In this document: piece by piece, positions 1 through 64,000 of the stretch
How the letters are laid out: the number at the start of each line of letters is the position of its first letter
Numbering within the stretch: position 1 is the first letter of the stretch
DNA from: Solimonas variicoloris DSM 15731
GTDB taxonomy: Bacteria > Pseudomonadota > Gammaproteobacteria > Nevskiales > Nevskiaceae
DNA length: 64,000 bases
Assembly (NCBI RefSeq): GCF_000382285.1
Contig: NZ_KB907926.1
Span: 1 to 64,000 of the forward strand
Direction: 5' to 3'
Program-made: the position numbers and the translations under genes
The notes under the pieces: model-generated
Told to the model about the DNA's origin: nothing
Database searches by the model: none
The model's input: only the letters and a program-made list of their open reading frames with translations

Positions 1-882
1 TACGTCGAGAGCGTGCCCGAGGGCGCCGACGCCGAGCGCGTCATCCGCCAGCTCGCCGCCGACGGCAACAAGCTGATCTTCACCACCTCGTTCGGCTACA
101 TGGAGGCGACGCTGAAGGTCGCGCGCCTGTTCCCGAAGACCGTGTTCATGCATGCCACCGGCTACAAGACCGCGAAGAACGTCGGCGTCTACGAGGCCCG
201 CACCTACGAGGCTGCCTACCTGCTCGGCGTGCTCGCCGGCGGCATGACCAAGAGCAACACGCTCGGCTACGTCGCCTCGTTCCCGATTCCGGAAGTGATC
301 CGCAACATCGACGCCTACACGCTCGGCGCGCAAAGCGTGAATCCGAAGATCAAGACCAAGGTCATCTGGGTCAACACCTGGTACGACCCGGGCAAGGAGC
401 GTCAGGCCGCCGAGACGCTGATCGCGCAGGGCGCCGACACGCTGTGCCAGAACACCGATTCGCCGGCGACGCTGCAGGTCGCGCAGCAGAAAGGCGTCTA
501 CGCCTGCGGCTGGGATTCGGACATGGCGCGCTTCGCGCCGAAGGCGCAGCTCGCCGCCGGCGTTTCCGACTGGGGGCCGTTTTACATCCAGACCGCCCGG
601 GACGTGATCGCCGGCACCTGGAAGAGCGGCGACACCAAGTGGGGCGTCGCCGAGGGCATGGTGCAGATCGCCTCGCTGCTGCCCGGCATTCCGGCGCCGA
701 CGCTCAAGGTCTTCGAAGAGCAGAAGAAGGCGCTCGCCGCACAGCGCTTTCACGTCTTCCAGGGCCCGATCAAGGACCAGAGCGGCGCGGTCCGCATCGC
801 CGCCGGCACGATGCCGACGGCGCAGCAGCTGCTGTCGCTGAACTGGTACGTGCAGGGCGTCGACGGCGCGCTGCCGAAGTAG
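1..882 (+). CDS. BMP family ABC transporter substrate-binding protein (5' truncated)
   Basis: The frame is open from base 1 to the TAG at 880-882, so the N-terminus and any signal peptide lie outside the window; 293 residues are visible. The segments TTSFGYMEATLKVA, FMHATGY, the GVLAGGM stretch, GWDSDM and SDWGPFY fit the basic membrane protein / PnrA-like family, periplasmic binding components of ABC importers that often carry nucleosides or other small metabolites. The permease and ATPase genes are not visible here; they may lie upstream. The substrate cannot be read from the sequence. It is convergent with the acyl-CoA ligase, with 11 bases between them. Confidence 0.85.
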   Translation, partial: YVESVPEGADAERVIRQLAADGNKLIFTTSFGYMEATLKVARLFPKTVFMHATGYKTAKNVGVYEARTYEAAYLLGVLAGGMTKSNTLGYVASFPIPEVIRNIDAYTLGAQSVNPKIKTKVIWVNTWYDPGKERQAAETLIAQGADTLCQNTDSPATLQVAQQKGVYACGWDSDMARFAPKAQLAAGVSDWGPFYIQTARDVIAGTWKSGDTKWGVAEGMVQIASLLPGIPAPTLKVFEEQKKALAAQRFHVFQGPIKDQSGAVRIAAGTMPTAQQLLSLNWYVQGVDGALPK

Positions 883-893
883 GCGCGCGCGGT

Positions 894-2588
894 TCAGTCC
901 CAGACCACGGGCTCGCGCCGCGCCTGCCAGCGCGACACCTCCGGCGCGTAGCGGCCTTCGAGCTGCGCGCGCCGGATCTTCATCGTCGGCGTGAGAAAGC
1001 CGTTGTCGATGGTCCACTGCTCGCGCACCACGGTGAGGAACTCCAGACGCTCGTGCGGATCGAGCCGCGCGTTGACCGTCTCGAGCAGGCCGCGCAGCTC
1101 GGCGTCGAGCGTCGCGCGCAAGGCGGCGTCGGCATCCGCCGCGCGCGACAGCTCGGCCGGCAGCATCACCAGCGCGAACGGCTGCGGCTGCTCGGCGCCG
1201 GCCACGCAGACCGCCTCGATGCGCGGATGCGCGCCGAGCCGGTTCTCGATCGGCGCCGGCGCCACGTACTTGCCCTTGCTGGTTTTGAACTGTTCCTTGG
1301 CGCGACCGGTGATCTTCAGACGACCGATCTCGTCGATCTCGCCGACGTCGCCGGTATGCAGCCAGCCGTCGGCGTCGATCGCCTCGGCGCTGCGCTGCGG
1401 ATCGCGGAAGTAGCCCTGCATCAGCCACGGCGCGCGCATCAGCACCTCGCCCTGCGCCGAGAGCCGGCATTCGACGTGCGGCCACGGCGTGCCGACGTAG
1501 CCGACGCGCATCGTCTGCGGCCGCGAGGCGTGTGACAGTCCGAAGTTCTCGGTCATGCCGTAGACCTCCAGCAGATCGAGGCCGAGACCGCGATACCAGT
1601 CGATCACCGCCGGCGGCAGCGGCGCCGCGCCGGTCGCCGCGAAGCGCACCGCGTCGAGCCCCAGCTGGCGCAGGATCTTGCGCTTGATGAAGCGGCCGAG
1701 CAGCGGCACGCGGCAGAGCCGGTCGAGCTTCTCCTTCGGCAGCTTGGCGAACACACCCTGCTGGAACTTCACCCACAGGCGCGGCACCGAGAAGAACAGC
1801 GTCGGCCGCGCGCGCTGCAGATCGGCGACGAAGCTGTCGAGCGAATCCGCGAAGTAGACGCGGAAACCCTGCCGCACCGAGTTCGCCTCCACGCCGATGC
1901 GCTCGGCGACGTGCGCGAGCGGCAGGTACGAGAGGATGCGGTCATCGCCGCTGAAGCCGAAGGTCTCGCCCATCACCTTCGCGCAGCCGGCGATGTTGGC
2001 GAACGCGTGCATCGCGCCCTTCGGCGCTCCGGTCGTGCCCGAGGTGTAGACGATCGTCGCCAGATCATCGGCCGGCCGCGTCGGCGAATCGGCGATCGGC
2101 GCGTAACGCGCCAGCAGCGCGTCCCAGGACTCGCTCGCCGGCTCGCCGTCGAGCGGCGCCGGCGCCAGCGGCAGGCGAATGCGCGGCATGCTCTCCGGCA
2201 CGCCCGGCGCCATCGCCGCCCAGTCGTCGAGCTTGCCGATGAAGATCGCCCGCGCCTCGGCGTGATCGAGGATCTGGCGGATCGAATCGGCGGCCAGCGT
2301 CGGATAGATCGGCACGCTGACGTGGCCGGCCATCCAGATCGCAAAATCGGCGAGCAGCCAGTGCGCGCAGTTCTTCGACAGGATCGCCACGCGCGAGCCG
2401 GCCGGCCAGTGCTGCGCGCGCAGAAACGCGGCGATGCGTCGCACCTCGTCCATCGCCTCGCGCCAGCGGTAGTCGCGCACCGCGCCGCCACCGAGCGGCT
2501 GCGTCAGGTAGATGCGCTCCGCGCGCTCGCGCTCCCAGCGGTACAGCCGCTGCAGCGGCAGATCGCTCTCAGCCAGCGTAAGGCCCAT
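894..2588 (-). CDS. Long-chain acyl-CoA synthetase (AMP-forming)
   Basis: 564-residue ANL-superfamily ligase that activates a carboxylic acid with ATP to the acyl-AMP and then the CoA thioester. The phosphate-binding motif YTSGTTGAPKG lies near residue 180. Further on are the VYGMTE-type A5 motif, GWLHTGDVGEID, and GRAKEQFKTSKGKYVAP carrying the hinge and the acylation lysine region. I chose ATG 2588 because AGGAAG sits 6 bases upstream; the open frame extends 24 codons further but has no better site. It is divergent from the acyl-CoA dehydrogenase and may play the role of AtuH (acyl-CoA synthetase) for the neighbouring catabolic genes. The chain length of its substrate is unknown. Confidence 0.88.
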   Translation of the reverse strand: MGLTLAESDLPLQRLYRWERERAERIYLTQPLGGGAVRDYRWREAMDEVRRIAAFLRAQHWPAGSRVAILSKNCAHWLLADFAIWMAGHVSVPIYPTLAADSIRQILDHAEARAIFIGKLDDWAAMAPGVPESMPRIRLPLAPAPLDGEPASESWDALLARYAPIADSPTRPADDLATIVYTSGTTGAPKGAMHAFANIAGCAKVMGETFGFSGDDRILSYLPLAHVAERIGVEANSVRQGFRVYFADSLDSFVADLQRARPTLFFSVPRLWVKFQQGVFAKLPKEKLDRLCRVPLLGRFIKRKILRQLGLDAVRFAATGAAPLPPAVIDWYRGLGLDLLEVYGMTENFGLSHASRPQTMRVGYVGTPWPHVECRLSAQGEVLMRAPWLMQGYFRDPQRSAEAIDADGWLHTGDVGEIDEIGRLKITGRAKEQFKTSKGKYVAPAPIENRLGAHPRIEAVCVAGAEQPQPFALVMLPAELSRAADADAALRATLDAELRGLLETVNARLDPHERLEFLTVVREQWTIDNGFLTPTMKIRRAQLEGRYAPEVSRWQARREPVVWD

Positions 2589-2685
2589 TACTTTCTTCCT
2601 CGTTTTATAGTCGGACCGCTCGCGATATCTCCTCGCGAAGCTGATTGAATCAGCGTTCAAACCAGAAAATCAACCGGTAATCAAC

Positions 2686-3831
2686 GTGACCCATAAATCG
2701 CTTTTCTACACCGAGGAGCATGAGGCCCTGCGTCGTGAAGTGCGCCGCTTCGTCGAGCGCGAGGTGACGCCGAACATCGAGCGCTGGGAGGCCGCCGGCG
2801 AGCTGCCGCGCGCCCTGCACCGCCGCGCCGCAGAAGCCGGCCTGCTGCAGATCAGCTTTCCGTCGGCTTATGGCGGCGTCGAGGTGCCGGACCTGTTCTA
2901 CATGATCGTGCTGACCGAAGAGCTGGCGCGCGCCGGCAGCGGCGGCCTGATCGCCAGCCTGATGTCGCATGGCATCGCCACGCCGCCGATCGCCCACGTC
3001 GGCACCGACGAGCAGAAGCGCCGCTTCGTCGCGCCGGTGCTCGCCGGCGAGAAAGTCGCGGCGCTGGCGATCACCGAACCCGGCGGCGGCTCCGACGTCG
3101 CCAACCTGCAGACGCGCGCGCGGCGCGACGGCGACCACTACGTCGTCAGCGGCAGCAAGACCTTCATCACCTCCGGCATGCGCGCCGACTTCATCACCAC
3201 CGCCGTGCGTACCGGCGGCGACGGCATGGGCGGCGTCTCCTTGCTCGTCATCGAAGGCGACACGCCGGGCCTGACGCGCTCGCCGCTGCGCAAGATGGGC
3301 TGGTGGTGCTCGGACACCGCGACGCTGTACTTCGACGAATGCCGCGTGCCGGTCGCCAACCGCATCGGCCCCGAGAACCAGGGCTTCATGGCGATCATGC
3401 TCAACTTCAACCAGGAGCGGCTGATGCTTTCCGCGCAGGCCTGGGCCTTCGCCACCGTCTGCTACGAAGAAGCGCTCGCCTACGCGCGCGAGCGCCAGAC
3501 CTTCGGCCGGCCGCTGATCCGCAATCAGGTGATCCGCCACAAGCTGATCGACATGCGCATGCGCATCGACGCCGTGAAAGCAAACCTCGACCTGCTCGCC
3601 TGGCGGGTCTCGAACAAGCAAATGCCGGTCGCCGAAGTCTGCATGCTGAAGAACCTGGCGACCGAAACGCTCGAATGGGTCGCCGGCGAAGCGATGCAGG
3701 TCTTCGGCGGCGCCGGCTACCTGCAAGGCTGCAAGCTCGAGCGCATCTACCGCGAAACCAAAGTCCTGACCATCGGCGGCGGCTCGCGCGAAGTCATGAA
3801 GGATCTGGCGGCGCGGCAGATGGGGTATTAA
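2686..3831 (+). CDS. Acyl-CoA dehydrogenase, AtuD/LCAD-like
   Basis: 381-residue FAD flavoprotein that introduces the alpha-beta double bond into an acyl-CoA and hands electrons to ETF. FAD-contact motifs are AITEPGGGSDVA (about 128-139) and SGSKTFITSG (155-164). The C-terminal EGT-type glutamate of medium-chain enzymes is replaced by IGGGSREVMKDL. Instead there is YEEALAYARERQTFG (Glu261/262), where long-chain and isovaleryl-type enzymes place the catalytic base. That arrangement resembles citronellyl-CoA dehydrogenase AtuD and LCAD. The start is GTG 2686 with only a weak upstream ribosome site. The carboxylase and hydratase of the same putative pathway lie beyond the AIPR insert. Confidence 0.87.
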   Translation: MTHKSLFYTEEHEALRREVRRFVEREVTPNIERWEAAGELPRALHRRAAEAGLLQISFPSAYGGVEVPDLFYMIVLTEELARAGSGGLIASLMSHGIATPPIAHVGTDEQKRRFVAPVLAGEKVAALAITEPGGGSDVANLQTRARRDGDHYVVSGSKTFITSGMRADFITTAVRTGGDGMGGVSLLVIEGDTPGLTRSPLRKMGWWCSDTATLYFDECRVPVANRIGPENQGFMAIMLNFNQERLMLSAQAWAFATVCYEEALAYARERQTFGRPLIRNQVIRHKLIDMRMRIDAVKANLDLLAWRVSNKQMPVAEVCMLKNLATETLEWVAGEAMQVFGGAGYLQGCKLERIYRETKVLTIGGGSREVMKDLAARQMGY

Positions 3832-3916
3832 GACCTATTTTCGACGGCTTCTCAGAACCAGCTATAAAAACTGACCAAGCCCTACCTTGCGGCCCGAAGC
3901 AAACTCTCGTTGCGAT

Positions 3917-5539
3917 TTATAAGCCAACCGCAGTGAGCTCCTGGCTAAGAACCTCGCACTTCTGCGCGTTCTTGAAGAGAACCGCCAAGTAACAATCCTT
4001 AAACTTATCATTAATTATTACCAATAGTGCATTATGCAGCTTCTCTACCGTGGCAGCATCAATGGAACCGGAGTGATTTAGGACTAATCGATTCTCGATG
4101 AACCGATTGCCATGCGTAGCCAATTGTTTCTCACGATCACTTTTGGCATCTGCTAACTCTTGCACAACTTTCTGGGCTTTCCGCCATAGCTGACAGTTCT
4201 TCCACGCTTTAGAGGCATCGGGAACTGGCGAAAACAACTTCTGATAGTAGCCAGCAGGATCAGTTAAAGAGCCGACGTTTCGCTTCGCCATAACCACATC
4301 CGTTATGTTCTTACTCGTTGCAGCGAGACTCAATGCAAGCTCCTGAACATCAAGTCCTTTCGCTAAATCAGAAATTACCTCACCTCGCCGATAACAGTAC
4401 TGAACACCAATCTTCCTGAATGCCTCAGCGAGGCCATCCTGCACCGTATCTAGCGCCAAAAAATCTCGCGGCTCTACTCGATTCTGAGTATTTGTAGCCG
4501 TAGTTATTTGATTCCCAATATCGAGTGGCGCTTTCCCGATAGACACAATCTTGAGCTGAATATAGCCCTTTTTTACTTTCTGCGGTGCGCTCTTGTAAGC
4601 GTTCGCAATTGCACTCGTCGTTTGAGCCCCATTAACGATCTTTATGTTCGACACTGACCACAGAGAACTTTCGCGCTGATCCCCCAGGCCGACCGGTTTT
4701 CTTTTAATCTCGTCGCATATTGCAGTAATTCCGTTATTCAGATACCAGAACGTAGACGGACGCTCAGTCAAACTTTCCGCTATACGGGCATTAATGTCGC
4801 TGCTCGAAAGCGTATATCTAATATTTTCTGAAAAAAGCAGCTCACCATGAGCCTTATGCCATTCCGCAACATCAGCACAAGATATTCTCCCATAAATTGC
4901 ATAATAGGGATCCTTATGCTCCCCCCAATCAAGGAGGCTCAGATCAACGTCTGTTTTTATTCCGGACTTCGAACTCTTTATTGCCCTAACAATATCCGTG
5001 ATATTAAAAACAGAATACGCAACCACTTCCTGATCATTGGTATTGTTTTCAGACAGGAACTTATCCAGAATCCTTCTACAATCTTCGCTTAGAGGATTTT
5101 CACTGTTAAAAGTGGCGACGAGAACAATCCCGGGATCATTTTTAAGCCCCGCCTCGATCTCGGCCGCGATAGCGGAAAATCGTGGATTAAAGTTCTTCCA
5201 ATTCAGATCAAGAAGCTCATAAGCCCCTTGGACGAATTTATGCAAATCACCCGTATCAATGGTTTTAGTGCCTGCGGAAGACCATTTAGACTGAATTAAA
5301 AAAAGCCTGTTTTTGTTTGGATCGTAATAGCAACCATCAATACCATTATCCTTGTATCCATCGGTAACGTACTTTGCCACGTCCTTATACGGAAGCCCGG
5401 AAATGCTGGCCAAGCAGATTGCAACGAGCCCGCGTGAAAGGACCTTCTGGTCGTCCCCTACACAGTCGCTGACATCAAGGACATCGCGAATGGACGCCTC
5501 TATATGCGTCTTTACCCTAGTCGCAAGTATCTTGCTCAT
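3917..5539 (-). CDS. AIPR family abortive-infection protein with N-terminal PD-(D/E)XK-like nuclease region
   Basis: 540 residues. Family hallmarks of AIPR (abortive infection phage resistance) are FSENIRYTL (about 236-244), WYLNNGIT (265-272), IVNGAQTT (301-308) and TATNTQNRVEPRDF (347-360). The N-terminus has NGIDG (Asp68) followed 14 residues later by LIQSKW (Gln83, Lys85), the D-QxK pattern of Mrr-like nuclease folds, so nucleic-acid cleavage is plausible. It probably acts as a phage-defence effector; no antitoxin or partner gene is next to it. The coding sequence is much poorer in GC than everything around it (bases 4981-5040 hold 23 G/C of 60) with different codon use, which suggests horizontal gain. 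No clear Shine-Dalgarno precedes ATG 5539. Confidence 0.85.
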   Translation of the reverse strand: MSKILATRVKTHIEASIRDVLDVSDCVGDDQKVLSRGLVAICLASISGLPYKDVAKYVTDGYKDNGIDGCYYDPNKNRLFLIQSKWSSAGTKTIDTGDLHKFVQGAYELLDLNWKNFNPRFSAIAAEIEAGLKNDPGIVLVATFNSENPLSEDCRRILDKFLSENNTNDQEVVAYSVFNITDIVRAIKSSKSGIKTDVDLSLLDWGEHKDPYYAIYGRISCADVAEWHKAHGELLFSENIRYTLSSSDINARIAESLTERPSTFWYLNNGITAICDEIKRKPVGLGDQRESSLWSVSNIKIVNGAQTTSAIANAYKSAPQKVKKGYIQLKIVSIGKAPLDIGNQITTATNTQNRVEPRDFLALDTVQDGLAEAFRKIGVQYCYRRGEVISDLAKGLDVQELALSLAATSKNITDVVMAKRNVGSLTDPAGYYQKLFSPVPDASKAWKNCQLWRKAQKVVQELADAKSDREKQLATHGNRFIENRLVLNHSGSIDAATVEKLHNALLVIINDKFKDCYLAVLFKNAQKCEVLSQELTAVGL

Positions 5540-5779
5540 GGATCGAGAGGTGAGTTAAAGGTCTCCATTTGCACTTTAGTTGCTCCAATGCCCCAAAGTC
5601 ATCCGCCCGATCGCAGCACGGTTTTGCGCCAAGGACCACCTTCTCGCAGAGCAATGCGCCTCGCCGTCGGCAAGAATCGGAGCATTCGGAGATTCCCCGT
5701 AGATCTGGAGACACAGCCAGTGTGTGGCGGCGGCGCTACCGATTCGAGACGAATCCTAGCAACGGCGCGAGTCTGCGCC
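5540..5779. other. Intergenic stretch at the edge of the low-GC insert
   Basis: 240 bases between the AIPR start codon and the carboxylase stop codon. Base composition is intermediate, moving back to the high GC of the host. Short open frames exist on both strands but match nothing I recognise and have no ribosome site. The only clear structure is an imperfect hairpin at 5735-5760. It probably contains the right junction of the insertion; I could not find a direct repeat matching the left side (3832-3916). Confidence 0.5.
5735..5760 (-). terminator. Imperfect hairpin downstream of the carboxylase operon
   Basis: GATTCG (5741-5746), loop AGA, CGAATC (5750-5755), extended through a small bulge by GCTA/TAGC. 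It lies about 20 bases past the biotin carboxylase stop on the minus strand. There is no T-run, so it is at best a stem-loop end of transcription. Confidence 0.3.
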
Positions 5780-7786
5780 TCACCTCTCCGGCACCAGCTG
5801 CGCCAGCAGCTGCCGGCTCTTGACCTGCTGTCCCGGCTGGACGTGGACGCTTTCGACGCGGCCGCCGACCGGCAGGGCGAGCTGGAATTCCATCTTCATC
5901 GCTTCGAGCACGACCAGCGTCTGGCCCTTGCCGACGGTCTCGCCGGCGCTGACGTGCACGGCGACGACCTTGCCGTCGGAGTGCGCGAGCAGACGGCCGT
6001 CCGAGCCAGCGGCGGCGCCTTCGGCCGGCGCCAGCGTCAGATCGCGGAAGCCGGCGGCGATGCCCTCGGCGTCGAGCCACAGCTGGTCACGGTCGCGCGC
6101 ATAGCGCGCCCGCGCCTGCACGCCATCACAAAGGTAGTGGAACTCGCCGTCGGTGCTGCGCGGCACTTCGATCGTCAGCGTCTCGCCATCGCCGGTGACG
6201 ACGAAGCGCGGTCCCTGCGCGCGCAGCGTCAGCGCGTGGATCGCATCGCGCCAGCCGAGGCGCAGCTGCAGCGGCGTTTCGTGCGAGCTGTGCCAGCCGA
6301 GGAATTCCGCCGACAGCTGATGCGCCTCGCCGAGACGGCGCGCGTCATCGAGATAGAGCGCCAGCGCAGCGAGCGCGAGCGGACGCAGGCCCGGCCGCTC
6401 GGCAGCCAGACGCGACTGCGGAAAGTGGCGCTCGACGAAGGCGGTGCTGAAGCGGCCGGACGCGAAGGCCTCGTGCGCCAGCACGGCCGCGAGGTAGTCG
6501 CGGTTGTGGGCAACGCCGAGCAGCGTCGTGTCGCGCAACGCATGCACGAGGCGCATGCGCGCGGTCTCGCGGTCCTCGCCCCAGGCGATGATCTTGGCCT
6601 GCATGGAGTCGTAGTGCGGGCCGATGAGCTGTCCGTCGCGCAGCCAGGTGTCGACGCGCACGCCGGCGCCCTGCGGCGCCTGCCAGCGCAGCACGCGGCC
6701 GGTCTGCGGCAGGTAGTTGCGCTGCGGTTCCTCGGCGCACAGGCGCACTTCGATGGCCCAGCCGCGCCGGCGCGCGAGGATTTCGTCCTGCGTCATCGGC
6801 AGCGGCTCGCCCTGCGCGACGCGCAGCTGCCATTCGACGAGGTCGACGCCGTAGACCAGCTCCGTCACCGGATGCTCGACCTGCAGGCGCGTGTTCATTT
6901 CGAGGAAGTAGAACGCACCGTCGGCGCCGAGCAGGAATTCGACGGTGCCGGCGCCGACGTAGTCGACCGCGCGCGCGGCGGCGACCGCCGCCTCGCCCAT
7001 CCGCTGCCGCAGCGCCTCGTCGACCGCCGGGCTCGGCGCTTCCTCGACGACCTTCTGGTTGCGCCGCTGCACCGAGCAGTCGCGCTCGCCGAAGTGCACG
7101 CGCTGCCCGTGGCGGTCGCCGAACACCTGGATCTCGACATGGCGCGCGTCGACCACGGCCTTCTCGATCAGCAGCTGGCCGCTGCCGAAGGCGTTCTCGG
7201 CCTCCGAGCGCGCGGAGGCGATCGCCGCCGCCAGCGCTGATTCGTCTTCGACCAGACGCATGCCGCGGCCGCCACCGCCGGCCGCGGCCTTGATCATCAC
7301 CGGCAGGCCGATGCGGCGCGCCTCGGCGCCCAGCGTCGCGTCCGATTGCGCATCGCCGTCCGCGTCCAGGCTCTGGTAGCCGGGCACGCAGGGCACGCCG
7401 GCGGCGAGCATGCGCGCCTTCGCCGCGGACTTGTTGCCCATCGCCGCGATCGAGGCCGGATCGGGGCCGATGAAGACCAGGCCGGCGTCCTGCACCGCCT
7501 GCGCGAAGTCGGCGCGCTCGGAAAGAAAGCCGTAGCCGGGATGGATCGCCTCGGCGCCGCTCTGCCGCGCGGCGGCGAGGATGGCGTCGATCGACAGATA
7601 GGAATCGCGCGCCGGCGCCGGACCGATGCGCACCGCCTCGTCGGCTTCGAGCACGTGCAGCGCGTCGGCGTCGGCGTCGCTGTAGACGGCGACGGTGCGG
7701 TAGCCGAGGCGTCGCGCGCCGCGGATCACGCGCACGGCGATCTCGCCGCGGTTGGCCACCAGAATCTTGTTGAAGCGCTGGGTCAT
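5780..7786 (-). CDS. Acyl-CoA carboxylase biotin carboxylase / biotin carrier subunit (AtuF- or LiuD-like)
   Basis: 668 residues. Order: biotin carboxylase N domain beginning FNKILVANRGEIAVRV, ATP-grasp domain with KAAAGGGGRGMR near residue 165 and the FLEMNTRLQVEHPVTE segment near 290, C domain, a linker, then a biotinyl carrier domain whose VLEAMKMEFQL holds the biotinylated lysine about 35 residues from the end. It carboxylates biotin with ATP and bicarbonate; the carboxyltransferase encoded upstream in the same run moves CO2 to the acyl-CoA. ATG 7786 follows a GGGAA; longer frames overlap the hydratase. Size and layout fit methylcrotonyl- or geranyl-CoA carboxylase alpha. The partner subunit favours the geranyl-type reading. 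Confidence 0.88.
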   Translation of the reverse strand: MTQRFNKILVANRGEIAVRVIRGARRLGYRTVAVYSDADADALHVLEADEAVRIGPAPARDSYLSIDAILAAARQSGAEAIHPGYGFLSERADFAQAVQDAGLVFIGPDPASIAAMGNKSAAKARMLAAGVPCVPGYQSLDADGDAQSDATLGAEARRIGLPVMIKAAAGGGGRGMRLVEDESALAAAIASARSEAENAFGSGQLLIEKAVVDARHVEIQVFGDRHGQRVHFGERDCSVQRRNQKVVEEAPSPAVDEALRQRMGEAAVAAARAVDYVGAGTVEFLLGADGAFYFLEMNTRLQVEHPVTELVYGVDLVEWQLRVAQGEPLPMTQDEILARRRGWAIEVRLCAEEPQRNYLPQTGRVLRWQAPQGAGVRVDTWLRDGQLIGPHYDSMQAKIIAWGEDRETARMRLVHALRDTTLLGVAHNRDYLAAVLAHEAFASGRFSTAFVERHFPQSRLAAERPGLRPLALAALALYLDDARRLGEAHQLSAEFLGWHSSHETPLQLRLGWRDAIHALTLRAQGPRFVVTGDGETLTIEVPRSTDGEFHYLCDGVQARARYARDRDQLWLDAEGIAAGFRDLTLAPAEGAAAGSDGRLLAHSDGKVVAVHVSAGETVGKGQTLVVLEAMKMEFQLALPVGGRVESVHVQPGQQVKSRQLLAQLVPER

Positions 7787-7880
7787 GTTGTCGTTCCCGC
7801 TGGCGGCGTCGCGAAACGCCGTTTCCGATGATGAAGCGCCGGCGGCAAAGTCCGCCCCGGCGCGCGTCCGGGCGCCGTGC

Positions 7881-8702
7881 TCAGGCGCCGCCCTCGCCCG
7901 CCCATTTCGGCGGCCGCTTCTGCATGAATGCGGCGATGCCTTCGGCGGCCTCGCCGCCGCGCACGCAGGCGGCAAAGCTTTGCGCGGCACCGTCGAGCAG
8001 CGCGTCGATGTCGACGCGACCGACGTCGAGCAGGATCGCCTTGGTCGCAGCGTTGGCGCCGGGCGCGCAGCGCAGGATTTGCGCGAGCGTGTCGTCAAGC
8101 GCGCGCTGCAAGGCCTCGCCGTCGGCGCAGACCTCGTGCACGAGGCCGAGGCGCAGGGCCTCGGCGCCGTCGAACTGCGCGCCGGTCAGGCACAGACGGC
8201 GCGCCTGCGTCAGGCCGATGCGCTCGACGACGAACGGCGCGATCTGCGCCGGCGGCAGGCCGCGCGTGGTCTCCGGCATGCCGAACTTGGCGCCGGCATG
8301 CGCGAGCGCGATGTCGGAGACGCAGGCCAGGCCGAAGCCGCCGCCGAGCACCGCGCCTTCGCAGACGGCGACGACCGCCTGCGGCGCCTGCGCGACCTTG
8401 CGCAGCATCGCGCCGAAGCCGCGATTGACGACGGCGACCGGGTCCGGCTCGCCGGGCGCCGGCGCCTTGAGGCCGCCGGCCATCATCGACTTGAGATCGG
8501 CGCCCGCGCAGAAATGGCCGCCGGCGCCACGCAGCACGATCGCGCGCACGCCGCGGTCGTCGCGCACGGCGTCGACCGCGGCACCGATCTCGGCGAGCAT
8601 CGCGGCCGTCATCGCGTTGCGCGTGTCGGGGCGGTTCAGCGTCAGGTGCATCACGCCGCGCTCGATGCGCACGAGCAGCGATTCGAACGAAGAAAAGTCC
8701 AT
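7881..8702 (-). CDS. Enoyl-CoA hydratase/isomerase (AtuE- or LiuC-like)
   Basis: 273-residue crotonase-fold protein. HFCAGADLKSM (about 66-76) forms the first oxyanion-hole region and EGAVLGGGFGLACVSDIALA (about 110-130) the second; FGMPETTRGLPP supplies the Glu-containing active-site loop. GGAG sits 10 bases before ATG 8702. It lies 20 bases after the carboxyltransferase and 94 before the biotin carboxylase, in one minus-strand run. In leucine and acyclic-terpene degradation the carboxylase product (a glutaconyl-CoA) is hydrated by an enzyme in exactly this position, so methylglutaconyl-CoA or isohexenylglutaconyl-CoA hydratase is the likely role. Confidence 0.85.
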   Translation of the reverse strand: MDFSSFESLLVRIERGVMHLTLNRPDTRNAMTAAMLAEIGAAVDAVRDDRGVRAIVLRGAGGHFCAGADLKSMMAGGLKAPAPGEPDPVAVVNRGFGAMLRKVAQAPQAVVAVCEGAVLGGGFGLACVSDIALAHAGAKFGMPETTRGLPPAQIAPFVVERIGLTQARRLCLTGAQFDGAEALRLGLVHEVCADGEALQRALDDTLAQILRCAPGANAATKAILLDVGRVDIDALLDGAAQSFAACVRGGEAAEGIAAFMQKRPPKWAGEGGA

Positions 8703-8722
8703 GGGCTTGCGTCTCCGGTCGC

Positions 8723-10348
8723 TCAGAAGCGCGCCACGCCGTAGCTGCTCGGGAAGACCTGGCGCGCCTGCGACTCGCGGCAGATCGACAGGCACAGGCC
8801 GAGCACGCGGCGCGTGTCGCGCGGATCGATGAGGCCGTCGTCGAACAGGCGCGCGGTCGCCGCGAAGGCGTGCGACTCCTTGTCGAACTGGCCGACGATG
8901 TTCTGGCGGATCATCCCCAGCATCTTCTCGTCGGTCTCGCCCATCACCTTGCCTTCGCGCGCCCACTTCTCGCGGGTGATGATTTCCATGACGCCGGCCG
9001 CCTGCTCGCCGCCCATCACCGAGGTGCGCGAGTTGGGCCACGCGAAGATGAAATGCGGGCCGAGGCCGCGCCCGCACATGCCGTAGTTGCCGGCGCCGAA
9101 GCTGCCGCCGACGACGATCGTCAGCTGCGGCACGCTGGCGTTGGCGACCGCCTGGATCATCTTCGAGCCGTGCTTGACGATGCCGCCCTGCTCGCTCTCG
9201 GTGCCGACCATGTAGCCGGTCGTGTTCATCAGGTACACGATCGGCACGTTGGACTGGCAGCACTGCTGGATGAACTGCGCGGCCTTGGTAGCGCCCTGCA
9301 CGGTGATCGGCCCGTTGTTGGCGACGATGCCGACCGCGTGGCCGTGGATCACGGCGCGGCCGCAGACCGTCTGCGCGTCGTAGCCGGCCTTGAAGTCGAG
9401 AAACTCCGAGCCATCGGTGAGGCGCGCGATCAGCTCGCGGCAGTCGTAGGGCTTGCGGTAGTCCGGCGGCACCACGCCGCACAGTTCCTCGACGTCGTAC
9501 AGCGGCGCGCGCACCGGCAGCAGTTCCAGACGCGGCCGCTGCGCGTTCCAGTTCAGGCGGCCGACGATGTCGCGGGCGATGCGCACGCCGTCGGCATCGT
9601 TCTCGGCGATGAACTCGGCGGTGCCGGCCAGCTGCGCGTGCATCTCGGCGCCGCCGAGCGCTTCCTCTTCGGCGATCTCGCCGGTCGCCGCCTTCAGCAG
9701 CGGCGGCCCGGCGAGGAACACCTTGGCGCGCTTGCGCACCATCACCACGTAGTCCGACAGGCCCGGCAGATAGGCGCCGCCGGCCGTCGACGAGCCGTGC
9801 ACGACGGTGATCTGCGGAATGCCGGCCGCCGACAGCCGCGCCTGATTGGCGAAGGTGCGGCCGCCCGGAATGAAGACCTCGGCCTGGTAGAGCAGATTGG
9901 CGCCGCCGGACTCGATCATCGAGATCACCGGCAGCTTCTGCTGCAGGGCGATCTCCTGCATGCGCAGGCCTTTCTGCACGCCCCACGGCGTCATCGTGCC
10001 GCCCTTGATCGCCGCGTTCGACGCGCCGATCAGGCAGCGCACGCCGGACACGTAGCCGATGCCGGTGATCTGATTGCCGCCGGCCAGCGAGCCGTCCTTG
10101 TCGTCGTGCAGGCGATAGCCGGCGAGCGTCGACAGCTCCAGCCACGGCGAACCGCGGTCCAGCATCAGATGCACGCGCTCGCGCGGCAGCATCTGCCCGC
10201 GCTTGTGGAAGCGCTCGCGCTTGCTCTCCTCCTCGGCGCGCCCCTTGGCCTCGACCGTCCGCCAGGCCTCGATCAGCTTCAGCATCTCCTCACGGTTGCG
10301 CTGGAACACCTCGCCCGCGGTATCGATCTTCGATTCGATAACAGACAT
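8723..10348 (-). CDS. Acyl-CoA carboxylase carboxyltransferase subunit (geranyl-CoA carboxylase beta-like)
   Basis: 541 residues with two crotonase-like carboxyltransferase halves: acyl-CoA-binding GSSTAGGAYLPGLSD near 185-200 and biotin-side GGSFGAGNYGMCGRGLGP plus AWPNSRTSVMGGEQAAGV in the C half. Where methylcrotonyl-CoA carboxylases have the pattern HFGRIFYNQA, this protein has PGGRTFANQA (about 161-170). As I recall the literature, a Phe-to-Gly change in this subunit distinguishes geranyl- from methylcrotonyl-CoA carboxylase, and this Gly may be that position. ATG 10348 has GGAG upstream. It is the first gene of a minus-strand run with the hydratase and the biotin subunit. Confidence 0.88.
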   Translation of the reverse strand: MSVIESKIDTAGEVFQRNREEMLKLIEAWRTVEAKGRAEEESKRERFHKRGQMLPRERVHLMLDRGSPWLELSTLAGYRLHDDKDGSLAGGNQITGIGYVSGVRCLIGASNAAIKGGTMTPWGVQKGLRMQEIALQQKLPVISMIESGGANLLYQAEVFIPGGRTFANQARLSAAGIPQITVVHGSSTAGGAYLPGLSDYVVMVRKRAKVFLAGPPLLKAATGEIAEEEALGGAEMHAQLAGTAEFIAENDADGVRIARDIVGRLNWNAQRPRLELLPVRAPLYDVEELCGVVPPDYRKPYDCRELIARLTDGSEFLDFKAGYDAQTVCGRAVIHGHAVGIVANNGPITVQGATKAAQFIQQCCQSNVPIVYLMNTTGYMVGTESEQGGIVKHGSKMIQAVANASVPQLTIVVGGSFGAGNYGMCGRGLGPHFIFAWPNSRTSVMGGEQAAGVMEIITREKWAREGKVMGETDEKMLGMIRQNIVGQFDKESHAFAATARLFDDGLIDPRDTRRVLGLCLSICRESQARQVFPSSYGVARF

Positions 10349-10816
10349 TTCCGCTCCGCCGATCCGTTTTGATTGTTTGGCGATTCTGCCTTGCCAATAC
10401 TGAGTTTTCATCGGAAATTTTCATTCCCTAACGGACGGCATCGGGTACGCGGCGGAACCGCCGGCGGGCGCCGCGCGCAGACCCCGGCGTGCCGGCCGGC
10501 GGACGCCGCCAGGACGGCCGCTCGCCGAGCAGCCGGAACGAATCCGGCGCCGGATCGACGGCATGGCGATGGCGGGCGACCTCCGGCACAGGTGGCGGCG
10601 CCGATGGCGGTCGGCGCGGAGATGCTGGCGATCGTCGGCGCCTGCCGCGTGCAGCTCGACGCCGCCGCATGGATCCGCGCAATACGGATCCGCGCAGCAA
10701 GGCCTGCTTCGAGCGCGGCGCGCTGCTCGCATGGATTGCCGCGGCAGGAGAACGAGCGGAAGCTGCACGCGCCGGCGGCCTGCCGGCTGGACCCCACACC
10801 GCCCTGGAGCGAATCG
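10349..10816. other. Gene-free stretch upstream of carboxyltransferase and dinB-like gene
   Basis: 468 bases between two divergent genes. The part next to 10349-10430 is relatively AT-richer and probably holds the carboxylase promoter. The rest is extremely GC-rich, with short local GCCGGC/GGCGCC self-complementary patches. Open frames on both strands have low-complexity Arg/Ala/Pro composition typical of antisense shadows. I see no RNA gene or recognisable coding sequence. Confidence 0.5.
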
Positions 10817-11323
10817 ATGGACCTGCTGCCCTACGCGCGCACGATGGCGGCGTACAACCGCTGGATGAACGAGCGCCTGCACGAAGCCTGCGCGCAACTG
10901 CCCGACACGCGACGGCGCGAAGATCTCGGCGCCTTCTTCAAGTCGATACACGGCACGCTCAATCATCTGCTGCTCGCGGATCGCGTCTGGCTCGGACGCT
11001 TTACCGGCATGCCGTTTCGCGCCGCCGCGCTCGATCAGGAGCTGTACGCCGGCTTCGCCGAACTCCGCGTCGAGCGGGAACGCACGGACGCCGCGATCGA
11101 GGCCTGGAGCGCGACACTGACGGCGCATGATTTCGCCGGCGAGCTGTCGTACACCCGCATCAGCTCGCCGCAGCCCGTGCGCCTGCCGTTCTGGCGCGCG
11201 CTCGTGCACTTCTTCAACCACCAGACGCACCATCGCGGCCAGATCACCACGCTGCTGAAGCAGAGCGGGATCGATCCCGGCGTCACCGATCTGATCGCCA
11301 TGCCCGCGGCCGAGCTCGCCTGA
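10817..11323 (+). CDS. DinB family protein
   Basis: 168 residues, a four-helix DinB/YfiT-like bundle. The metal-site histidines are visible in HGTLNHLL (about residue 49 onward) and in HFFNHQTHHRGQ (about 130-145), the signature of this family. Members bind a divalent metal; some are thiol-dependent S-transferases, but most have no known reaction. GGAG lies about 7 bases before ATG 10817, which decides this start over longer frames. It stands alone on the plus strand between minus-strand catabolic genes and shows no sign of transfer. Confidence 0.85.
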   Translation: MDLLPYARTMAAYNRWMNERLHEACAQLPDTRRREDLGAFFKSIHGTLNHLLLADRVWLGRFTGMPFRAAALDQELYAGFAELRVERERTDAAIEAWSATLTAHDFAGELSYTRISSPQPVRLPFWRALVHFFNHQTHHRGQITTLLKQSGIDPGVTDLIAMPAAELA

Positions 11324-11414
11324 GCGCAGCGCGCCGCCGCACCACACGGGCGGCGGCGCGGCGATCAGCGGCGCGGGACGATCGGCGCGAGCGGATCGCC
11401 CGCCACCGCCTCGC

Positions 11415-12278
11415 TCAGCCGACGGCCTTGGGCCGCACCGCGCGATGAAAGCCCTGGTAGGGCTTCGCGTTCTTGTGCTCCAGCAGCGGGAAAGCCTTGG
11501 CGCCGAGGCTGGAGCCGCCGTCGATCTTGATGCAGGCGCCAGTGATGAAGGCCGCGCCCTCGCTGAGCAGGAAGACGATCGCGCTGCTCACTTCGGCTTC
11601 CTCGGCCATGCGCTGCAGCGGCGCGATCTTCGACAGCTTCGGGATCACTTCCTTGGCGAAGTTGGCGTCATAGTGGTCCATGCCGCTCGACGCGACGTAG
11701 CCCGGCGCGACGGCATTGACGCGCACGCCCGACACGCCCCACTCGATCGCCGCCGTCTCGGTGAAGTTCAGCATGCCGGCGCGCGCCGCACCGCTGTGGC
11801 CCATGCCGGGCATGCCGCCCCACATGTCGGCGATCATGTTGACGATCGCGCCGCCGTTCTTGCGCATCCACTGCGTGTAGACCTCGCGCGCCATCAGGAA
11901 GCCGCCGGTCAGGTTGTTGGCGACCACTGCCTCCCAGCCCTTCTTGCCGATCATCGCCAGCGGCATCGGATACTGGCCGCCGGCGTTGTTGACGAGGCCG
12001 TCGATGCGGCCGCGCTCGGCGAGGATCGCCTTGACCGCATCGCGGACCGCGTCCTCGTCACGAATGTCGAAGGCACGCGTCGACACGCTGCCGCCGTCCT
12101 CGACGATCTCGGCGGCGGTCTTCTCCAGCTTCTCGGCCTTGCGGCCGGTGATGACGACATGCGCGCCGAGGCTGGCGAGCTCGTGCGCGGCGCAGCGGCC
12201 GATGCCGGAGCCGCCGCCGGTGACGACGATCGTCTGGCCCGCGAACAGGCCGCTACGGAACACACTCTGGTAAGACAT
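11415..12278 (-). CDS. SDR family oxidoreductase, trans-2-enoyl-CoA reductase-like (AtuG-like)
   Basis: 287 residues, Rossmann fold. The cofactor motif TGGGSGIG is near 19-26 and NNAGG near 95. The classical YxxxK is absent. The corresponding region reads [20 protein letters not shown], the form found in dienoyl-CoA and peroxisomal enoyl-CoA reductases, so an acyl-CoA substrate is likely. GGGAG lies upstream of ATG 12278. Two SDRs (AtuB, AtuG) belong to the acyclic terpene cluster of Pseudomonas; with the other Atu-like genes around, this one may fill such a role. It is separated from etfA by a strong hairpin. Confidence 0.85.
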
Positions 12279-12298
12279 GTTTCTTTCTCCCGAAACGG

Positions 12299-12325
12299 CG
12301 AAGGCCGGCAAGAAGCCGGCCTTCG
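12299..12325 (-). terminator. Stem-loop after etfA
   Basis: Perfect 11-bp stem CGAAGGCCGGC/GCCGGCCTTCG with a five-base loop, 26 bases past the etfA stop on the minus strand. It is followed by CCGTTTCGG, a poor T-tract, so termination may be partly factor-dependent. Confidence 0.55.
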
Positions 12326-12351
12326 CGATCAGCATGTACCGCGATGGAATC

Positions 12352-13287
12352 TCACAGCTTGGCGGTCATTTCCGGCAGGACCTGGAACAGATCGCCGACG
12401 AGGCCGAAGTCGGCGACTTCGAAGATCGGCGCTTCCGGATCCTTGTTGATCGCCACGATCGTGCGCGCGTCCTTGATGCCGGCGAGGTGCTGGATGGCGC
12501 CCGAGATGCCGACCGCGATGTACAGCTCCGGCGCGATGATCTTGCCGGTCTGGCCGACCTGCATGTCGTTCGGCACGTAGCCCGAGTCGACCGCGGCGCG
12601 CGAGGCGCCGACGCCGGCGCCGATCTTGTCGGCGAGCGCGTAGACGACCTTGAAGTTCTCCGACGAGCCGAGCGCGCGGCCGCCCGAGACGACCTTGGCG
12701 GCCGACTGCAGGTCCGGACGCTCCGACTTCTGCGCCTCGAGCTTGACGAAGCGGGTGTGCGTCGGCAGCGCGGCCGACACGCTCACCGTCTCGACGGCGG
12801 CGCTGCCGGTCTGGGCGACGGCGTTGAACGACGCCAGGCGCACCGTCGCGACGACCGTGCCGGCCGGCGCTTCGACCGTGGTGATGGCGTTGCCGGCGTA
12901 GGTCGGACGATCAAAGCTGCTGGCGCCGTGCACGGCCATGATGTCGCTGACCTGCTGCACGTCGAGCTTGGCGGCGACGCGCGGGGCGAGGTCCTTGCCG
13001 AAGGTCGTGCCCGGGAACAGCACGTGGGTGTAGCCCTGCTTGGCCAGTTCGACGATCTGCGGCGCCAGCACGGCCGCGGTCGGCTGCGCATTGGCGGCGT
13101 TGTTGACGACCAGCACCTTGGCGACGCCGGCCAGCTTGGCGGCCTCGGCGGCGACGGCGGCGCCGTCGGCGGCGAGCACGGCGACGTGCGTTTCGCCGCC
13201 GATCTTTTCGGCGACGGCCAGGGTCTTGGACACCGAGGCGTTGAGCTTGCCTTCGGCGTGCTCGGCGATGACGAGAATCTTGCTCAT
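12352..13287 (-). CDS. etfA: Electron transfer flavoprotein subunit alpha
   Basis: 311 residues. The FAD-binding C-terminal half carries [12 protein letters not shown] (about 201-212) and the family signature [19 protein letters not shown] followed by [11 protein letters not shown] (about 253-285). With EtfB it forms the soluble FAD/AMP heterodimer that takes electrons from acyl-CoA dehydrogenases and passes them to ETF-QO. It lies 19 bases after etfB and is evidently co-transcribed with it. The placement between acyl-CoA catabolic genes matches the function. Start and length are standard. Confidence 0.97.
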
Positions 13288-13306
13288 GTTGTCTTTATCC
13301 CTCTTC

Positions 13307-14053
13307 TCAGACCAGGCCCTTGGCCTTCAGCGCCGACACCAGCTCGTCGACGGTCTTGACGACGATGCCCTTGCTGCGCGACGGCGGCGGCACGGTCTTG
13401 GTGGTCTTCAGACCGGCGGCCGGCGTCACGCCGAGATCGGCGAAGCTCACCGTTTCGACCGGCTTCTTCTTCGCCTTCATGATGTCCGGCAGCTTGAGGT
13501 AGCGCGGCTCGTTGAGGCGCAGGTCGGCGGTGATCACCGCCGGCAGGTCCACTTCCAGCGTTTCGAGGCCGGCGTCGACCTCACGCGTGACGATCGCCTT
13601 GTTGCCCTCGACCTCGACCTTCGAGGCGAACGTCGCCTGGGCGATGTCGAGCAGCGAGGCGACCATCTGGCCGGTCTGGTTGGCGTCGTCGTCGATCGCC
13701 TGCTTGCCGGCGATGAACAGCTGCGCGCCTTCCTTCTTCAGCACCGCGGCGAAAGCCTTGGCGGCCGTCAGCGGCTGCACTTCGCCGGCTTCCTTGATGT
13801 GGATCGCACGATCGGCACCGAAGGCCAGCGCCGTGCGCAGGGTCTCTTCGTTCTTGTCGCCGCCGATCGTCACCGCGACGATCTCGGTGACCTTGCCTTT
13901 CTCCTTCAGACGCACCGCCTCTTCCATGGCGATTTCGTCGAACGGATTCATCGAATGCTTGACGCCATCCGTCACCACGCCCGTGCCATCCGACTTCACC
14001 TGGATGCGCACGTTGTAGTCCACCACGCGCTTCACGCTTACTAGGGCTTTCAT
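13307..14053 (-). CDS. etfB: Electron transfer flavoprotein subunit beta
   Basis: 248 residues, standard length. It begins [20 protein letters not shown]; the segment [20 protein letters not shown] and the family signature around [20 protein letters not shown] (about 165-185) are present. It is the AMP-binding partner of EtfA and the docking side for dehydrogenases. It is first of the two-gene etfBA unit; 124 bases separate it from the end of the ETF-QO gene, enough for its own promoter. Confidence 0.97.
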
Positions 14054-14177
14054 TCGCTCTTTCCTGATACCTACCGAGTGAAAAATGATCCTTGGAGACG
14101 CCGCGCCGCACTTTAACCAAGCTTCCGGCCCGCGCTTCCCTCATGCGGACCAGTCGAGCGCGACGCGCCTGGGTACC

Positions 14178-15839
14178 TTACATATTGGCGTAGTTCGGAC
14201 CGCCGCCGCCTTCCGGCGCGACCCAGTTGATGTTCTGCGCCGGATCCTTGATGTCGCAGGTCTTGCAGTGCACGCAGTTCTGCGCGTTGATCTGGAAGCG
14301 CTTGGCATCGCCCTCGCCGACCACTTCGTAGACGCCGGCCGGGCAGTAGCGCTGCGCCGGTTCGGCGTACATCGGCAGATTCTTGGCGATCGGAATCGAC
14401 GGATCCTTGAGCTGCAGGTGGACCGGCTGGTCCTCCTCGTGGTTGGTGCTCGACAGGAACACCGACGAGAGCTTGTCGAAGGACAGCTTGCCGTCCGGCT
14501 TCGGGTATTCGATCTTCGCCGACTCCGCCGCCGGCTTCAGCGACTTGTAGTCCGGCTTGAGGTCGTGGAAGGTGAACGGGAAGTTGCCGCCGAACCAGTT
14601 CTGCTCGATGTAGTTCAGCGCGCCGCCGACCAGGGCGCCGAACTTGTGCATGATCGGGCCGAAGTTGCGCGAGCGGAACAGCTCGTCGTGCAGCCAGCTG
14701 GCCTTGAACTTGGCCGGATAGCTGTCGAGCGCCTTGCCGCCTTCGTCGCCGGCCAGCAGCGCCTCGGCGACCGCCTCGGCGGCGAGCATGCCCGACTTCA
14801 TCGCCGTGTGGCTGCCCTTGATCTTGGCGAAGTTCAGCGTGCCGAGGTCGCAGCCGATCAGCGCGCCGCCCGGGAACACCATCTTCGGCAGCGAGTTCAG
14901 GCCGCCCTTGCAAATCGCGCGGGCGCCGTACGAGGTGCGCGTGCCGCCTTCCAGGTGCTTGCGGATCACCGGGTGATGCTTGAGACGCTGGAATTCGTCG
15001 AACGGCGACAGGTACGGATTGGTATACGAGAGGTCGACGATCAGGCCGACGACGACCTGGTTGTTCTCGAAGTGATAGAGGAACGAGCCGCCGAGCGCGT
15101 CGGTGCCGGTCAGGCTCAGCGGCCAGCCGGCGGTGTGCACGACCAGGCCCGGCTTGTGCTTCTCCGGCGGCACCGTCCAGATTTCCTTGATGCCGATGCC
15201 GTAGTGCTGGGCGTCGGCGTCCTTGTCGAGCTGGTACTGCGCGATCAGCTGCTTGCCGAGGTGGCCGCGGCAGCCTTCGGCGAACAGCGTGTACTTGGCA
15301 CGCAGCTCCATGCCCGGCGCGAAATCCGGCTTGTGCTCGCCTTCGCGGTTGATGCCCATGTCGCCGATCTGCACGCCCTTGATGACGCCGTCCTCGACGA
15401 TCGCGTGCTGGGCGGCGAAGCCCGGGTAGATCTCGACGCCGAGGTCCTCGGCCTGCTTGGCGAGCCAGCGGCACAGATTGCCGAGGGAGATGACGTAGTT
15501 GCCCTCGTTGTGCATGGTCTTCGGCACGAACAGGTTCGGCATCTTGAATGCCGCGCTCTCGCTGCGGAAGAAGTAGATCTCGTCGCCGGCGACCGGCACG
15601 TTCAGCGGCGCACCCTTGGCCTTCCAGTCCGGGAACAGCTCGTTGAGCGCGCGCGGCTCGAAGACCGCGCCGGACAGGATGTGGGCGCCGACTTCCGAGC
15701 CCTTCTCGACCACGCAGACGCTGATGTCCTGGCCGGCTTCGGCGGCCTTCTGCTTGAGACGGCAGGCGGCGGACAGGCCGGCGGGACCGGCGCCGACCAC
15801 CACCACGTCATATTCCATTACATCGCGTTCGACGGACAT
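14178..15839 (-). CDS. Electron transfer flavoprotein-ubiquinone oxidoreductase
   Basis: 553 residues. The N-terminal FAD-binding GAGPAGLSAACRLKQ (about 16-30) is followed by the ubiquinone/FAD core and a C-terminal [4Fe-4S] region with CPAGVYEV and NAQNCVHCKTCDIKDPAQNINW. It is a monotopic inner-membrane enzyme that reoxidises ETF and reduces ubiquinone, so it connects the dehydrogenases of this window to respiration. It shares strand with etfBA downstream. Its Fe-S cluster would be supplied by the SUF genes further along. No irregularities seen. Confidence 0.96.
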   Translation of the reverse strand: MSVERDVMEYDVVVVGAGPAGLSAACRLKQKAAEAGQDISVCVVEKGSEVGAHILSGAVFEPRALNELFPDWKAKGAPLNVPVAGDEIYFFRSESAAFKMPNLFVPKTMHNEGNYVISLGNLCRWLAKQAEDLGVEIYPGFAAQHAIVEDGVIKGVQIGDMGINREGEHKPDFAPGMELRAKYTLFAEGCRGHLGKQLIAQYQLDKDADAQHYGIGIKEIWTVPPEKHKPGLVVHTAGWPLSLTGTDALGGSFLYHFENNQVVVGLIVDLSYTNPYLSPFDEFQRLKHHPVIRKHLEGGTRTSYGARAICKGGLNSLPKMVFPGGALIGCDLGTLNFAKIKGSHTAMKSGMLAAEAVAEALLAGDEGGKALDSYPAKFKASWLHDELFRSRNFGPIMHKFGALVGGALNYIEQNWFGGNFPFTFHDLKPDYKSLKPAAESAKIEYPKPDGKLSFDKLSSVFLSSTNHEEDQPVHLQLKDPSIPIAKNLPMYAEPAQRYCPAGVYEVVGEGDAKRFQINAQNCVHCKTCDIKDPAQNINWVAPEGGGGPNYANM

Positions 15840-15985
15840 GGGCTCTGATTCCTGGCGTCCCGGAAGGCCGGGCTCGGATGGCTAGGGATACGTAAAGGTC
15901 GCGCATTGTATTACGCGCGCGGCCATGACGCAGCGCCAAAAAAACAGCGGACTACTGGCCCAAGAGCCAAAAAATACCCAGCCGC

Positions 15986-17782
<1,797 letters not shown>

Positions 17783-17933
17783 AAACCCTCCTGCGGTAAG
17801 CCACATTGCCGTTGCGCCGCGCATGACGGCACCTGCACGGCAGAATGCGTGCAGACTCAGGGGCGAAGCAAGGAAAACCTGGCTTACGGCGGGGTCGTAC
17901 AGCAGCGCGCCGCGCGCCGTGCCCGGACGCGCG

Positions 17934-18470
17934 CTACAGCGGCAGCAGCCAGCGCCGCAGCGCCCACAGCACGGCGGCCGCGAGCAGGCCGGCGACGGCG
18001 TCGTCGAGCATGATGCCGAAGCCGCCATGCACCTGACGGTCGATGACGCGGATCGGCCAGGGCTTGACGATGTCGAACAGGCGGAACAGCGCGAACGCCA
18101 GCGCGATGCCCAGCGCCCAGCGCCCGCCGCCCTGCGGCGCCAGCCAGACCAGCGGCGCGGCGGCGATCAGGTAACCGACGATCTCGTCGAAGACGATGCC
18201 GCCGTAATCGTGCACGCCGAGCAGGCGCGCGCTCTCGCCGCAGATGAAACAGCCGGCGACGAACAGCAGCGCCGTCACCGCCACGAACGCCGGCCACGGC
18301 AGCCACAGCAGCGCCAGAAAGAACGCGACGCCGACCAGCGTGCCGAAAGTGCCCGGCGCACGCGGCGCGAGCCCGGCGCCGAAGCCGAAGGCCAGCACGT
18401 GCTCCGGCGTCGACCAGATCAGCTCGGCCGGCGGCTTCGGGAACGGGGCGGTCTTCGGGATCGGCTTCAT
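17934..18470 (-). CDS. pgpA: Phosphatidylglycerophosphatase A
   Basis: 178 residues, inner-membrane protein with about four hydrophobic segments. APGTFGTLVGV (about 38-48) and DYGGIVFDEIVGYLIA (about 85-100) are the conserved PgpA motifs, with the acidic residues thought to bind metal; HGGFGIMLDDAVAG follows. It removes the phosphate from phosphatidylglycerol phosphate in phospholipid synthesis. The ATG at 18470 overlaps the thiL stop as ATGA, so the two are translationally coupled; thiL-pgpA is the usual gammaproteobacterial order. It ends the long rib-nus operon. Confidence 0.95.
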   Translation of the reverse strand: MKPIPKTAPFPKPPAELIWSTPEHVLAFGFGAGLAPRAPGTFGTLVGVAFFLALLWLPWPAFVAVTALLFVAGCFICGESARLLGVHDYGGIVFDEIVGYLIAAAPLVWLAPQGGGRWALGIALAFALFRLFDIVKPWPIRVIDRQVHGGFGIMLDDAVAGLLAAAVLWALRRWLLPL

Positions 18471-19420
18471 GGGAAATGTCGGTAGGCCTGCGGCAGGTGC
18501 TCGACGATACCACCGCCCGCGTCGCGCACCCGCAAGCCGGGCTCGGCGACGATGCGGCCGACCACGCTCAGCGCCAGCGGCGCGCAGGCACGGCGCGCGT
18601 CGTCGAGGCGCTCCGGCGGCACGCAGACGCACAGCTCGTAGTCGTCGCCACCGGCAAGCTGCAGCGCGGCAGCGGCGCTGCCGGCACCGCGCGCGAACGC
18701 CGGCGACGCCGGCAGCGCCGCCAGTTCCAGTTCGGCACCGACGCCGCTCGCCGCGCAGACGTGGCCGAGATCGCCGGCCAGACCGTCGGACAGATCGATC
18801 GCGGCGCTGGCGATGCCGCGCAGCGCGAGCCCGGCGGCGTTGCGCGGCGTCGGCCGGTCGAGCCGGGCGCGCAAGGCGCGGCCGTCGTCATCGTGCGGCA
18901 GCTCGCCGGCCTGCCAGCGGCGCAGTGCCAGCGCGGCATCACCGAGCGTGCCGGTGACGCAGATACAGTCGCCGACACGCGCGCCGGCGCGGCGCAGCGC
19001 GGCACCGCGCGGCACGCTGCCGAGCGCGGTGACGGTGATCGACAAGGGGCCGCGCGTGGTGTCGCCGCCGACCAGCGCGATGCCGGCTTCGCGCGCCAGC
19101 GCACCGAGACCGGCCGCGAAGTCCGCGAGCCACGCGGCATCGGCCTGCGGCAGGCTCAGCGCGAGCGTGAACGTCCACGGCCGCGCGCCCATCGCCGCCA
19201 GATCAGAGAGATTGACGGCGAGCGCCTTCCAACCGATGTCGAAGGCCGCTGTTTCGGCCGGAAAATGGCGGCCGGCGATCAGCGTGTCGCAGGTGATCGC
19301 GATCTGCGTGCCGGGCGGCGGCTGCAGCAGCGCGCAGTCGTCGCCGACGCCGAGCGCCACCCCCTCGCCGTCCGGCGTCAGGCCGGCGAAGTAGCGGCGG
19401 ATGAGCGCGAACTCATCCAT
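18467..19420 (-). CDS. thiL: Thiamine-monophosphate kinase
   Basis: 317 residues, AIR synthase/PurM-like fold. It begins MDEFALIRRYFAGL; GVGDDCALL (about 24-32), DTLIAGRHFP, GWKALAVNLSDLAAMGARP and VGGDTTRGP (about 116-124) are the ATP- and Mg-binding signatures, with IDLSDGLAGDLGH near 205. It phosphorylates thiamine monophosphate to the active diphosphate. It lies 9 bases after nusB and overlaps pgpA by 4 bases, so it belongs to one operon. There is nothing unusual in it. Confidence 0.96.
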   Translation of the reverse strand: MDEFALIRRYFAGLTPDGEGVALGVGDDCALLQPPPGTQIAITCDTLIAGRHFPAETAAFDIGWKALAVNLSDLAAMGARPWTFTLALSLPQADAAWLADFAAGLGALAREAGIALVGGDTTRGPLSITVTALGSVPRGAALRRAGARVGDCICVTGTLGDAALALRRWQAGELPHDDDGRALRARLDRPTPRNAAGLALRGIASAAIDLSDGLAGDLGHVCAASGVGAELELAALPASPAFARGAGSAAAALQLAGGDDYELCVCVPPERLDDARRACAPLALSVVGRIVAEPGLRVRDAGGGIVEHLPQAYRHFP

Positions 19421-19429
19421 GGCGTACGG

Positions 19430-19885
19430 CTAGAAGCCCGCGCGCATTTCCTCGGCGCGCGCCACGTGCGCGAGCTTGTCGAGCACGCCGTTGACGAACT
19501 TGTAGCCGTCCTCGGCCCCGAACATCTTGGCCAGGTTCACCGACTCGTTGACGACGACCTTCCACGGCACGTCGCGGCGATGCTCGATCTCGTAGGCACC
19601 GAGCAGCAGGATCGCGTGCTCGACCGGATCGAGCTGCGTCAGCGGCCGGTCGAGGTGCGGCACCAGCGCCATCGTCAGGTCCGGCGCCTGCTGCACGACG
19701 CCGTTGAGCAGTTCGGCGAAGTACGCGGGATCGGCGCGGCCGAGCCCTTCCTCCTGCTCGCGGAACTGCTTGAGCAGCGCTTCCGGCGAAGCTTCGTTGA
19801 GCAGCCACTGATACAGCGCCTGCACCGTCAGGCGGCGCGCCAGACCGCGGCGGCTCTGCGGCGCACTCTGCGGGAGCTCGCTCAT
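19430..19885 (-). CDS. nusB: Transcription antitermination protein NusB
   Basis: 151 residues, all-helical NusB fold. ARRLTVQALYQWLLN near the N-terminus and KVVVNESVNLAKMFGAEDGYKFVNGVLDKLA (about 110-140, shown without gaps only in part) are family hallmarks. It pairs with NusE (S10) on boxA RNA to allow rRNA antitermination. It overlaps ribH by 4 bases (ATGA), the conserved ribH-nusB pairing. Length is slightly above the E. coli protein because of a short polar N-terminal tail. Confidence 0.95.
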   Translation of the reverse strand: MSELPQSAPQSRRGLARRLTVQALYQWLLNEASPEALLKQFREQEEGLGRADPAYFAELLNGVVQQAPDLTMALVPHLDRPLTQLDPVEHAILLLGAYEIEHRRDVPWKVVVNESVNLAKMFGAEDGYKFVNGVLDKLAHVARAEEMRAGF

Positions 19886-20424
19886 GCCAGCTCCTTGCGC
19901 AGGCGCAGCATCTCGAGCATCGCGGCGGCGGCCTCGTAGCCCTTATTGGTCTCGCCCGGGCCGGAACGCTCGACGGCCTGCGCGACGGTGTTGACCGTCA
20001 GCACGCCGAAGCCGACCGGCTTGCCGGTCGCCAGCTGCACGTCGAGCAGGCCGCGCGCGCACTCGCCGGCGACGTAGTCGAAGTGCGGCGTGTCGCCGCG
20101 GATCACCGCACCGAGCGCGACCACGCCGTCGTAGCCGGAATCGAGCAGCAGCTTGGCGGCGAGCGGCACCTCGTAGGCGCCGGGCGCGCGATGGAAATCG
20201 ACACGCTTGTCGGCGACGCCCCAGGCCTTCAGGCAGGCGCGCGCGCCGGCAACCAGCGCATCGACGATCTCGACGTTCCAGCGCGTCGCGACGATCGCGA
20301 TGCGCGCCTTGGCGAACTCGCCGGCCTTCGGCATCTCCGGCACGGCGTAGCCGGTCTTGGCATCGGCCGGCACTGCGCGGCGCGCGGCCGGCGCCTTCTT
20401 CTTCGGTTTCGGGTTCTTGCTCAT
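19882..20424 (-). CDS. ribH: 6,7-dimethyl-8-ribityllumazine synthase
   Basis: 180 residues. RIAIVATRWNVEIVDALVAG, the PGAYEVPLAAKLLLDSG segment and GAVIRGDTPHFDYVAGE (about 108-124, with the catalytic histidine) define the family. It condenses the DHBP-derived butanone phosphate with the ribitylaminouracil to make lumazine, the penultimate riboflavin step. A basic 20-residue N-terminal extension (KNPKPKKKAPAARR) makes it longer than usual. It is 7 bases after ribBX and overlaps nusB. Confidence 0.95.
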   Translation of the reverse strand: MSKNPKPKKKAPAARRAVPADAKTGYAVPEMPKAGEFAKARIAIVATRWNVEIVDALVAGARACLKAWGVADKRVDFHRAPGAYEVPLAAKLLLDSGYDGVVALGAVIRGDTPHFDYVAGECARGLLDVQLATGKPVGFGVLTVNTVAQAVERSGPGETNKGYEAAAAMLEMLRLRKELA

Positions 20425-20431
20425 CAGGGTT

Positions 20432-21571
<1,140 letters not shown>

Positions 21572-21577
21572 ACCTGC

Positions 21578-22171
21578 TTAACTCCTCGCCTCCAGCAGCC
21601 GCTCCAGATAGCGGGCGATCAGGTCTACCTCGAGGTTGACCGCGTCGCCCGGCTGCAGCGCGCCCAGACTGGTATGGGCGAGCGTGTGCGGAATGATGTT
21701 AACGCCAAACGTGCGGCCCTCGACGTCATTGACCGTGAGGCTGACGCCGTCGATACAGATCGAGCCCTTGCGCGCGATGTAGCGCGCAAGCGCCGCCGGC
21801 GCTTCGAAGCGCATGCGCGTCGAGCGCGCGTCCTCGTGCCGTTCGAGCAGCTGGCCGACGCCGTCGACATGGCCGGACACCATATGGCCGCCGAGCGGCT
21901 TTTCCGGCGTCAGGGCGCGTTCGAGGTTGACCGCGGCGCCGGCCTGCCAGCGGCCGGCCGTGGTCAGGTTCAGGGTCTCCGCCGAGAGATCGGCCATGAA
22001 GCCGTCGTCGGACAGGCTGGTCGCCGTCAGACACACGCCGTTGACGGCGATGCTGTCGCCGAGCTGCGTGCCGCGCAGATAGCCCGGCGCGCGGAAGACC
22101 ATGCGGCGGTCGCCGCCGACCGATTCGATGCTGTCGATGCGGCCGAGCGCTTCGATGATGCCGGTGAACAT
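21578..22171 (-). CDS. ribE: Riboflavin synthase subunit alpha
   Basis: 197 residues, two repeated lumazine-binding barrels. It begins MFTGIIEALGRIDSI; NGVCLTATSL in the first repeat and DGVSLTVNDVEGRTFGVNIIPHT (in parts) in the second. GGHMVSGHVDGVG (about 98-110) links them. It dismutates two lumazines to riboflavin. AGGAG lies 7 bases before ATG 22171. It lies 23 bases after ribD and 6 before ribBX in the riboflavin operon. Confidence 0.96.
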   Translation of the reverse strand: MFTGIIEALGRIDSIESVGGDRRMVFRAPGYLRGTQLGDSIAVNGVCLTATSLSDDGFMADLSAETLNLTTAGRWQAGAAVNLERALTPEKPLGGHMVSGHVDGVGQLLERHEDARSTRMRFEAPAALARYIARKGSICIDGVSLTVNDVEGRTFGVNIIPHTLAHTSLGALQPGDAVNLEVDLIARYLERLLEARS

Positions 22172-22194
22172 CGCAAACTCCTTGCGTGGGGCCT

Positions 22195-23298
22195 TCAGGG
22201 CCGGGGGCGCAGCGTGAGGCGCAGGTCGGCGCCGACCGCGCGCGTCTCGACGAATTCCAGCGCGATGCGCTGCGACAGCCGCGCCAGGCCCGGCAGGTAC
22301 GCGAACGGGCGCGCGTCGTGGCCGAGCAGCGTCGGCGCGACGTAGGCGACGATCTCGTCGACCAGGCCATGCAGCAGGGCCGCGCCGGCCAGCCGCGGCC
22401 CGCATTCGAGCAGGATCTCGTTGACCTCGGCGCGCGCCAGCGCCGCCAGTGCCGCGTCGAGCTGCAGCGAGCCGTCGGCGGCGCGCGCCACGTTCAGCAC
22501 CTCGACGCCGTCCGGCACTTCGCGCGGCGCCACGCCGACGACCCAGAAGCGCCGCGCCTCGCCGTCCCAGACGCGCGCCGTCGGCGGCACGCGCGCGGTC
22601 GAGTCGAGGACGATGCGGTCGGGCTGGCGCCGGCCGGGCGCCGTCTCGTCGCCGTCGGCCATCGGCAGACGCACCGTCAACTGCGGATTGTCGGCCATCA
22701 CCGTCGCCACGCCGGTCATCACCGCACCGGCCGCGGCACGCAGGCGGTGCACGTCGGCGCGCGCCGGCGCGCCAGTGATCCACTGGCTCTCGCCGCTCGC
22801 CATCGCCGTGCGGCCGTCGAGGCTGGCGGCGAGCTTGAGCGTCAGCCACGGCCGCGCGCGCCGCATCCGCGACAGGAAGCCGCGATTGAGGCGCTCGGCG
22901 TCGGCGGCGAGCAGACCGGTCTCGACCTCGATGCCGGCGGCGCGCAGCCGCGCGATGCCGCCGCCATCGACCTTCGGATTCGGGTCGGCGGTCGCGACCC
23001 AGACCTTGCCCACGCCGGCGGCGACCAGGGCGTCGGCGCACGGCGGCGTGCGGCCGTGATGGGCGCAGGGCTCGAGCGTGACGAACACCTCGGCGCCGCG
23101 CGCCCGTGCGCCGGCCATGCGCAGTGCGTAAACCTCCGCGTGCGGCTCGCCGGCACGCAGGTGCGCGCCCTCGCCGACCACTTCGCCGTCGCGGACGATC
23201 ACGCAGCCGACGCGCGGATTCGGGTGCGTCGTGTAGACGCCCTGCTCGGCGAGCCGCAGGGCTCGCGCCATGTGCCGCGCCGCGTCAGCCGGAGTCAT
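22195..23298 (-). CDS. ribD: Bifunctional pyrimidine deaminase/reductase RibD
   Basis: 367 residues. The deaminase domain is N-terminal with GEPHAEVYAL (His/Glu of the zinc site, about 46-55) and PCAHHGRTPPCADALVAAG (about 76-94, zinc cysteines). The reductase domain follows with KLAASLDGRTAMASGESQWITG (in parts), DNPQLTVR and a C-terminal GPRLAGALL-like stretch reading GPRLAGAALLHG. It performs the second and third steps from GTP to riboflavin. It lies 19 bases after nrdR, an arrangement common in proteobacteria. Confidence 0.96.
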   Translation of the reverse strand: MTPADAARHMARALRLAEQGVYTTHPNPRVGCVIVRDGEVVGEGAHLRAGEPHAEVYALRMAGARARGAEVFVTLEPCAHHGRTPPCADALVAAGVGKVWVATADPNPKVDGGGIARLRAAGIEVETGLLAADAERLNRGFLSRMRRARPWLTLKLAASLDGRTAMASGESQWITGAPARADVHRLRAAAGAVMTGVATVMADNPQLTVRLPMADGDETAPGRRQPDRIVLDSTARVPPTARVWDGEARRFWVVGVAPREVPDGVEVLNVARAADGSLQLDAALAALARAEVNEILLECGPRLAGAALLHGLVDEIVAYVAPTLLGHDARPFAYLPGLARLSQRIALEFVETRAVGADLRLTLRPRP

Positions 23299-23317
23299 GG
23301 ATGGAGAAGACCGGCGT

Positions 23318-23851
23318 TCAGCCGGACTTGCCGCGACGGCGGGCGGCCGTCGCGTCGGCTTCGAGCAGCGGCAGTTGCGACTTGCGCTCCTCGGCGCTCG
23401 GCTGCGCCTGCAGGCGCTCGATTTCCTCGCGGAAGGCGTTGACGTCGGAGAACGCGCGATAGATCGACGCGAAGCGCACGTAGGCGACGTGGTCGAGGTC
23501 GCGCAGCTCCTCCATCACCCACTCGCCGACCTGGCGCGACGGCACTTCGCGCTCGCCCGACGCGCGCATCTTGCGCATGACGTTCTCGACAGCGTGATCG
23601 ACCATCTCCGGCGACACCGGTCGCTTGTAGATCGCGTGGCCGATGCCGGCGCGCAGCTTGTCCTCGCGGAACGGCTCCGGATCGCCGCTGCGCTTGACGA
23701 CATTGGGCATCGACAGCTGCGCGCGCTCGAAGGTCGTGAAGCGGCCGCCGCAGCGCTCGCATTCACGGCGGCGGCGCACCTGCGCACCGTCCTCGGCCAG
23801 ACGCGAATCGACGACGCGGGTATCCGGCGCCTTGCAGAACGGACACTGCAT
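23318..23851 (-). CDS. nrdR: Transcriptional repressor NrdR
   Basis: 177 residues. The zinc ribbon has [15 protein letters not shown] (about 3-17) and [16 protein letters not shown] (about 28-43), followed by the ATP-cone domain with [19 protein letters not shown] (about 52-70). NrdR binds ATP/dATP and represses ribonucleotide reductase genes. The C-terminal 20 residues are variable and Arg/Ala-rich. It is the first gene ahead of the riboflavin run and sits 29 bases after glyA. NrdR boxes were not seen in this window. Confidence 0.96.
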
Positions 23852-23880
23852 CGTCGTCTATTCCCTTGCGGACCGTCGGC

Positions 23881-25158
<1,278 letters not shown>

Positions 25159-25207
25159 GGGCGGGAGTCCCTCGGCGGGCAAAGGATTGAAGATGGAGAC
25201 GACTTTG

Positions 25208-25254
25208 GGGGCGCGTATTCTACCCGAGCCCCAAGCGCTTGGGGCTCGCGCCCC
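25208..25254 (-). repeat. Nested palindrome upstream of glyA
   Basis: A perfect 24-base palindrome (CGAGCCCCAAGC then GCTTGGGGCTCG, 25225-25248) is enclosed by GGGGCGCG (25208-25215) and CGCGCCCC (25247-25254). It lies between the TetR-gene stop and glyA. It could terminate the repressor transcript or be a protein-binding site. A TAGAAT on the minus strand between the arms could be a glyA -10 element. Confidence 0.6.
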
Positions 25255-25296
25255 GGCAGCCCGCAATCGGTAGTAAGGCTTAGGGGAAGCCGCGGC

Positions 25297-25974
25297 TCAG
25301 GGCGCGCCCGGCTCGGCGCGCCATTGCTCGGCGCCGAGGAAGATCAGGCGCAGCTGGCCGACGAAGTTGGCCTCCAGCTCGCGCGCCAGCTGCGGCTGCT
25401 CCGGCGGCAGGTCGAGGATGTCGCTGGCCGCGTTGAGCATGGTGTTGACGACCAGGCTGCAGATCATCTCCAGCGTCTCGCTCGGCAGGTCCGGCCGAAA
25501 GCCGAGCTGCCGCAGGTCCTGGGCCATCTCGCGCACGAAGTGGCCGACTTCGGTGCGGATCGCCTGGCGCATCGCCGGCGAGCCGCCGCTGCGTTCGCTG
25601 GTCGCGGCGCGGAACTGGCGCGGATGGGCGCGCACGTACTGCAGGTAGATCGCCACCGAGTGGCGAATGATGTCGTGCGTCGGCACCCCGCCCTTGCGCG
25701 CCTCGCGCAGCAGGCGACGCAGCGTCAGCCCGCACTCCTCGACGAGCGCGAGGCCGAGTTCGTCCATGTCGCGGAAATGCCGGTAGAACGCCGTCGGCAC
25801 CACGCCGGCCTCGCGCGTCAGCTCGCGCAGGCTCAGGCTCGGAAAGCTGTGCCCGCGGCTCATCAGCGTCAGCGCCGCGTCGAGCAGACGCTCGCGCGTC
25901 AGCTGCTTGCGCGCGCCGCGGCCGAGCGGTTCGCCGTCGAGCGGAACCGGGCGCGAAGGTAGTTTCATCGCCAT
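25297..25974 (-). CDS. TetR family repressor of unsaturated fatty acid genes (FabR/DesT-like)
   Basis: 225 residues from ATG 25974 (a GTG at 25980 and ATG at 25968 are alternatives; no clear ribosome site chooses). The HTH region reads SLSLRELTREAGVVPTAFYRHF, then RDMDELGLALVEECGLTLRRL, closely resembling E. coli FabR ([22 protein letters not shown] as I recall it). Such proteins sense the saturated/unsaturated acyl-CoA balance and repress desaturase or fabA/fabB genes. It is divergent from the reductase-desaturase pair, with two matching operator-like boxes in the 137-base intergenic region. Likely autoregulated as well. Confidence 0.88.
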   Translation of the reverse strand: MAMKLPSRPVPLDGEPLGRGARKQLTRERLLDAALTLMSRGHSFPSLSLRELTREAGVVPTAFYRHFRDMDELGLALVEECGLTLRRLLREARKGGVPTHDIIRHSVAIYLQYVRAHPRQFRAATSERSGGSPAMRQAIRTEVGHFVREMAQDLRQLGFRPDLPSETLEMICSLVVNTMLNAASDILDLPPEQPQLARELEANFVGQLRLIFLGAEQWRAEPGAP

Positions 25975-26040
25975 GTTCACAGCATAACAGCCTTTTGCAG
26001 CATGGACTTACGCTTCACATCTCGATGAGATCACGTTTTC

Positions 26041-26058
26041 AGTGAACACTTGTTGACA
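26041..26058. promoter_or_regulatory. DesT/FabR-type operator box 1
   Basis: AGTGAACACTTGTTGACA, an interrupted palindrome of half-sites GTGAAC and GTTGAC separated by four bases. It resembles the published DesT/FabR sites (AGTGAAC-N4-GTTGACT as I recall). The left half-site is perfect to a GTGAAC-N4-GTTCAC consensus. It lies between the divergent repressor and reductase genes. Confidence 0.7.
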
Positions 26059-26082
26059 TTGGATGATGGCATCGGCAGGATG

Positions 26083-26100
26083 TGTGCACACTTGTTCACA
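26083..26100. promoter_or_regulatory. DesT/FabR-type operator box 2
   Basis: TGTGCACACTTGTTCACA matches box 1 at 15 of 18 positions and has the perfect right half-site GTTCAC. It begins 42 bases after box 1, four helical turns, and ends 11 bases before the reductase ATG, so a bound repressor would block transcription start or early elongation. Confidence 0.65.
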
Positions 26101-26111
26101 GAGCCGCGCCC

Positions 26112-27206
26112 ATGCCCTCCGCCGCCCCGCTGCCACTGCTGCGCCGCGCCGCCGACCGCGTCCTGCGCGCGTCCTGGCTGCATCCGCTGAACGACGTCGA
26201 CGCGCTCAACGATCTGCTCGGCCGGGTCGATCCGCGCTGGTCGCTGACCGAGATCCGCGCCGAACTGGTCCGCCGCGAGCCGGAAACCGACGAGGTCTGC
26301 AGTTTCTGGCTGCGCCCGAACCACCTGTGGCCGGGCTTCGCCGCCGGCCAGCATCTCAGCGTGCAGGTCGAGATCGACGGCGTGCGCCAGCAGCGCTGCT
26401 ACAGTCTCAGCTCGGACCCGGCCGAACCGCGCCTGCTGCGCCTCACCGTCAAGCGCCATGACGGCGGCCGCGTCTCGCGCTGGCTGCACGAGCGCCTGCA
26501 GCCGGGCGACATCGTCACGCTGAGCGCGCCAGGCGGCGACTTCATGCTGCCGGCGCGCCTCGAACATCCGCTGCTGCTGATCGGCGCCGGCAGCGGCATG
26601 ACGCCGCTGCTCTCGCTGCTGTATGCGCTGCGCACGCGCGCGCCGCAGGCCGACGTCGTGCTGCTGCAGGTCTGCCGCAGCCCGGCCGACGAACTGTTCG
26701 CCGGCGAACTGCAGGCGCTGGCGCGCGACTGGCCGGGCCTGCATGTGCAGGTCTGGCATACGGCGCAGCGCGGCCGCCCCGACGCGGCGACGCTGCTGGC
26801 CGGCATTGCCGACGCCGCCGCGCGCGAAACCTATGTCTGCGGCCCGGCGCCGTTCATGGCGGCGATCGAAGCGCAGCGGCAGGCCCTCGGCGCGAGCGCG
26901 CCGCTGCATCTGGAACGCTTCGGCCTGCCGCCGCGCGCGCCGGTCGACGGCGCTGCCGCCGACGTGCGCTGCGCCCGCTCGGAACGCGCCTTCGCGGCGG
27001 CACCCGGCACGGCCCTGCTGGCCGCCGCCGAAAGCGCCGGGCTCAGGCCCGCGTACGGCTGCCGGATCGGCATCTGCCACACCTGCCTGTGCCACAAGCG
27101 CAGCGGCAGCGTCGAAAACCTGGTGAGCGGCGAGCGCAGCGACGGTGACGAATGGATCCGCCTCTGCGTCAGCGCCGCCCGCAGCGATCTCGAACTCGAC
27201 CTTTGA
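26112..27206 (+). CDS. Ferredoxin reductase with C-terminal [2Fe-2S] domain, partner of the desaturase (DesC-like)
   Basis: 364 residues. FAD domain with RCYSLSSDP (about 97-105, the RxYS motif), NAD-binding GAGSGMTPLLSLL (about 157-169) and YVCGPAPFM (about 238-246), then a plant-type ferredoxin domain with YGCRIGICHTCLCHKR and RLCVSAA supplying four cysteines. It would pass electrons from NAD(P)H to the desaturase encoded 5 bases downstream. In Pseudomonas the equivalent pair desCB is repressed by DesT. ATG 26112 lies after the second operator box. Confidence 0.88.
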   Translation: MPSAAPLPLLRRAADRVLRASWLHPLNDVDALNDLLGRVDPRWSLTEIRAELVRREPETDEVCSFWLRPNHLWPGFAAGQHLSVQVEIDGVRQQRCYSLSSDPAEPRLLRLTVKRHDGGRVSRWLHERLQPGDIVTLSAPGGDFMLPARLEHPLLLIGAGSGMTPLLSLLYALRTRAPQADVVLLQVCRSPADELFAGELQALARDWPGLHVQVWHTAQRGRPDAATLLAGIADAAARETYVCGPAPFMAAIEAQRQALGASAPLHLERFGLPPRAPVDGAAADVRCARSERAFAAAPGTALLAAAESAGLRPAYGCRIGICHTCLCHKRSGSVENLVSGERSDGDEWIRLCVSAARSDLELDL

Positions 27207-27211
27207 ATCCG

Positions 27212-28327
27212 ATGACCACCCTCTCGAAGTCCATGGAGAAGCGCATGAACGCCGCCAGGCCCCGCCTCAGCCGCACCCAGGTCGCCGCGCTGCAGGCCGA
27301 ACTCGACGCCGTGCGCGACAGCGTGATGAGCACGCTCGGCGAACGCGACGTCGCCCATATCCGCAAGATGATCCGTCGCGCGCGCGGCAGCGCGATCGCC
27401 GGCCGCGCGATGATCGGACTCGGCTTCGATCCGCTCAGCTTCGCCGTCGGCGTCGCCGCGCTCGCGCACGCCAAGATCGTCGAGAACATGGAGATCGGCC
27501 ACAACGTCATGCACGGCCAGTACGACTGGACCAACGATCCGGCCCTGAACTCGCTGCGCTACGAATGGGACAACGTCTGCGACGCCGGCATGTGGCGCCA
27601 TTTCCACAACTACGAGCACCACACCTACACCAATATCCTCGGCAAGGACCGCGACTTCGGCTACACGATCCTGCGCCTGTCGGACGAGCAGAAGTGGCAT
27701 CCGTTCTTCCTGTTCCAGCCGCTCTGGAACGCGATCCTGGCGCTCGCCTTCGAGTTCGGCGTCGGCGGCCACGACATCCAGGTCGAGCGCCTGCTGAACG
27801 GCACGATGAGCTGGCAGGAATTCAAGGCGCGCTCGAAGCCTTTCCATCGCAAGATCCGCAAGCAGCTCGCCAAGGACTACGTGCTGTTCCCGCTGCTGAC
27901 GTTCTGGAACGCGCCACGCGTGCTGCTCGGCAACCTGCTCGCCAACCTGATCCGCAACCTGTGGTCGTACGCGATCATCTTCTGCGGCCATTTCCCGAAT
28001 GGCACCGAAGTGTTCAGCGAAGAGGAAACGCAGAACGAGACGCGCGGCGACTGGTACGTACGGCAGATCGTCGGTTCGGCGAACATCGAGGGCAGCCGCA
28101 CGTTCCATATCCTCAGCGGCCATCTGAGCCACCAGATCGAGCACCATCTGTTCCCGGACATGCCGGCACATCGCTACGCCGAGATCGCGCCGCAGGTTCG
28201 CGACATCTGCGCCAGGTACGGCCTCGCCTACAACACCGCAAGCTTCGCGCGCCAGTACGGCACGGTGCTGGCCAAGGTGTTCCGCCATGCGTTACCGTCG
28301 CGGCGCGCCACCCCGGCGTTCGCTTGA
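27212..28327 (+). CDS. Membrane acyl-CoA/acyl-lipid desaturase (DesB-like)
   Basis: 371 residues, integral membrane di-iron desaturase. Three histidine boxes are visible: GHNVMHGQYDW (about 96-106), HFHNYEHHTYT (about 131-141) and HQIEHHLFPDMP (about 306-317), with hydrophobic stretches between. It introduces a double bond into fatty acyl chains of CoA or lipid, adjusting membrane fluidity. It starts 5 bases after the reductase stop and must be co-expressed with it under the FabR/DesT-like repressor. The bond position it makes cannot be read from sequence. Confidence 0.9.
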   Translation: MTTLSKSMEKRMNAARPRLSRTQVAALQAELDAVRDSVMSTLGERDVAHIRKMIRRARGSAIAGRAMIGLGFDPLSFAVGVAALAHAKIVENMEIGHNVMHGQYDWTNDPALNSLRYEWDNVCDAGMWRHFHNYEHHTYTNILGKDRDFGYTILRLSDEQKWHPFFLFQPLWNAILALAFEFGVGGHDIQVERLLNGTMSWQEFKARSKPFHRKIRKQLAKDYVLFPLLTFWNAPRVLLGNLLANLIRNLWSYAIIFCGHFPNGTEVFSEEETQNETRGDWYVRQIVGSANIEGSRTFHILSGHLSHQIEHHLFPDMPAHRYAEIAPQVRDICARYGLAYNTASFARQYGTVLAKVFRHALPSRRATPAFA

Positions 28328-28340
28328 GGCTCGACCCGCC

Positions 28341-28751
28341 ATGAAGACGCTGCAGCGCCTCGAACTGCTCAAGGATCTCGTGCAGCAGGCCGTCGATCGC
28401 GGCGCGACCTCGGTCGAAGCCGTCCACCAGCACATCGCGGCGCTGCCGTTCGAGATGCTGGAGAAGTCCGGCCTGCTCGATGACGACAAGCTCAAGCTGA
28501 AGGAAAAGCAGCAGCGCACGATCGGCGCGGTCTACGACGCGATCCGCCGCGTCAACCAGCAGATCGGCCAGCTGCTGTCCGACCAGTTCGAACTCGTCGA
28601 GGACGGCGCGCACATCAAGCGGGTGCTCGACGAACAGGCGCAGCCAGCGCCCAAGCCGGTACCGAAGCGAAAACCGGCCGCGAAGAAGCGCGCCCCGGCA
28701 AGCAAGGCACACAAATCAGGCGCCAAGACCAAGAAGCCGGCCGCTTCCTGA
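28341..28751 (+). CDS. Hypothetical protein with basic Ala/Lys/Pro tail
   Basis: 136 residues. The first 100 are helical and charged (RLELLKDLVQQAVDRGATSV, then ALPFEMLEKSGLLDDDKLKL), and the last 40 are Lys/Ala/Pro-rich with KRKPAAKKRAPASK, similar in composition to histone-H1-like tails, which may bind nucleic acid or polyanions. I do not recognise a named family. It follows the desaturase by 13 bases on the same strand, so it may share the transcript. Its stop codon lies inside the first of three 15-base repeats. Confidence 0.7.
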   Translation: MKTLQRLELLKDLVQQAVDRGATSVEAVHQHIAALPFEMLEKSGLLDDDKLKLKEKQQRTIGAVYDAIRRVNQQIGQLLSDQFELVEDGAHIKRVLDEQAQPAPKPVPKRKPAAKKRAPASKAHKSGAKTKKPAAS

Positions 28752-28789
28752 TCGGGGTTTTCCTGATCAGGCCTTTCCTGATCGGACTT
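28745..28789. repeat. Three tandem 15-base repeats
   Basis: TTCCTGATCGGGGTT, TTCCTGATCAGGCCT and TTCCTGATCGGACTT follow each other with an exact 15-base period. In the frame of the preceding gene each unit has a TGA, so the gene stops in the first unit and meets two further in-frame stops. The unit is the outer tip of the inverted-repeat element. Confidence 0.8.
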
Positions 28790-29365
28790 TGGATTTCGCG
28801 CTGACGCGCGCCCTACTTCTCTTTGCTTGTGCAAAGAGAAGTAGGCAAGAGAAACACACCCCTGGCTTACGCGCCGGCCCTCGCAGTAGCTCGGGCGTTC
28901 GCCGGGGCGGATGTCCACCGGACATCCGCAAACCCCCGGCTCACCCTGCGATGCTCGCCGGCCCGGCCGGCGCTGAAACTCGCGGTGCTGCGCACCGCTC
29001 AAACAGTCAGCGCCGGACAGCCCCGGACCGGCTGCGCTTCTCGGCGCTACGCAAAGGGGACCCAAAAGAAAGCAGCAAAGCGTCCTCGCCACTGCGTTCT
29101 GCGGTTGCCTTTGCCGTACGGGTCCCCTTGGGCCGCACCGAGCAGCGCAGCGCGCGCAGGGAATGGCCGGCCAGGACGGCCGGCCAAGTCGCCGCCGCGG
29201 CAGGGATGCCGCGTCGGCGACGGTCCCGAGCACGTGAGCAGCACAGGGCACTTCGCGCAGCGAAGTGCGGCCCCAGGGGTGTGCTTTCTTTTGCTTACTT
29301 TTCTTTGCACAAGCAAAGAAAAGTGAGGCGCGCGTCAGCGCGAAATCAAATGCCCGATCAGGAAG
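28745..29365. repeat. Composite inverted-repeat element, non-coding
   Basis: About 620 bases with long imperfect terminal inverted repeats. The left arm (about 28775-28865) and right arm (about 29273-29365) share TTCCTGATCGG, GATTTCGCGCTGACGCGCGCC, CTTTGCTTGTGCAAAG and CACACCCCTGG in mirrored order. Each arm contains its own hairpin: 28813-28844 (14-bp perfect stem, TTGT loop) and 29294-29327 (15-bp stem, one T-G pair). Inside are further self-complementary pairs, e.g. AAGGGGACCC (29054) with GGGTCCCCTT (29120). No frame looks like a real protein. It resembles intergenic repeats scattered through Xanthomonas/Lysobacter-type genomes. Confidence 0.75.
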
Positions 29366-29425
29366 AAACGCGACGAAGGGCGCGCAGACGAAAGCGCACC
29401 GGCCCACCCTCCCGAACCGTCGCGC

Positions 29426-30523
29426 TCAGTCGACGACCTCAAGCATCAAATCGAGCGCCGCGCGCGCCGGCTTCGCGACCTCTTCCGGCACGCGGATACG
29501 GTTGACCGTGTTGCCGGCGACGAGGTTGTCGAGCGTCCAGGCCAGATGCTGCGGATCGGTGCGGAACATCGTCGAGCACATGCACACGGTCGGCGACATG
29601 AACTCGACCGTCACGCCCTTGTCCTTCATTTCGTCGGCGAGGCGGTTGACGAGATTGAGCTCGGTGCCGACCAGCCAGTGCTCGCCCGGCGCCGACGCCC
29701 GCACCACGCGCAGGATGTACTCGGTCGAGCCGACGTAGTCGCTCGCCTCGCAGACCGCGAGTGCGTTCTCCGGATGGCTGATGACCTTGCCGTGCGGCAC
29801 GCGCTGGCGGAAAGCGTCAATGTGCGCCGGCTGGAACATCTGGTGCACCGAGCAGAAGCCACGCCACAGGATCATCTTCGCGGCCTTGATCTGCTCCGGC
29901 GTATTGCCGCCGAGCGGCTTGGTGAAATCCCAGACGATCATCTGCTCGAGCGGGATGCCCATCTTCTTCGCCGTGTTGCGGCCGAGATGCTGGTCGGGGA
30001 AGAACAGCACTTTCTCGCGGCGCGCGAAGCTCCATTCGAGCACGGCGCGGGCGTTGCTCGACGTGCAGACGATGCCGCCGTGGCGGCCGCAGAAGGCCTT
30101 CAGGTCGGCCGCCGAATTGATGTACGTGACCGGCGTGACGAGCTGGTCCGGATCAAGGATCTCGGACAGCTCGGCCCAGCACTTGTTGACCTTGACCAGA
30201 TTCGCCATGTCGGCCATCGAACAGCCGGCGGCGAGGTCCGGCAGGATCACCGTGCGCTTGCCGTCGGTCAGGATGTCCGCGACTTCGGCCATGAAGTGCA
30301 CGCCGCAGAACACGATGAAATCGGCATCGGTCTTCGACGCCAGCTGCGAGAGCTTCAGCGAGTCGCCGGTGAAATCGGCGTGCTTGAAGACCTCGTTGCG
30401 CTGGTAGTGATGGCCGAGGATGCAAAGGCGCTTGCCGAGGATCTGCTTGGCGGCGGCGATGCGGGCATCGCACTCGCCGTCGTCGAGCAGGTTGAATTCG
30501 TCGATTTTCAGAGCCGCTGCCAT
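29426..30523 (-). CDS. nadA: Quinolinate synthase
   Basis: 365 residues. LGHHYQRNEV (about 36-45) binds substrate. Three cysteines for the [4Fe-4S] cluster are seen in AAGCSMADMA (about 99), WRGFCSVHQMF (about 222) and VCMCSTMFR (about 315-323). It condenses iminoaspartate with dihydroxyacetone phosphate to quinolinate in NAD synthesis. The upstream GGAGGT lies 6 bases before ATG 30523. nadC is elsewhere in the window (41277); nadB is not present. It probably ends convergently with the repeat element acting as a spacer. Confidence 0.96.
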   Translation of the reverse strand: MAAALKIDEFNLLDDGECDARIAAAKQILGKRLCILGHHYQRNEVFKHADFTGDSLKLSQLASKTDADFIVFCGVHFMAEVADILTDGKRTVILPDLAAGCSMADMANLVKVNKCWAELSEILDPDQLVTPVTYINSAADLKAFCGRHGGIVCTSSNARAVLEWSFARREKVLFFPDQHLGRNTAKKMGIPLEQMIVWDFTKPLGGNTPEQIKAAKMILWRGFCSVHQMFQPAHIDAFRQRVPHGKVISHPENALAVCEASDYVGSTEYILRVVRASAPGEHWLVGTELNLVNRLADEMKDKGVTVEFMSPTVCMCSTMFRTDPQHLAWTLDNLVAGNTVNRIRVPEEVAKPARAALDLMLEVVD

Positions 30524-30567
30524 CTCACACCTCCATCTGCCTGTCCCGCGCCGCGATTCCGCGACAC

Positions 30568-30593
30568 AGCGGCCGCGGCAAGGCGCGGCCGCT
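30568..30593 (-). terminator. Stem-loop after aspS
   Basis: Perfect 10-bp stem AGCGGCCGCG/CGCGGCCGCT with a six-base loop, just past the aspS stop and before nadA on the minus strand. There is no T-tract, so termination strength is uncertain. Confidence 0.45.
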
Positions 30594-30602
30594 GCCGGCG
30601 CT

Positions 30603-32387
30603 TCACGAACCCGGCGCTTCCTTCGGCTGCACCGTCGAGCGAATGCTCAACTCGCGCAGCGAACGTGCGTCGACCTCGCTCGGCGCCTGCGTCAGCGGGT
30701 CGAACGCGGTCTGCGTCTTCGGGAACGCGATCACCTCGCGGATCGACTGTCCCCCGGCCATCAGCATGACCAGGCGGTCGAGACCGAGCGCCAGGCCGCC
30801 GTGCGGCGGCGCGCCGTACGACAGCGCTTCGAGCAGGAAGCCGAACTTCTCCTGCTGCTCCTCGGCGCCGATGCCGAGCAGGTCGAACACCGCCTGCTGC
30901 ACGTCCGGCGCGTGGATGCGCACCGAGCCGCCGCCGATCTCGACGCCATTGAGCACGATGTCGTAGCCCTGCGACAGCGTCGCGCCCGGATCGGCGCGCA
31001 GCGCGGCGGCGTCGAACGGCTTGGGCGCGGTGAACGGATGGTGCAGCGAGACCCAGCGGCTGTCGTCCTCGTCCCACTCGAACATCGGCCAGTCGACGAC
31101 CCACAGCGCGCGCCAGCCGCCCGCGGTCAGGCCGAGATCGTTGCCGATCTTCAGGCGCAGCGCGCCGAGCGCGTCGCTGACGACCTTGCTCTTGTCGGCG
31201 CCGAAGAAGATCACGTCGCCGGTCTGCGCGCCGCTGCGTTCGAGGATGCCGGCGAGCGCCGCATCGTGCAGGTTCTTGACGATCGGCGAGCGCAGACCAT
31301 CGCGGCCCTTGGCCTTGTCGTCGACGACGATGTAGGCCAGACCGCGCGCGCCGTAGATCTTGACGAACTCGGTGTACTTGTCGATTTCGCCGCGCGACAG
31401 CTTGGCGCCGCCCGGCACGCGCAGCGCCGTGACGCGGCACTTCGGATCAACGGCCGGCGCCGCGAAGACCTTGAAGTCGACGTCGGCGACCAGGTCCTTG
31501 ACGTCGACCAGTTCGAGCGGATTGCGCAGGTCCGGCTTGTCCGAGCCGTAGCGGCGCATCGCCTCTTCGTAGCTCATGTGCGGCAGCGTGCCGAGATCGA
31601 CGCCGAGCACGCCCTGGAACAGATCCTTCACCAGGCCTTCGATCAGGGCCATGATCTGTTCCTGCGTCAGGAACGAGGTCTCGACGTCGAGCTGCGTGAA
31701 TTCCGGCTGGCGGTCGGCGCGCAGGTCCTCGTCGCGGAAGCAGCGCGCGATCTGGTAGTAGCGATCGAGCCCCGACATCATCAGCAGCTGCTTGAACAGC
31801 TGCGGCGACTGCGGCAGCGCGAAGAACTTGCCGGGGTGCGTGCGCGAGGGCACGAGATAGTCGCGCGCGCCTTCCGGCGTCGCCTTGGTCAGGATCGGCG
31901 TCTCGACATCGACGAAGCCGTTGGCGTCCATGAAGTCGCGGATGCGCTTGATGACGTCATGGCGCAGGCGCAGGTTCTTCTGCATCTGCGGGCGGCGCAG
32001 GTCGATGTAGCGGTACTTCAGGCGCGTGTCCTCGCCGACGGTCTCGTCGTCGAGATGGAACGGCGGCGTTTCGGCGCGGTTCAGCAGCTCGATGTCCTTG
32101 GCGAGCAGTTCGACCTTGCCGGTCGCCAGGTTGGCGTTCTCGGTGCCGGCCGGACGCGGGCGGACGCGGCCGCTGATTTTGACCACGTATTCGGAGCGCA
32201 GCTTGTCGGCCGCGGCGAAGGCTTCCTGCGTATCCGGATCGAACACGCATTGCAGCAGACCTTCGCGATCGCGCAGGTCGATGAAGATCACGCCGCCATG
32301 ATCGCGACGGCGATGCACCCATCCGCAAACGGTAACGGTCTGGCCGGTCAGGGCTTCGGTGACTTGGCCGCAGTAATGGCTACGCAT
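30603..32387 (-). CDS. aspS: Aspartate-tRNA ligase
   Basis: 594 residues. The N-terminal OB anticodon-binding domain begins [13 protein letters not shown]; class II motif 2 is in [23 protein letters not shown] (in parts, about 212-234) and motif 3 in [15 protein letters not shown] (about 533-547). The bacterial GAD insertion domain lies between. It charges tRNA-Asp; the sequence alone does not tell me whether it is discriminating or also charges tRNA-Asn. An 8-bp inverted repeat (TTCCGCCC/GGGCGGAA, 32405-32421) lies just upstream of the start. Confidence 0.97.
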
Positions 32388-32532
32388 CGATGATTTCGTG
32401 GAGATTCCGCCCCGGGCGGAACGTATGGCGTGGATGGAGGCAGACCGTTCGCGAGGGACGGCGCCCGCTTAGGGCCGCGTAGTGTAACCGCGCCCCGCGG
32501 CATCGGCCACGCGCGGACGCCGCGCCACGCAA

Positions 32533-32564
32533 GGCGGCGCCGGTCGCGATCGACCGGCGCCGCC
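32533..32564 (-). terminator. Strong stem-loop between fmdB-like gene and aspS
   Basis: Perfect 14-bp stem GGCGGCGCCGGTCG/CGACCGGCGCCGCC closing a CGAT loop, 25 bases past the fmdB-like stop. The following bases TTGCG are a weak tract. It suggests that the fmdB-like transcript ends before aspS rather than running into it. Confidence 0.6.
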
Positions 32565-32589
32565 CGTCATCGGATCGGCAACAGGCCGC

Positions 32590-32886
32590 TCAGGCGGCGG
32601 CGCTCTTGGCCGCGCAGGCCGGCTGGCCGCAGCCGCCCGGCGCGCAGGATTCGGCGGTGGCCGAGCTGCCGCCACTGCTGTCGCCGGCGAGATTCTTCTT
32701 GCTGCCCGACTTGAAGTCGGTCTCGTACCAGCCACCGCCGCTGAGGCGGAAGCCCGCGGCCGACACCTGCTTGACCAGATTCGGCTTGCCGCACTCCGGA
32801 CAGACCGTCGCCGGCGGATCGGAAATCTTGTGCATCACTTCGGTATCGGCGCCACAGGCCGTGCAGTGATAGTCGTAAATCGGCAT
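32590..32886 (-). CDS. FmdB family zinc-ribbon protein
   Basis: 98 residues beginning MPIYDYHCTACGADTEVMHK with a second CPECGKPN pair (about 29-36), a small zinc ribbon typical of FmdB-like regulators. The tail is Gly/Ser/Ala-rich with further cysteines (ESCAPGGCGQPAC), which is common in this family. The function is not established. These genes usually sit beside aspS, as here. Confidence 0.92.
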   Translation of the reverse strand: MPIYDYHCTACGADTEVMHKISDPPATVCPECGKPNLVKQVSAAGFRLSGGGWYETDFKSGSKKNLAGDSSGGSSATAESCAPGGCGQPACAAKSAAA

Positions 32887-32970
32887 GACAATCCTTGAGC
32901 GTAAGAGGCCCGGTCCGTGGATGGGGCCGGGGCGCGTATTTTCAAGAAGCGTGCCGCCGCGGTCCAGCGA

Positions 32971-34056
32971 TCAGCGGCCGGGTTCGCGACTGGCCAGGCG
33001 CGAGCGCTGCGGCAGCAGCAGGTGGATCTGCGCGCCGCCGACATGCGGCTCGGCCCAGATGTCGCCCTCGTGATGCGCGGCGATCTTGCGGCAGATCGCC
33101 AGGCCCATGCCGGCGCCGCTGAACTGGTCCTGGCTGTGCAGGCGCCGGAACGGCGCGAAGACGTGGTCGATCTGTTCGGCGGGAATGCCGATGCCGTTGT
33201 CGGTGATCGTCAGGCGCCAGTCGTCATTCTGGCGACGCGCGCGGATCGTCACGCGCGGCTTCTGGCCGGGCGGCTGGAACTTGAGGGCATTGCTGATCAG
33301 GTTCTGGAACAGCTGCGTCAGCAGCGTATGGTCGGCGCTGATCGCCGGCAGGTCCGGCGCGACGATCTCGGCGCCACTGCGCTCGATGTCGCTGGCCAGC
33401 TGCTCGCAGGCCTGGCGCACGGTGTCGCCGAGCGGGCGCTCCTCGATCTTGGCCTCGCGCCGGCCGATGCGCGACAGCTGCAACAGCGCGTCGACCAGCT
33501 GCTGCATCTGCTGCACACCCTGCGTCATGTAGCGCAGATAGGCGCGGCCGTCGTCGTCGAGGGTGCCGCCGTAGCGCTGTTCGAGCAGGCGGGCGAAGCC
33601 CTCGATGTTGCGCAGCGGGGTCTGCAGATCGTGCGAGGCGGCGTAGGCGAACTGCTCGAAATCGGTCGCCGAACGCCGGTAGTCGGCCAGCGCGTGGCGC
33701 AGGTGCTGCTCGGCCGCCTCGCGCAGCAGCAGCTCCTCGCGCAGCTTCTCGACCGTGCTGTCGGTGGCCGGCGGCTCGGCGGCGCCGATCGTGCCGATCC
33801 AGTGCGCGGCGAGCATGCCGGCGCAGCCGATCAGCAGCACCAAGCACAGCGTCAGCAGCCAGGGCATGTTGAACTGTCCGCCGCTGAGCAGCAGCGAAGC
33901 GCCGGTCGCCAGCAGCAGCGCCATCAGCAGGCCGCGCTCCCAGGATAGAGGCCGCGGCCGTGCGGTCCACCATGACAGCGCGGCGGCGGCAGCGGCGAGC
34001 GCGCAGGCGGCTGCTGCCAGACCGTGCGCGAGAAAGGGGGCGTCGAAGAGTTTCAT
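32971..34056 (-). CDS. Orphan sensor histidine kinase
   Basis: 361 residues from ATG 34056 (a GTG at 34074 would add 6 residues). Two to three membrane helices occupy the first 95 residues, followed by a short helical linker and the dimerisation/phosphoacceptor helix FAYAASHDLQTPLRNI (His about 146). The catalytic domain has an N box NLISNALKF, G1 box DNGIGIP and G2 box GAGMGLAICRKIA. There is no large periplasmic sensor and no PAS domain visible. No response regulator gene is adjacent. The H-box style (SHDLQTPLR) is that of phytochrome-like and hybrid kinases. Signal unknown. Confidence 0.88.
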   Translation of the reverse strand: MKLFDAPFLAHGLAAAACALAAAAAALSWWTARPRPLSWERGLLMALLLATGASLLLSGGQFNMPWLLTLCLVLLIGCAGMLAAHWIGTIGAAEPPATDSTVEKLREELLLREAAEQHLRHALADYRRSATDFEQFAYAASHDLQTPLRNIEGFARLLEQRYGGTLDDDGRAYLRYMTQGVQQMQQLVDALLQLSRIGRREAKIEERPLGDTVRQACEQLASDIERSGAEIVAPDLPAISADHTLLTQLFQNLISNALKFQPPGQKPRVTIRARRQNDDWRLTITDNGIGIPAEQIDHVFAPFRRLHSQDQFSGAGMGLAICRKIAAHHEGDIWAEPHVGGAQIHLLLPQRSRLASREPGR

Positions 34057-34182
34057 GCTTCCGGCATCGGCCACTCATGCCGGACCCTGCCGGCGACGTC
34101 TGCTTGATCGTAAAATTCTGCGGCCCGTCGCTGCCGGCCGCTCTCCGCTCATCCGGCCAATACCGCCGTTCACCGTCTCCCC

Positions 34183-35055
34183 ATGCGCAACGATCTCCGC
34201 CGCGGCGCCCTGCACGCCCTGCTCGCCGCGGCCGCCTTCTCGGTCACCGGCGTCTGCATCAAGGCGGCGGCGGCGACGACACCGAACGAGATGGTCGTGT
34301 TCATCCGCTGCTTCGTCAGCCTGCTCGCGCTGCTGCCCTGGCTGCTGCGCCGCGGACGGTCGGCGGTGCGCACCACCCGGCTCGGCGGCCATCTCTGGCG
34401 CTCGGCCTTCGGCGTCGCGGCAATGTACTGCTTCTTCTACGCGATCGCCGCGCTGCCGCTGGCCTCGGCGATGCTGCTGACGTACTCGACGCCGCTGTGG
34501 CTGCCGTTCATCGCCTGGGCCTGGATCGGCGAACGCCCGCCGTGGATCGCACTGCCGGCCGCCGTCATCGGCCTCGCCGGCATCGCCCTCATCGTCAGGC
34601 CCGGCGCCGGCGGTTACGGCGGCCTCGGCTGGGCCGGTCTGATCGGACTGGGGTCCGGCCTGCTCGCCGCCTGCGCGATGGTCAGCATCCGCCGCATCTC
34701 GGATTCCGAACCGGCCGAGCGCATCGTGTTCTATTTCGCGCTGATGGCGACCGCGATCTCCGCCGTCCCGCTCGTCTGGGCCTGGCAGACGCCGACCCCG
34801 CACGCGCTGGCACTGCTGATCGGCGCCGGCATCGCCGCGACCGTCGGCCAGCTGCACCTGACGCACGCCTACGCCTGGGCGCCGGCGGCACGCATCGGCC
34901 CGTTCACGTACTTCTCGGTGCTGTTCTCGGCGGCGCTGGCCTGGCTGCTCTGGGGCGAACGCCTCGACGGCTGGGCAGCGCTCGGCGCGCTGCTCGTCAT
35001 CCTGACCTGCGTGCTGGTCAGCTGGCGCCCGGCGCCGCCGGTCGTCGCCAGCTAG
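34183..35055 (+). CDS. EamA/DMT family transporter
   Basis: 290 residues, about ten hydrophobic segments in two EamA repeats. ALHALLAAAAFSVTGVCIKA opens the first, with characteristic R-x-x-x-S and Glu-containing ends (WGERLDGWAALGALLVILT) closing the second. It is an inner-membrane metabolite exporter of unknown substrate. Its TAG overlaps the TAG of the convergent CinA-like gene in the palindrome CTAG (35052-35055). It has no operon partners. Confidence 0.87.
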   Translation: MRNDLRRGALHALLAAAAFSVTGVCIKAAAATTPNEMVVFIRCFVSLLALLPWLLRRGRSAVRTTRLGGHLWRSAFGVAAMYCFFYAIAALPLASAMLLTYSTPLWLPFIAWAWIGERPPWIALPAAVIGLAGIALIVRPGAGGYGGLGWAGLIGLGSGLLAACAMVSIRRISDSEPAERIVFYFALMATAISAVPLVWAWQTPTPHALALLIGAGIAATVGQLHLTHAYAWAPAARIGPFTYFSVLFSAALAWLLWGERLDGWAALGALLVILTCVLVSWRPAPPVVAS

Positions 35056-35837
35056 CCGTTGCCGCCGGGCATTTGAGGCGGCGGCGCCAGCGCCTCGACG
35101 CGCAGATCGGCGAAGCGCGTGAGCCCGGCGAGGAAATGCCGATAGGCGTCCGCGGCCAGTGCGCGCGCGCCCTTGAAGCCGAACTCGATGTGGCGCGGAC
35201 GCTCCGGGCTGCCGCGCGACGGCAGGCTCGACAGCTTGATGCCCGGATAGCGCGCGAGCGTCTCCTGCATCAGCGGCAGCAGGTCGCCCTCGCCGCTGGT
35301 GCCGATCGCGCGCAGGCGGAATTCGACGTCGGGCTCGGCGCGGTGCAGCGCGCGCAGCGGCCCGTCGAGCACCCATTCGAGCATCGGCCAGGCCATTTCG
35401 GGAAAGCCGGGCACGAAGTAGCAGCGGCCGATCGAGAAACCGGCGACCCGGTTGACCGGATTGGGGATCAGCGCCGCGCCCTGCGGGAAGTCGGCCATCA
35501 GCACGCGGTTCGGCCGCGCCGCCGCGCCGTACTGGTCGACGATCAGCGCCTCGGCCTCGCGATGGCGCACGATCGGCACGCCGAACGCGCGCGCCGCCGC
35601 CTGCCGCGTGCAATCGTCCGGCGTTGCGCCGATGCCGCCGCAGGACAGCAGCGCATCGCCACGCGCCTGCGCGGCGACGATCGCCTCGGCGATCGCGGCT
35701 TCGTCGTCGCCGAGAAAGCGCGCCCACGACAGCTCCATGCCGCGCGCGCGCAACAGCTCGATGACGCGCGCGAAATGGCGATCCTGGCGCTTGCCGCTGA
35801 GGATTTCGTCGCCGATCACCAGCAGGCCGACGCTCAT
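35052..35837 (-). CDS. CinA-like molybdopterin-binding domain protein
   Basis: 261 residues. It begins GLLVIGDEILSGKRQDRHFA and has CGGIGATPDDCTRQAAARAF (about 66-85), VNRVAGFSIGRCYFVPGFP (about 128-146), the MoCF-biosynthesis/CinA N-terminal fold. The C-terminal nicotinamide-nucleotide deamidase domain of full CinA is absent. Family names refer to competence/damage induction, but the reaction of the stand-alone form is unclear. Near other NAD genes, an NAD-repair role is conceivable but unproven. It is convergent with the EamA gene by a 4-base overlap. Confidence 0.85.
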   Translation of the reverse strand: MSVGLLVIGDEILSGKRQDRHFARVIELLRARGMELSWARFLGDDEAAIAEAIVAAQARGDALLSCGGIGATPDDCTRQAAARAFGVPIVRHREAEALIVDQYGAAARPNRVLMADFPQGAALIPNPVNRVAGFSIGRCYFVPGFPEMAWPMLEWVLDGPLRALHRAEPDVEFRLRAIGTSGEGDLLPLMQETLARYPGIKLSSLPSRGSPERPRHIEFGFKGARALAADAYRHFLAGLTRFADLRVEALAPPPQMPGGNG

Positions 35838-35886
35838 GCGCGCCCTCCGGGCGGCGAAAAGCGCAAGGCATACGCAGTGGGGCGGA

Positions 35887-37650
<1,764 letters not shown>

Positions 37651-37698
37651 GGGACTCTCGCGCTCCTGTGCTGATTCCGGATGTGCCTCACGAGCCGT

Positions 37699-37728
37699 TT
37701 GTCGAAACGATTTTACGCCCGTTATGCT
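37699..37728 (+). promoter_or_regulatory. Possible sigma70 promoter for the DJ-1 gene
   Basis: TTGTCG, 18 bases, then TATGCT, in the 156-base divergent region between icd-CBS and the DJ-1 gene. Each hexamer matches consensus at four of six positions, and the -10 lies about 78 bases before the ATG. Confidence 0.3.
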
Positions 37729-37806
37729 GGCCTCGGCGAACCGCGGAACCTACCATCGGAAGCGCGCCGCGCGCCGGCGTCACGCTTCGCACACTGGAGA
37801 ACAACA

Positions 37807-38352
37807 ATGAATGTCCTGGTCCCGATTGCCGAAGGATCCGAGTCCCTGGAGACCGTCGCCATCGTCAACGTCCTGCGCCGCGGCGACGTCGAGGTCACCG
37901 TCGCCGCGATCGGCAAGAGCCGCACGGTCCACGGCACGCGTGACATCGTGCTGCACGCCGACGCGCTGTTCGAAGACGTTGCGCAGCGCACGTTCGACGC
38001 CATCGTGCTGCCCGGCGGCGATGCCGGCGCGCGCGCGCTCGGCGCGCATGCAGCGCTGATCGAGAAGCTCAAGGAACAACGCATGGCGCACCGCTGGTTC
38101 GGCGGCATCTGCGCGGCGCCGGCGCTGGCACTGGCGCCGCACGGCCTGCTCGACGGCAAGCAGGCGACCTGCTACCCCTCGTATCGCGAGGCCCTGCTGC
38201 ACTGGGTCGACCAGCCGGTGGTCGCCGACGGCCACTGCATCACCAGTCAGGGTCCGGCGACGGCGATCGCGTTCGGCCTCGGCCTGCTCGAAAAGCTGGC
38301 CGGCAGCGCGCGCCGCCACGAGGTCGCCGCGGCGATGCTGGCCGAAGCCTGA
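37807..38352 (+). CDS. DJ-1/PfpI family protein (YajL-like)
   Basis: 181 residues. It begins MNVLVPIAEGSESLETVAIV; VLPGGDAGARAL (about 67-78) precedes the nucleophile elbow WFGGICAAPALAL with Cys near 103, and the partner Glu lies in SESLE. Family members act as redox-sensitive chaperones or deglycases. GGAG lies 8 bases before ATG 37807, which decides the start. It is divergent from icd-CBS and ends at a strong terminator shared with grxD. Confidence 0.93.
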   Translation: MNVLVPIAEGSESLETVAIVNVLRRGDVEVTVAAIGKSRTVHGTRDIVLHADALFEDVAQRTFDAIVLPGGDAGARALGAHAALIEKLKEQRMAHRWFGGICAAPALALAPHGLLDGKQATCYPSYREALLHWVDQPVVADGHCITSQGPATAIAFGLGLLEKLAGSARRHEVAAAMLAEA

Positions 38353-38367
38353 AGCAGCCGCCGTCGC

Positions 38368-38399
38368 AAAAAAACGCCCGCTCGAAGCGGGCGTTTTTT
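38368..38399. terminator. Bidirectional rho-independent terminator
   Basis: 8-bp stem CGCCCGCT/AGCGGGCG with a CGA loop, flanked by seven A on the left and six T on the right, so it works in both directions. It separates the convergent DJ-1 and grxD genes. Confidence 0.93.
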
Positions 38400-38415
38400 C
38401 TTGAAACCGCGCGGC

Positions 38416-38742
38416 TCAGGCCGCCTTCTTGCCGACCGCCTCGGCGAGCATCTTCTGCAGTTCGCCGCTCTGGTACAGGTCGAGCGTGATGTCGCAGCCT
38501 CCGATCAGCTCACCCTTCACGTACAGCTGCGGGAACGTCGGCCAGTTGGCGAACTTCGGCAGGGCCCGGTAGACCTCTTCGTCCTCGAAAATGTTGACGA
38601 AGGCGAACGGCACGTCACAGGCCTTCAGGGCCTGCACGACGCGCGCCGAGAAGCCGCACTGCGGAAAGTCCGGCATCCCTTTCATGTAGACAATGATCGG
38701 GTTATCAGTGACTTGCTTCTTGATTCGTTCCAATGCATCCAT
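38416..38742 (-). CDS. grxD: Monothiol glutaredoxin (Grx4 type)
   Basis: 108 residues. The active site PQCGFS (about 28-33) is the monothiol CGFS form; WPTFPQLYVKGELIGGCDI (about 67-85) completes the glutathione site. Such proteins bind a bridging [2Fe-2S] cluster with glutathione and take part in Fe-S delivery. GGAGAG precedes ATG 38742; the longer open frame upstream matches nothing. It is divergent from sodB, an association with oxidative stress and iron that makes sense. Confidence 0.95.
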   Translation of the reverse strand: MDALERIKKQVTDNPIIVYMKGMPDFPQCGFSARVVQALKACDVPFAFVNIFEDEEVYRALPKFANWPTFPQLYVKGELIGGCDITLDLYQSGELQKMLAEAVGKKAA

Positions 38743-38778
38743 GTCTCTCTCCGACAAGAGGAGTTCAAACGGCGGCGG

Positions 38779-38784
38779 ATTATA
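38779..38784 (-). promoter_or_regulatory. -10 element of grxD
   Basis: A perfect TATAAT on the minus strand, 36 bases upstream of the grxD ATG. I see no good -35 hexamer at the usual distance. Confidence 0.4.
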
Positions 38785-38825
38785 CGCATGCCCGCTGGCG
38801 CCCGCTGCCCGACGCCGTCTCGCTA

Positions 38826-38855
38826 TTGAATTCGCTGGTGGTATTCGCCTATGTT
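38826..38855 (+). promoter_or_regulatory. Possible sigma70 promoter of sodB
   Basis: TTGAAT, 18 bases, then TATGTT, about 60 bases before the sodB ATG in the divergent grxD-sodB region. Confidence 0.4.
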
Positions 38856-38914
38856 GTCGAGCCCCACGAGCCAGTAGGCGCTTCGCGCTGAACCAGCACA
38901 AGAGGAATAACACA

Positions 38915-39490
38915 ATGGCTTTGACCCTCCCCGAGCTTCCGTACGCCCGCGACGCACTCGCGCCGCACATGTCCGCAGAAACGCTCGATTTCCATTACGG
39001 CAAACACCACAAGGCCTACGTCGACAACGGCAACAAGCTGATCGCCGGCACCGAATTCGAGAACATGCCGCTCGAGGACATCGTCAAGAAGTCCTCCGGC
39101 AAGATCTTCAATAACGCTGCGCAGGTCTACAACCACAACTTCTTCTGGAATTCGCTGACGCCGAGCCAGAAGGCGCCGGGCAAGAAGTTGACCGACGCTT
39201 TGGTCAAACAGTTCGGCGGCATCGAAGATTTCAAGAAGCAGTTCACCGAAGCGGCGATCGGCCAGTTCGGTTCGGGCTGGGCCTGGCTGGTGCAGAACGC
39301 CGACGGCACGCTGGCGATCACCACGACCGCCAACGCCGACAACCCGCTGACCAAGGGTCTGAAGCCGCTGCTGACCTGCGACGTCTGGGAACACGCCTAC
39401 TACATCGACTACCGCAACGCGCGGCCGAGCTTCCTCGAGCATTTCTGGGCGCTCGTGAACTGGGAATTCGTCGAGAAGAATCTGGGGTAA
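38915..39490 (+). CDS. sodB: Superoxide dismutase (Fe)
   Basis: 191 residues. Metal ligands are visible in HYGKHHKAYV (His about 27), NHNFFW (His about 74) and DVWEHAYYIDY (Asp and His about 157-161). The Gln in NNAAQVYNH sits in the N-terminal half, and GQFGSGWAWLV follows, as in iron-type enzymes. It dismutates superoxide in the cytoplasm. AGAGGA lies before ATG 38915. A rho-independent terminator follows. Confidence 0.96.
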   Translation: MALTLPELPYARDALAPHMSAETLDFHYGKHHKAYVDNGNKLIAGTEFENMPLEDIVKKSSGKIFNNAAQVYNHNFFWNSLTPSQKAPGKKLTDALVKQFGGIEDFKKQFTEAAIGQFGSGWAWLVQNADGTLAITTTANADNPLTKGLKPLLTCDVWEHAYYIDYRNARPSFLEHFWALVNWEFVEKNLG

Positions 39491-39510
39491 AATCCTCAGC
39501 CGATGGGGTT

Positions 39511-39544
39511 GAAGGCCGCGCTTGCGCGGCCTTCGCCGTTTTTT
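39511..39544 (+). terminator. Rho-independent terminator of sodB
   Basis: 11-bp perfect stem GAAGGCCGCGC/GCGCGGCCTTC with a TT loop, four bases, then six T. It lies 20 bases past the sodB stop. Confidence 0.92.
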
Positions 39545-39569
39545 GTTGTGCGGAAACGAGAGAGCCGCC

Positions 39570-40472
39570 ATGCCGCGTCACCTGCTGAAACTGTCCGATC
39601 TTGCGCCGGCCGAAGCCCGGCAGATCGTCCTGCGCGCGAGCGCGCTCAAGCGACAGGCGGACAGCGGCTATCGGCCCTTCGTCGGCAAGACGCTGGCGAT
39701 GATCTTCACCAAGAACTCGACGCGCACGCGCGTCAGCTTCGAGGCCGGCATGGCGCGCTTCGGCGGCCACGCGCTGTTCCTGGCCGCCGGCGCGACGCAG
39801 ATCGGCCGCGACGAGCCGCTGCGCGACACCGCCCAGGTCCTGTCGCGCATGTGCAGCGCAGTCATGATCCGCAACGATTCGCAGCGCGATCAGGAAGAGT
39901 TCGCGGCGCACTCGCGCGTGCCGGTCATCAACGGTTTGTCCGACTTGCACCATCCGTGCCAGCTGCTTGCCGACCTGCAGACCTGGTTCGAGCATCGCGG
40001 CGATCCGCGCGGCAAGGTCGCGGCCTGGATCGGCGACGGCAACAATGTCTGCCATTCGTTCATCGAAGCCGCGACGCTGTTCGGCTTCACGCTGCGCATC
40101 GCGGCGCCGGCTGGCTATCAGCCGGACGCCGCCGTGATGGGCGCGGCCGGCGATGCCGCGCAGCTCGCCGACTCGCCGGCCGCCGCCGCGCGCGGTGCCG
40201 ACCTGATCGTCACCGATACCTGGACCAGCATGGGCCAGGAAGCCGAGCAGCAGAAGCGCCTGCAGGCTTTCGCCGGCTATCAGGTCGACGCGGCGCTGAT
40301 GCAGCTGGCCAAGCCCGATGCGATCTTCCTGCACTGCCTGCCCGCGCATCGCGGCGAGGAAGTCGCCGCCGAGGTCATCGACGGTCCGCAGTCGCTGATC
40401 TACGACGAGGCGGAGAACCGGCTCTGGGCGCAGATGGCACTGCTCGAATTCCTGTTCGGCATCGCCGCCTGA
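39570..40472 (+). CDS. argF: Ornithine carbamoyltransferase
   Basis: 300 residues. The carbamoyl-phosphate motif STRTR (about 48-52), HPCQLLADLQT (about 127-137), the ornithine loop DTWTSMGQE (about 214-222) and HCLPAHRGEE (about 257-266) are all present. It makes citrulline in arginine synthesis. The ATG at 39570 is preceded by a GAGAGCC stretch; longer frames run through the sodB terminator. No other arg genes are near. Confidence 0.96.
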   Translation: MPRHLLKLSDLAPAEARQIVLRASALKRQADSGYRPFVGKTLAMIFTKNSTRTRVSFEAGMARFGGHALFLAAGATQIGRDEPLRDTAQVLSRMCSAVMIRNDSQRDQEEFAAHSRVPVINGLSDLHHPCQLLADLQTWFEHRGDPRGKVAAWIGDGNNVCHSFIEAATLFGFTLRIAAPAGYQPDAAVMGAAGDAAQLADSPAAAARGADLIVTDTWTSMGQEAEQQKRLQAFAGYQVDAALMQLAKPDAIFLHCLPAHRGEEVAAEVIDGPQSLIYDEAENRLWAQMALLEFLFGIAA

Positions 40473-40498
40473 GCATGACCGCGCCCGCGGCCCGCAAC

Positions 40499-40521
40499 GG
40501 ATCGGGACACCTGCCCGATCC
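40499..40521 (+). terminator. Stem-loop after argF
   Basis: Perfect 8-bp stem GGATCGGG/CCCGATCC with a seven-base loop, 26 bases past the argF stop. There is no T-run. Confidence 0.4.
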
Positions 40522-40580
40522 GCGGCAGATCGGCGCCGCGCTGCGCTTTCGCCGCTGCTGAAGCGCCGCCGGCATCGCCC

Positions 40581-41240
40581 GTGGACCTGCTCGACCCGCT
40601 GCTCGCGTTCTTCACCGACAACGGCTATCTGGCCGTCTTCGTCGTGCTGCTGGCCTGCGGCTTCGGCATGCCGATTCCGGAGGACATCACGCTGGTCGCC
40701 GGCGGCATCATCGCCGGCATCGGCGACGCCAATGTCCATCTGATGTGCCTGGTCGGCCTCGCCGGCGTGCTGTCGGGCGACGCCGTCATGTTCTGGACCG
40801 GCCGTCACTTCGGCGAGCGCGCGCGCCAGCTGCGCTGGGTCTCGTGGCTGCTGACCCCGAAGCGCTATGCACGCATCGAGGCGCTGTACCGCCGGCACGG
40901 CAACCGCCTGATGTTCATCGCCCGCTTCCTGCCCGGCCTGCGCACGCCGATCTATCTCACCGCCGGCATGACGCGGCGCGTGCCGTTCTGGCGCTTCCTG
41001 ATGCTCGACGGCCTCGCGGCGCTGATCAGCGTGCCGCTATGGGTCTATCTGGGTTACTTCGGCGCCGAGAACCACGAATGGCTGCTGCTGTGGATCCGGC
41101 GCAGCAAGACCGCGCTCGCCATCATCCTCGCGCTCTTCCTCACCCTGCTGCTGGTCTACGTCTGGCGCCGCCGCACGCGCCGGCAGCGCCTGTGCCGCGA
41201 GCGCGAGGCGCGCCGGCAGCGGCGCCAGCCGGCCTCGTAG
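40581..41240 (+). CDS. DedA family membrane protein
   Basis: 219 residues. The VTT/DedA region has GFGMPIPEDITLVAGG (about 28-43) with the conserved Glu/Asp, GRHFGERARQLRW, and RFLPGLRTPIYLTAGMTRR (about 114-132), the arginine-rich motif of the family. Hydrophobic segments flank these and the C-terminus is strongly basic. DedA proteins are linked to lipid flipping and membrane-potential maintenance. The start is GTG 40581 with no strong ribosome site; a later start would lose the first membrane helix. Confidence 0.9.
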   Translation: MDLLDPLLAFFTDNGYLAVFVVLLACGFGMPIPEDITLVAGGIIAGIGDANVHLMCLVGLAGVLSGDAVMFWTGRHFGERARQLRWVSWLLTPKRYARIEALYRRHGNRLMFIARFLPGLRTPIYLTAGMTRRVPFWRFLMLDGLAALISVPLWVYLGYFGAENHEWLLLWIRRSKTALAIILALFLTLLLVYVWRRRTRRQRLCREREARRQRRQPAS

Positions 41241-41276
41241 AATCGCCTGCCCGCATTTTCCAGCCGTTCACTGCCC

Positions 41277-42131
41277 ATGACCGCTCCGACGCCTCCGACC
41301 GACGTATCCGCGACCGTACAGCGCGCCCTCGCCGAGGACATCGGCAGCGGCGACGTCACCGCCCGCCTCGTGCCGGCGGAACAGACCGCGAGCGCGACCG
41401 TGATCTCGCGCGAGGCCGCGGTAATCTGCGGCCGTCCCTGGGTCGACGCCGTGTTCGCCGCACTCGACCCGACGATCGCGATCCGCTGGCTCGTCGCCGA
41501 AGGCGAACGCGTCGTCCCCGATCAGCGCCTCTACGAGTTGCACGGCCCGGCGCGAGCGTTGCTGACCGGTGAGCGCACGGCGCTGAACTTCCTGCAGACG
41601 CTGTCCGGCACCGCGACCGCGGTGCGCCAGTACGTCGACGCCGTGACCGGCACCGGCTGCAAGATCGCCGACACGCGCAAGACCCTGCCCGGCCTGCGCA
41701 ATGCGCAGAAGTACGCGGTGCTCTGCGGCGGCGGCATCAACCACCGCATCGGCCTCTACGACGGCATCCTCATCAAGGAAAACCACGTCGCCGCCGCCGG
41801 CGGCATCCGCCAGGCGATCGCCAATGCCCGCGCGCTGAACGCCGGCGTGCCGCTGATGACGGAAGCCGAGGATTTCGATCAGGTGCAGGCCGCGCTGGAG
41901 GCCGACGTCGACCTGCTGCTGGTCGACGACTTCACGCTGCCGCAGATCCGCGAGGCCGTGCAGCTGACGCGCGCGCACCGCGCGCGCGGCGGCCGGACCG
42001 TCATCGAATATTCGGGCGGCGCAACGCTGGAGACGGTCCGCGCCATCGCCGAATGCGGCGTCGACCGCATCGCGATCGGCGCGATCACCAAACACGTGCG
42101 CGCCGTCGACCTGTCGATGCGCTTCGCCTGA
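41277..42131 (+). CDS. nadC: Nicotinate-nucleotide pyrophosphorylase (carboxylating)
   Basis: 284 residues. ALAEDIGSGDVTA (about 15-27), ERTALNFLQTLSGTAT (about 99-114), DTRKTLPGLR (about 132-141), CGGGINHRIGLYDGILIKENH (in parts) and the final GVDRIAIGAITK are conserved in QAPRTase. It converts quinolinate and PRPP to nicotinate mononucleotide, the step after NadA (29426). Its TGA is part of a palindrome shared with the convergent aminotransferase. Confidence 0.96.
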   Translation: MTAPTPPTDVSATVQRALAEDIGSGDVTARLVPAEQTASATVISREAAVICGRPWVDAVFAALDPTIAIRWLVAEGERVVPDQRLYELHGPARALLTGERTALNFLQTLSGTATAVRQYVDAVTGTGCKIADTRKTLPGLRNAQKYAVLCGGGINHRIGLYDGILIKENHVAAAGGIRQAIANARALNAGVPLMTEAEDFDQVQAALEADVDLLLVDDFTLPQIREAVQLTRAHRARGGRTVIEYSGGATLETVRAIAECGVDRIAIGAITKHVRAVDLSMRFA

Positions 42132-42148
42132 GCGGCGCCGCTCAGGCG
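42125..42148. terminator. Palindrome spanning two convergent stop codons
   Basis: A perfect 24-base palindrome CGCCTGAGCGGC/GCCGCTCAGGCG contains the GCC-TGA ends of both nadC (plus) and the aminotransferase (minus). It can form a 10- to 12-bp stem in either transcript. No T-run follows. Confidence 0.55.
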
Positions 42149-43272
42149 CGCAGCGCGCGCACCGCCGCCTCGAAGCGCTGCACTGCGCCGTCGACATCGG
42201 CAAGCTTGTCGAGCCCGAACAGGCCGACGCGGAAGCTGCGGAAGCCTTCGGGCTCGCCGCACATCAGCGGCACGCCGGCGGCCGTCTGCAGGCCGAGCGC
42301 GGCGAAGCGGCGGCTGCTGCTGATCTCGACGTCGTCGGTGTAGGCGACGACCACGCTCGGCGCCTCGTAGCCCTCGGCGGCGACGCTCGGATAGCCGTGC
42401 CGCGCGAGCACCGCGCGAATCTGCGTGCCAAGCGCCCACTGCGCCTCGCGCAGCGTCTCGATACCGGCGGCCAGCGTCTTCTGCATCGCGTCGCGCAGCG
42501 TCAGCAGCGCATCGGTCGGCATCGTCGCGTGGTAGGCGTGGCCGCCGTCCTCGTAGGCCTGCATGATCTGCTGCCACTTCTTCAGGTCGGCCGCGAAACT
42601 GGTGCTGCGCGTCTGCTCGAGGCGCCGCCGCGCCTCGGCGCCGAGCATGACCAGCGCCGCGCACGGGCTCGCCGACCAGCCCTTCTGCGGCGCCGTCAGC
42701 AGCACGTCGATGCCGCAGGCCTGCATGTCGACCCAGATCGCGCCGGACGCGACGCAATCGAGCACCAGCAGGCCGCCGTGCGCGTGCACGGCCGCGGCGG
42801 TGCGACGCAGGTAATCGTCGGGCAGGATCAGGCCGGCCGCGGTCTCGACGTGGGCCAGAAACACGACGTCCGGACGCTCGCGCGCGATCGCAGTTTCGAG
42901 TTCGTCGATCGACGGCGGCGCGAACGGCGACTTCGGCGCGTCGGCGACGGCGGACGCGCAAAGCACGGTCTCGCGCGACGGGATGCCGCCCATTTCGAAG
43001 ATCTGCGACCAGCGGTAGCTGAACCAGCCGTTGCGCACGACCAGGCAGTGCCGTCCCGAACCGAACTGGCGCGCGACCGCCTCCATGCCGAAGGTGCCGC
43101 CGCCCGGCACGATGGCGACGGCATCCGCCTGGTAGACCGACTTCAGGGTCGCCGAGATGTCGCGCATCGCCTGCTGAAAACGCTGCGACATGTGATTGGT
43201 CGCCCGGTCGTTGAAAACGACCGAGTACTCGAGCAGGCCGTCCGGATCGACCGACGAAAAGAAGCGCGACAT
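42142..43272 (-). CDS. Class V aminotransferase, alanine-glyoxylate aminotransferase family
   Basis: 376 residues, PLP fold type I. The Schiff-base lysine is in TAPQKGWSASP (about 186-196), with a preceding LDCVASG aspartate and the AHVETAAGLIL segment; RVGLFGLD near the C-terminus is the usual end region. Family members move amino groups from Ala/Ser to glyoxylate or act on phosphonates. It lies 106 bases after the DadA-like gene in the same direction, behind the glycine riboswitches, which suggests it handles glyoxylate made from glycine. The exact substrates are inferred only from context. Confidence 0.87.
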   Translation of the reverse strand: MSRFFSSVDPDGLLEYSVVFNDRATNHMSQRFQQAMRDISATLKSVYQADAVAIVPGGGTFGMEAVARQFGSGRHCLVVRNGWFSYRWSQIFEMGGIPSRETVLCASAVADAPKSPFAPPSIDELETAIARERPDVVFLAHVETAAGLILPDDYLRRTAAAVHAHGGLLVLDCVASGAIWVDMQACGIDVLLTAPQKGWSASPCAALVMLGAEARRRLEQTRSTSFAADLKKWQQIMQAYEDGGHAYHATMPTDALLTLRDAMQKTLAAGIETLREAQWALGTQIRAVLARHGYPSVAAEGYEAPSVVVAYTDDVEISSSRRFAALGLQTAAGVPLMCGEPEGFRSFRVGLFGLDKLADVDGAVQRFEAAVRALRA

Positions 43273-43378
43273 CTGCTGACTCCCGCGGGTTCGCAGCCCG
43301 TCTGGTGAGGGGGGGAGGCGGCATTGTAGCCGCCCCCACCTCCCCGCCCGCCGCGCCGGACGGCGGAACGCGGCCGCG

Positions 43379-44671
43379 CTAGGCGGCAGCGACGCTCAGC
43401 GTCGGCTTGCGCTCCGGCAGACCGCAGAACGCGAAGTCGCAGTCGGGGCGGCGGCCGTCGATGATGTCGGCGATCGCGCGGCCCGAGCCGCAGCCGTGCG
43501 TCCAGCCCAGCGTGCCGTGACCGGTGTTGAGATACAGGCCCTCGACCTTGCTGCGGCCGATGTACGGCACGTTGCCCGGCGTCGCCGGACGCAGGCCGGT
43601 CCAGTGCTGCGCCAGTTCCGCACGGCTCAGGCCCGGGAAGACCTGCAAGGTGCGCTGCACGATCGCCTCGCAGCGCACCCGGTTGAGTGCCATCGAATAG
43701 CCGTCGAACTCGGCGGTGCCGGCGACGCGCAGGCGATCGCCGAAGCGCGAGAACACCAGCTTGAACTCGTCGTCGGTCAGGCTCGCGGTCGGCGCCAGCG
43801 CCGGTTCGAGCACCGGCAGCGTGATCGAATAGCCCTTCACCGGATAGATATCGAGCGCGACGCCGGCGGTGCGCGCGAGCTGCGGGCTGAAGCTGCCGAG
43901 CGCCAGCACGTAGGCGTCGGCCTTCTCGACCTGGTAGGCGCCGGTCTCGTCGGCATACTCGACGCCGAGCATGCGCCCGCCCTCGGCATGCAGGCGCTGG
44001 ATGCGCACGCCATAGCGGAACTGCACGCCGCGCTCGGCGCAGCGCGCCGCCAGTCCGGTCGTGAACTTGTGCACGTCGCCCGATTCATCGGCGCTGGTGT
44101 AGGTCGCGCCGGCCAGCTGCGAGCGGATCTGCGCCAGCGCCGGCTCGATGCGGACCACCTCGTCGGCGTCGATCACGCGCCGCTCGCAGCCGATCTCGCG
44201 CATGATGCGCGCCGGCTCGATCGCCAGATCGAATTCCTTGGCGCTCGTGTAGTAGTGCAGGATGCCGCGCTCGAGATGGTCGTACTCGACACCGGCCTCG
44301 ACGCGCAGCGCCTGCAGGCTTTCGCGGCTGTAGGTGCCGAGGCGCACGAGCTGGATCATGTTGTGCGTCGAGCGCCTGGCGCTGCACTCGCGCAGGAACT
44401 TCATACCCCAGGACCACTGCGTCGGATCGGCGCGCAGGCGGAACAGCAGCGGCGCGTCTTCCTTGCCGAGCCAGCGCAGCATCTTGCCCGGCGCCGACGG
44501 ATTGGCCCAGGGCTCGGCGTGGCTCACCGAGATCTGGCCGCCGTTGCCGAAGCTGGTCTCGCGCGCCGCGCCGGCATTGCGTTCGAGCACCACCACCTCG
44601 TGCCCGGCCTTCGCCAGATACCACGCCGAGGCCACGCCGATCACGCCGGCGCCCATCACGATCACTTTCAT
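43379..44671 (-). CDS. dadA: DadA-type FAD-dependent amino acid dehydrogenase
   Basis: 430 residues. The dinucleotide motif VIVMGAGVIGVASAWYLAKAG (first 20 are the Rossmann turn) opens the protein. SFGNGGQISVSHAEPWANP (about 43-61) and the C-terminal HWTGLRPATPGNVPYIG (about 360-376) plus NTGHGTLGWTHGCGSG are DadA hallmarks. It oxidises small D-amino acids to the keto acid and ammonia, passing electrons to quinone. Because two tandem glycine riboswitches precede it, glycine (to glyoxylate) is a plausible substrate. GGAGC precedes ATG 44671. Confidence 0.9.
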   Translation of the reverse strand: MKVIVMGAGVIGVASAWYLAKAGHEVVVLERNAGAARETSFGNGGQISVSHAEPWANPSAPGKMLRWLGKEDAPLLFRLRADPTQWSWGMKFLRECSARRSTHNMIQLVRLGTYSRESLQALRVEAGVEYDHLERGILHYYTSAKEFDLAIEPARIMREIGCERRVIDADEVVRIEPALAQIRSQLAGATYTSADESGDVHKFTTGLAARCAERGVQFRYGVRIQRLHAEGGRMLGVEYADETGAYQVEKADAYVLALGSFSPQLARTAGVALDIYPVKGYSITLPVLEPALAPTASLTDDEFKLVFSRFGDRLRVAGTAEFDGYSMALNRVRCEAIVQRTLQVFPGLSRAELAQHWTGLRPATPGNVPYIGRSKVEGLYLNTGHGTLGWTHGCGSGRAIADIIDGRRPDCDFAFCGLPERKPTLSVAAA

Positions 44672-44731
44672 CTCAAGCTCCAAAGAAAATGGTGAGGCAG
44701 CGCGGCGACTCGCACCACGCAACCGAAACCC

Positions 44732-44920
44732 CACTGTCCTTTTGCCTGAGAGATTCACCGCACCCCGACGCGGCTTGCCCCTTCGGCGGCCGCTCGACCG
44801 TTGCCGGCGCGGCGCTCTCCAGTTTGTGTGCTGCTTCCAGTATCGAGGCCTGAGCGTTTCGGGTCTGCGCCTTCGGCAGCGCGGCCCCGACGGCAGGGCG
44901 CGCGCGTTCTCCTGGGTTTA
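44732..44920 (-). promoter_or_regulatory. Tandem glycine riboswitch, gene-proximal copy
   Basis: Read on the minus strand, aptamer 1 (about 44920-44838) has GGAGAACGCG, GCCGAAGGCGCAGAC and ACGCTCAGGC. Aptamer 2 (about 44823-44733) has ACTGGAGAGCGCC, GCCGAAGGGGCAAG and CTCTCAGGCAAAAGGACAG. These are the conserved core blocks of the gcvT-type glycine aptamer in the usual two-aptamer order. The second aptamer ends about 60 bases before the dadA ATG, so control of translation or of early termination is possible. No T-run terminator is visible. Confidence 0.92.
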
Positions 44921-45109
44921 CCACGCGAGGGTATGGATGAGTGCGTGAAATGGCCGCCAGCATCGACCGACCGCGATCGCCGCGCGCGCACGCGCTGCAG
45001 GCGATCTTTCTTCGACGATGGCACGGCGGGCCGAAGCCCGAATCCTCCTCTGTCCCGGACGCGAAACGACACCGCAACCCCGCTATACGAGGCAACCGGC
45101 GCCGCTCCC

Positions 45110-45292
45110 GCTGTCCTGGGGCCTGAAAGATTCGGCACGCCGCGGACGGCGACCTTGCTTCTTCGGCGGACCCGCTCGCGCGGATCACTCTTCAGACGGC
45201 AAACAGCGACGCAGTACAGGGACCTGAGCGTTTATGGGAGTTTGCGCCTTCGGTGGGCCGCCGCTCCTGCCGGCTGCCGCTCTCCTGCGTGG
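45110..45292 (-). promoter_or_regulatory. Tandem glycine riboswitch, distal copy
   Basis: A second full pair of aptamers lies upstream of the first. Aptamer 1 (about 45292-45215) has GCAGGAGAGCGGC, CACCGAAGGCGCAAAC and ACGCTCAGGTCCCTGTACTG. Aptamer 2 (about 45205-45110) has GAAGAGTGATCC, GCCGAAGAAGCAAG and CTTTCAGGCCCCAGGACAG, somewhat degenerate. About 190 bases without coding potential separate it from the proximal copy, so the leader of dadA carries four glycine aptamers in series. Confidence 0.85.
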
Positions 45293-45407
45293 CTGGGTGA
45301 AATGTCCTGCCACCGGCAGGCCCGAAGCGGGCCGCAAGCGGCCAATCATTCGAGCACTCAGCATGCCACACGCGACCGCGGTCGCGCACGCCCCAGGCTC
45401 GCCGACC

Positions 45408-46184
45408 TCAGCCGGCGAGCAGGCGTTCGATCACCGGCCCGACGCGCGCCACGTCGCCGCTGCTGCGCCAGTCGACGCGCCCCGCCTGGGCCTCGGGCGC
45501 CAGCAGCCCCTCGCGCTCGAGCACGCGGCGCGCCTGGCGGGCGACCGCCGCGCCGGTATCAAGCAGCGTCACCGCCGGCCCGGCGATCTCGGCGATGGCC
45601 GGCCGCAGGAACGGATAGTGGGTGCAGCCGAGCACCAGCGTATCGGCGCCGTCGCGCAGCAGCGGCTCGATGTAGCGACGCAGCAGCGCGCGCAGCGCCG
45701 GACTGTCGAGTTCGCCGCGCTCGACGAATTCGACCAGGCCCGGACAGGGCTGGGTGATGACGCGCACGCCGTCGCCGTGCTCGGCCTGCAGGCGCAGAAA
45801 CTTGTCACCGGCCAGCGCCGCGCCGGTCGCCAGCACGCCGACCACGCCGCTGCGCGTCTGTCGCACCGCCGGCTTGATCGCCGGCTCGATGCCGACGAAG
45901 CTCAACGGATAGGTCGCGCGCAGCTGCTCGACGGCGGCGATCGTCGCCGTGTTGCAGGCGACGACGATCAGCTTGGCGCCGGCGGCGAGCAGCTCGTCGG
46001 TGATCGCGAAGGCGCGCGCCGCGATCTCGATCGCCGGCTTGCCGCCGTACGGGCAATGACCGCTGTCGGCGTAATAGATGAAATGCTCGTGCGGCAGCTC
46101 GCGGCGCAGCTCGCGCAGCACCGACAGGCCGCCGACACCCGAATCGAACACGCCGATCGGCGCGGCCGTGCGCCCGGCGCTCAC
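45408..46184 (-). CDS. murI: Glutamate racemase
   Basis: 258 residues. IGVFDSGVGGLSVLREL (about 10-26, first catalytic region), VVACNTATI (first catalytic Cys, about 78) and LGCTHYPFL (second Cys, about 190) are intact. It supplies D-glutamate for peptidoglycan. The start is GTG 46184, which overlaps the upstream hydrolase stop as GTGA; longer frames run antisense through that gene. It is the last gene of a five-gene minus-strand run. Confidence 0.95.
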   Translation of the reverse strand: MSAGRTAAPIGVFDSGVGGLSVLRELRRELPHEHFIYYADSGHCPYGGKPAIEIAARAFAITDELLAAGAKLIVVACNTATIAAVEQLRATYPLSFVGIEPAIKPAVRQTRSGVVGVLATGAALAGDKFLRLQAEHGDGVRVITQPCPGLVEFVERGELDSPALRALLRRYIEPLLRDGADTLVLGCTHYPFLRPAIAEIAGPAVTLLDTGAAVARQARRVLEREGLLAPEAQAGRVDWRSSGDVARVGPVIERLLAG

Positions 46185-47074
46185 TCGTCGCCTCCGGCTT
46201 CGGCGATCGCCGCGACTGGCGGCGGCGAATGCGGATGCGGCGCCAGATCGCGCGGCCGCAAGCGGCGACCGTCGCGCGGCCGCGCCGGCGCCGCACGCGC
46301 GCGCAGGAAGCGCCCGACCAGCTCGTTGAAGATCTCCGGCCGCTCGGCCGGCAGCGCGTGATGCGCACCCGCGACGATGTGCAGACGCGCGCAAGGCAGC
46401 GCATGCGCGAAGCGCACCGTCTCCTCGCGCGTGAAGAAATCATGCTCGGCGCCGACCACCAGCACCGGCATGCGCAGCTGGCCGAGCCGCGGCAGCACTG
46501 ACCAGCGGCCGAGCGCCGCCAGCGCCGAGAGATAGGCGTAGCGCGTGTTGCGCGCGCCGCGCGCGATGCTCTTGCGCCGCGCTTCGGCCTGATCGCGGCC
46601 GGGATACATGCGCGTCGCCCCGATGCGCGACAGGCGCGCCGGCCCGAGCAGGCCCATCACCAGCCAGCGATAGCCGAATTCGAGATGGTGGCGCAGCGTC
46701 TGCGGCCGGAACATCGGCATGCTGTTGGCGATGACCAGGCGCTCGACGCGGCCGCCGCCGTCGAGCGCCAGCTGCTGGGCGATCGCGCCGCCCATCGAAT
46801 GCCCGACCAGCGCGAAGCGCTCGACACCGAGCGCGGCGAGCAGCGTGGCGACGTCACGCGCCAGCCGCCGGATCGTGAACAGGCGCCGGCCGTGACCGCT
46901 GGCGCCGAAACCGCGCAGATCCGGGGCGATCACGCGGTAGTGCTGCGCGAAATGCCCGATCTGGTGCTCCCAGTCGAGATGGCTGCCACCGAGGCCGTGC
47001 ACCAGCACCAGCGGCGGGCCGGAGCCCGCCTCGGCGTAGTGCATGTCGAAATCGTCAACGCGTAGCTGCGGCAT
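46181..47074 (-). CDS. Alpha/beta fold hydrolase
   Basis: 297 residues. LVHGLGGSHLDWEHQI (oxyanion region, about 24-39), APDLRGFGASG, and the nucleophile elbow ALVGHSMGGAIAQ (Ser about 92) are clear; GAEHDFFT holds the acid and GAHHALPAERPEIF the histidine. The C-terminal 30 residues are Arg/Pro-rich and outside the fold. The substrate is unknown; the sequence is of the general esterase/epoxide-hydrolase-like group. It overlaps murI by 4 bases and follows sppA by 5. Confidence 0.88.
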   Translation of the reverse strand: MPQLRVDDFDMHYAEAGSGPPLVLVHGLGGSHLDWEHQIGHFAQHYRVIAPDLRGFGASGHGRRLFTIRRLARDVATLLAALGVERFALVGHSMGGAIAQQLALDGGGRVERLVIANSMPMFRPQTLRHHLEFGYRWLVMGLLGPARLSRIGATRMYPGRDQAEARRKSIARGARNTRYAYLSALAALGRWSVLPRLGQLRMPVLVVGAEHDFFTREETVRFAHALPCARLHIVAGAHHALPAERPEIFNELVGRFLRARAAPARPRDGRRLRPRDLAPHPHSPPPVAAIAEAGGDE

Positions 47075-47079
47075 CGCGC

Positions 47080-48972
47080 TCAGCGGCTGTGGCCACCCTG
47101 CTGCGGCGTGCAGAAGCACTGCGCGTACATGCCGCGCGGATCGTTGAAGCCGGACAGCCAGCGCTCGATATCAGTCTGCGCGCTGAGCGTCTGCAGCCAG
47201 CCGCGCATGCCCGCCGGCATCCAGGCGAGCTGCGCGCGGCCGTAGAAGCGCGACAGGAAGTCGAGCGCAAACTCGCGCTTCGGCGCCATCTCCAGCAGCT
47301 CGTAGTCGCCGTCCTCGATGCCGGCGAGCTTGGCCGCGGCGTCGGCAGCCTGCTGCAGACCGCCGATGTCGTCGACCAGGCCCAGGGCCTTGGCGTGCGC
47401 TCCGCTCCAGACACGGCCGCGGGCGATCTCGTTGACCTTCTCGACCGGGATGTCGCGGGCCTTCGACACGCCGCCGATGAAGTCGCGGTAGCCCTTGTCG
47501 ATCTGCGCCTGGATGATGCGGCCGAGTTCGGCCGACAGCGGCCGGTCGATGCGTAGCGTGCCGGCCAGCGGCGTGGTGCCGACGCCGTCGGTGTGGATGC
47601 CGAGCTTGGCGAGCCCGCGGTCGATCGTCGGGATCATGCCGAAGATGCCGATCGAGCCGGTGACCGTCGAGTCGTGCGCGTAGATCTGGTCGGCGTCCAT
47701 CGCCACCCAGTAGCCGCCGCTGGCGGCGACCGTCGACATCGACGCGACCACCGGCTTGCCGTCGGCCTTCAGCGCCTGCACCTCGCGACGGATCTGCTCG
47801 GAGGCCCAGACGCTGCCGCCCGGCGAGTTGACGCGCAGCACGACGGCCGAGATGTCGTCGTCGCGGCGCGCCTGATCGAGCAGGTCGGAAATGGTGTCGC
47901 CGCCGGCCTGGCCGACCTGACCGGTGCCGTCGACGATCTCGCCCTGCACCGCGACCAGTGCGATCGTGTGCGCGTCGTGGGCCTTGCCGCCCTTGAGCGT
48001 GCCCTCGCGCTCGACCGCCGACAGGTAGTCGAGATAGTAGATCTGCCGGAAGCTGCCGAGCTCGTCATCGAAACCGACGATCGCGCCCATGCGCTTGCGG
48101 AACTCGGCCTGCGTCTCGACGCTGCTCACCAGGCCGCTGGCCTTGGCGTAGGCGGCCGGATCGCCGCCGTGCGCCTCGAGCCCCGCGGCGAAGCGGCGCA
48201 CGTAGTCGTCGACCGCCGTCGCCGGCAGCTTGCGGCCTTCGGCCACGCCCTTGCCGTAGTCCTTCCACAGATCGCCGAGCCAGTCGAGGCTGGCGGCGCG
48301 CGCATCCGGCGACATGTCGTTGCGCGTGAACGGCTCGACCGCCGACTTGTACTCGCCGACGCGGAACACGTGCACGTCGACGCCGAGCTTGTCGAGGCCG
48401 TCCTTGAAGTAATTGTTGTAGCTGCTGAAGCCCTCGATCGACAGGCTGCCCATCGGGTCCATCACCACCTCGTCGGCCTGCGCCGCGGCGTAGTAATAAG
48501 CCTGCTCGTAGGACGGGCTCCAGGCGATGATCTTCTTGCCGGTGGCGCGGAAGTCCCGCATGGCCGCCGCCAGCTCCTCGAGCTGCGGCAGGCCGGCGTC
48601 GGCCAGACCGTCGAGCTTGAGCACCGCGAACGGAATGCGCGGATCGTCCTTGGCGGTTTCGAGGGCGTCGATCAGATCGCGCAGCGAGGACTGCGACGGC
48701 AGCTGGCCGTTGAGATTCTCGAGCAGGCGCTGGCTCGGATCCTCGTCGATCTGCTCGACCAGCACGCCGCTCGGCGCGAGCACCAGCGGCGTGTTGTGCT
48801 CGATGCGCAGGCCGCCGTGGCCGTTGCGCAGCAGCAACCAGATCGCTGCCAGCGAGCCGAGCACGAACACGATGGTGATCAGCTTGAGCAAGCCGCTGAC
48901 CAGCATCCACAGGAAATGGAACAGACGGCCGAGTACCGAACGTCCGCGCACGGGGGAGTGGCTGTCGCTCAT
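47080..48972 (-). CDS. sppA: Signal peptide peptidase SppA (67-kDa type)
   Basis: 630 residues, twice the length of the short SppA forms because two peptidase S49 domains are fused. One N-terminal membrane anchor is at about 20-45 (LLKLITIVFVLGSLAAIWLL). GEYKSAVEPF (about 205-214) carries the catalytic lysine and STVAASGGYWVAMDAD (about 415-430) the catalytic serine. TVTGSIGIFG follows. It degrades cleaved signal peptides in the membrane. ATG 48972 has AGGA upstream; a TTG two codons earlier is the alternative. Confidence 0.95.
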   Translation of the reverse strand: MSDSHSPVRGRSVLGRLFHFLWMLVSGLLKLITIVFVLGSLAAIWLLLRNGHGGLRIEHNTPLVLAPSGVLVEQIDEDPSQRLLENLNGQLPSQSSLRDLIDALETAKDDPRIPFAVLKLDGLADAGLPQLEELAAAMRDFRATGKKIIAWSPSYEQAYYYAAAQADEVVMDPMGSLSIEGFSSYNNYFKDGLDKLGVDVHVFRVGEYKSAVEPFTRNDMSPDARAASLDWLGDLWKDYGKGVAEGRKLPATAVDDYVRRFAAGLEAHGGDPAAYAKASGLVSSVETQAEFRKRMGAIVGFDDELGSFRQIYYLDYLSAVEREGTLKGGKAHDAHTIALVAVQGEIVDGTGQVGQAGGDTISDLLDQARRDDDISAVVLRVNSPGGSVWASEQIRREVQALKADGKPVVASMSTVAASGGYWVAMDADQIYAHDSTVTGSIGIFGMIPTIDRGLAKLGIHTDGVGTTPLAGTLRIDRPLSAELGRIIQAQIDKGYRDFIGGVSKARDIPVEKVNEIARGRVWSGAHAKALGLVDDIGGLQQAADAAAKLAGIEDGDYELLEMAPKREFALDFLSRFYGRAQLAWMPAGMRGWLQTLSAQTDIERWLSGFNDPRGMYAQCFCTPQQGGHSR

Positions 48973-48994
48973 CGGCAAAGATCCTTTCGCGTGC

Positions 48995-50116
48995 TCAGAC
49001 GCGCTTCATGATCACGGAACCGGCCGAGTAGCCGGCACCGAACGCGCACAGCACGACGATGTCGCCGGGCACGAGATCGTCGTGATACTTGTGGAACGCG
49101 ATCACCGAGCCCGCCGAGCTGGTGTTGGCGTATTCGTCGAGAATCACCGGCGCTTCCTCGATCGACGGGTCGCGGCCCAGCACCTTGCGCGCGATCAGCT
49201 CGTTCATGTTGAGGTTGGCCTGGTGCAGGAAGAAGCGCTTGACCTGGTCGGGCTCGACGCCGAGCGCGCCGAGATGCGCGCCGAGCAGCTCCGACACCAT
49301 CGGCACCACTTCCTTGAAGACCTTGCGGCCTTCCTGGCGGAACAGCACGTCGTCCCACGGCCGCGGCGGCACCTCGCACTCGTTGAGGAAGCCGAAGTTG
49401 TTGCGGATGTTGCTCGAGAACTGCGTCGCCAGCTTGGTGCCGAGCACCTCGAAGCGGGTCTTCGACACGGCGCCTTCGAGCGGCTCGACCAGCACCGCGG
49501 TGGCGGCGTCGCCGAAGATGAAATGACAGTCGCGGCTGCGCCAGTTCAGATGGCCGCTGCAGACCTCGGGATTGATGACCAGCACCGCGCGCGCGCTGCC
49601 CTGACGCACCGCGTCGACCGCTGCCTGGATGCCGAACGCCGCCGAAGCGCAGGCCACGTTCATGTCGTAGGCGAAGCCCTGGATGCCGAGCAGCGCCTGG
49701 ATCTCGACCGACAGCGCCGGATAGGCGCGCGGCGGATTCGAGCACGCGACGATCACGAAATCGACGTCGGCCGCCGTGCGGCCGGCGCGCTCCAGCGCCT
49801 GGCGGGCCGCGGCGATGCCCATGTCGGCGAGCAGCGAGGGCTCGTCGTTGCTGCGCGTCGGCAGCCGCGGCCGCATGATGTCGATATTGAGCACGCCGGT
49901 CTTGTCGAGCACGTAGCGCGACTTGATGCCCGAGGCCTTGACGATGAATTCGCTGCTCGACGGCTGCAGCGGCGCGGTGGTGCCGGCGGCGATCGCCTCG
50001 GCATGCTCGGCGTTGTAGCGCTCGACGTAGGCGTTGTAGCAGGCCACCAGCTCGTCGTTGGAGATCGACTGCGCAGGCGTGAAGAGTCCGGTGCCGGTAA
50101 TCGCGGCTTTGATCAT
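48995..50116 (-). CDS. 3-oxoacyl-ACP synthase III family protein (PA3286-like)
   Basis: 373 residues, longer than FabH. The active-site cysteine is in MNVACASAAFGIQAAV (about 143-158), the His in FLHQANLNMNELIA (about 294-307) and the Asn in DEYANTSSAGSV (about 324-335), so the Cys-His-Asn triad is complete. Length and motifs match the Pseudomonas PA3286 group, which uses medium-chain acyl-CoA with malonyl-ACP and so shunts beta-oxidation products into fatty acid synthesis. It lies 22 bases before sppA and 37 after a hydrolase. The substrate is inferred from the family. Confidence 0.88.
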   Translation of the reverse strand: MIKAAITGTGLFTPAQSISNDELVACYNAYVERYNAEHAEAIAAGTTAPLQPSSSEFIVKASGIKSRYVLDKTGVLNIDIMRPRLPTRSNDEPSLLADMGIAAARQALERAGRTAADVDFVIVACSNPPRAYPALSVEIQALLGIQGFAYDMNVACASAAFGIQAAVDAVRQGSARAVLVINPEVCSGHLNWRSRDCHFIFGDAATAVLVEPLEGAVSKTRFEVLGTKLATQFSSNIRNNFGFLNECEVPPRPWDDVLFRQEGRKVFKEVVPMVSELLGAHLGALGVEPDQVKRFFLHQANLNMNELIARKVLGRDPSIEEAPVILDEYANTSSAGSVIAFHKYHDDLVPGDIVVLCAFGAGYSAGSVIMKRV

Positions 50117-50153
50117 GGCTTCAGGATGAGGGGTCCGTGGGATGGCGCCGATT

Positions 50154-51563
50154 CTACTCCACGCTCCAGCCGGCCCTGGCGATCGCCAGGTTCAGGGTGT
50201 CGCGGACCTCGTGCTCTTGACGGATCGACAGGTGCGAGCCCTGGTACCACTGCACCGGCACGTTCCAGTGGCGGCCGAGTTCGAGCGGATGGCGCGGCAC
50301 GACGATGCGATCGCCGGTCGCGGCGACCACGAACAGCCGCTCGCGGGAGAGCAGCGGCGCGCGCGACAGCGGCGACACCGGCTGCAGGACGCTGCGGTAG
50401 CGGGCTTCGTCGAGGCCGTGCTCGGCGTAGTAGGCGCGATGCGCCGGCGGCGCCACGCTCCACAACGCGAACGCCAGATCGATCACCGGAATCGCGGCGA
50501 CCGCGAAGTCGAGCTCGGCGTCGTAGCCGGACAGCAGCGCCGCGTTATAGCCGCCGAGCGACACGCCGAGCACGCCGACGCGCGCGCCGGGCTCGTTGGC
50601 GCGCAGCCAGGCCAGCGTGCGGCGCAGATCCCACAGCGCCTGTGACTCGGCGTAGACCAGGTCCGACAGATCGCCGTCGAGATAGAGGTCGCCGGAACGC
50701 AGGCCGGCGCGGCGCGGGCCGTGCAGCGGCAGCACCGGCTGGATGATGTTCAAGCCGAGCTTGTGATGCAGCCAGCCGGGCGAGAACAGGCTCAGGTCCA
50801 TCCATGGCGACCCCATGCGATAACCGTGGATGCACATCAGCCACGGCCGCGGCTTGCCCGGATGGCGCAGCAGGCGCACGTGGCACTCGGCGTTGTTGGC
50901 GTGGCTCTTCCAGATCACCGCGTTCGGCAGCTCGCTGGGCGGCGCGTAGCCGCTGTCGAAGCGCAGCACCTCGTAGTCGTGGCCGAAGATGCGGCCGCGG
51001 TCGATGTAAGTCTCCTCCGGCGCCGGCGGGGCCGGATGCATGGCCTGCGGATCGCGATCCCAGCCGTGCTGGCGGATCGCGTCCTCCATGCGCAGCGAAT
51101 CCTCGCAGGTGCGCGAGGCCTCCTGCCCGCTCGGAATGCGCGAGGCACCGACGAAGTAGCCGAGCACGGCCTCGTCGATCGCGACCTTGAAGTCCATGCG
51201 CGTGGAGATTTCCGGCGGCGTCGCGCCGAGATACAGCGGCGCGCGGCGCAGCGCCGCGCGGCCGGACGCCAGGAAGCTGGCGAACGACAGCAGGCCGGTG
51301 AAGAACGCCGTACCGAAATCGGCGACCCACCACGCCGGCAGCGTGAACAGCAGGCCGAACACGGCGCCGATCGACATCAGGCTGATCGTGCGCGGATCGC
51401 CCGGCGTCAGCAGCAGGCCGATGCCCGACGCCAGCAGCAGCGCGCCGGGCACGATCGCCCAGAACAGCCAGGCGCCGCCATCGTGTGCGAGCAGCCAGTA
51501 CAGGCCGGCGACGATCGGCACCCAGCTCAGCACTTCCCACTGCTTGGGCTTGGGATATTCCAT
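50154..51563 (-). CDS. Alpha/beta hydrolase with N-terminal membrane region
   Basis: 469 residues. The first 100 contain three or four hydrophobic helices (WVPIVAGLYWLLA; LFWAIVPGALLLASGIGLLL; IGAVFGLLFTLPAWWVADF). The hydrolase domain has CIHGYRMGSPW (about 251-261), the nucleophile elbow VGVLGVSLGGYNAALL (Ser about 344), VVAATGDRIV (acid) and QGSHLSI (His). It is probably an inner-membrane esterase or thioesterase facing the cytoplasm. It sits directly upstream of the KAS III gene, so a lipid-related role is possible. I know no characterised homologue. Confidence 0.8.
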   Translation of the reverse strand: MEYPKPKQWEVLSWVPIVAGLYWLLAHDGGAWLFWAIVPGALLLASGIGLLLTPGDPRTISLMSIGAVFGLLFTLPAWWVADFGTAFFTGLLSFASFLASGRAALRRAPLYLGATPPEISTRMDFKVAIDEAVLGYFVGASRIPSGQEASRTCEDSLRMEDAIRQHGWDRDPQAMHPAPPAPEETYIDRGRIFGHDYEVLRFDSGYAPPSELPNAVIWKSHANNAECHVRLLRHPGKPRPWLMCIHGYRMGSPWMDLSLFSPGWLHHKLGLNIIQPVLPLHGPRRAGLRSGDLYLDGDLSDLVYAESQALWDLRRTLAWLRANEPGARVGVLGVSLGGYNAALLSGYDAELDFAVAAIPVIDLAFALWSVAPPAHRAYYAEHGLDEARYRSVLQPVSPLSRAPLLSRERLFVVAATGDRIVVPRHPLELGRHWNVPVQWYQGSHLSIRQEHEVRDTLNLAIARAGWSVE

Positions 51564-51680
51564 CCTTTCCTCTTCTTCGGTTGGCGCTTGGAGCCGAACG
51601 GGACGCGCCGCAGCGCGGCCGGCCTCAGTGTAGGCGGGCCGGCGGCGGCTTTTCGAGCGCCGCCGCGGCCCCGGCAGCGT

Positions 51681-51974
51681 TCAGGTGAGAAGGCGCGACA
51701 GCCACCAGATGCTGCCGGCCAGCGCCAGCAGCTGCGCGCCCTGCGCCGGCCAGCGCCAGGCCCGCTGCCGGTGCTGGCCCCAGAACGCGAACGCGGCGAC
51801 CAGCGTCAGCACCAGGAAGCTCAGCGTCATCTGCGTGACCAGCCGCCACTCGGCACGCAGCCGCGGCTCGACGTCCAGGTTGAACGCATACATGATCCAG
51901 ACCGCGCCGAGCGTGACCGCGAAGGTCGCCGCCAGCGCCAGCATCACGGCATTGAAGATGTTGAGGGCCTTCAT
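51681..51974 (-). CDS. Small hypothetical membrane protein
   Basis: 97 residues with three predicted membrane segments: NAVMLALAATFAVTLGAVWI, LSFLVLTLVAAFAFW and LLALAGSIWWLSRLL. The family was not recognised. The start codon lies at the end of a 17-base tandem duplication that also covers the stop of the upstream small gene, so the two are almost overlapping and may be translationally coupled. Confidence 0.6.
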   Translation of the reverse strand: MKALNIFNAVMLALAATFAVTLGAVWIMYAFNLDVEPRLRAEWRLVTQMTLSFLVLTLVAAFAFWGQHRQRAWRWPAQGAQLLALAGSIWWLSRLLT

Positions 51975-52003
51975 CCTCGGGCGTCTTTCATCCTCGGGCG
52001 TCT
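51970..52003. repeat. 17-base tandem duplication at a gene junction
   Basis: TTCATCCTCGGGCGTCT occurs twice in direct succession. On the minus strand each unit contains ATG; the distal one overlaps the stop (TGA) of the upstream gene, and the proximal one is the start of the membrane-protein gene. Read from the first ATG, only six codons (MKDARG) precede a stop. Confidence 0.9.
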
Positions 52004-52299
52004 TTCGGTTTGCGCCGGCGCGCCGGCAGCGTCAGCAGCGGAAACAGCTCGCGGGCGATGCGCGGCTGCTTCATCGCGGTGCGGATCATCAGGCTGACGA
52101 AGCCGCGCAGGATGCGGTCGCGATTGGCGATCACGCTGCCGACCATCGGTACGCGACGGTTATTGATGACGGTGACGTGATCCTCCGGCGCCGCGCCGAA
52201 GTTGAAGCGCACCGTCAGCTGCACGTCGAGCGGCTCGGCCGCACGACGCCGCCGGCGCTGCGTGCCTGCCTCCGCCTCTGCCTGCCCTTTGCGTATCAT
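51988..52299 (-). CDS. Hypothetical small protein
   Basis: 103 residues, basic at both ends (TQRRRRRAAEP and LPARRRKPKDARG), with a central DVQLTVRFNFGAAPEDHVTV and VINNRRVPMVG. No family recognised and no membrane segment. The position between a divergent esterase and the small membrane protein, with no better frame on either strand, supports it as a gene, but the evidence is thin. Confidence 0.45.
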   Translation of the reverse strand: MIRKGQAEAEAGTQRRRRRAAEPLDVQLTVRFNFGAAPEDHVTVINNRRVPMVGSVIANRDRILRGFVSLMIRTAMKQPRIARELFPLLTLPARRRKPKDARG

Positions 52300-52346
52300 C
52301 CGTCGCGCTTCTCCAGACTTCGTCCCACCGGCGTGACCGACCTTCG

Positions 52347-52856
52347 ATGACCGAGAACCTGATCGTCTTCGCCCACGGCAAGGAAAGCGGCCCCTGGGGC
52401 ACCAAGATCACGCATCTGGCGCAGACGGCGCAACGCCGCGGCTTCGCCGTCATCAGCCCGGATTATAGTCACACGCACGATCCGCAGGCCCGCATCGCGC
52501 AGCTGCTCGCGCTGCGGCCGACGGCGCGGCGGCTGGTGCTGGCCGGCTCGAGCATGGGCGGCTACGTCTCGGCGATGGCCTGCGCCGCGCTGCAGCCGCA
52601 GGCCCTGTTCCTGATGGCGCCGGCGCTCTACTTCCCGTATCCCGGCTGGGACGGCGAGCCGCAAGGCATTCCGCCGCGCTGCAGCGTCGTGCATGGCTGG
52701 CACGACGACATCGTGCCGCTGGCGCAGGCGCAGCGCTTCGCGCAGCAGCATCGCGCCGCGCTGCACGTGCTCGATACCGGGCACACCCTGAACGACCAGC
52801 TGCCGATGCTCGACCTGCTGCTCGACCGCCTGCTCGCCGAAGTGCTCGCGGCATGA
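52347..52856 (+). CDS. Small alpha/beta hydrolase (YqiA/YcfP-like esterase)
   Basis: 169 residues. VFAHGKESGPWGTKI opens the fold; the nucleophile elbow is VLAGSSMGGYVSAMA (Ser about 69), HGWHDDIVP holds the acid and TGHTLND the histidine. It is short for the superfamily, as in UPF0227-like cytoplasmic esterases. Substrate unknown. It overlaps the next gene by 4 bases (ATGA), so the two form a small operon. Confidence 0.85.
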   Translation: MTENLIVFAHGKESGPWGTKITHLAQTAQRRGFAVISPDYSHTHDPQARIAQLLALRPTARRLVLAGSSMGGYVSAMACAALQPQALFLMAPALYFPYPGWDGEPQGIPPRCSVVHGWHDDIVPLAQAQRFAQQHRAALHVLDTGHTLNDQLPMLDLLLDRLLAEVLAA

Positions 52857-53272
52857 GCCGCGACGCCGCACTGGCTGCGGCGTACGCGAACGCGCGCTAC
52901 GAAATCGATCTCGGCACGCAGCGCATCGTGCGCCGCATCGGCCGCCGCGACGCCGGCGCCGACGCCGCGCTGCGCACCGCCGGCTGCCGCCGGCACTGGT
53001 TCATCGTCACGCCCTGCAATCCGGATTCGCGGCGGCTGACGGACGCCGACAACGCAGCGCGGCTGGCGCGCTTCGCGGCAGACCTCGCCGCACACCGCTG
53101 GGATACGCGGCCGAGCCTCGGTCGCGCCGACGACGGCTGCTGGCCGGAGGCCGGCGCCTGCGTGTTCGACGCCGAGCCGCCCGCGGTCCTGGCGCTGGCG
53201 CGCGCTTACGGCCAGGCCGCGTTCGTGCAGGGCCGTCTCGGCGCGGCGCCGACGCTGGTCTGGACGCGCTGA
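52853..53272 (+). CDS. DUF3293 domain protein
   Basis: 139 residues. The pattern ANARYEIDLGTQRIVRRIG, then WFIVTPCNPDSRRLTDADNAARL and GQAAFVQGRLGAAPTLVW near the C-terminus matches DUF3293, a family of small soluble proteins of unknown function (reference pattern from memory). It is coupled to the upstream esterase by an ATGA overlap. Confidence 0.75.
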   Translation: MSRDAALAAAYANARYEIDLGTQRIVRRIGRRDAGADAALRTAGCRRHWFIVTPCNPDSRRLTDADNAARLARFAADLAAHRWDTRPSLGRADDGCWPEAGACVFDAEPPAVLALARAYGQAAFVQGRLGAAPTLVWTR

Positions 53273-53503
53273 ACGAAACGCCGGCGCCGCGCGAGCGCAG
53301 CGCCGGCACGGACGCAGCCCGCGTGCGCGTCGGCCTTCGTGATCGTGCCGCGGGGACGCCGGGCGCGACTGCCGGCACTGCCAAAAGATGCGCCGCCCCT
53401 GCGGTCCGGCCGGGATCGGCGCGGCGACCGCGCCGCGTCCGCGCTGCGCCGCCAGCAGGACCGACGGCGACGCGCGCGTCGCGCCGGGCTCGCCGCGGGC
53501 GCT

Positions 53504-53791
53504 TCAGTCCGCCTTACGGTCGCTGTGGCCGAGATCGCGCTGCGGCGCGATGCGGTCGCGGATCGCCTGCTTGAGCAGCGGCAGATCCGGAAAGCCGCGA
53601 TCGCGCGCGCGGTCGGCGAGCAGCTCGCCGTCGAGCCGCACGCGGAACGCGCCGCCGCTGCCCGGCTGCAGCGCGACCTCGCCGAGCTCGTCCTGGAAGG
53701 TCGTCAGCAATTCCTGCGCGACCCAGGCGGCGCGCAGCAGCCAGCGGCACTGCGTGCAGTATTCGATCTCGATGCGCGGCCGGGCGCTCAC
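53504..53791 (-). CDS. SelT/SelW/SelH (Rdx) family protein
   Basis: 95 residues. IEIEYCTQCRWLLRAAW (about 7-23) carries the CxxC thioredoxin-like motif in its usual N-terminal place, with LQPGSGGAFRVRLDGELL (about 41-58) following. Both cysteines are plain cysteine codons, so no selenocysteine is needed. Family members are small thiol-redox proteins of uncertain partner. The start is GTG 53791, overlapping the thioesterase stop as GTGA, so the pair is co-translated. Confidence 0.88.
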   Translation of the reverse strand: MSARPRIEIEYCTQCRWLLRAAWVAQELLTTFQDELGEVALQPGSGGAFRVRLDGELLADRARDRGFPDLPLLKQAIRDRIAPQRDLGHSDRKAD

Positions 53792-54279
53792 GCGGCGCCC
53801 TCGCCGCGCCGCGGCCATGGCTGATAGGCGTGGAATTCCGGCGGCATGCGCCGCGGCCGGCCGCTCTTCATGTCGACGCAGACCCAGTGCGTCTGGCCGC
53901 GCAGCACGGTCTTGCGGTCGCTGGCGCGCACGATCTGGTAGCGCCGCCACATGCTGAGGCGGAAGTCGTTCTCGTGCACCCAGGTCGCCAGCCACAGCTG
54001 ATCGCCGGCGAAGGTCGGCGCCAGATAGTCCAGCTCGTGGCGGCGCGCCACGCAGCCGGCGCCGAGCGCGCCGTAGGCGGCGAAGTCCAGGCCCAGGCTC
54101 ACCGAATGCCCCCAGGCGACCTGCTCCAGCCAGGACAGATAGACGACGTTGTTGGTATGGCCGAAGGCGTCGAGGTGCTCGGCACCGACGAGCACGGTCT
54201 GCGTGTACGGACGTTCGACATCCCACACGGTATCGAGGGCCGGATCGGCGGTCGGGCCCGGCGGATCTGCGTGATTCAT
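53788..54279 (-). CDS. Acyl-CoA thioesterase, hotdog fold (4-hydroxybenzoyl-CoA thioesterase-like)
   Basis: 163 residues. EHLDAFGHTNNVVYLSWLEQ (about 35-54) contains the Asp and Asn of the YbgC/4HBT-type active site, followed by RHELDYLAPTFAGDQL. It probably releases free acids from acyl-CoA. ATG 54279 is chosen by similarity to family N-termini; the upstream extension is low in coding character. It is divergent from the rrf2-suf operon and overlaps the SelW-like gene. Confidence 0.87.
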   Translation of the reverse strand: MNHADPPGPTADPALDTVWDVERPYTQTVLVGAEHLDAFGHTNNVVYLSWLEQVAWGHSVSLGLDFAAYGALGAGCVARRHELDYLAPTFAGDQLWLATWVHENDFRLSMWRRYQIVRASDRKTVLRGQTHWVCVDMKSGRPRRMPPEFHAYQPWPRRGEGAA

Positions 54280-54377
54280 GCCCGGGAGATTAGCGGATCG
54301 ACCGTGCGCCGGCATTGCGGCGGCGGCCTTCCGTTCGTACAATTTCAATCCGTACTGATTTGGTCTTGATTGTCGTG

Positions 54378-54833
54378 TTGAAGCTCAGCCGCCTTGCCGA
54401 CTACGCCACCGTCCTGATGACGGCGGTCGCGCGCGCGCCGCAGCGGACGCACACCGGCCAGGAGCTCGCGGAACGCACCCGCATCCCGCTGCCGACGGTC
54501 GCCAAGCTGCTCAAAGTGCTCGCCAGGGGCGGACTGCTCGAATCGCTGCGCGGCGCCCACGGCGGCTACCGGCTCGGCCGCGCCGCCGAACAGATCTCGG
54601 TCGCCGACATCATCGGCGCGCTCGAAGGGCCGATCGCGGTGACCGCCTGCGCCGGCCACGGCGGCGAACCCTGCAGCATCGAGACGGACTGTGCGACACG
54701 CGCCAACTGGCGCCTCATCAATTCGGCGATCCATCAGGCCCTCGCCGCGGTGACGCTGGCGCAGATGGCGCAGGGCGGCGGCGCCGCGCCCCGCACGACG
54801 CCACCCCAGGAATTCCCGCTGATCCGGGCCTGA
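54378..54833 (+). CDS. Rrf2 family regulator of the SUF operon
   Basis: 151 residues, taking TTG 54378 ([14 protein letters not shown]); GTG 54375 just before is equally possible. The winged-helix domain has [22 protein letters not shown] (in parts). Three cysteines, [16 protein letters not shown] (C-x7-C-x5-C), are where IscR-type proteins bind [2Fe-2S]. It directly precedes sufB and is presumably an Fe-S-sensing repressor of the operon. Upstream, AATCCGTACTGATTTGGTC (about 54348-54366) may be its own operator; I cannot confirm it. Confidence 0.87.
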
Positions 54834-54847
54834 CCGGATCCGCCCCA

Positions 54848-56344
<1,497 letters not shown>

Positions 56345-56545
56345 GCCCGCTTGCCCAAGCGGCGAACGCCCGGCCACGGAGCGTTGGCAATGGCGAGGAG
56401 CGACCCGATGTCGCGCCGAGCGGAGCCAGCGCCGGGCCGGGGCCGGATCAGGAACCGAAGTCGCGCCATGGACGGCCTGCCGGCGCGAAAACAGACAACG
56501 CGAAAGGCGGGTTGCCCCCGCTCTACGCCTGAGTTGGAACGAGAG
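56345..56545. other. 201-base spacer inside the suf operon
   Basis: Between sufB and sufC, where such operons are normally tight, lies a GC-rich non-coding stretch. Its reading frames give Arg/Pro-rich peptides (for example SDPMSRRAEPAPGRGR), which look like non-coding or interspersed-repeat sequence. No T-run terminator is seen, so sufC is probably still co-transcribed. Confidence 0.5.
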
Positions 56546-57300
<755 letters not shown>

Positions 57301-57301
<1 letters not shown>

Positions 57302-58602
57302 TGACGATCCACGCATCCTACGGCGAAGCCTTCGAACGCTTTGCGGCGGCGCTGCCAGCCGCGGAACGCGCCGCCCGCGCCGCCGCCTTCGACACCTTCG
57401 CGCAGCGCGGCCTGCCGGACGACGGCATCGAGCGCTGGCACTACACCAATCTGCAGCCGTTCGCGGCGCAGCCCGTGCAGCTCGCGCCGGCCGCGGCCGG
57501 CACGCCGGATCTTTCGGCCTGGCGGCTCGAGGACTGCGACGAGCACGTCTGGATCAACGGCCGCGCGCTGAACGCGGCCGCCGCGCCGGCGCCGCTGCCG
57601 AGCCTCGATGCGCATGCCGGCCTCGCCGGCCTGCACCGCGCCTTCGCGACGCCGGGCCTGCAGCTGACGGTGCCGCGCGACGTGCGCCTCGATCGTCCGC
57701 TGCACGTGCTGAGCGTGTCGGACGCCCGCGAGGCCGGCGAGATGTTCCACCTCGCCCACCGCATCCGCCTCGAACGCGGCGCGCAGGCCCTGCTCATCGT
57801 CCAGAACCTCGGCCTGCCGGGCGCCACGCGCTTCTCGACGCAGAGCCTGTCGATCGAACTCGCCGAAGGCGCGCAGCTGACGCTGGTGCGCGTGCAGGAC
57901 GAAGCCCGCGGCACGACGCACTGGCTGCAGACCACGGCCGAAGTCGGCCACGACGCGCGGCTCGACGTCGTCAACGTCGACCTCCCCTATGACGAAAGCG
58001 GGGATCCGATCCCCGGCGAAGCCACGGCCGCCAAGGCGAGCGGCGGCACGCTGATCCGCAGCGACTGGCGCGTCAAGCTCGCTGCGCCGGGCGCGCATGC
58101 CGAACTGTCCGGTCTGTTCGGCGCCGACGGCCGCGTGCACCTCGACAACCAGTACGAGATCGACCACGCCGCGCCGCACGGCACCAGCCGCCAGTGGTTC
58201 CGCGGCCTCGGCTTCGGCCCGAGCCGGGCGATCCTCAACGGCCGCGTCGTCGTGCAGCGCGGCGCGCAGAAGACCGATTCCGAACAGCGCATCGCCAACC
58301 TGATGCTGGCCAAGGGCGCCGAGATCGACGCCAAGCCGGAACTGGAGATCTACGCCGACGACGTCAAGTGCGCGCACGGCGCCAGCTGCGGCCAGCTCGA
58401 CGACGCGGCGGTGTTCTACCTGCGCTCGCGCGGCGTGCCGGAAGCGCAGGCCCGCGCGCTGCTGATCTACAGCTTCATCAACGACGTACTGGCGCGCGTG
58501 CCGCACGTGGCGCTGCGCCTGCGCCTCGCGCGCCGCATCACGGCGCGGCTCGGCGCCGGCCTCGACCTTTCCGAAGCGACGCTGAGCGGAGCCGCCGCAT
58601 GA
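57301..58602 (+). CDS. sufD: Fe-S cluster assembly protein SufD
   Basis: 433 residues, beta-helix SufD. HYTNLQPF in the N-terminal helical part and, in the core, HLDNQYEIDHAAPHGTSRQW (about 280-299) and CAHGASCGQLDDAAVFYLRSRG (in parts, about 357-378) are characteristic. It pairs with SufB on the SufC dimer and is needed for iron entry. It overlaps sufC by one base and sufS by 4. Confidence 0.95.
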
Positions 58603-59822
58603 GCGCCGCCGCCCCGCTGCCGCTGGATCTCGACGCGATCCGCGCGCAATTCCCGATCCTCACGCAGAAGGCGCGCGGCAAGCGCCTCGCCTACCTCGAC
58701 AACGCGGCGACGACGCAGAAGCCGGAGGTGATGCTGCAGGCGATCGACCACTACTACCGCACCTCGAACGCCAACGTGCACCGCGCCGTGCACGAGCTCG
58801 CCGAGCGCGCGACCACCGCCTACGAAGGCGCGCGCGACCGCATCGCGGCGTTCCTCAACGCGCCGCGCGAGCAGATCGTCTTCACGCGCGGCACCACCGA
58901 GAGCATCAATCTGGTCGCGCGCAGCTACCTGCAGCCGCGCGTGCAGCCCGGCGACGAAGTGCTGCTGACCGGCATGGAGCACCACTCGGACATCGTGCCC
59001 TGGCAGCTCGCCGGCGCGAAGACCGTCGCCGCGCCGGTCGACGACCGCGGCGCGCTGATCTTCGAGGAATGGCTGCGGCTGTTCACGCCGCGGACCCGGC
59101 TGGTCGCCGTCGCGCAGATCTCGAACACGCTCGGCACCATCAACCCGATCGCCGACATCGTGCGCGAGGCGCATGCCCGCGGCGTGCCGGTGCTGGTCGA
59201 CGGCGCCCAGGGCATCGCCCACCTGCCGACCGACGTGCGCGCGCTCGACGTCGACTTCTACGCGTTCTCGGCGCACAAGCTCTACGGTCCGACCGGCTTC
59301 GGCGCGCTGTACGCCAAGCGCGAGCATCTCGAAGCGATGGACCCGTGGCAGGGCGGCGGCGACATGATCCGCACCGTCGCCTTCAGCGGCAGCACCTGGA
59401 ACGAGGTGCCGTACAAGTTCGAGGCCGGCACGCCGGACATGGCCGGCGCGGTCGGCTGCGCGGCGGCGATCGAGTGGCTGGACGCGCTCGGCGTCGCGCG
59501 CGTCGCCGCGCACGAGCACGCGCTGCTCGAATACGGCACGCAGCGCCTGCAGGAAGTGCCGGGCCTGCGCCTGATCGGCACCGCGCCGCAGAAGGCGGGC
59601 ATCCTGTCGTTCGTGATGGACGGCGCGCACCCGCAGGACATCGGCACCATCCTCGATCTGGAAGGCGTGGCGATCCGCACCGGCCACCACTGCACGATGC
59701 CGTTGATGGAGCGCTTCGGCGTGCCGGCGACGGCGCGCGCCTCGCTCGCCGTCTACAACGGCACGGACGACATCGACCAGCTCTACGCCGCGCTGATGAA
59801 GGTGCACAAGCTGTTCTCGTGA
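58599..59822 (+). CDS. sufS: Cysteine desulfurase SufS
   Basis: 407 residues. LAYLDNAATTQKPEVM (about 28-43), HHSDIVPWQL (about 128-137), the PLP lysine in SAHKLYGPTGFG (about 225-236) and the persulfide cysteine in RTGHHCTMPLMERFGVP (about 360-376) are all present. It delivers sulfur to SufBCD. A shuttle (SufE or SufU) is usual for this group, but neither gene follows here. It starts in an ATGA overlap with sufD and is last in the operon. Confidence 0.96.
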   Translation: MSAAAPLPLDLDAIRAQFPILTQKARGKRLAYLDNAATTQKPEVMLQAIDHYYRTSNANVHRAVHELAERATTAYEGARDRIAAFLNAPREQIVFTRGTTESINLVARSYLQPRVQPGDEVLLTGMEHHSDIVPWQLAGAKTVAAPVDDRGALIFEEWLRLFTPRTRLVAVAQISNTLGTINPIADIVREAHARGVPVLVDGAQGIAHLPTDVRALDVDFYAFSAHKLYGPTGFGALYAKREHLEAMDPWQGGGDMIRTVAFSGSTWNEVPYKFEAGTPDMAGAVGCAAAIEWLDALGVARVAAHEHALLEYGTQRLQEVPGLRLIGTAPQKAGILSFVMDGAHPQDIGTILDLEGVAIRTGHHCTMPLMERFGVPATARASLAVYNGTDDIDQLYAALMKVHKLFS

Positions 59823-60078
59823 CGACGCGCCGACCGGCGCCGGCGCCCACACGCGCCGGCCGCCGGATCGGCACGCCGCGCCGTGCACGAGCGCACCGCT
59901 GACCAAGATCAAGATGCGGCGCGGCCCGCGACGCTAGGCTTGGCGCACGCTGTCCCCTTTCCGTGTCTTCGCCGCATGCCGCCGCCGGGCGGCGGCCGGA
60001 TCGGTGCCGTCGACAGCGGCGGCGCATGCGGGCACGACCATCCGCCACGCAGACGCCGATCGCACGCAAGGATCGCTG

Positions 60079-62217
60079 ATGCCGGCCGACGCTCTCGACG
60101 CTTTCTTCCGCCCCGCCTCGGTCGCACTGATCGGCGCCTCGACCCGGCCCGGCTCGGTCGGCGCGCTGGCCGCGCGCAATCTGCTCGACGGCGGCTACGC
60201 CGGGCCGGTGATGTTCGTCAATCCGCGTCACACCGAGATCGGCGGACGTCCGGTCTACGCCGACGTCGCGAGCCTGCCCCAGACCCCGGCGCTCGCCGTC
60301 ATCGCCACGCCGCCGGCCACGGTGCCCGGCCTGATCGCGGCGCTCGGCGCGCGCGGCACGCGGGCGATCGTCGTCATCACCGCCGGCTTCGGCGAACTCG
60401 GCGAGCAGGGCAAGGCGCTGCAGCGCGCCGCCGTCGCCGCGGCGCGGGCGCACGGCGCCCGCCTGATCGGCCCGAACTGCCTCGGCCTGCAGGCGCCGGC
60501 GATCGGCCTCAACGCCAGCTTCGCGCAGCTGCTGCCGCCGCCCGGCCGGCTCGCCTTCGTCAGCCAGTCGGGGGCGATGGCAACCGCCCTGCTCGACTGG
60601 GCCGCCCCGCGCGGCATCGGCTTCTCGCAGCTCGTCTCGCTCGGCGACATGGCCGACGTCGACTTCGCCGACCTGCTCCGCTACCTCGCCGACGAACCGG
60701 GCACGGAGGCGATCCTGCTCTACATCGAAGGTCTGCGCGAAGCGCGCGGCTTCATCGAGGCCGCGCGCGCGGCGGTGCTGAACAAACCGGTGATCGCGCT
60801 CAAGGCCGGCCGCCGCGCCGAAAGCGCCAAGGCCGCGGCCTCGCACACCGGCGCGCTCGCCGGCGCCGATGCCGCCTACGAGGCGGCGTTCCGGCGCGCC
60901 GGCATCCTGCGTGTGCGCGACACGCTCGACCTGTTCGACGCGGCGCAGACGCTGGCCTGCACCGGCGCGCAACGCGGCGAACGCCTGGCGATCCTCACCA
61001 ACGGCGGCGGCCCCGGCGTGCTCGCGAGCGATGCGCTCGCCGACGCCGGCGGCCGGCTCGCGACGCTGGCACCGCAGACGCTGGCGCGCCTCGACGCGAC
61101 GCTGCCGCCGACCTGGAGCCACGGCAATCCGGTCGACATCATCGGCGACGCGTCGAGCGCGCGTTACCGCGAAGCGCTGGCCGCGCTGCTCGACGATGCC
61201 GACGTCGACGCCGTGCTGGTCATCAACTGCCCGACCGCGGTCGGGCATCCGCTGCAGGCGGCGCAGGCCGTTGCCGAGGTCGTGACGCAGGCGCAGCCGC
61301 AGCGGGACGATCGCAACGTGCTGGGCTGCTGGCTCGGCCGGCATTCGGCGGAAGCGGCGCGGCGCGTGCTCGTCGAGGCCGGCATCGCCGGCTACGAAAC
61401 CCCCGAAGAAGCCGTGCGCGGCTTCATGCAGCGCGTGCAGTACGGCCGCTGCCGCGATGCGGTGCAGGCGCCGGTCGTCGCGCGCCCGTACACGGACGTC
61501 GACACCAGCGCCGCCGGCCGCGCCATCGACGGCGCGCTCGGCGCCGCGCGCGAATGGCTCGACAGCGAGGAAGTCGACCGCCTGCTCGGCGCCTGGCGCA
61601 TCGCGGTGCCGGCCTTGCGCGTCGCCGCCGACGTCGACGCGGCGGTCGCCGCGGCCGCGGCGATCGGCTATCCGGTCGCGCTGAAGATCCGCTCGGCGCA
61701 GATCACGCACAAGACCGACGTCGGCGGCGTCGCCCTCGGTCTGGCCGACGCCGACGCGCTGCGCCGCGAGGCGGCAGCGATGCTCGAACGCGTACGCGCC
61801 GCGCGTCCCGACGCGCAACTCGCCGGCTTCACCGTGCAGGCCATGGTGCGCCGCCCGCAGGCCTTCGAGCTGATCGTCGGCGTCACGCGCGATCCGAGCT
61901 TCGGGCCGCTGCTGATGTTCGGCCACGGCGGCATCGCCGTCGAAGTGCAGCAGGACAGTGCCATCGAGCTGCTGCCGCTCGACGCCGCGCTGGCCCGCGC
62001 ACAGATCGCGCGCACGCGCATTTACAAGCAGCTGCAGGGCCTGCGCCGCCAGCCGCCGGCCGATCTCGACGGCATCGTCGACATGCTGCTCCGCGTCGCG
62101 GCGATGGTCACCGCGCATCCGCAGATCGGCGAGCTCGACATCAATCCGCTGCTGGCCGACGCGCGCGGCGTGCTCGCCCTCGACGCGCGGGTCAGGGTCG
62201 CCGCGCAGCCGGATTGA
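60079..62217 (+). CDS. ADP-forming acyl-CoA synthetase, fused alpha and beta subunits
   Basis: 712 residues. CoA-binding domain at the N-terminus (ASVALIGASTRPGSVGALA); succinyl-CoA ligase-like domain with FVSQSGAMATALLDW (about 170-184) and the phospho-histidine in AASHTGALAGADAAY (about 257-271); C-terminal ATP-grasp with ALKIRSAQITHKTDVGGVAL (about 533-552) and GELDINPLL. It interconverts acyl-CoA and acid with ADP phosphorylation. It lacks the C-terminal GNAT domain of the about 890-residue Pat-type acetyltransferases. AAGGA precedes ATG 60079. The acyl group is unknown. Confidence 0.88.
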   Translation: MPADALDAFFRPASVALIGASTRPGSVGALAARNLLDGGYAGPVMFVNPRHTEIGGRPVYADVASLPQTPALAVIATPPATVPGLIAALGARGTRAIVVITAGFGELGEQGKALQRAAVAAARAHGARLIGPNCLGLQAPAIGLNASFAQLLPPPGRLAFVSQSGAMATALLDWAAPRGIGFSQLVSLGDMADVDFADLLRYLADEPGTEAILLYIEGLREARGFIEAARAAVLNKPVIALKAGRRAESAKAAASHTGALAGADAAYEAAFRRAGILRVRDTLDLFDAAQTLACTGAQRGERLAILTNGGGPGVLASDALADAGGRLATLAPQTLARLDATLPPTWSHGNPVDIIGDASSARYREALAALLDDADVDAVLVINCPTAVGHPLQAAQAVAEVVTQAQPQRDDRNVLGCWLGRHSAEAARRVLVEAGIAGYETPEEAVRGFMQRVQYGRCRDAVQAPVVARPYTDVDTSAAGRAIDGALGAAREWLDSEEVDRLLGAWRIAVPALRVAADVDAAVAAAAAIGYPVALKIRSAQITHKTDVGGVALGLADADALRREAAAMLERVRAARPDAQLAGFTVQAMVRRPQAFELIVGVTRDPSFGPLLMFGHGGIAVEVQQDSAIELLPLDAALARAQIARTRIYKQLQGLRRQPPADLDGIVDMLLRVAAMVTAHPQIGELDINPLLADARGVLALDARVRVAAQPD

Positions 62218-62226
62218 AGGACCGCG

Positions 62227-63300
62227 CTAGCGTGCGTCGCCGGCCGGCCGCTCGTCCTGCATCCACAACAGCGCCTGGCCGAGGTGCAGCGCCAGCGCCA
62301 GCACCGTCGGCCCGATGAAGACGCCGGCGACGCCGAACGCCAGCACGCCGCCGATCACGCCCATGAACGTCAGCGCGAACGGCAGGTGACTCGAACGGCT
62401 GATCAGGAACGGCTTGATGACGTTGTCGACCGAGCTGATGCCGAAGAAGCCGTAGACGACCATGAACAGCGCCCAGCCCGGCTGGTCCTGACGGAACAGC
62501 CAGAACGCGGCGGCACCCCAGATCAGCGGCGGCCCGACCGGCGCCATCGACAGCACGAAGGTCAGCGCGCCGAGCAGGAACGGATTCGGCACGCCGGCGA
62601 TCGCGAAGCCGATCGTCGCCACCATCGCCTGTGCCAGCGCAGTGCCGATGACGCTGAACATCACGCCGGTCACCGTGCGCTGCGCGATCTCCAGCAGCGT
62701 GCGCCCGCGCTCGCCGGCGATGCGCGTGGCGAAGGCGCGCAGCGCCGCCGCCAGTACCGCGCCGTCGCGGTAGAGGAAGAACAGCAGCAGCGCCGAGAAC
62801 AGCGCCTGGCCGAGCCCGAGCCCGAGCGCGCGCCCGCCGAGCAGCGCCAGTCGCCGCGCCGGATCGACGAAGCGCCCGGCCAGTTCGGCGATGCGGTCGC
62901 CGCCCGAGCCGAGCCCGTGCAGCCAGGCGCGCAGCGGCTCGCCGAGCAAGGGAATGTGCCCGAGCCAGGCCGGCGGCTCCGGCGGCCCCGCGGTCCGCCA
63001 TTCCTCGATCAGCTTCAGCAGCCACAGCGCCGCGTCACCGAGCGAGATCACCAGCATCGCCGTCGGCACGATCACGACCAGCGCGACGACCACGCAGGCC
63101 AGCAGGCTAGCGACGGTGCGCTGTCCGCCGAGGCGGTGCAGCAGCCAGACGTAGGCCGGCCAGGTCGACACCGAGATCGCGACCGCGAACAGGATCGCCG
63201 ACAGGAACGGCCGCAGCACGAACCAGCAGACCAGCACGAGCAGCAAGGCCAGCGCCATGCGCGCCAGCTGCTCGAAACGAAGGACGTCAGCGTTCGCCAC
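62227..63300 (-). CDS. AI-2E family transporter
   Basis: 357 residues, about seven to eight membrane segments in the family pattern: three helices, a soluble middle part, then a dense C-terminal block with PFLLGALTFVLSMAPVGPP (about 228-246), IWGAAAFWLF and ISSVDNVIKPFLIS (about 277-290). GTG 63300 has GGAAG 8 bases before it. Family members export AI-2 or exchange cations; the role here is unknown. It is convergent with the acyl-CoA synthetase by 9 bases. Confidence 0.88.
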   Translation of the reverse strand: MANADVLRFEQLARMALALLLVLVCWFVLRPFLSAILFAVAISVSTWPAYVWLLHRLGGQRTVASLLACVVVALVVIVPTAMLVISLGDAALWLLKLIEEWRTAGPPEPPAWLGHIPLLGEPLRAWLHGLGSGGDRIAELAGRFVDPARRLALLGGRALGLGLGQALFSALLLFFLYRDGAVLAAALRAFATRIAGERGRTLLEIAQRTVTGVMFSVIGTALAQAMVATIGFAIAGVPNPFLLGALTFVLSMAPVGPPLIWGAAAFWLFRQDQPGWALFMVVYGFFGISSVDNVIKPFLISRSSHLPFALTFMGVIGGVLAFGVAGVFIGPTVLALALHLGQALLWMQDERPAGDAR

Positions 63301-63475
63301 GAAGGGTTCTTCCGTGATGGAGGGGAGCCTGGAAAGCGCCGGCCGGCCGATTATGCGGCATCGTCGCGCGGACGCCATGCCGCCGCCCGGTTACGCCGCG
63401 GCGGCGCCGCGCGACGCGCAGGGCCGGCATCATCGCCGCCGCGCACGGCGCGGAGCATGCCGCGCCGGCCGCACG

Positions 63476-64000
63476 CTAGCGCGCCGCCAGCAGCATGATC
63501 GCCGGCACGGTCAGCGCCAGACCGGCGAAGTTGACGCGGCTCAGACGCTCGCGGAAGACGACGAGGCCGACCAGCGTGCCGAGCGCGACGACGCCGAGAT
63601 TCATCGCCGTGAACACGCGCGCCGGATCGTCGGCCAGCGCGCGGTGCGCGCGCAGGTAGAAGAGGATGTTGCCGAAGTTGAGCGCGCCGAGCGCGAGCCC
63701 GGCGACCACGCTGCGCGCGCTCAGCGGCGGCCCGCCGCGCCAGCGCCGCCCGCCGACGATCAGCGCCGCGACGACGAAGGCCAGCGCGAACACGCGCAGC
63801 AGTGACTCGCCGAGCGGAAGGCCGGCCGCCGCGACACGCTTGAGCAGCACGTCGATCGTGCCGAGTCCGACGAACACCAGCAGCGGATAGAACCAGGCGC
63901 CGTGGCCGTCGCCATCCGCGCCGCGGCCGGCCTTCCAGACCAGCGCCAGCAGTGCCAGCAGGCCGAAGGCGATGCCGAGCAGCAGCCGCGGCGTCGCCGG
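63476..64000 (-). CDS. EamA/DMT-type transporter (5' truncated by window edge)
   Basis: The frame stays open to base 64000, giving 174 visible residues. Hydrophobic segments include LLLGIAFGLLALLALVW, PLLVFVGLGTIDVLL, VFALAFVVAALIVGG, VVAGLALGALNFGNILFYL and FAGLALTVPAIMLLAA; AMNLGVVALGTLVGLVVFRE with a conserved Arg-Glu is the typical end of an EamA repeat. The first part of the protein lies beyond the window. Substrate unknown. Confidence 0.75.
   Translation of the reverse strand, partial: PATPRLLLGIAFGLLALLALVWKAGRGADGDGHGAWFYPLLVFVGLGTIDVLLKRVAAAGLPLGESLLRVFALAFVVAALIVGGRRWRGGPPLSARSVVAGLALGALNFGNILFYLRAHRALADDPARVFTAMNLGVVALGTLVGLVVFRERLSRVNFAGLALTVPAIMLLAAR

What the first reader, a model, noticed from the sequence alone, without database searches (positions are those of the whole stretch)
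44732..45292. Two complete tandem glycine riboswitches in series ahead of dadA
On the minus strand the dadA leader contains four separate glycine-aptamer cores: two near the gene (CCGAAGGGGCAAG and CCGAAGGCGCAGAC blocks) and two more about 190 bases upstream (CCGAAGAAGCAAG and CACCGAAGGCGCAAAC blocks), each with its CTCAGG/CTTTCAGG partner. Single tandem (two-aptamer) glycine switches are well known; two full tandems in one leader would be unusual and could sharpen or widen the response to glycine. The distal second aptamer is the most degenerate, so part of the array may be decaying.
Basis: partly seen in the sequence, partly recalled or inferred. Interest (0 to 1): 0.75.

Follow-up and report, generated by a model that had tools for sequence, protein, structure and literature searches.

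The report
Double tandem glycine riboswitch before dadA
Ahead of an amino-acid-degrading gene in a Solimonas bacterium sit two complete glycine-sensing RNA switches of different ancestry, one behind the other; such stacks are rare but already described, and this one hints at how they may arise when two separately controlled genes come together.

Summary
The minus-strand dadA leader carries four glycine aptamers: tandem A (45297-45098) and tandem B (44924-44724). Rfam scores three of four above its cut-off. The fourth, A2, is missed by Rfam but scores best (88.5 bits, E 1.8e-22) with a second-aptamer model trained without this genome or S. flava. All four, and the hairpin after A2, are conserved against Solimonas flava, so decay is unlikely. 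A is no copy of B: A groups with leaders of the Nevskiaceae family, B with Cupriavidus-type dadA leaders. A has a sigma-54-like site upstream; the promoter that precedes B in Burkholderiales is not recognisable here. Most likely reading: transcription starts upstream of A and crosses two glycine ON gates before dadA, giving low leak and a slightly steeper response. Two tandem glycine riboswitches in series are in print (PMC9481103: 16 quadruplets), so this is a new member of a known kind. New here: the mixed ancestry, the sigma-54 link, and a MAG with a broken gene between two tandems, one possible route to such stacks. No transcript or binding data exist here.

The parts
45353..45368 (-). sigma-54-like site TGGCATGCTGAGTGCT (GG-N10-GC) upstream of tandem A
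   Evidence: 10 of 12 positions of a recalled consensus; 5 of 500 shuffles of the 260 nt searched reach it; sites of 9 or more in 10 of 13 A-type loci against 1 of 79 other tandems; coordinates; two genes with a sigma-54 DNA-binding domain in the genome
45202..45297 (-). glycine aptamer A1 (first aptamer of distal tandem)
   Evidence: RF00504 47.4 bits; R1 43.1 bits
45098..45204 (-). glycine aptamer A2 with its GCCG...CGGC outer pairing
   Evidence: R1 88.5 bits, E 1.8e-22; not reported by Rfam; covariation of the class
45065..45106 (-). core of the hairpin after A2, predicted expression platform (terminator-like, short U-tract); it takes up the CGGC of the A2 outer pairing
   Evidence: fold of 45118-45040 gives -37.9 kcal/mol; 0 of 52 substitutions to S. 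flava over 45114-45063; equivalent hairpins after A-type tandems in relatives
45030..45062 (-). stretch after the hairpin, unchanged in S. flava, role unknown
   Evidence: 0 of 33 substitutions
44925..45029 (-). spacer between the tandems; no gene recognised
   Evidence: 0.136 substitutions per site, 4 gap columns; no match at E 0.01 to the six other loci compared (S. flava excepted)
44928..44933 (-). TACCCT, at the place of the -10 element that precedes B-type tandems in Burkholderiales; the TGn extension and the -35 are not recognisable
   Evidence: alignment; matrix score -5.0 against 8.2 to 31.9 in the 13 training leaders
44828..44924 (-). glycine aptamer B1 (first aptamer of proximal tandem)
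   Evidence: RF00504 36.5 bits; R1 19.8 bits, E 0.0023
44724..44832 (-). glycine aptamer B2
   Evidence: RF00504 63.3 bits; R1 56.2 bits
44682..44739 (-). terminator-like hairpin of tandem B: its 5' arm holds AGTGGGG, the 3' side of P1; its 3' arm runs into ATTTTCTTT
   Evidence: fold (-23.5 kcal/mol); S. flava and Cupriavidus equivalents; alignment
43379..44671 (-). dadA, D-amino acid dehydrogenase
   Evidence: NCBIfam NF001933 494 bits, cut-off 383; Pfam DAO
42142..43272 (-). class-V aminotransferase downstream of dadA
   Evidence: Pfam PF00266, 41 bits, cut-off 21.5
45408..46184 (-). murI, glutamate racemase, upstream neighbour
   Evidence: TIGR00067 201 bits, cut-off 146.65

Best explanation
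The leader is two complete tandem glycine riboswitches in series, each with two aptamers and its own expression platform. Transcription most likely starts from a sigma-54-type promoter at 45368-45353, which would put the start about 45 nt before A1. RNA polymerase then meets gate A (hairpin after A2) and gate B (terminator-like hairpin before dadA). In each gate, glycine binding stabilises P1 of the second aptamer, which uses bases that the hairpin needs, so glycine lets transcription go on: an ON switch used twice, for a gene of amino-acid breakdown. Two gates in series multiply, so leak without glycine is lowered by the product and the response is slightly steeper (effective Hill coefficient x1.19 for two equal ideal gates). 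The two gates differ in ancestry: A is of the type found in the Nevskiaceae family, B of the type found with Cupriavidus-type dadA. They came to lie in series because the stretch between murI and dadA lost, or never had, the gene that A leads in S. marina. Shown: four aptamers, their conservation, the different ancestries. Inferred: promoter use, one shared transcript, both gates ON and acting on transcription, and the way the series arose.
For: Four aptamers. Conservation of both tandems and of hairpin A. Different ancestry: window A with S. flava A lies in an 8-row set (97/97) with S. marina peptidase and TonB-receptor leaders and in a 13-row set (100/99) that adds dadA leaders of five other genomes of the family; window B lies with S. 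flava B and S. marina's dadA leader (99/96), and these with Cupriavidus-type leaders (12 rows, 92/86, not starred). In S. marina, tandem A (82% over 197 columns) follows murI but leads an M20-type peptidase gene, and tandem B alone leads dadA, beside nadC. Sigma-54-like sites of 9 or more precede 10 of 13 A-type loci against 1 of 79 others; the best site upstream of B in the window scores 6 of 12, reached by 460 of 500 shuffles. All 13 Burkholderiales leaders in the matrix have TGnTAnnnT just before the aptamer; the window and S. flava do not. Platforms.
Against: No transcript or ligand data. The U-tract of hairpin A is short (GUUUCGCG), and the terminator scan found none in the region (it allows loops of 3-8 only, and shuffles gave 0.8). 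A promoter-like match between A and B (45043-45015, identical in S. flava) scores 8.2 on the Burkholderiales matrix, as high as its weakest training leader; only 2 of 300 shuffles reach it in the window and 4 of 300 in S. flava. So a start between the tandems is not excluded. S. marina's B also lacks the Burkholderiales promoter by that matrix, so absence by matrix is weak evidence. The sigma-70 scan found none, but shuffles gave 0.0 on average, so it says little. Fourfold sites in the first part of dadA differ by only 0.031, so the low rates in the leader could in part reflect recent shared descent of this stretch rather than constraint, although the spacer (0.136) and the platform-to-start stretch (0.127) have diverged. 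The sigma-54 consensus is recalled, the cut at 9 was set after seeing the scores, and 3 of 13 A-type loci lack such a site.
Confidence: 0.6

Rival explanations
1. Tandem B acts alone: dadA is transcribed from a promoter between A and B, and tandem A is an orphan leader kept because it makes a short glycine-dependent RNA, or because the arrangement is recent.
For: In Burkholderiales a promoter-like motif lies just upstream of B-type tandems (13 of 13); TACCCT remains at that place; a promoter-like match at 45043-45015, identical in S. flava, is reached by 2 of 300 shuffles; dadA fourfold divergence from S. flava is low (0.031).
Against: The -10 extension and the -35 at the Burkholderiales place are not recognisable in the window or S. 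flava, while A, its hairpin and the consensus bases of its sigma-54-like site are kept.
Confidence: 0.3
2. The series arose by duplication of one tandem within the leader.
For: Both units are tandem glycine switches of similar size, and weak cross-matches exist between them (73.6% over 72 columns).
Against: A and B fall in separate parts of the tree, each with leaders of other genes or species.
Confidence: 0.03
3. Bi-mechanism stack: one gate stops transcription and the other controls translation. (This overlaps with the best explanation.)
For: The hairpins differ in U-tract: A short, B running into ATTTTCTTT; bi-mechanism stacks are described for SAM switches in PMC9481103 (passages).
Against: B's hairpin ends before the GGAG in front of ATG and resembles the terminator-like hairpins of Cupriavidus leaders.
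Confidence: 0.12
4. Tandem A is a decaying remnant with no function.
For: A2 is not reported by Rfam.
Against: Low substitution in A1 and A2 and none in the hairpin; 88.5 bits to the lineage model.
Confidence: 0.05

Closest known systems
Quadruplet glycine riboswitches (Sherlock and Breaker 2022, PMC9481103; authors recalled; passages seen)
   Same: Two glycine riboswitches, each with two aptamers, stacked with no gene between; 16 examples reported, predicted to combine cooperative and pseudo-cooperative behaviour.
   Different: The passages seen name no species, gene or origin for the quadruplets, so S. flava could be among the 16. Here the two tandems have different ancestry, A has a sigma-54-like site, and the gene is dadA.
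Tandem glycine riboswitch, RF00504
   Same: Aptamer core, two-aptamer layout, gene of amino-acid breakdown.
   Different: Two in series instead of one; A2 is missed by the Rfam model.
Triple c-di-GMP riboswitch (PMC4759541; only the start of the abstract seen)
   Same: Complete switches for one ligand stacked in one leader.
   Different: Other ligand.
Burkholderiales, Cupriavidus-type dadA leaders
   Same: Tandem B and its terminator-like hairpin.
   Different: No second tandem upstream was seen by core pattern, and a promoter-like motif lies directly before the tandem.

Membership tests
Glycine riboswitch (RF00504) | Covariance-model score at or above the gathering cut-off of 32 bits | tested here: met
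   met by 3 of 4 aptamers: 47.4, 36.5, 63.3; A2 not reported
Glycine riboswitch (RF00504) | Aptamer core and pairings kept in A2 | tested here: met
   R1 88.5 bits; class covariation
Glycine riboswitch (RF00504) | Gene of glycine or amino-acid use downstream | tested here: met
   dadA and a class-V aminotransferase
Glycine riboswitch (RF00504) | Binds glycine and changes expression | not testable with these tools
   needs in-line probing and reporters
Quadruplet (two tandem) glycine riboswitch, PMC9481103 | Four aptamers as two tandems in one leader | tested here: met
Quadruplet (two tandem) glycine riboswitch, PMC9481103 | No intervening ORF | tested here: inconclusive
   open frames of 127 and 171 aa cross the region; the spacer has 4 gap columns against S. 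flava; no coding test was run
Quadruplet (two tandem) glycine riboswitch, PMC9481103 | Each tandem has its own expression platform | tested here: inconclusive
   hairpins after A2 and B2 predicted; U-tract of A short; terminator scan found none
Quadruplet (two tandem) glycine riboswitch, PMC9481103 | Both tandems on one transcript | not testable with these tools
   needs 5'-end mapping
glycine-GGAnGA variant (RF03166) | Score at or above 110 bits | tested here: not met
   no match in the window at the gathering cut-off
Sigma-54 promoter | GG-N10-GC with TGGCAY...TGC context | tested here: met
   sequence only; consensus recalled; use of the site not tested

The most novel reading that the evidence does not exclude
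Stacked riboswitches are made by loss of a gene that lay between two separately regulated genes: the downstream gene falls under the upstream unit's promoter and gate. Here dadA was captured by a sigma-54 promoter and tandem A, so that one amino-acid-breakdown gene needs both a sigma-54 activator signal (often nitrogen shortage, by general knowledge) and glycine sensed twice. The MAG pair L095/L100 would show the intermediate state.
Probability: 0.35. Interest if true: 0.6.

Novelty: new member of a known kind. Interest (0 to 1): 0.42.

Why it matters
It adds a well-anchored case of a stacked glycine switch, shows that the two stacked units need not be copies of each other, and offers a testable route for how such stacks form. 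It also links glycine riboswitches to sigma-54-like sites in Solimonas and relatives, including leaders of peptidase and TonB-receptor genes in S. marina; one search of the held papers for glycine riboswitch with RpoN gave three papers on other subjects by title (listing only).

Tried and rejected
Duplication of one tandem inside the leader: rejected by the tree. Decay of A: made unlikely by conservation and the lineage model. A gene or leader peptide between the tandems: open frames cross the region but the spacer has gaps against S. flava; not pursued, no coding test run. The Burkholderiales promoter matrix did not find B's promoter in S. marina either, so that test is weak. Polarity in Solimonas was not settled: the peptidase gene behind tandem A is found at E 1e-30 in S. 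marina only (1 of 11 genomes), so gain there and loss here both remain possible. How common quadruplets are in wider taxa was not measured. The first alignment with the window's A2 used coordinates 13 bases off and was replaced; no pair count was made on A3 (error), so the count rests on A1 alone.

Full report
What was checked. The finding says that the minus-strand leader of dadA holds four glycine-aptamer cores, as two tandems. I read the sequence, ran Rfam on the window and on the leader, and searched the whole genome. RF00504 reaches its cut-off of 32 bits at 45297-45202 (A1, 47.4), 44924-44828 (B1, 36.5) and 44832-44724 (B2, 63.3). A2 was not reported. I therefore built a model of second aptamers from 16 sequences of loci in the family and in Burkholderiales or proteobacterial MAGs, picked from 22 that extracted apart from the four of the window and S. 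flava. Its structure is backed by covariation on the training set: 96.3% of cells paired, 73 cells with both sides changed against 26 +/- 4 in shuffles; the outer GCCG/CGGC and CUG/CAG pairs never vary and so say nothing for or against those pairings. In the window the model gives A2 88.5 bits (E 1.8e-22), B2 56.2, A1 43.1 and B1 19.8 (E 0.0023); the next match has E 0.83.

Where it is. The genome shares its genus with S. flava (S. flava is Solimonas, Nevskiaceae): DadA is 97% identical to S. flava DSM 18980 and 86% to S. marina. The order is murI, tandem A, tandem B, dadA, a class-V aminotransferase, and convergent nadC. Of the 8 other Solimonas genomes apart from S. flava and S. marina, 7 have nadC directly after murI on the opposite strand, and none of the 8 shows an aptamer core pair in the murI locus with 1.5 kb flanks. 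In S. marina, tandem A follows murI, but it leads an M20-type peptidase gene (Pfam M20_dimer over its cut-off; NCBIfam amidohydrolase 147.1 bits, just under its 153.75), and tandem B alone leads dadA, beside nadC, on another contig. So a glycine-regulated stretch lies beside murI and nadC in these three species.

How rare. Counting core patterns in up to 900 nt upstream, 1 of 80 named dadA loci has four cores (S. flava, L060); the record of the window's own genome may be left out of that list. Of 18 dadA loci found at E 1e-80 in 58 genomes of the family, the window and S. flava have four. With the lineage model at E 0.001, the same two of 11 Solimonas genomes show three matches in the dadA leader (A1, A2, B2; B1 falls below the cut); no other listed leader in those 11 shows more than two.

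Two ancestries. I built a tree of 42 tandems: 34 of the 92 and 8 Cupriavidus-type leaders. Window A sits with S. flava A inside a set of S. marina peptidase and TonB-receptor leaders (8 rows, 97/97) and a wider set that adds dadA leaders of five other genomes of the family (13 rows, 100/99). Window B sits with S. flava B and S. marina's dadA leader (99/96), and these with Cupriavidus-type leaders (12 rows, 92/86, not starred). The tree warns of long branches, S. marina's B among them, and the rows are short. A is therefore not a copy of B. DNA similarity agrees: A matches S. marina's murI-side tandem at 82% over 197 columns (window 45289-45101), stopping at the end of A2; B matches S. marina's dadA leader at 79% over 285 columns, starting inside B1 at 44883 and running into dadA.

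Constraint. Against S. flava, substitutions per site are 0.043 in A1, 0.037 in A2, 0.031 in B1 and 0.030 in B2. The hairpin after A2 (45114-45063) has 0 of 52 and the next 33 nt have 0 of 33. The spacer has 0.136, the stretch from B's platform to the start codon 0.127, and fourfold sites of murI 0.116. Fourfold sites in the first part of dadA give only 0.031 (4 of 127), so dadA itself is unusually similar, and part of the low rate in the leader may follow from that. On balance tandem A does not look like a decaying remnant.

Promoters. Upstream of A, at 45368-45353, lies TGGCATGCTGAGTGCT, 10 of 12 positions of a recalled sigma-54 consensus. The S. flava copy, TGGCATGCTTCGTGCT, differs only in letters outside the consensus. 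In the 100 nt searched before each tandem, 10 of 13 A-type loci hold a site of 9 or more, against 1 of 79 other tandems (the A-type set is the 13-row set; many of the 79 are close relatives of each other, most Cupriavidus-type leaders were not among them because the core pattern misses their first aptamer, and the cut at 9 was set after seeing the scores). The genome has two genes with a sigma-54 DNA-binding domain. For B, all 13 Burkholderiales leaders in the matrix hold TGnTAnnnT just before the aptamer (L075, the fourteenth in the alignment, was left out of the matrix). The window and S. flava keep only TACCCT there. The same matrix also fails in S. marina (best 1.9, 43 of 300 shuffles as high), and it gives a match of 8.2 at 45043-45015, identical in S. 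flava (2 and 4 of 300 shuffles as high). So I favour a start upstream of A but cannot exclude one between the tandems. The simple sigma-70 scan found nothing in 44600-45500, as in shuffles.

Platforms. After A2 the RNA can fold a long hairpin that takes up the CGGC of A2's outer pairing and also GGAC before it (-37.9 kcal/mol). Its U-tract is short; S. marina loci have tails such as CTTTTCG and GTTCTTGTTCTTG. After B2 a hairpin uses AGTGGGG, the 3' side of P1, and runs into ATTTTCTTT, before GGAG and ATG (S. flava); Cupriavidus leaders have a plainer form (GGGGCAGCC...GGCTGCCCCTTTTT). Both point to transcription gates that glycine opens. This direction is inferred from the overlap and from general knowledge of glycine switches.

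What two gates would do. For two equal Hill gates in series the 10-90% range falls from 15.6-fold to 10-fold at n 1.6, an effective coefficient 1.19 times larger; leak is multiplied (arithmetic). The main gain would be a tighter OFF state.

How stacks may form. In MAG L095 the order is tandem, a DAO-family oxidoreductase gene (Pfam DAO, 137.3 bits), tandem, dadA. In its relative L100 (91% over 1165 columns) both tandems stand by model (second aptamers 94.3 and 102.4 bits, first ones 23.0 and 21.9), but the gene between is a remnant matched only in pieces. Further loss would leave two tandems in series. L100 is one MAG contig, so an assembly fault is not excluded. This shows the route in another lineage; in Solimonas it is an inference, since the gene behind A in S. 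marina occurs in 1 of 11 genomes and could be a gain there.

Known or new. PMC9481103 (passages seen) reports glycine triplets (2) and quadruplets (16) and predicts that quadruplets blend cooperative and pseudo-cooperative control. PMC12452182 (passages) treats contiguous riboswitches at large. PMC6944388 was searched for such terms without a match. Searches for glycine riboswitch with dadA (3 papers, listing only), Solimonas with riboswitch (none), glycine riboswitch with RpoN (3 papers, listing only) and tandem riboswitches, gene loss and glycine riboswitch (30 papers with two of three terms, 10 listed, none of these with 'gene loss') gave nothing that I could see describing this case. The library holds open-licence papers only. 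I file it as a new member of a known kind.

Noticed in passing
G000:C2:355577-355970 (L009:2578-2971, minus strand), upstream of gcvT: Ahead of the ordinary gcvT tandem lies an extra copy of the first aptamer, cut after CTCAGG, followed by hairpins with ATGGAT and ACGGAT motifs. An extra aptamer hit upstream of the tandem also occurs in G032 (two extra), G038, G039, G040, G045 and G024; the hairpins were read only in G032, G039 and G045 besides. G032 has two near-identical units of about 199 nt. Rfam's TwoAYGGAY model was not hit in the six loci scanned at E 0.05, so the likeness is by eye; ANGGA loops recall CsrA/RsmA sites (recalled).
   Followed up: partly
window 29160-29227, plus strand: TwoAYGGAY RNA (RF01731, 54.8 bits); six copies over the cut-off in the genome. 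The one passage seen in PMC2864571 is a table row that lists it as a probable RNA without function.
   Followed up: partly
L051 (G040:C6:8000-23000), L049, L050 (S. marina): Six tandem glycine riboswitches, five with a sigma-54-like site of 9 or more, lie ahead of M20 and M28 peptidases, a TonB receptor and a DUF4953/DUF5117 metalloprotease: a possible glycine-regulated peptide-use set.
   Followed up: partly
L095 and L100 (MAGs): Tandem, DAO-family gene, tandem, dadA in L095; in L100 the middle gene is a broken remnant while both tandems stand.
   Followed up: yes
G000:C2:382189-382355 (L010): A further tandem (64.7 and 34.8 bits) leads a gene that by eye looks like an L-serine dehydratase; no family search was run on it.
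   Followed up: no
G038:C5:517-1788 (L063, L156, L179): S. flava has a second dadA copy (83-84% identical to the window's) with no aptamer core pattern in the 516 nt upstream that the contig holds.
   Followed up: no
window 45062-45027, minus strand: The 33 nt after the A hairpin are unchanged in S. flava and hold GAGGAGGA (45050-45043) and the start of a CGGGCTTCGGCCCG hairpin (45040-45027); no role found.
   Followed up: no
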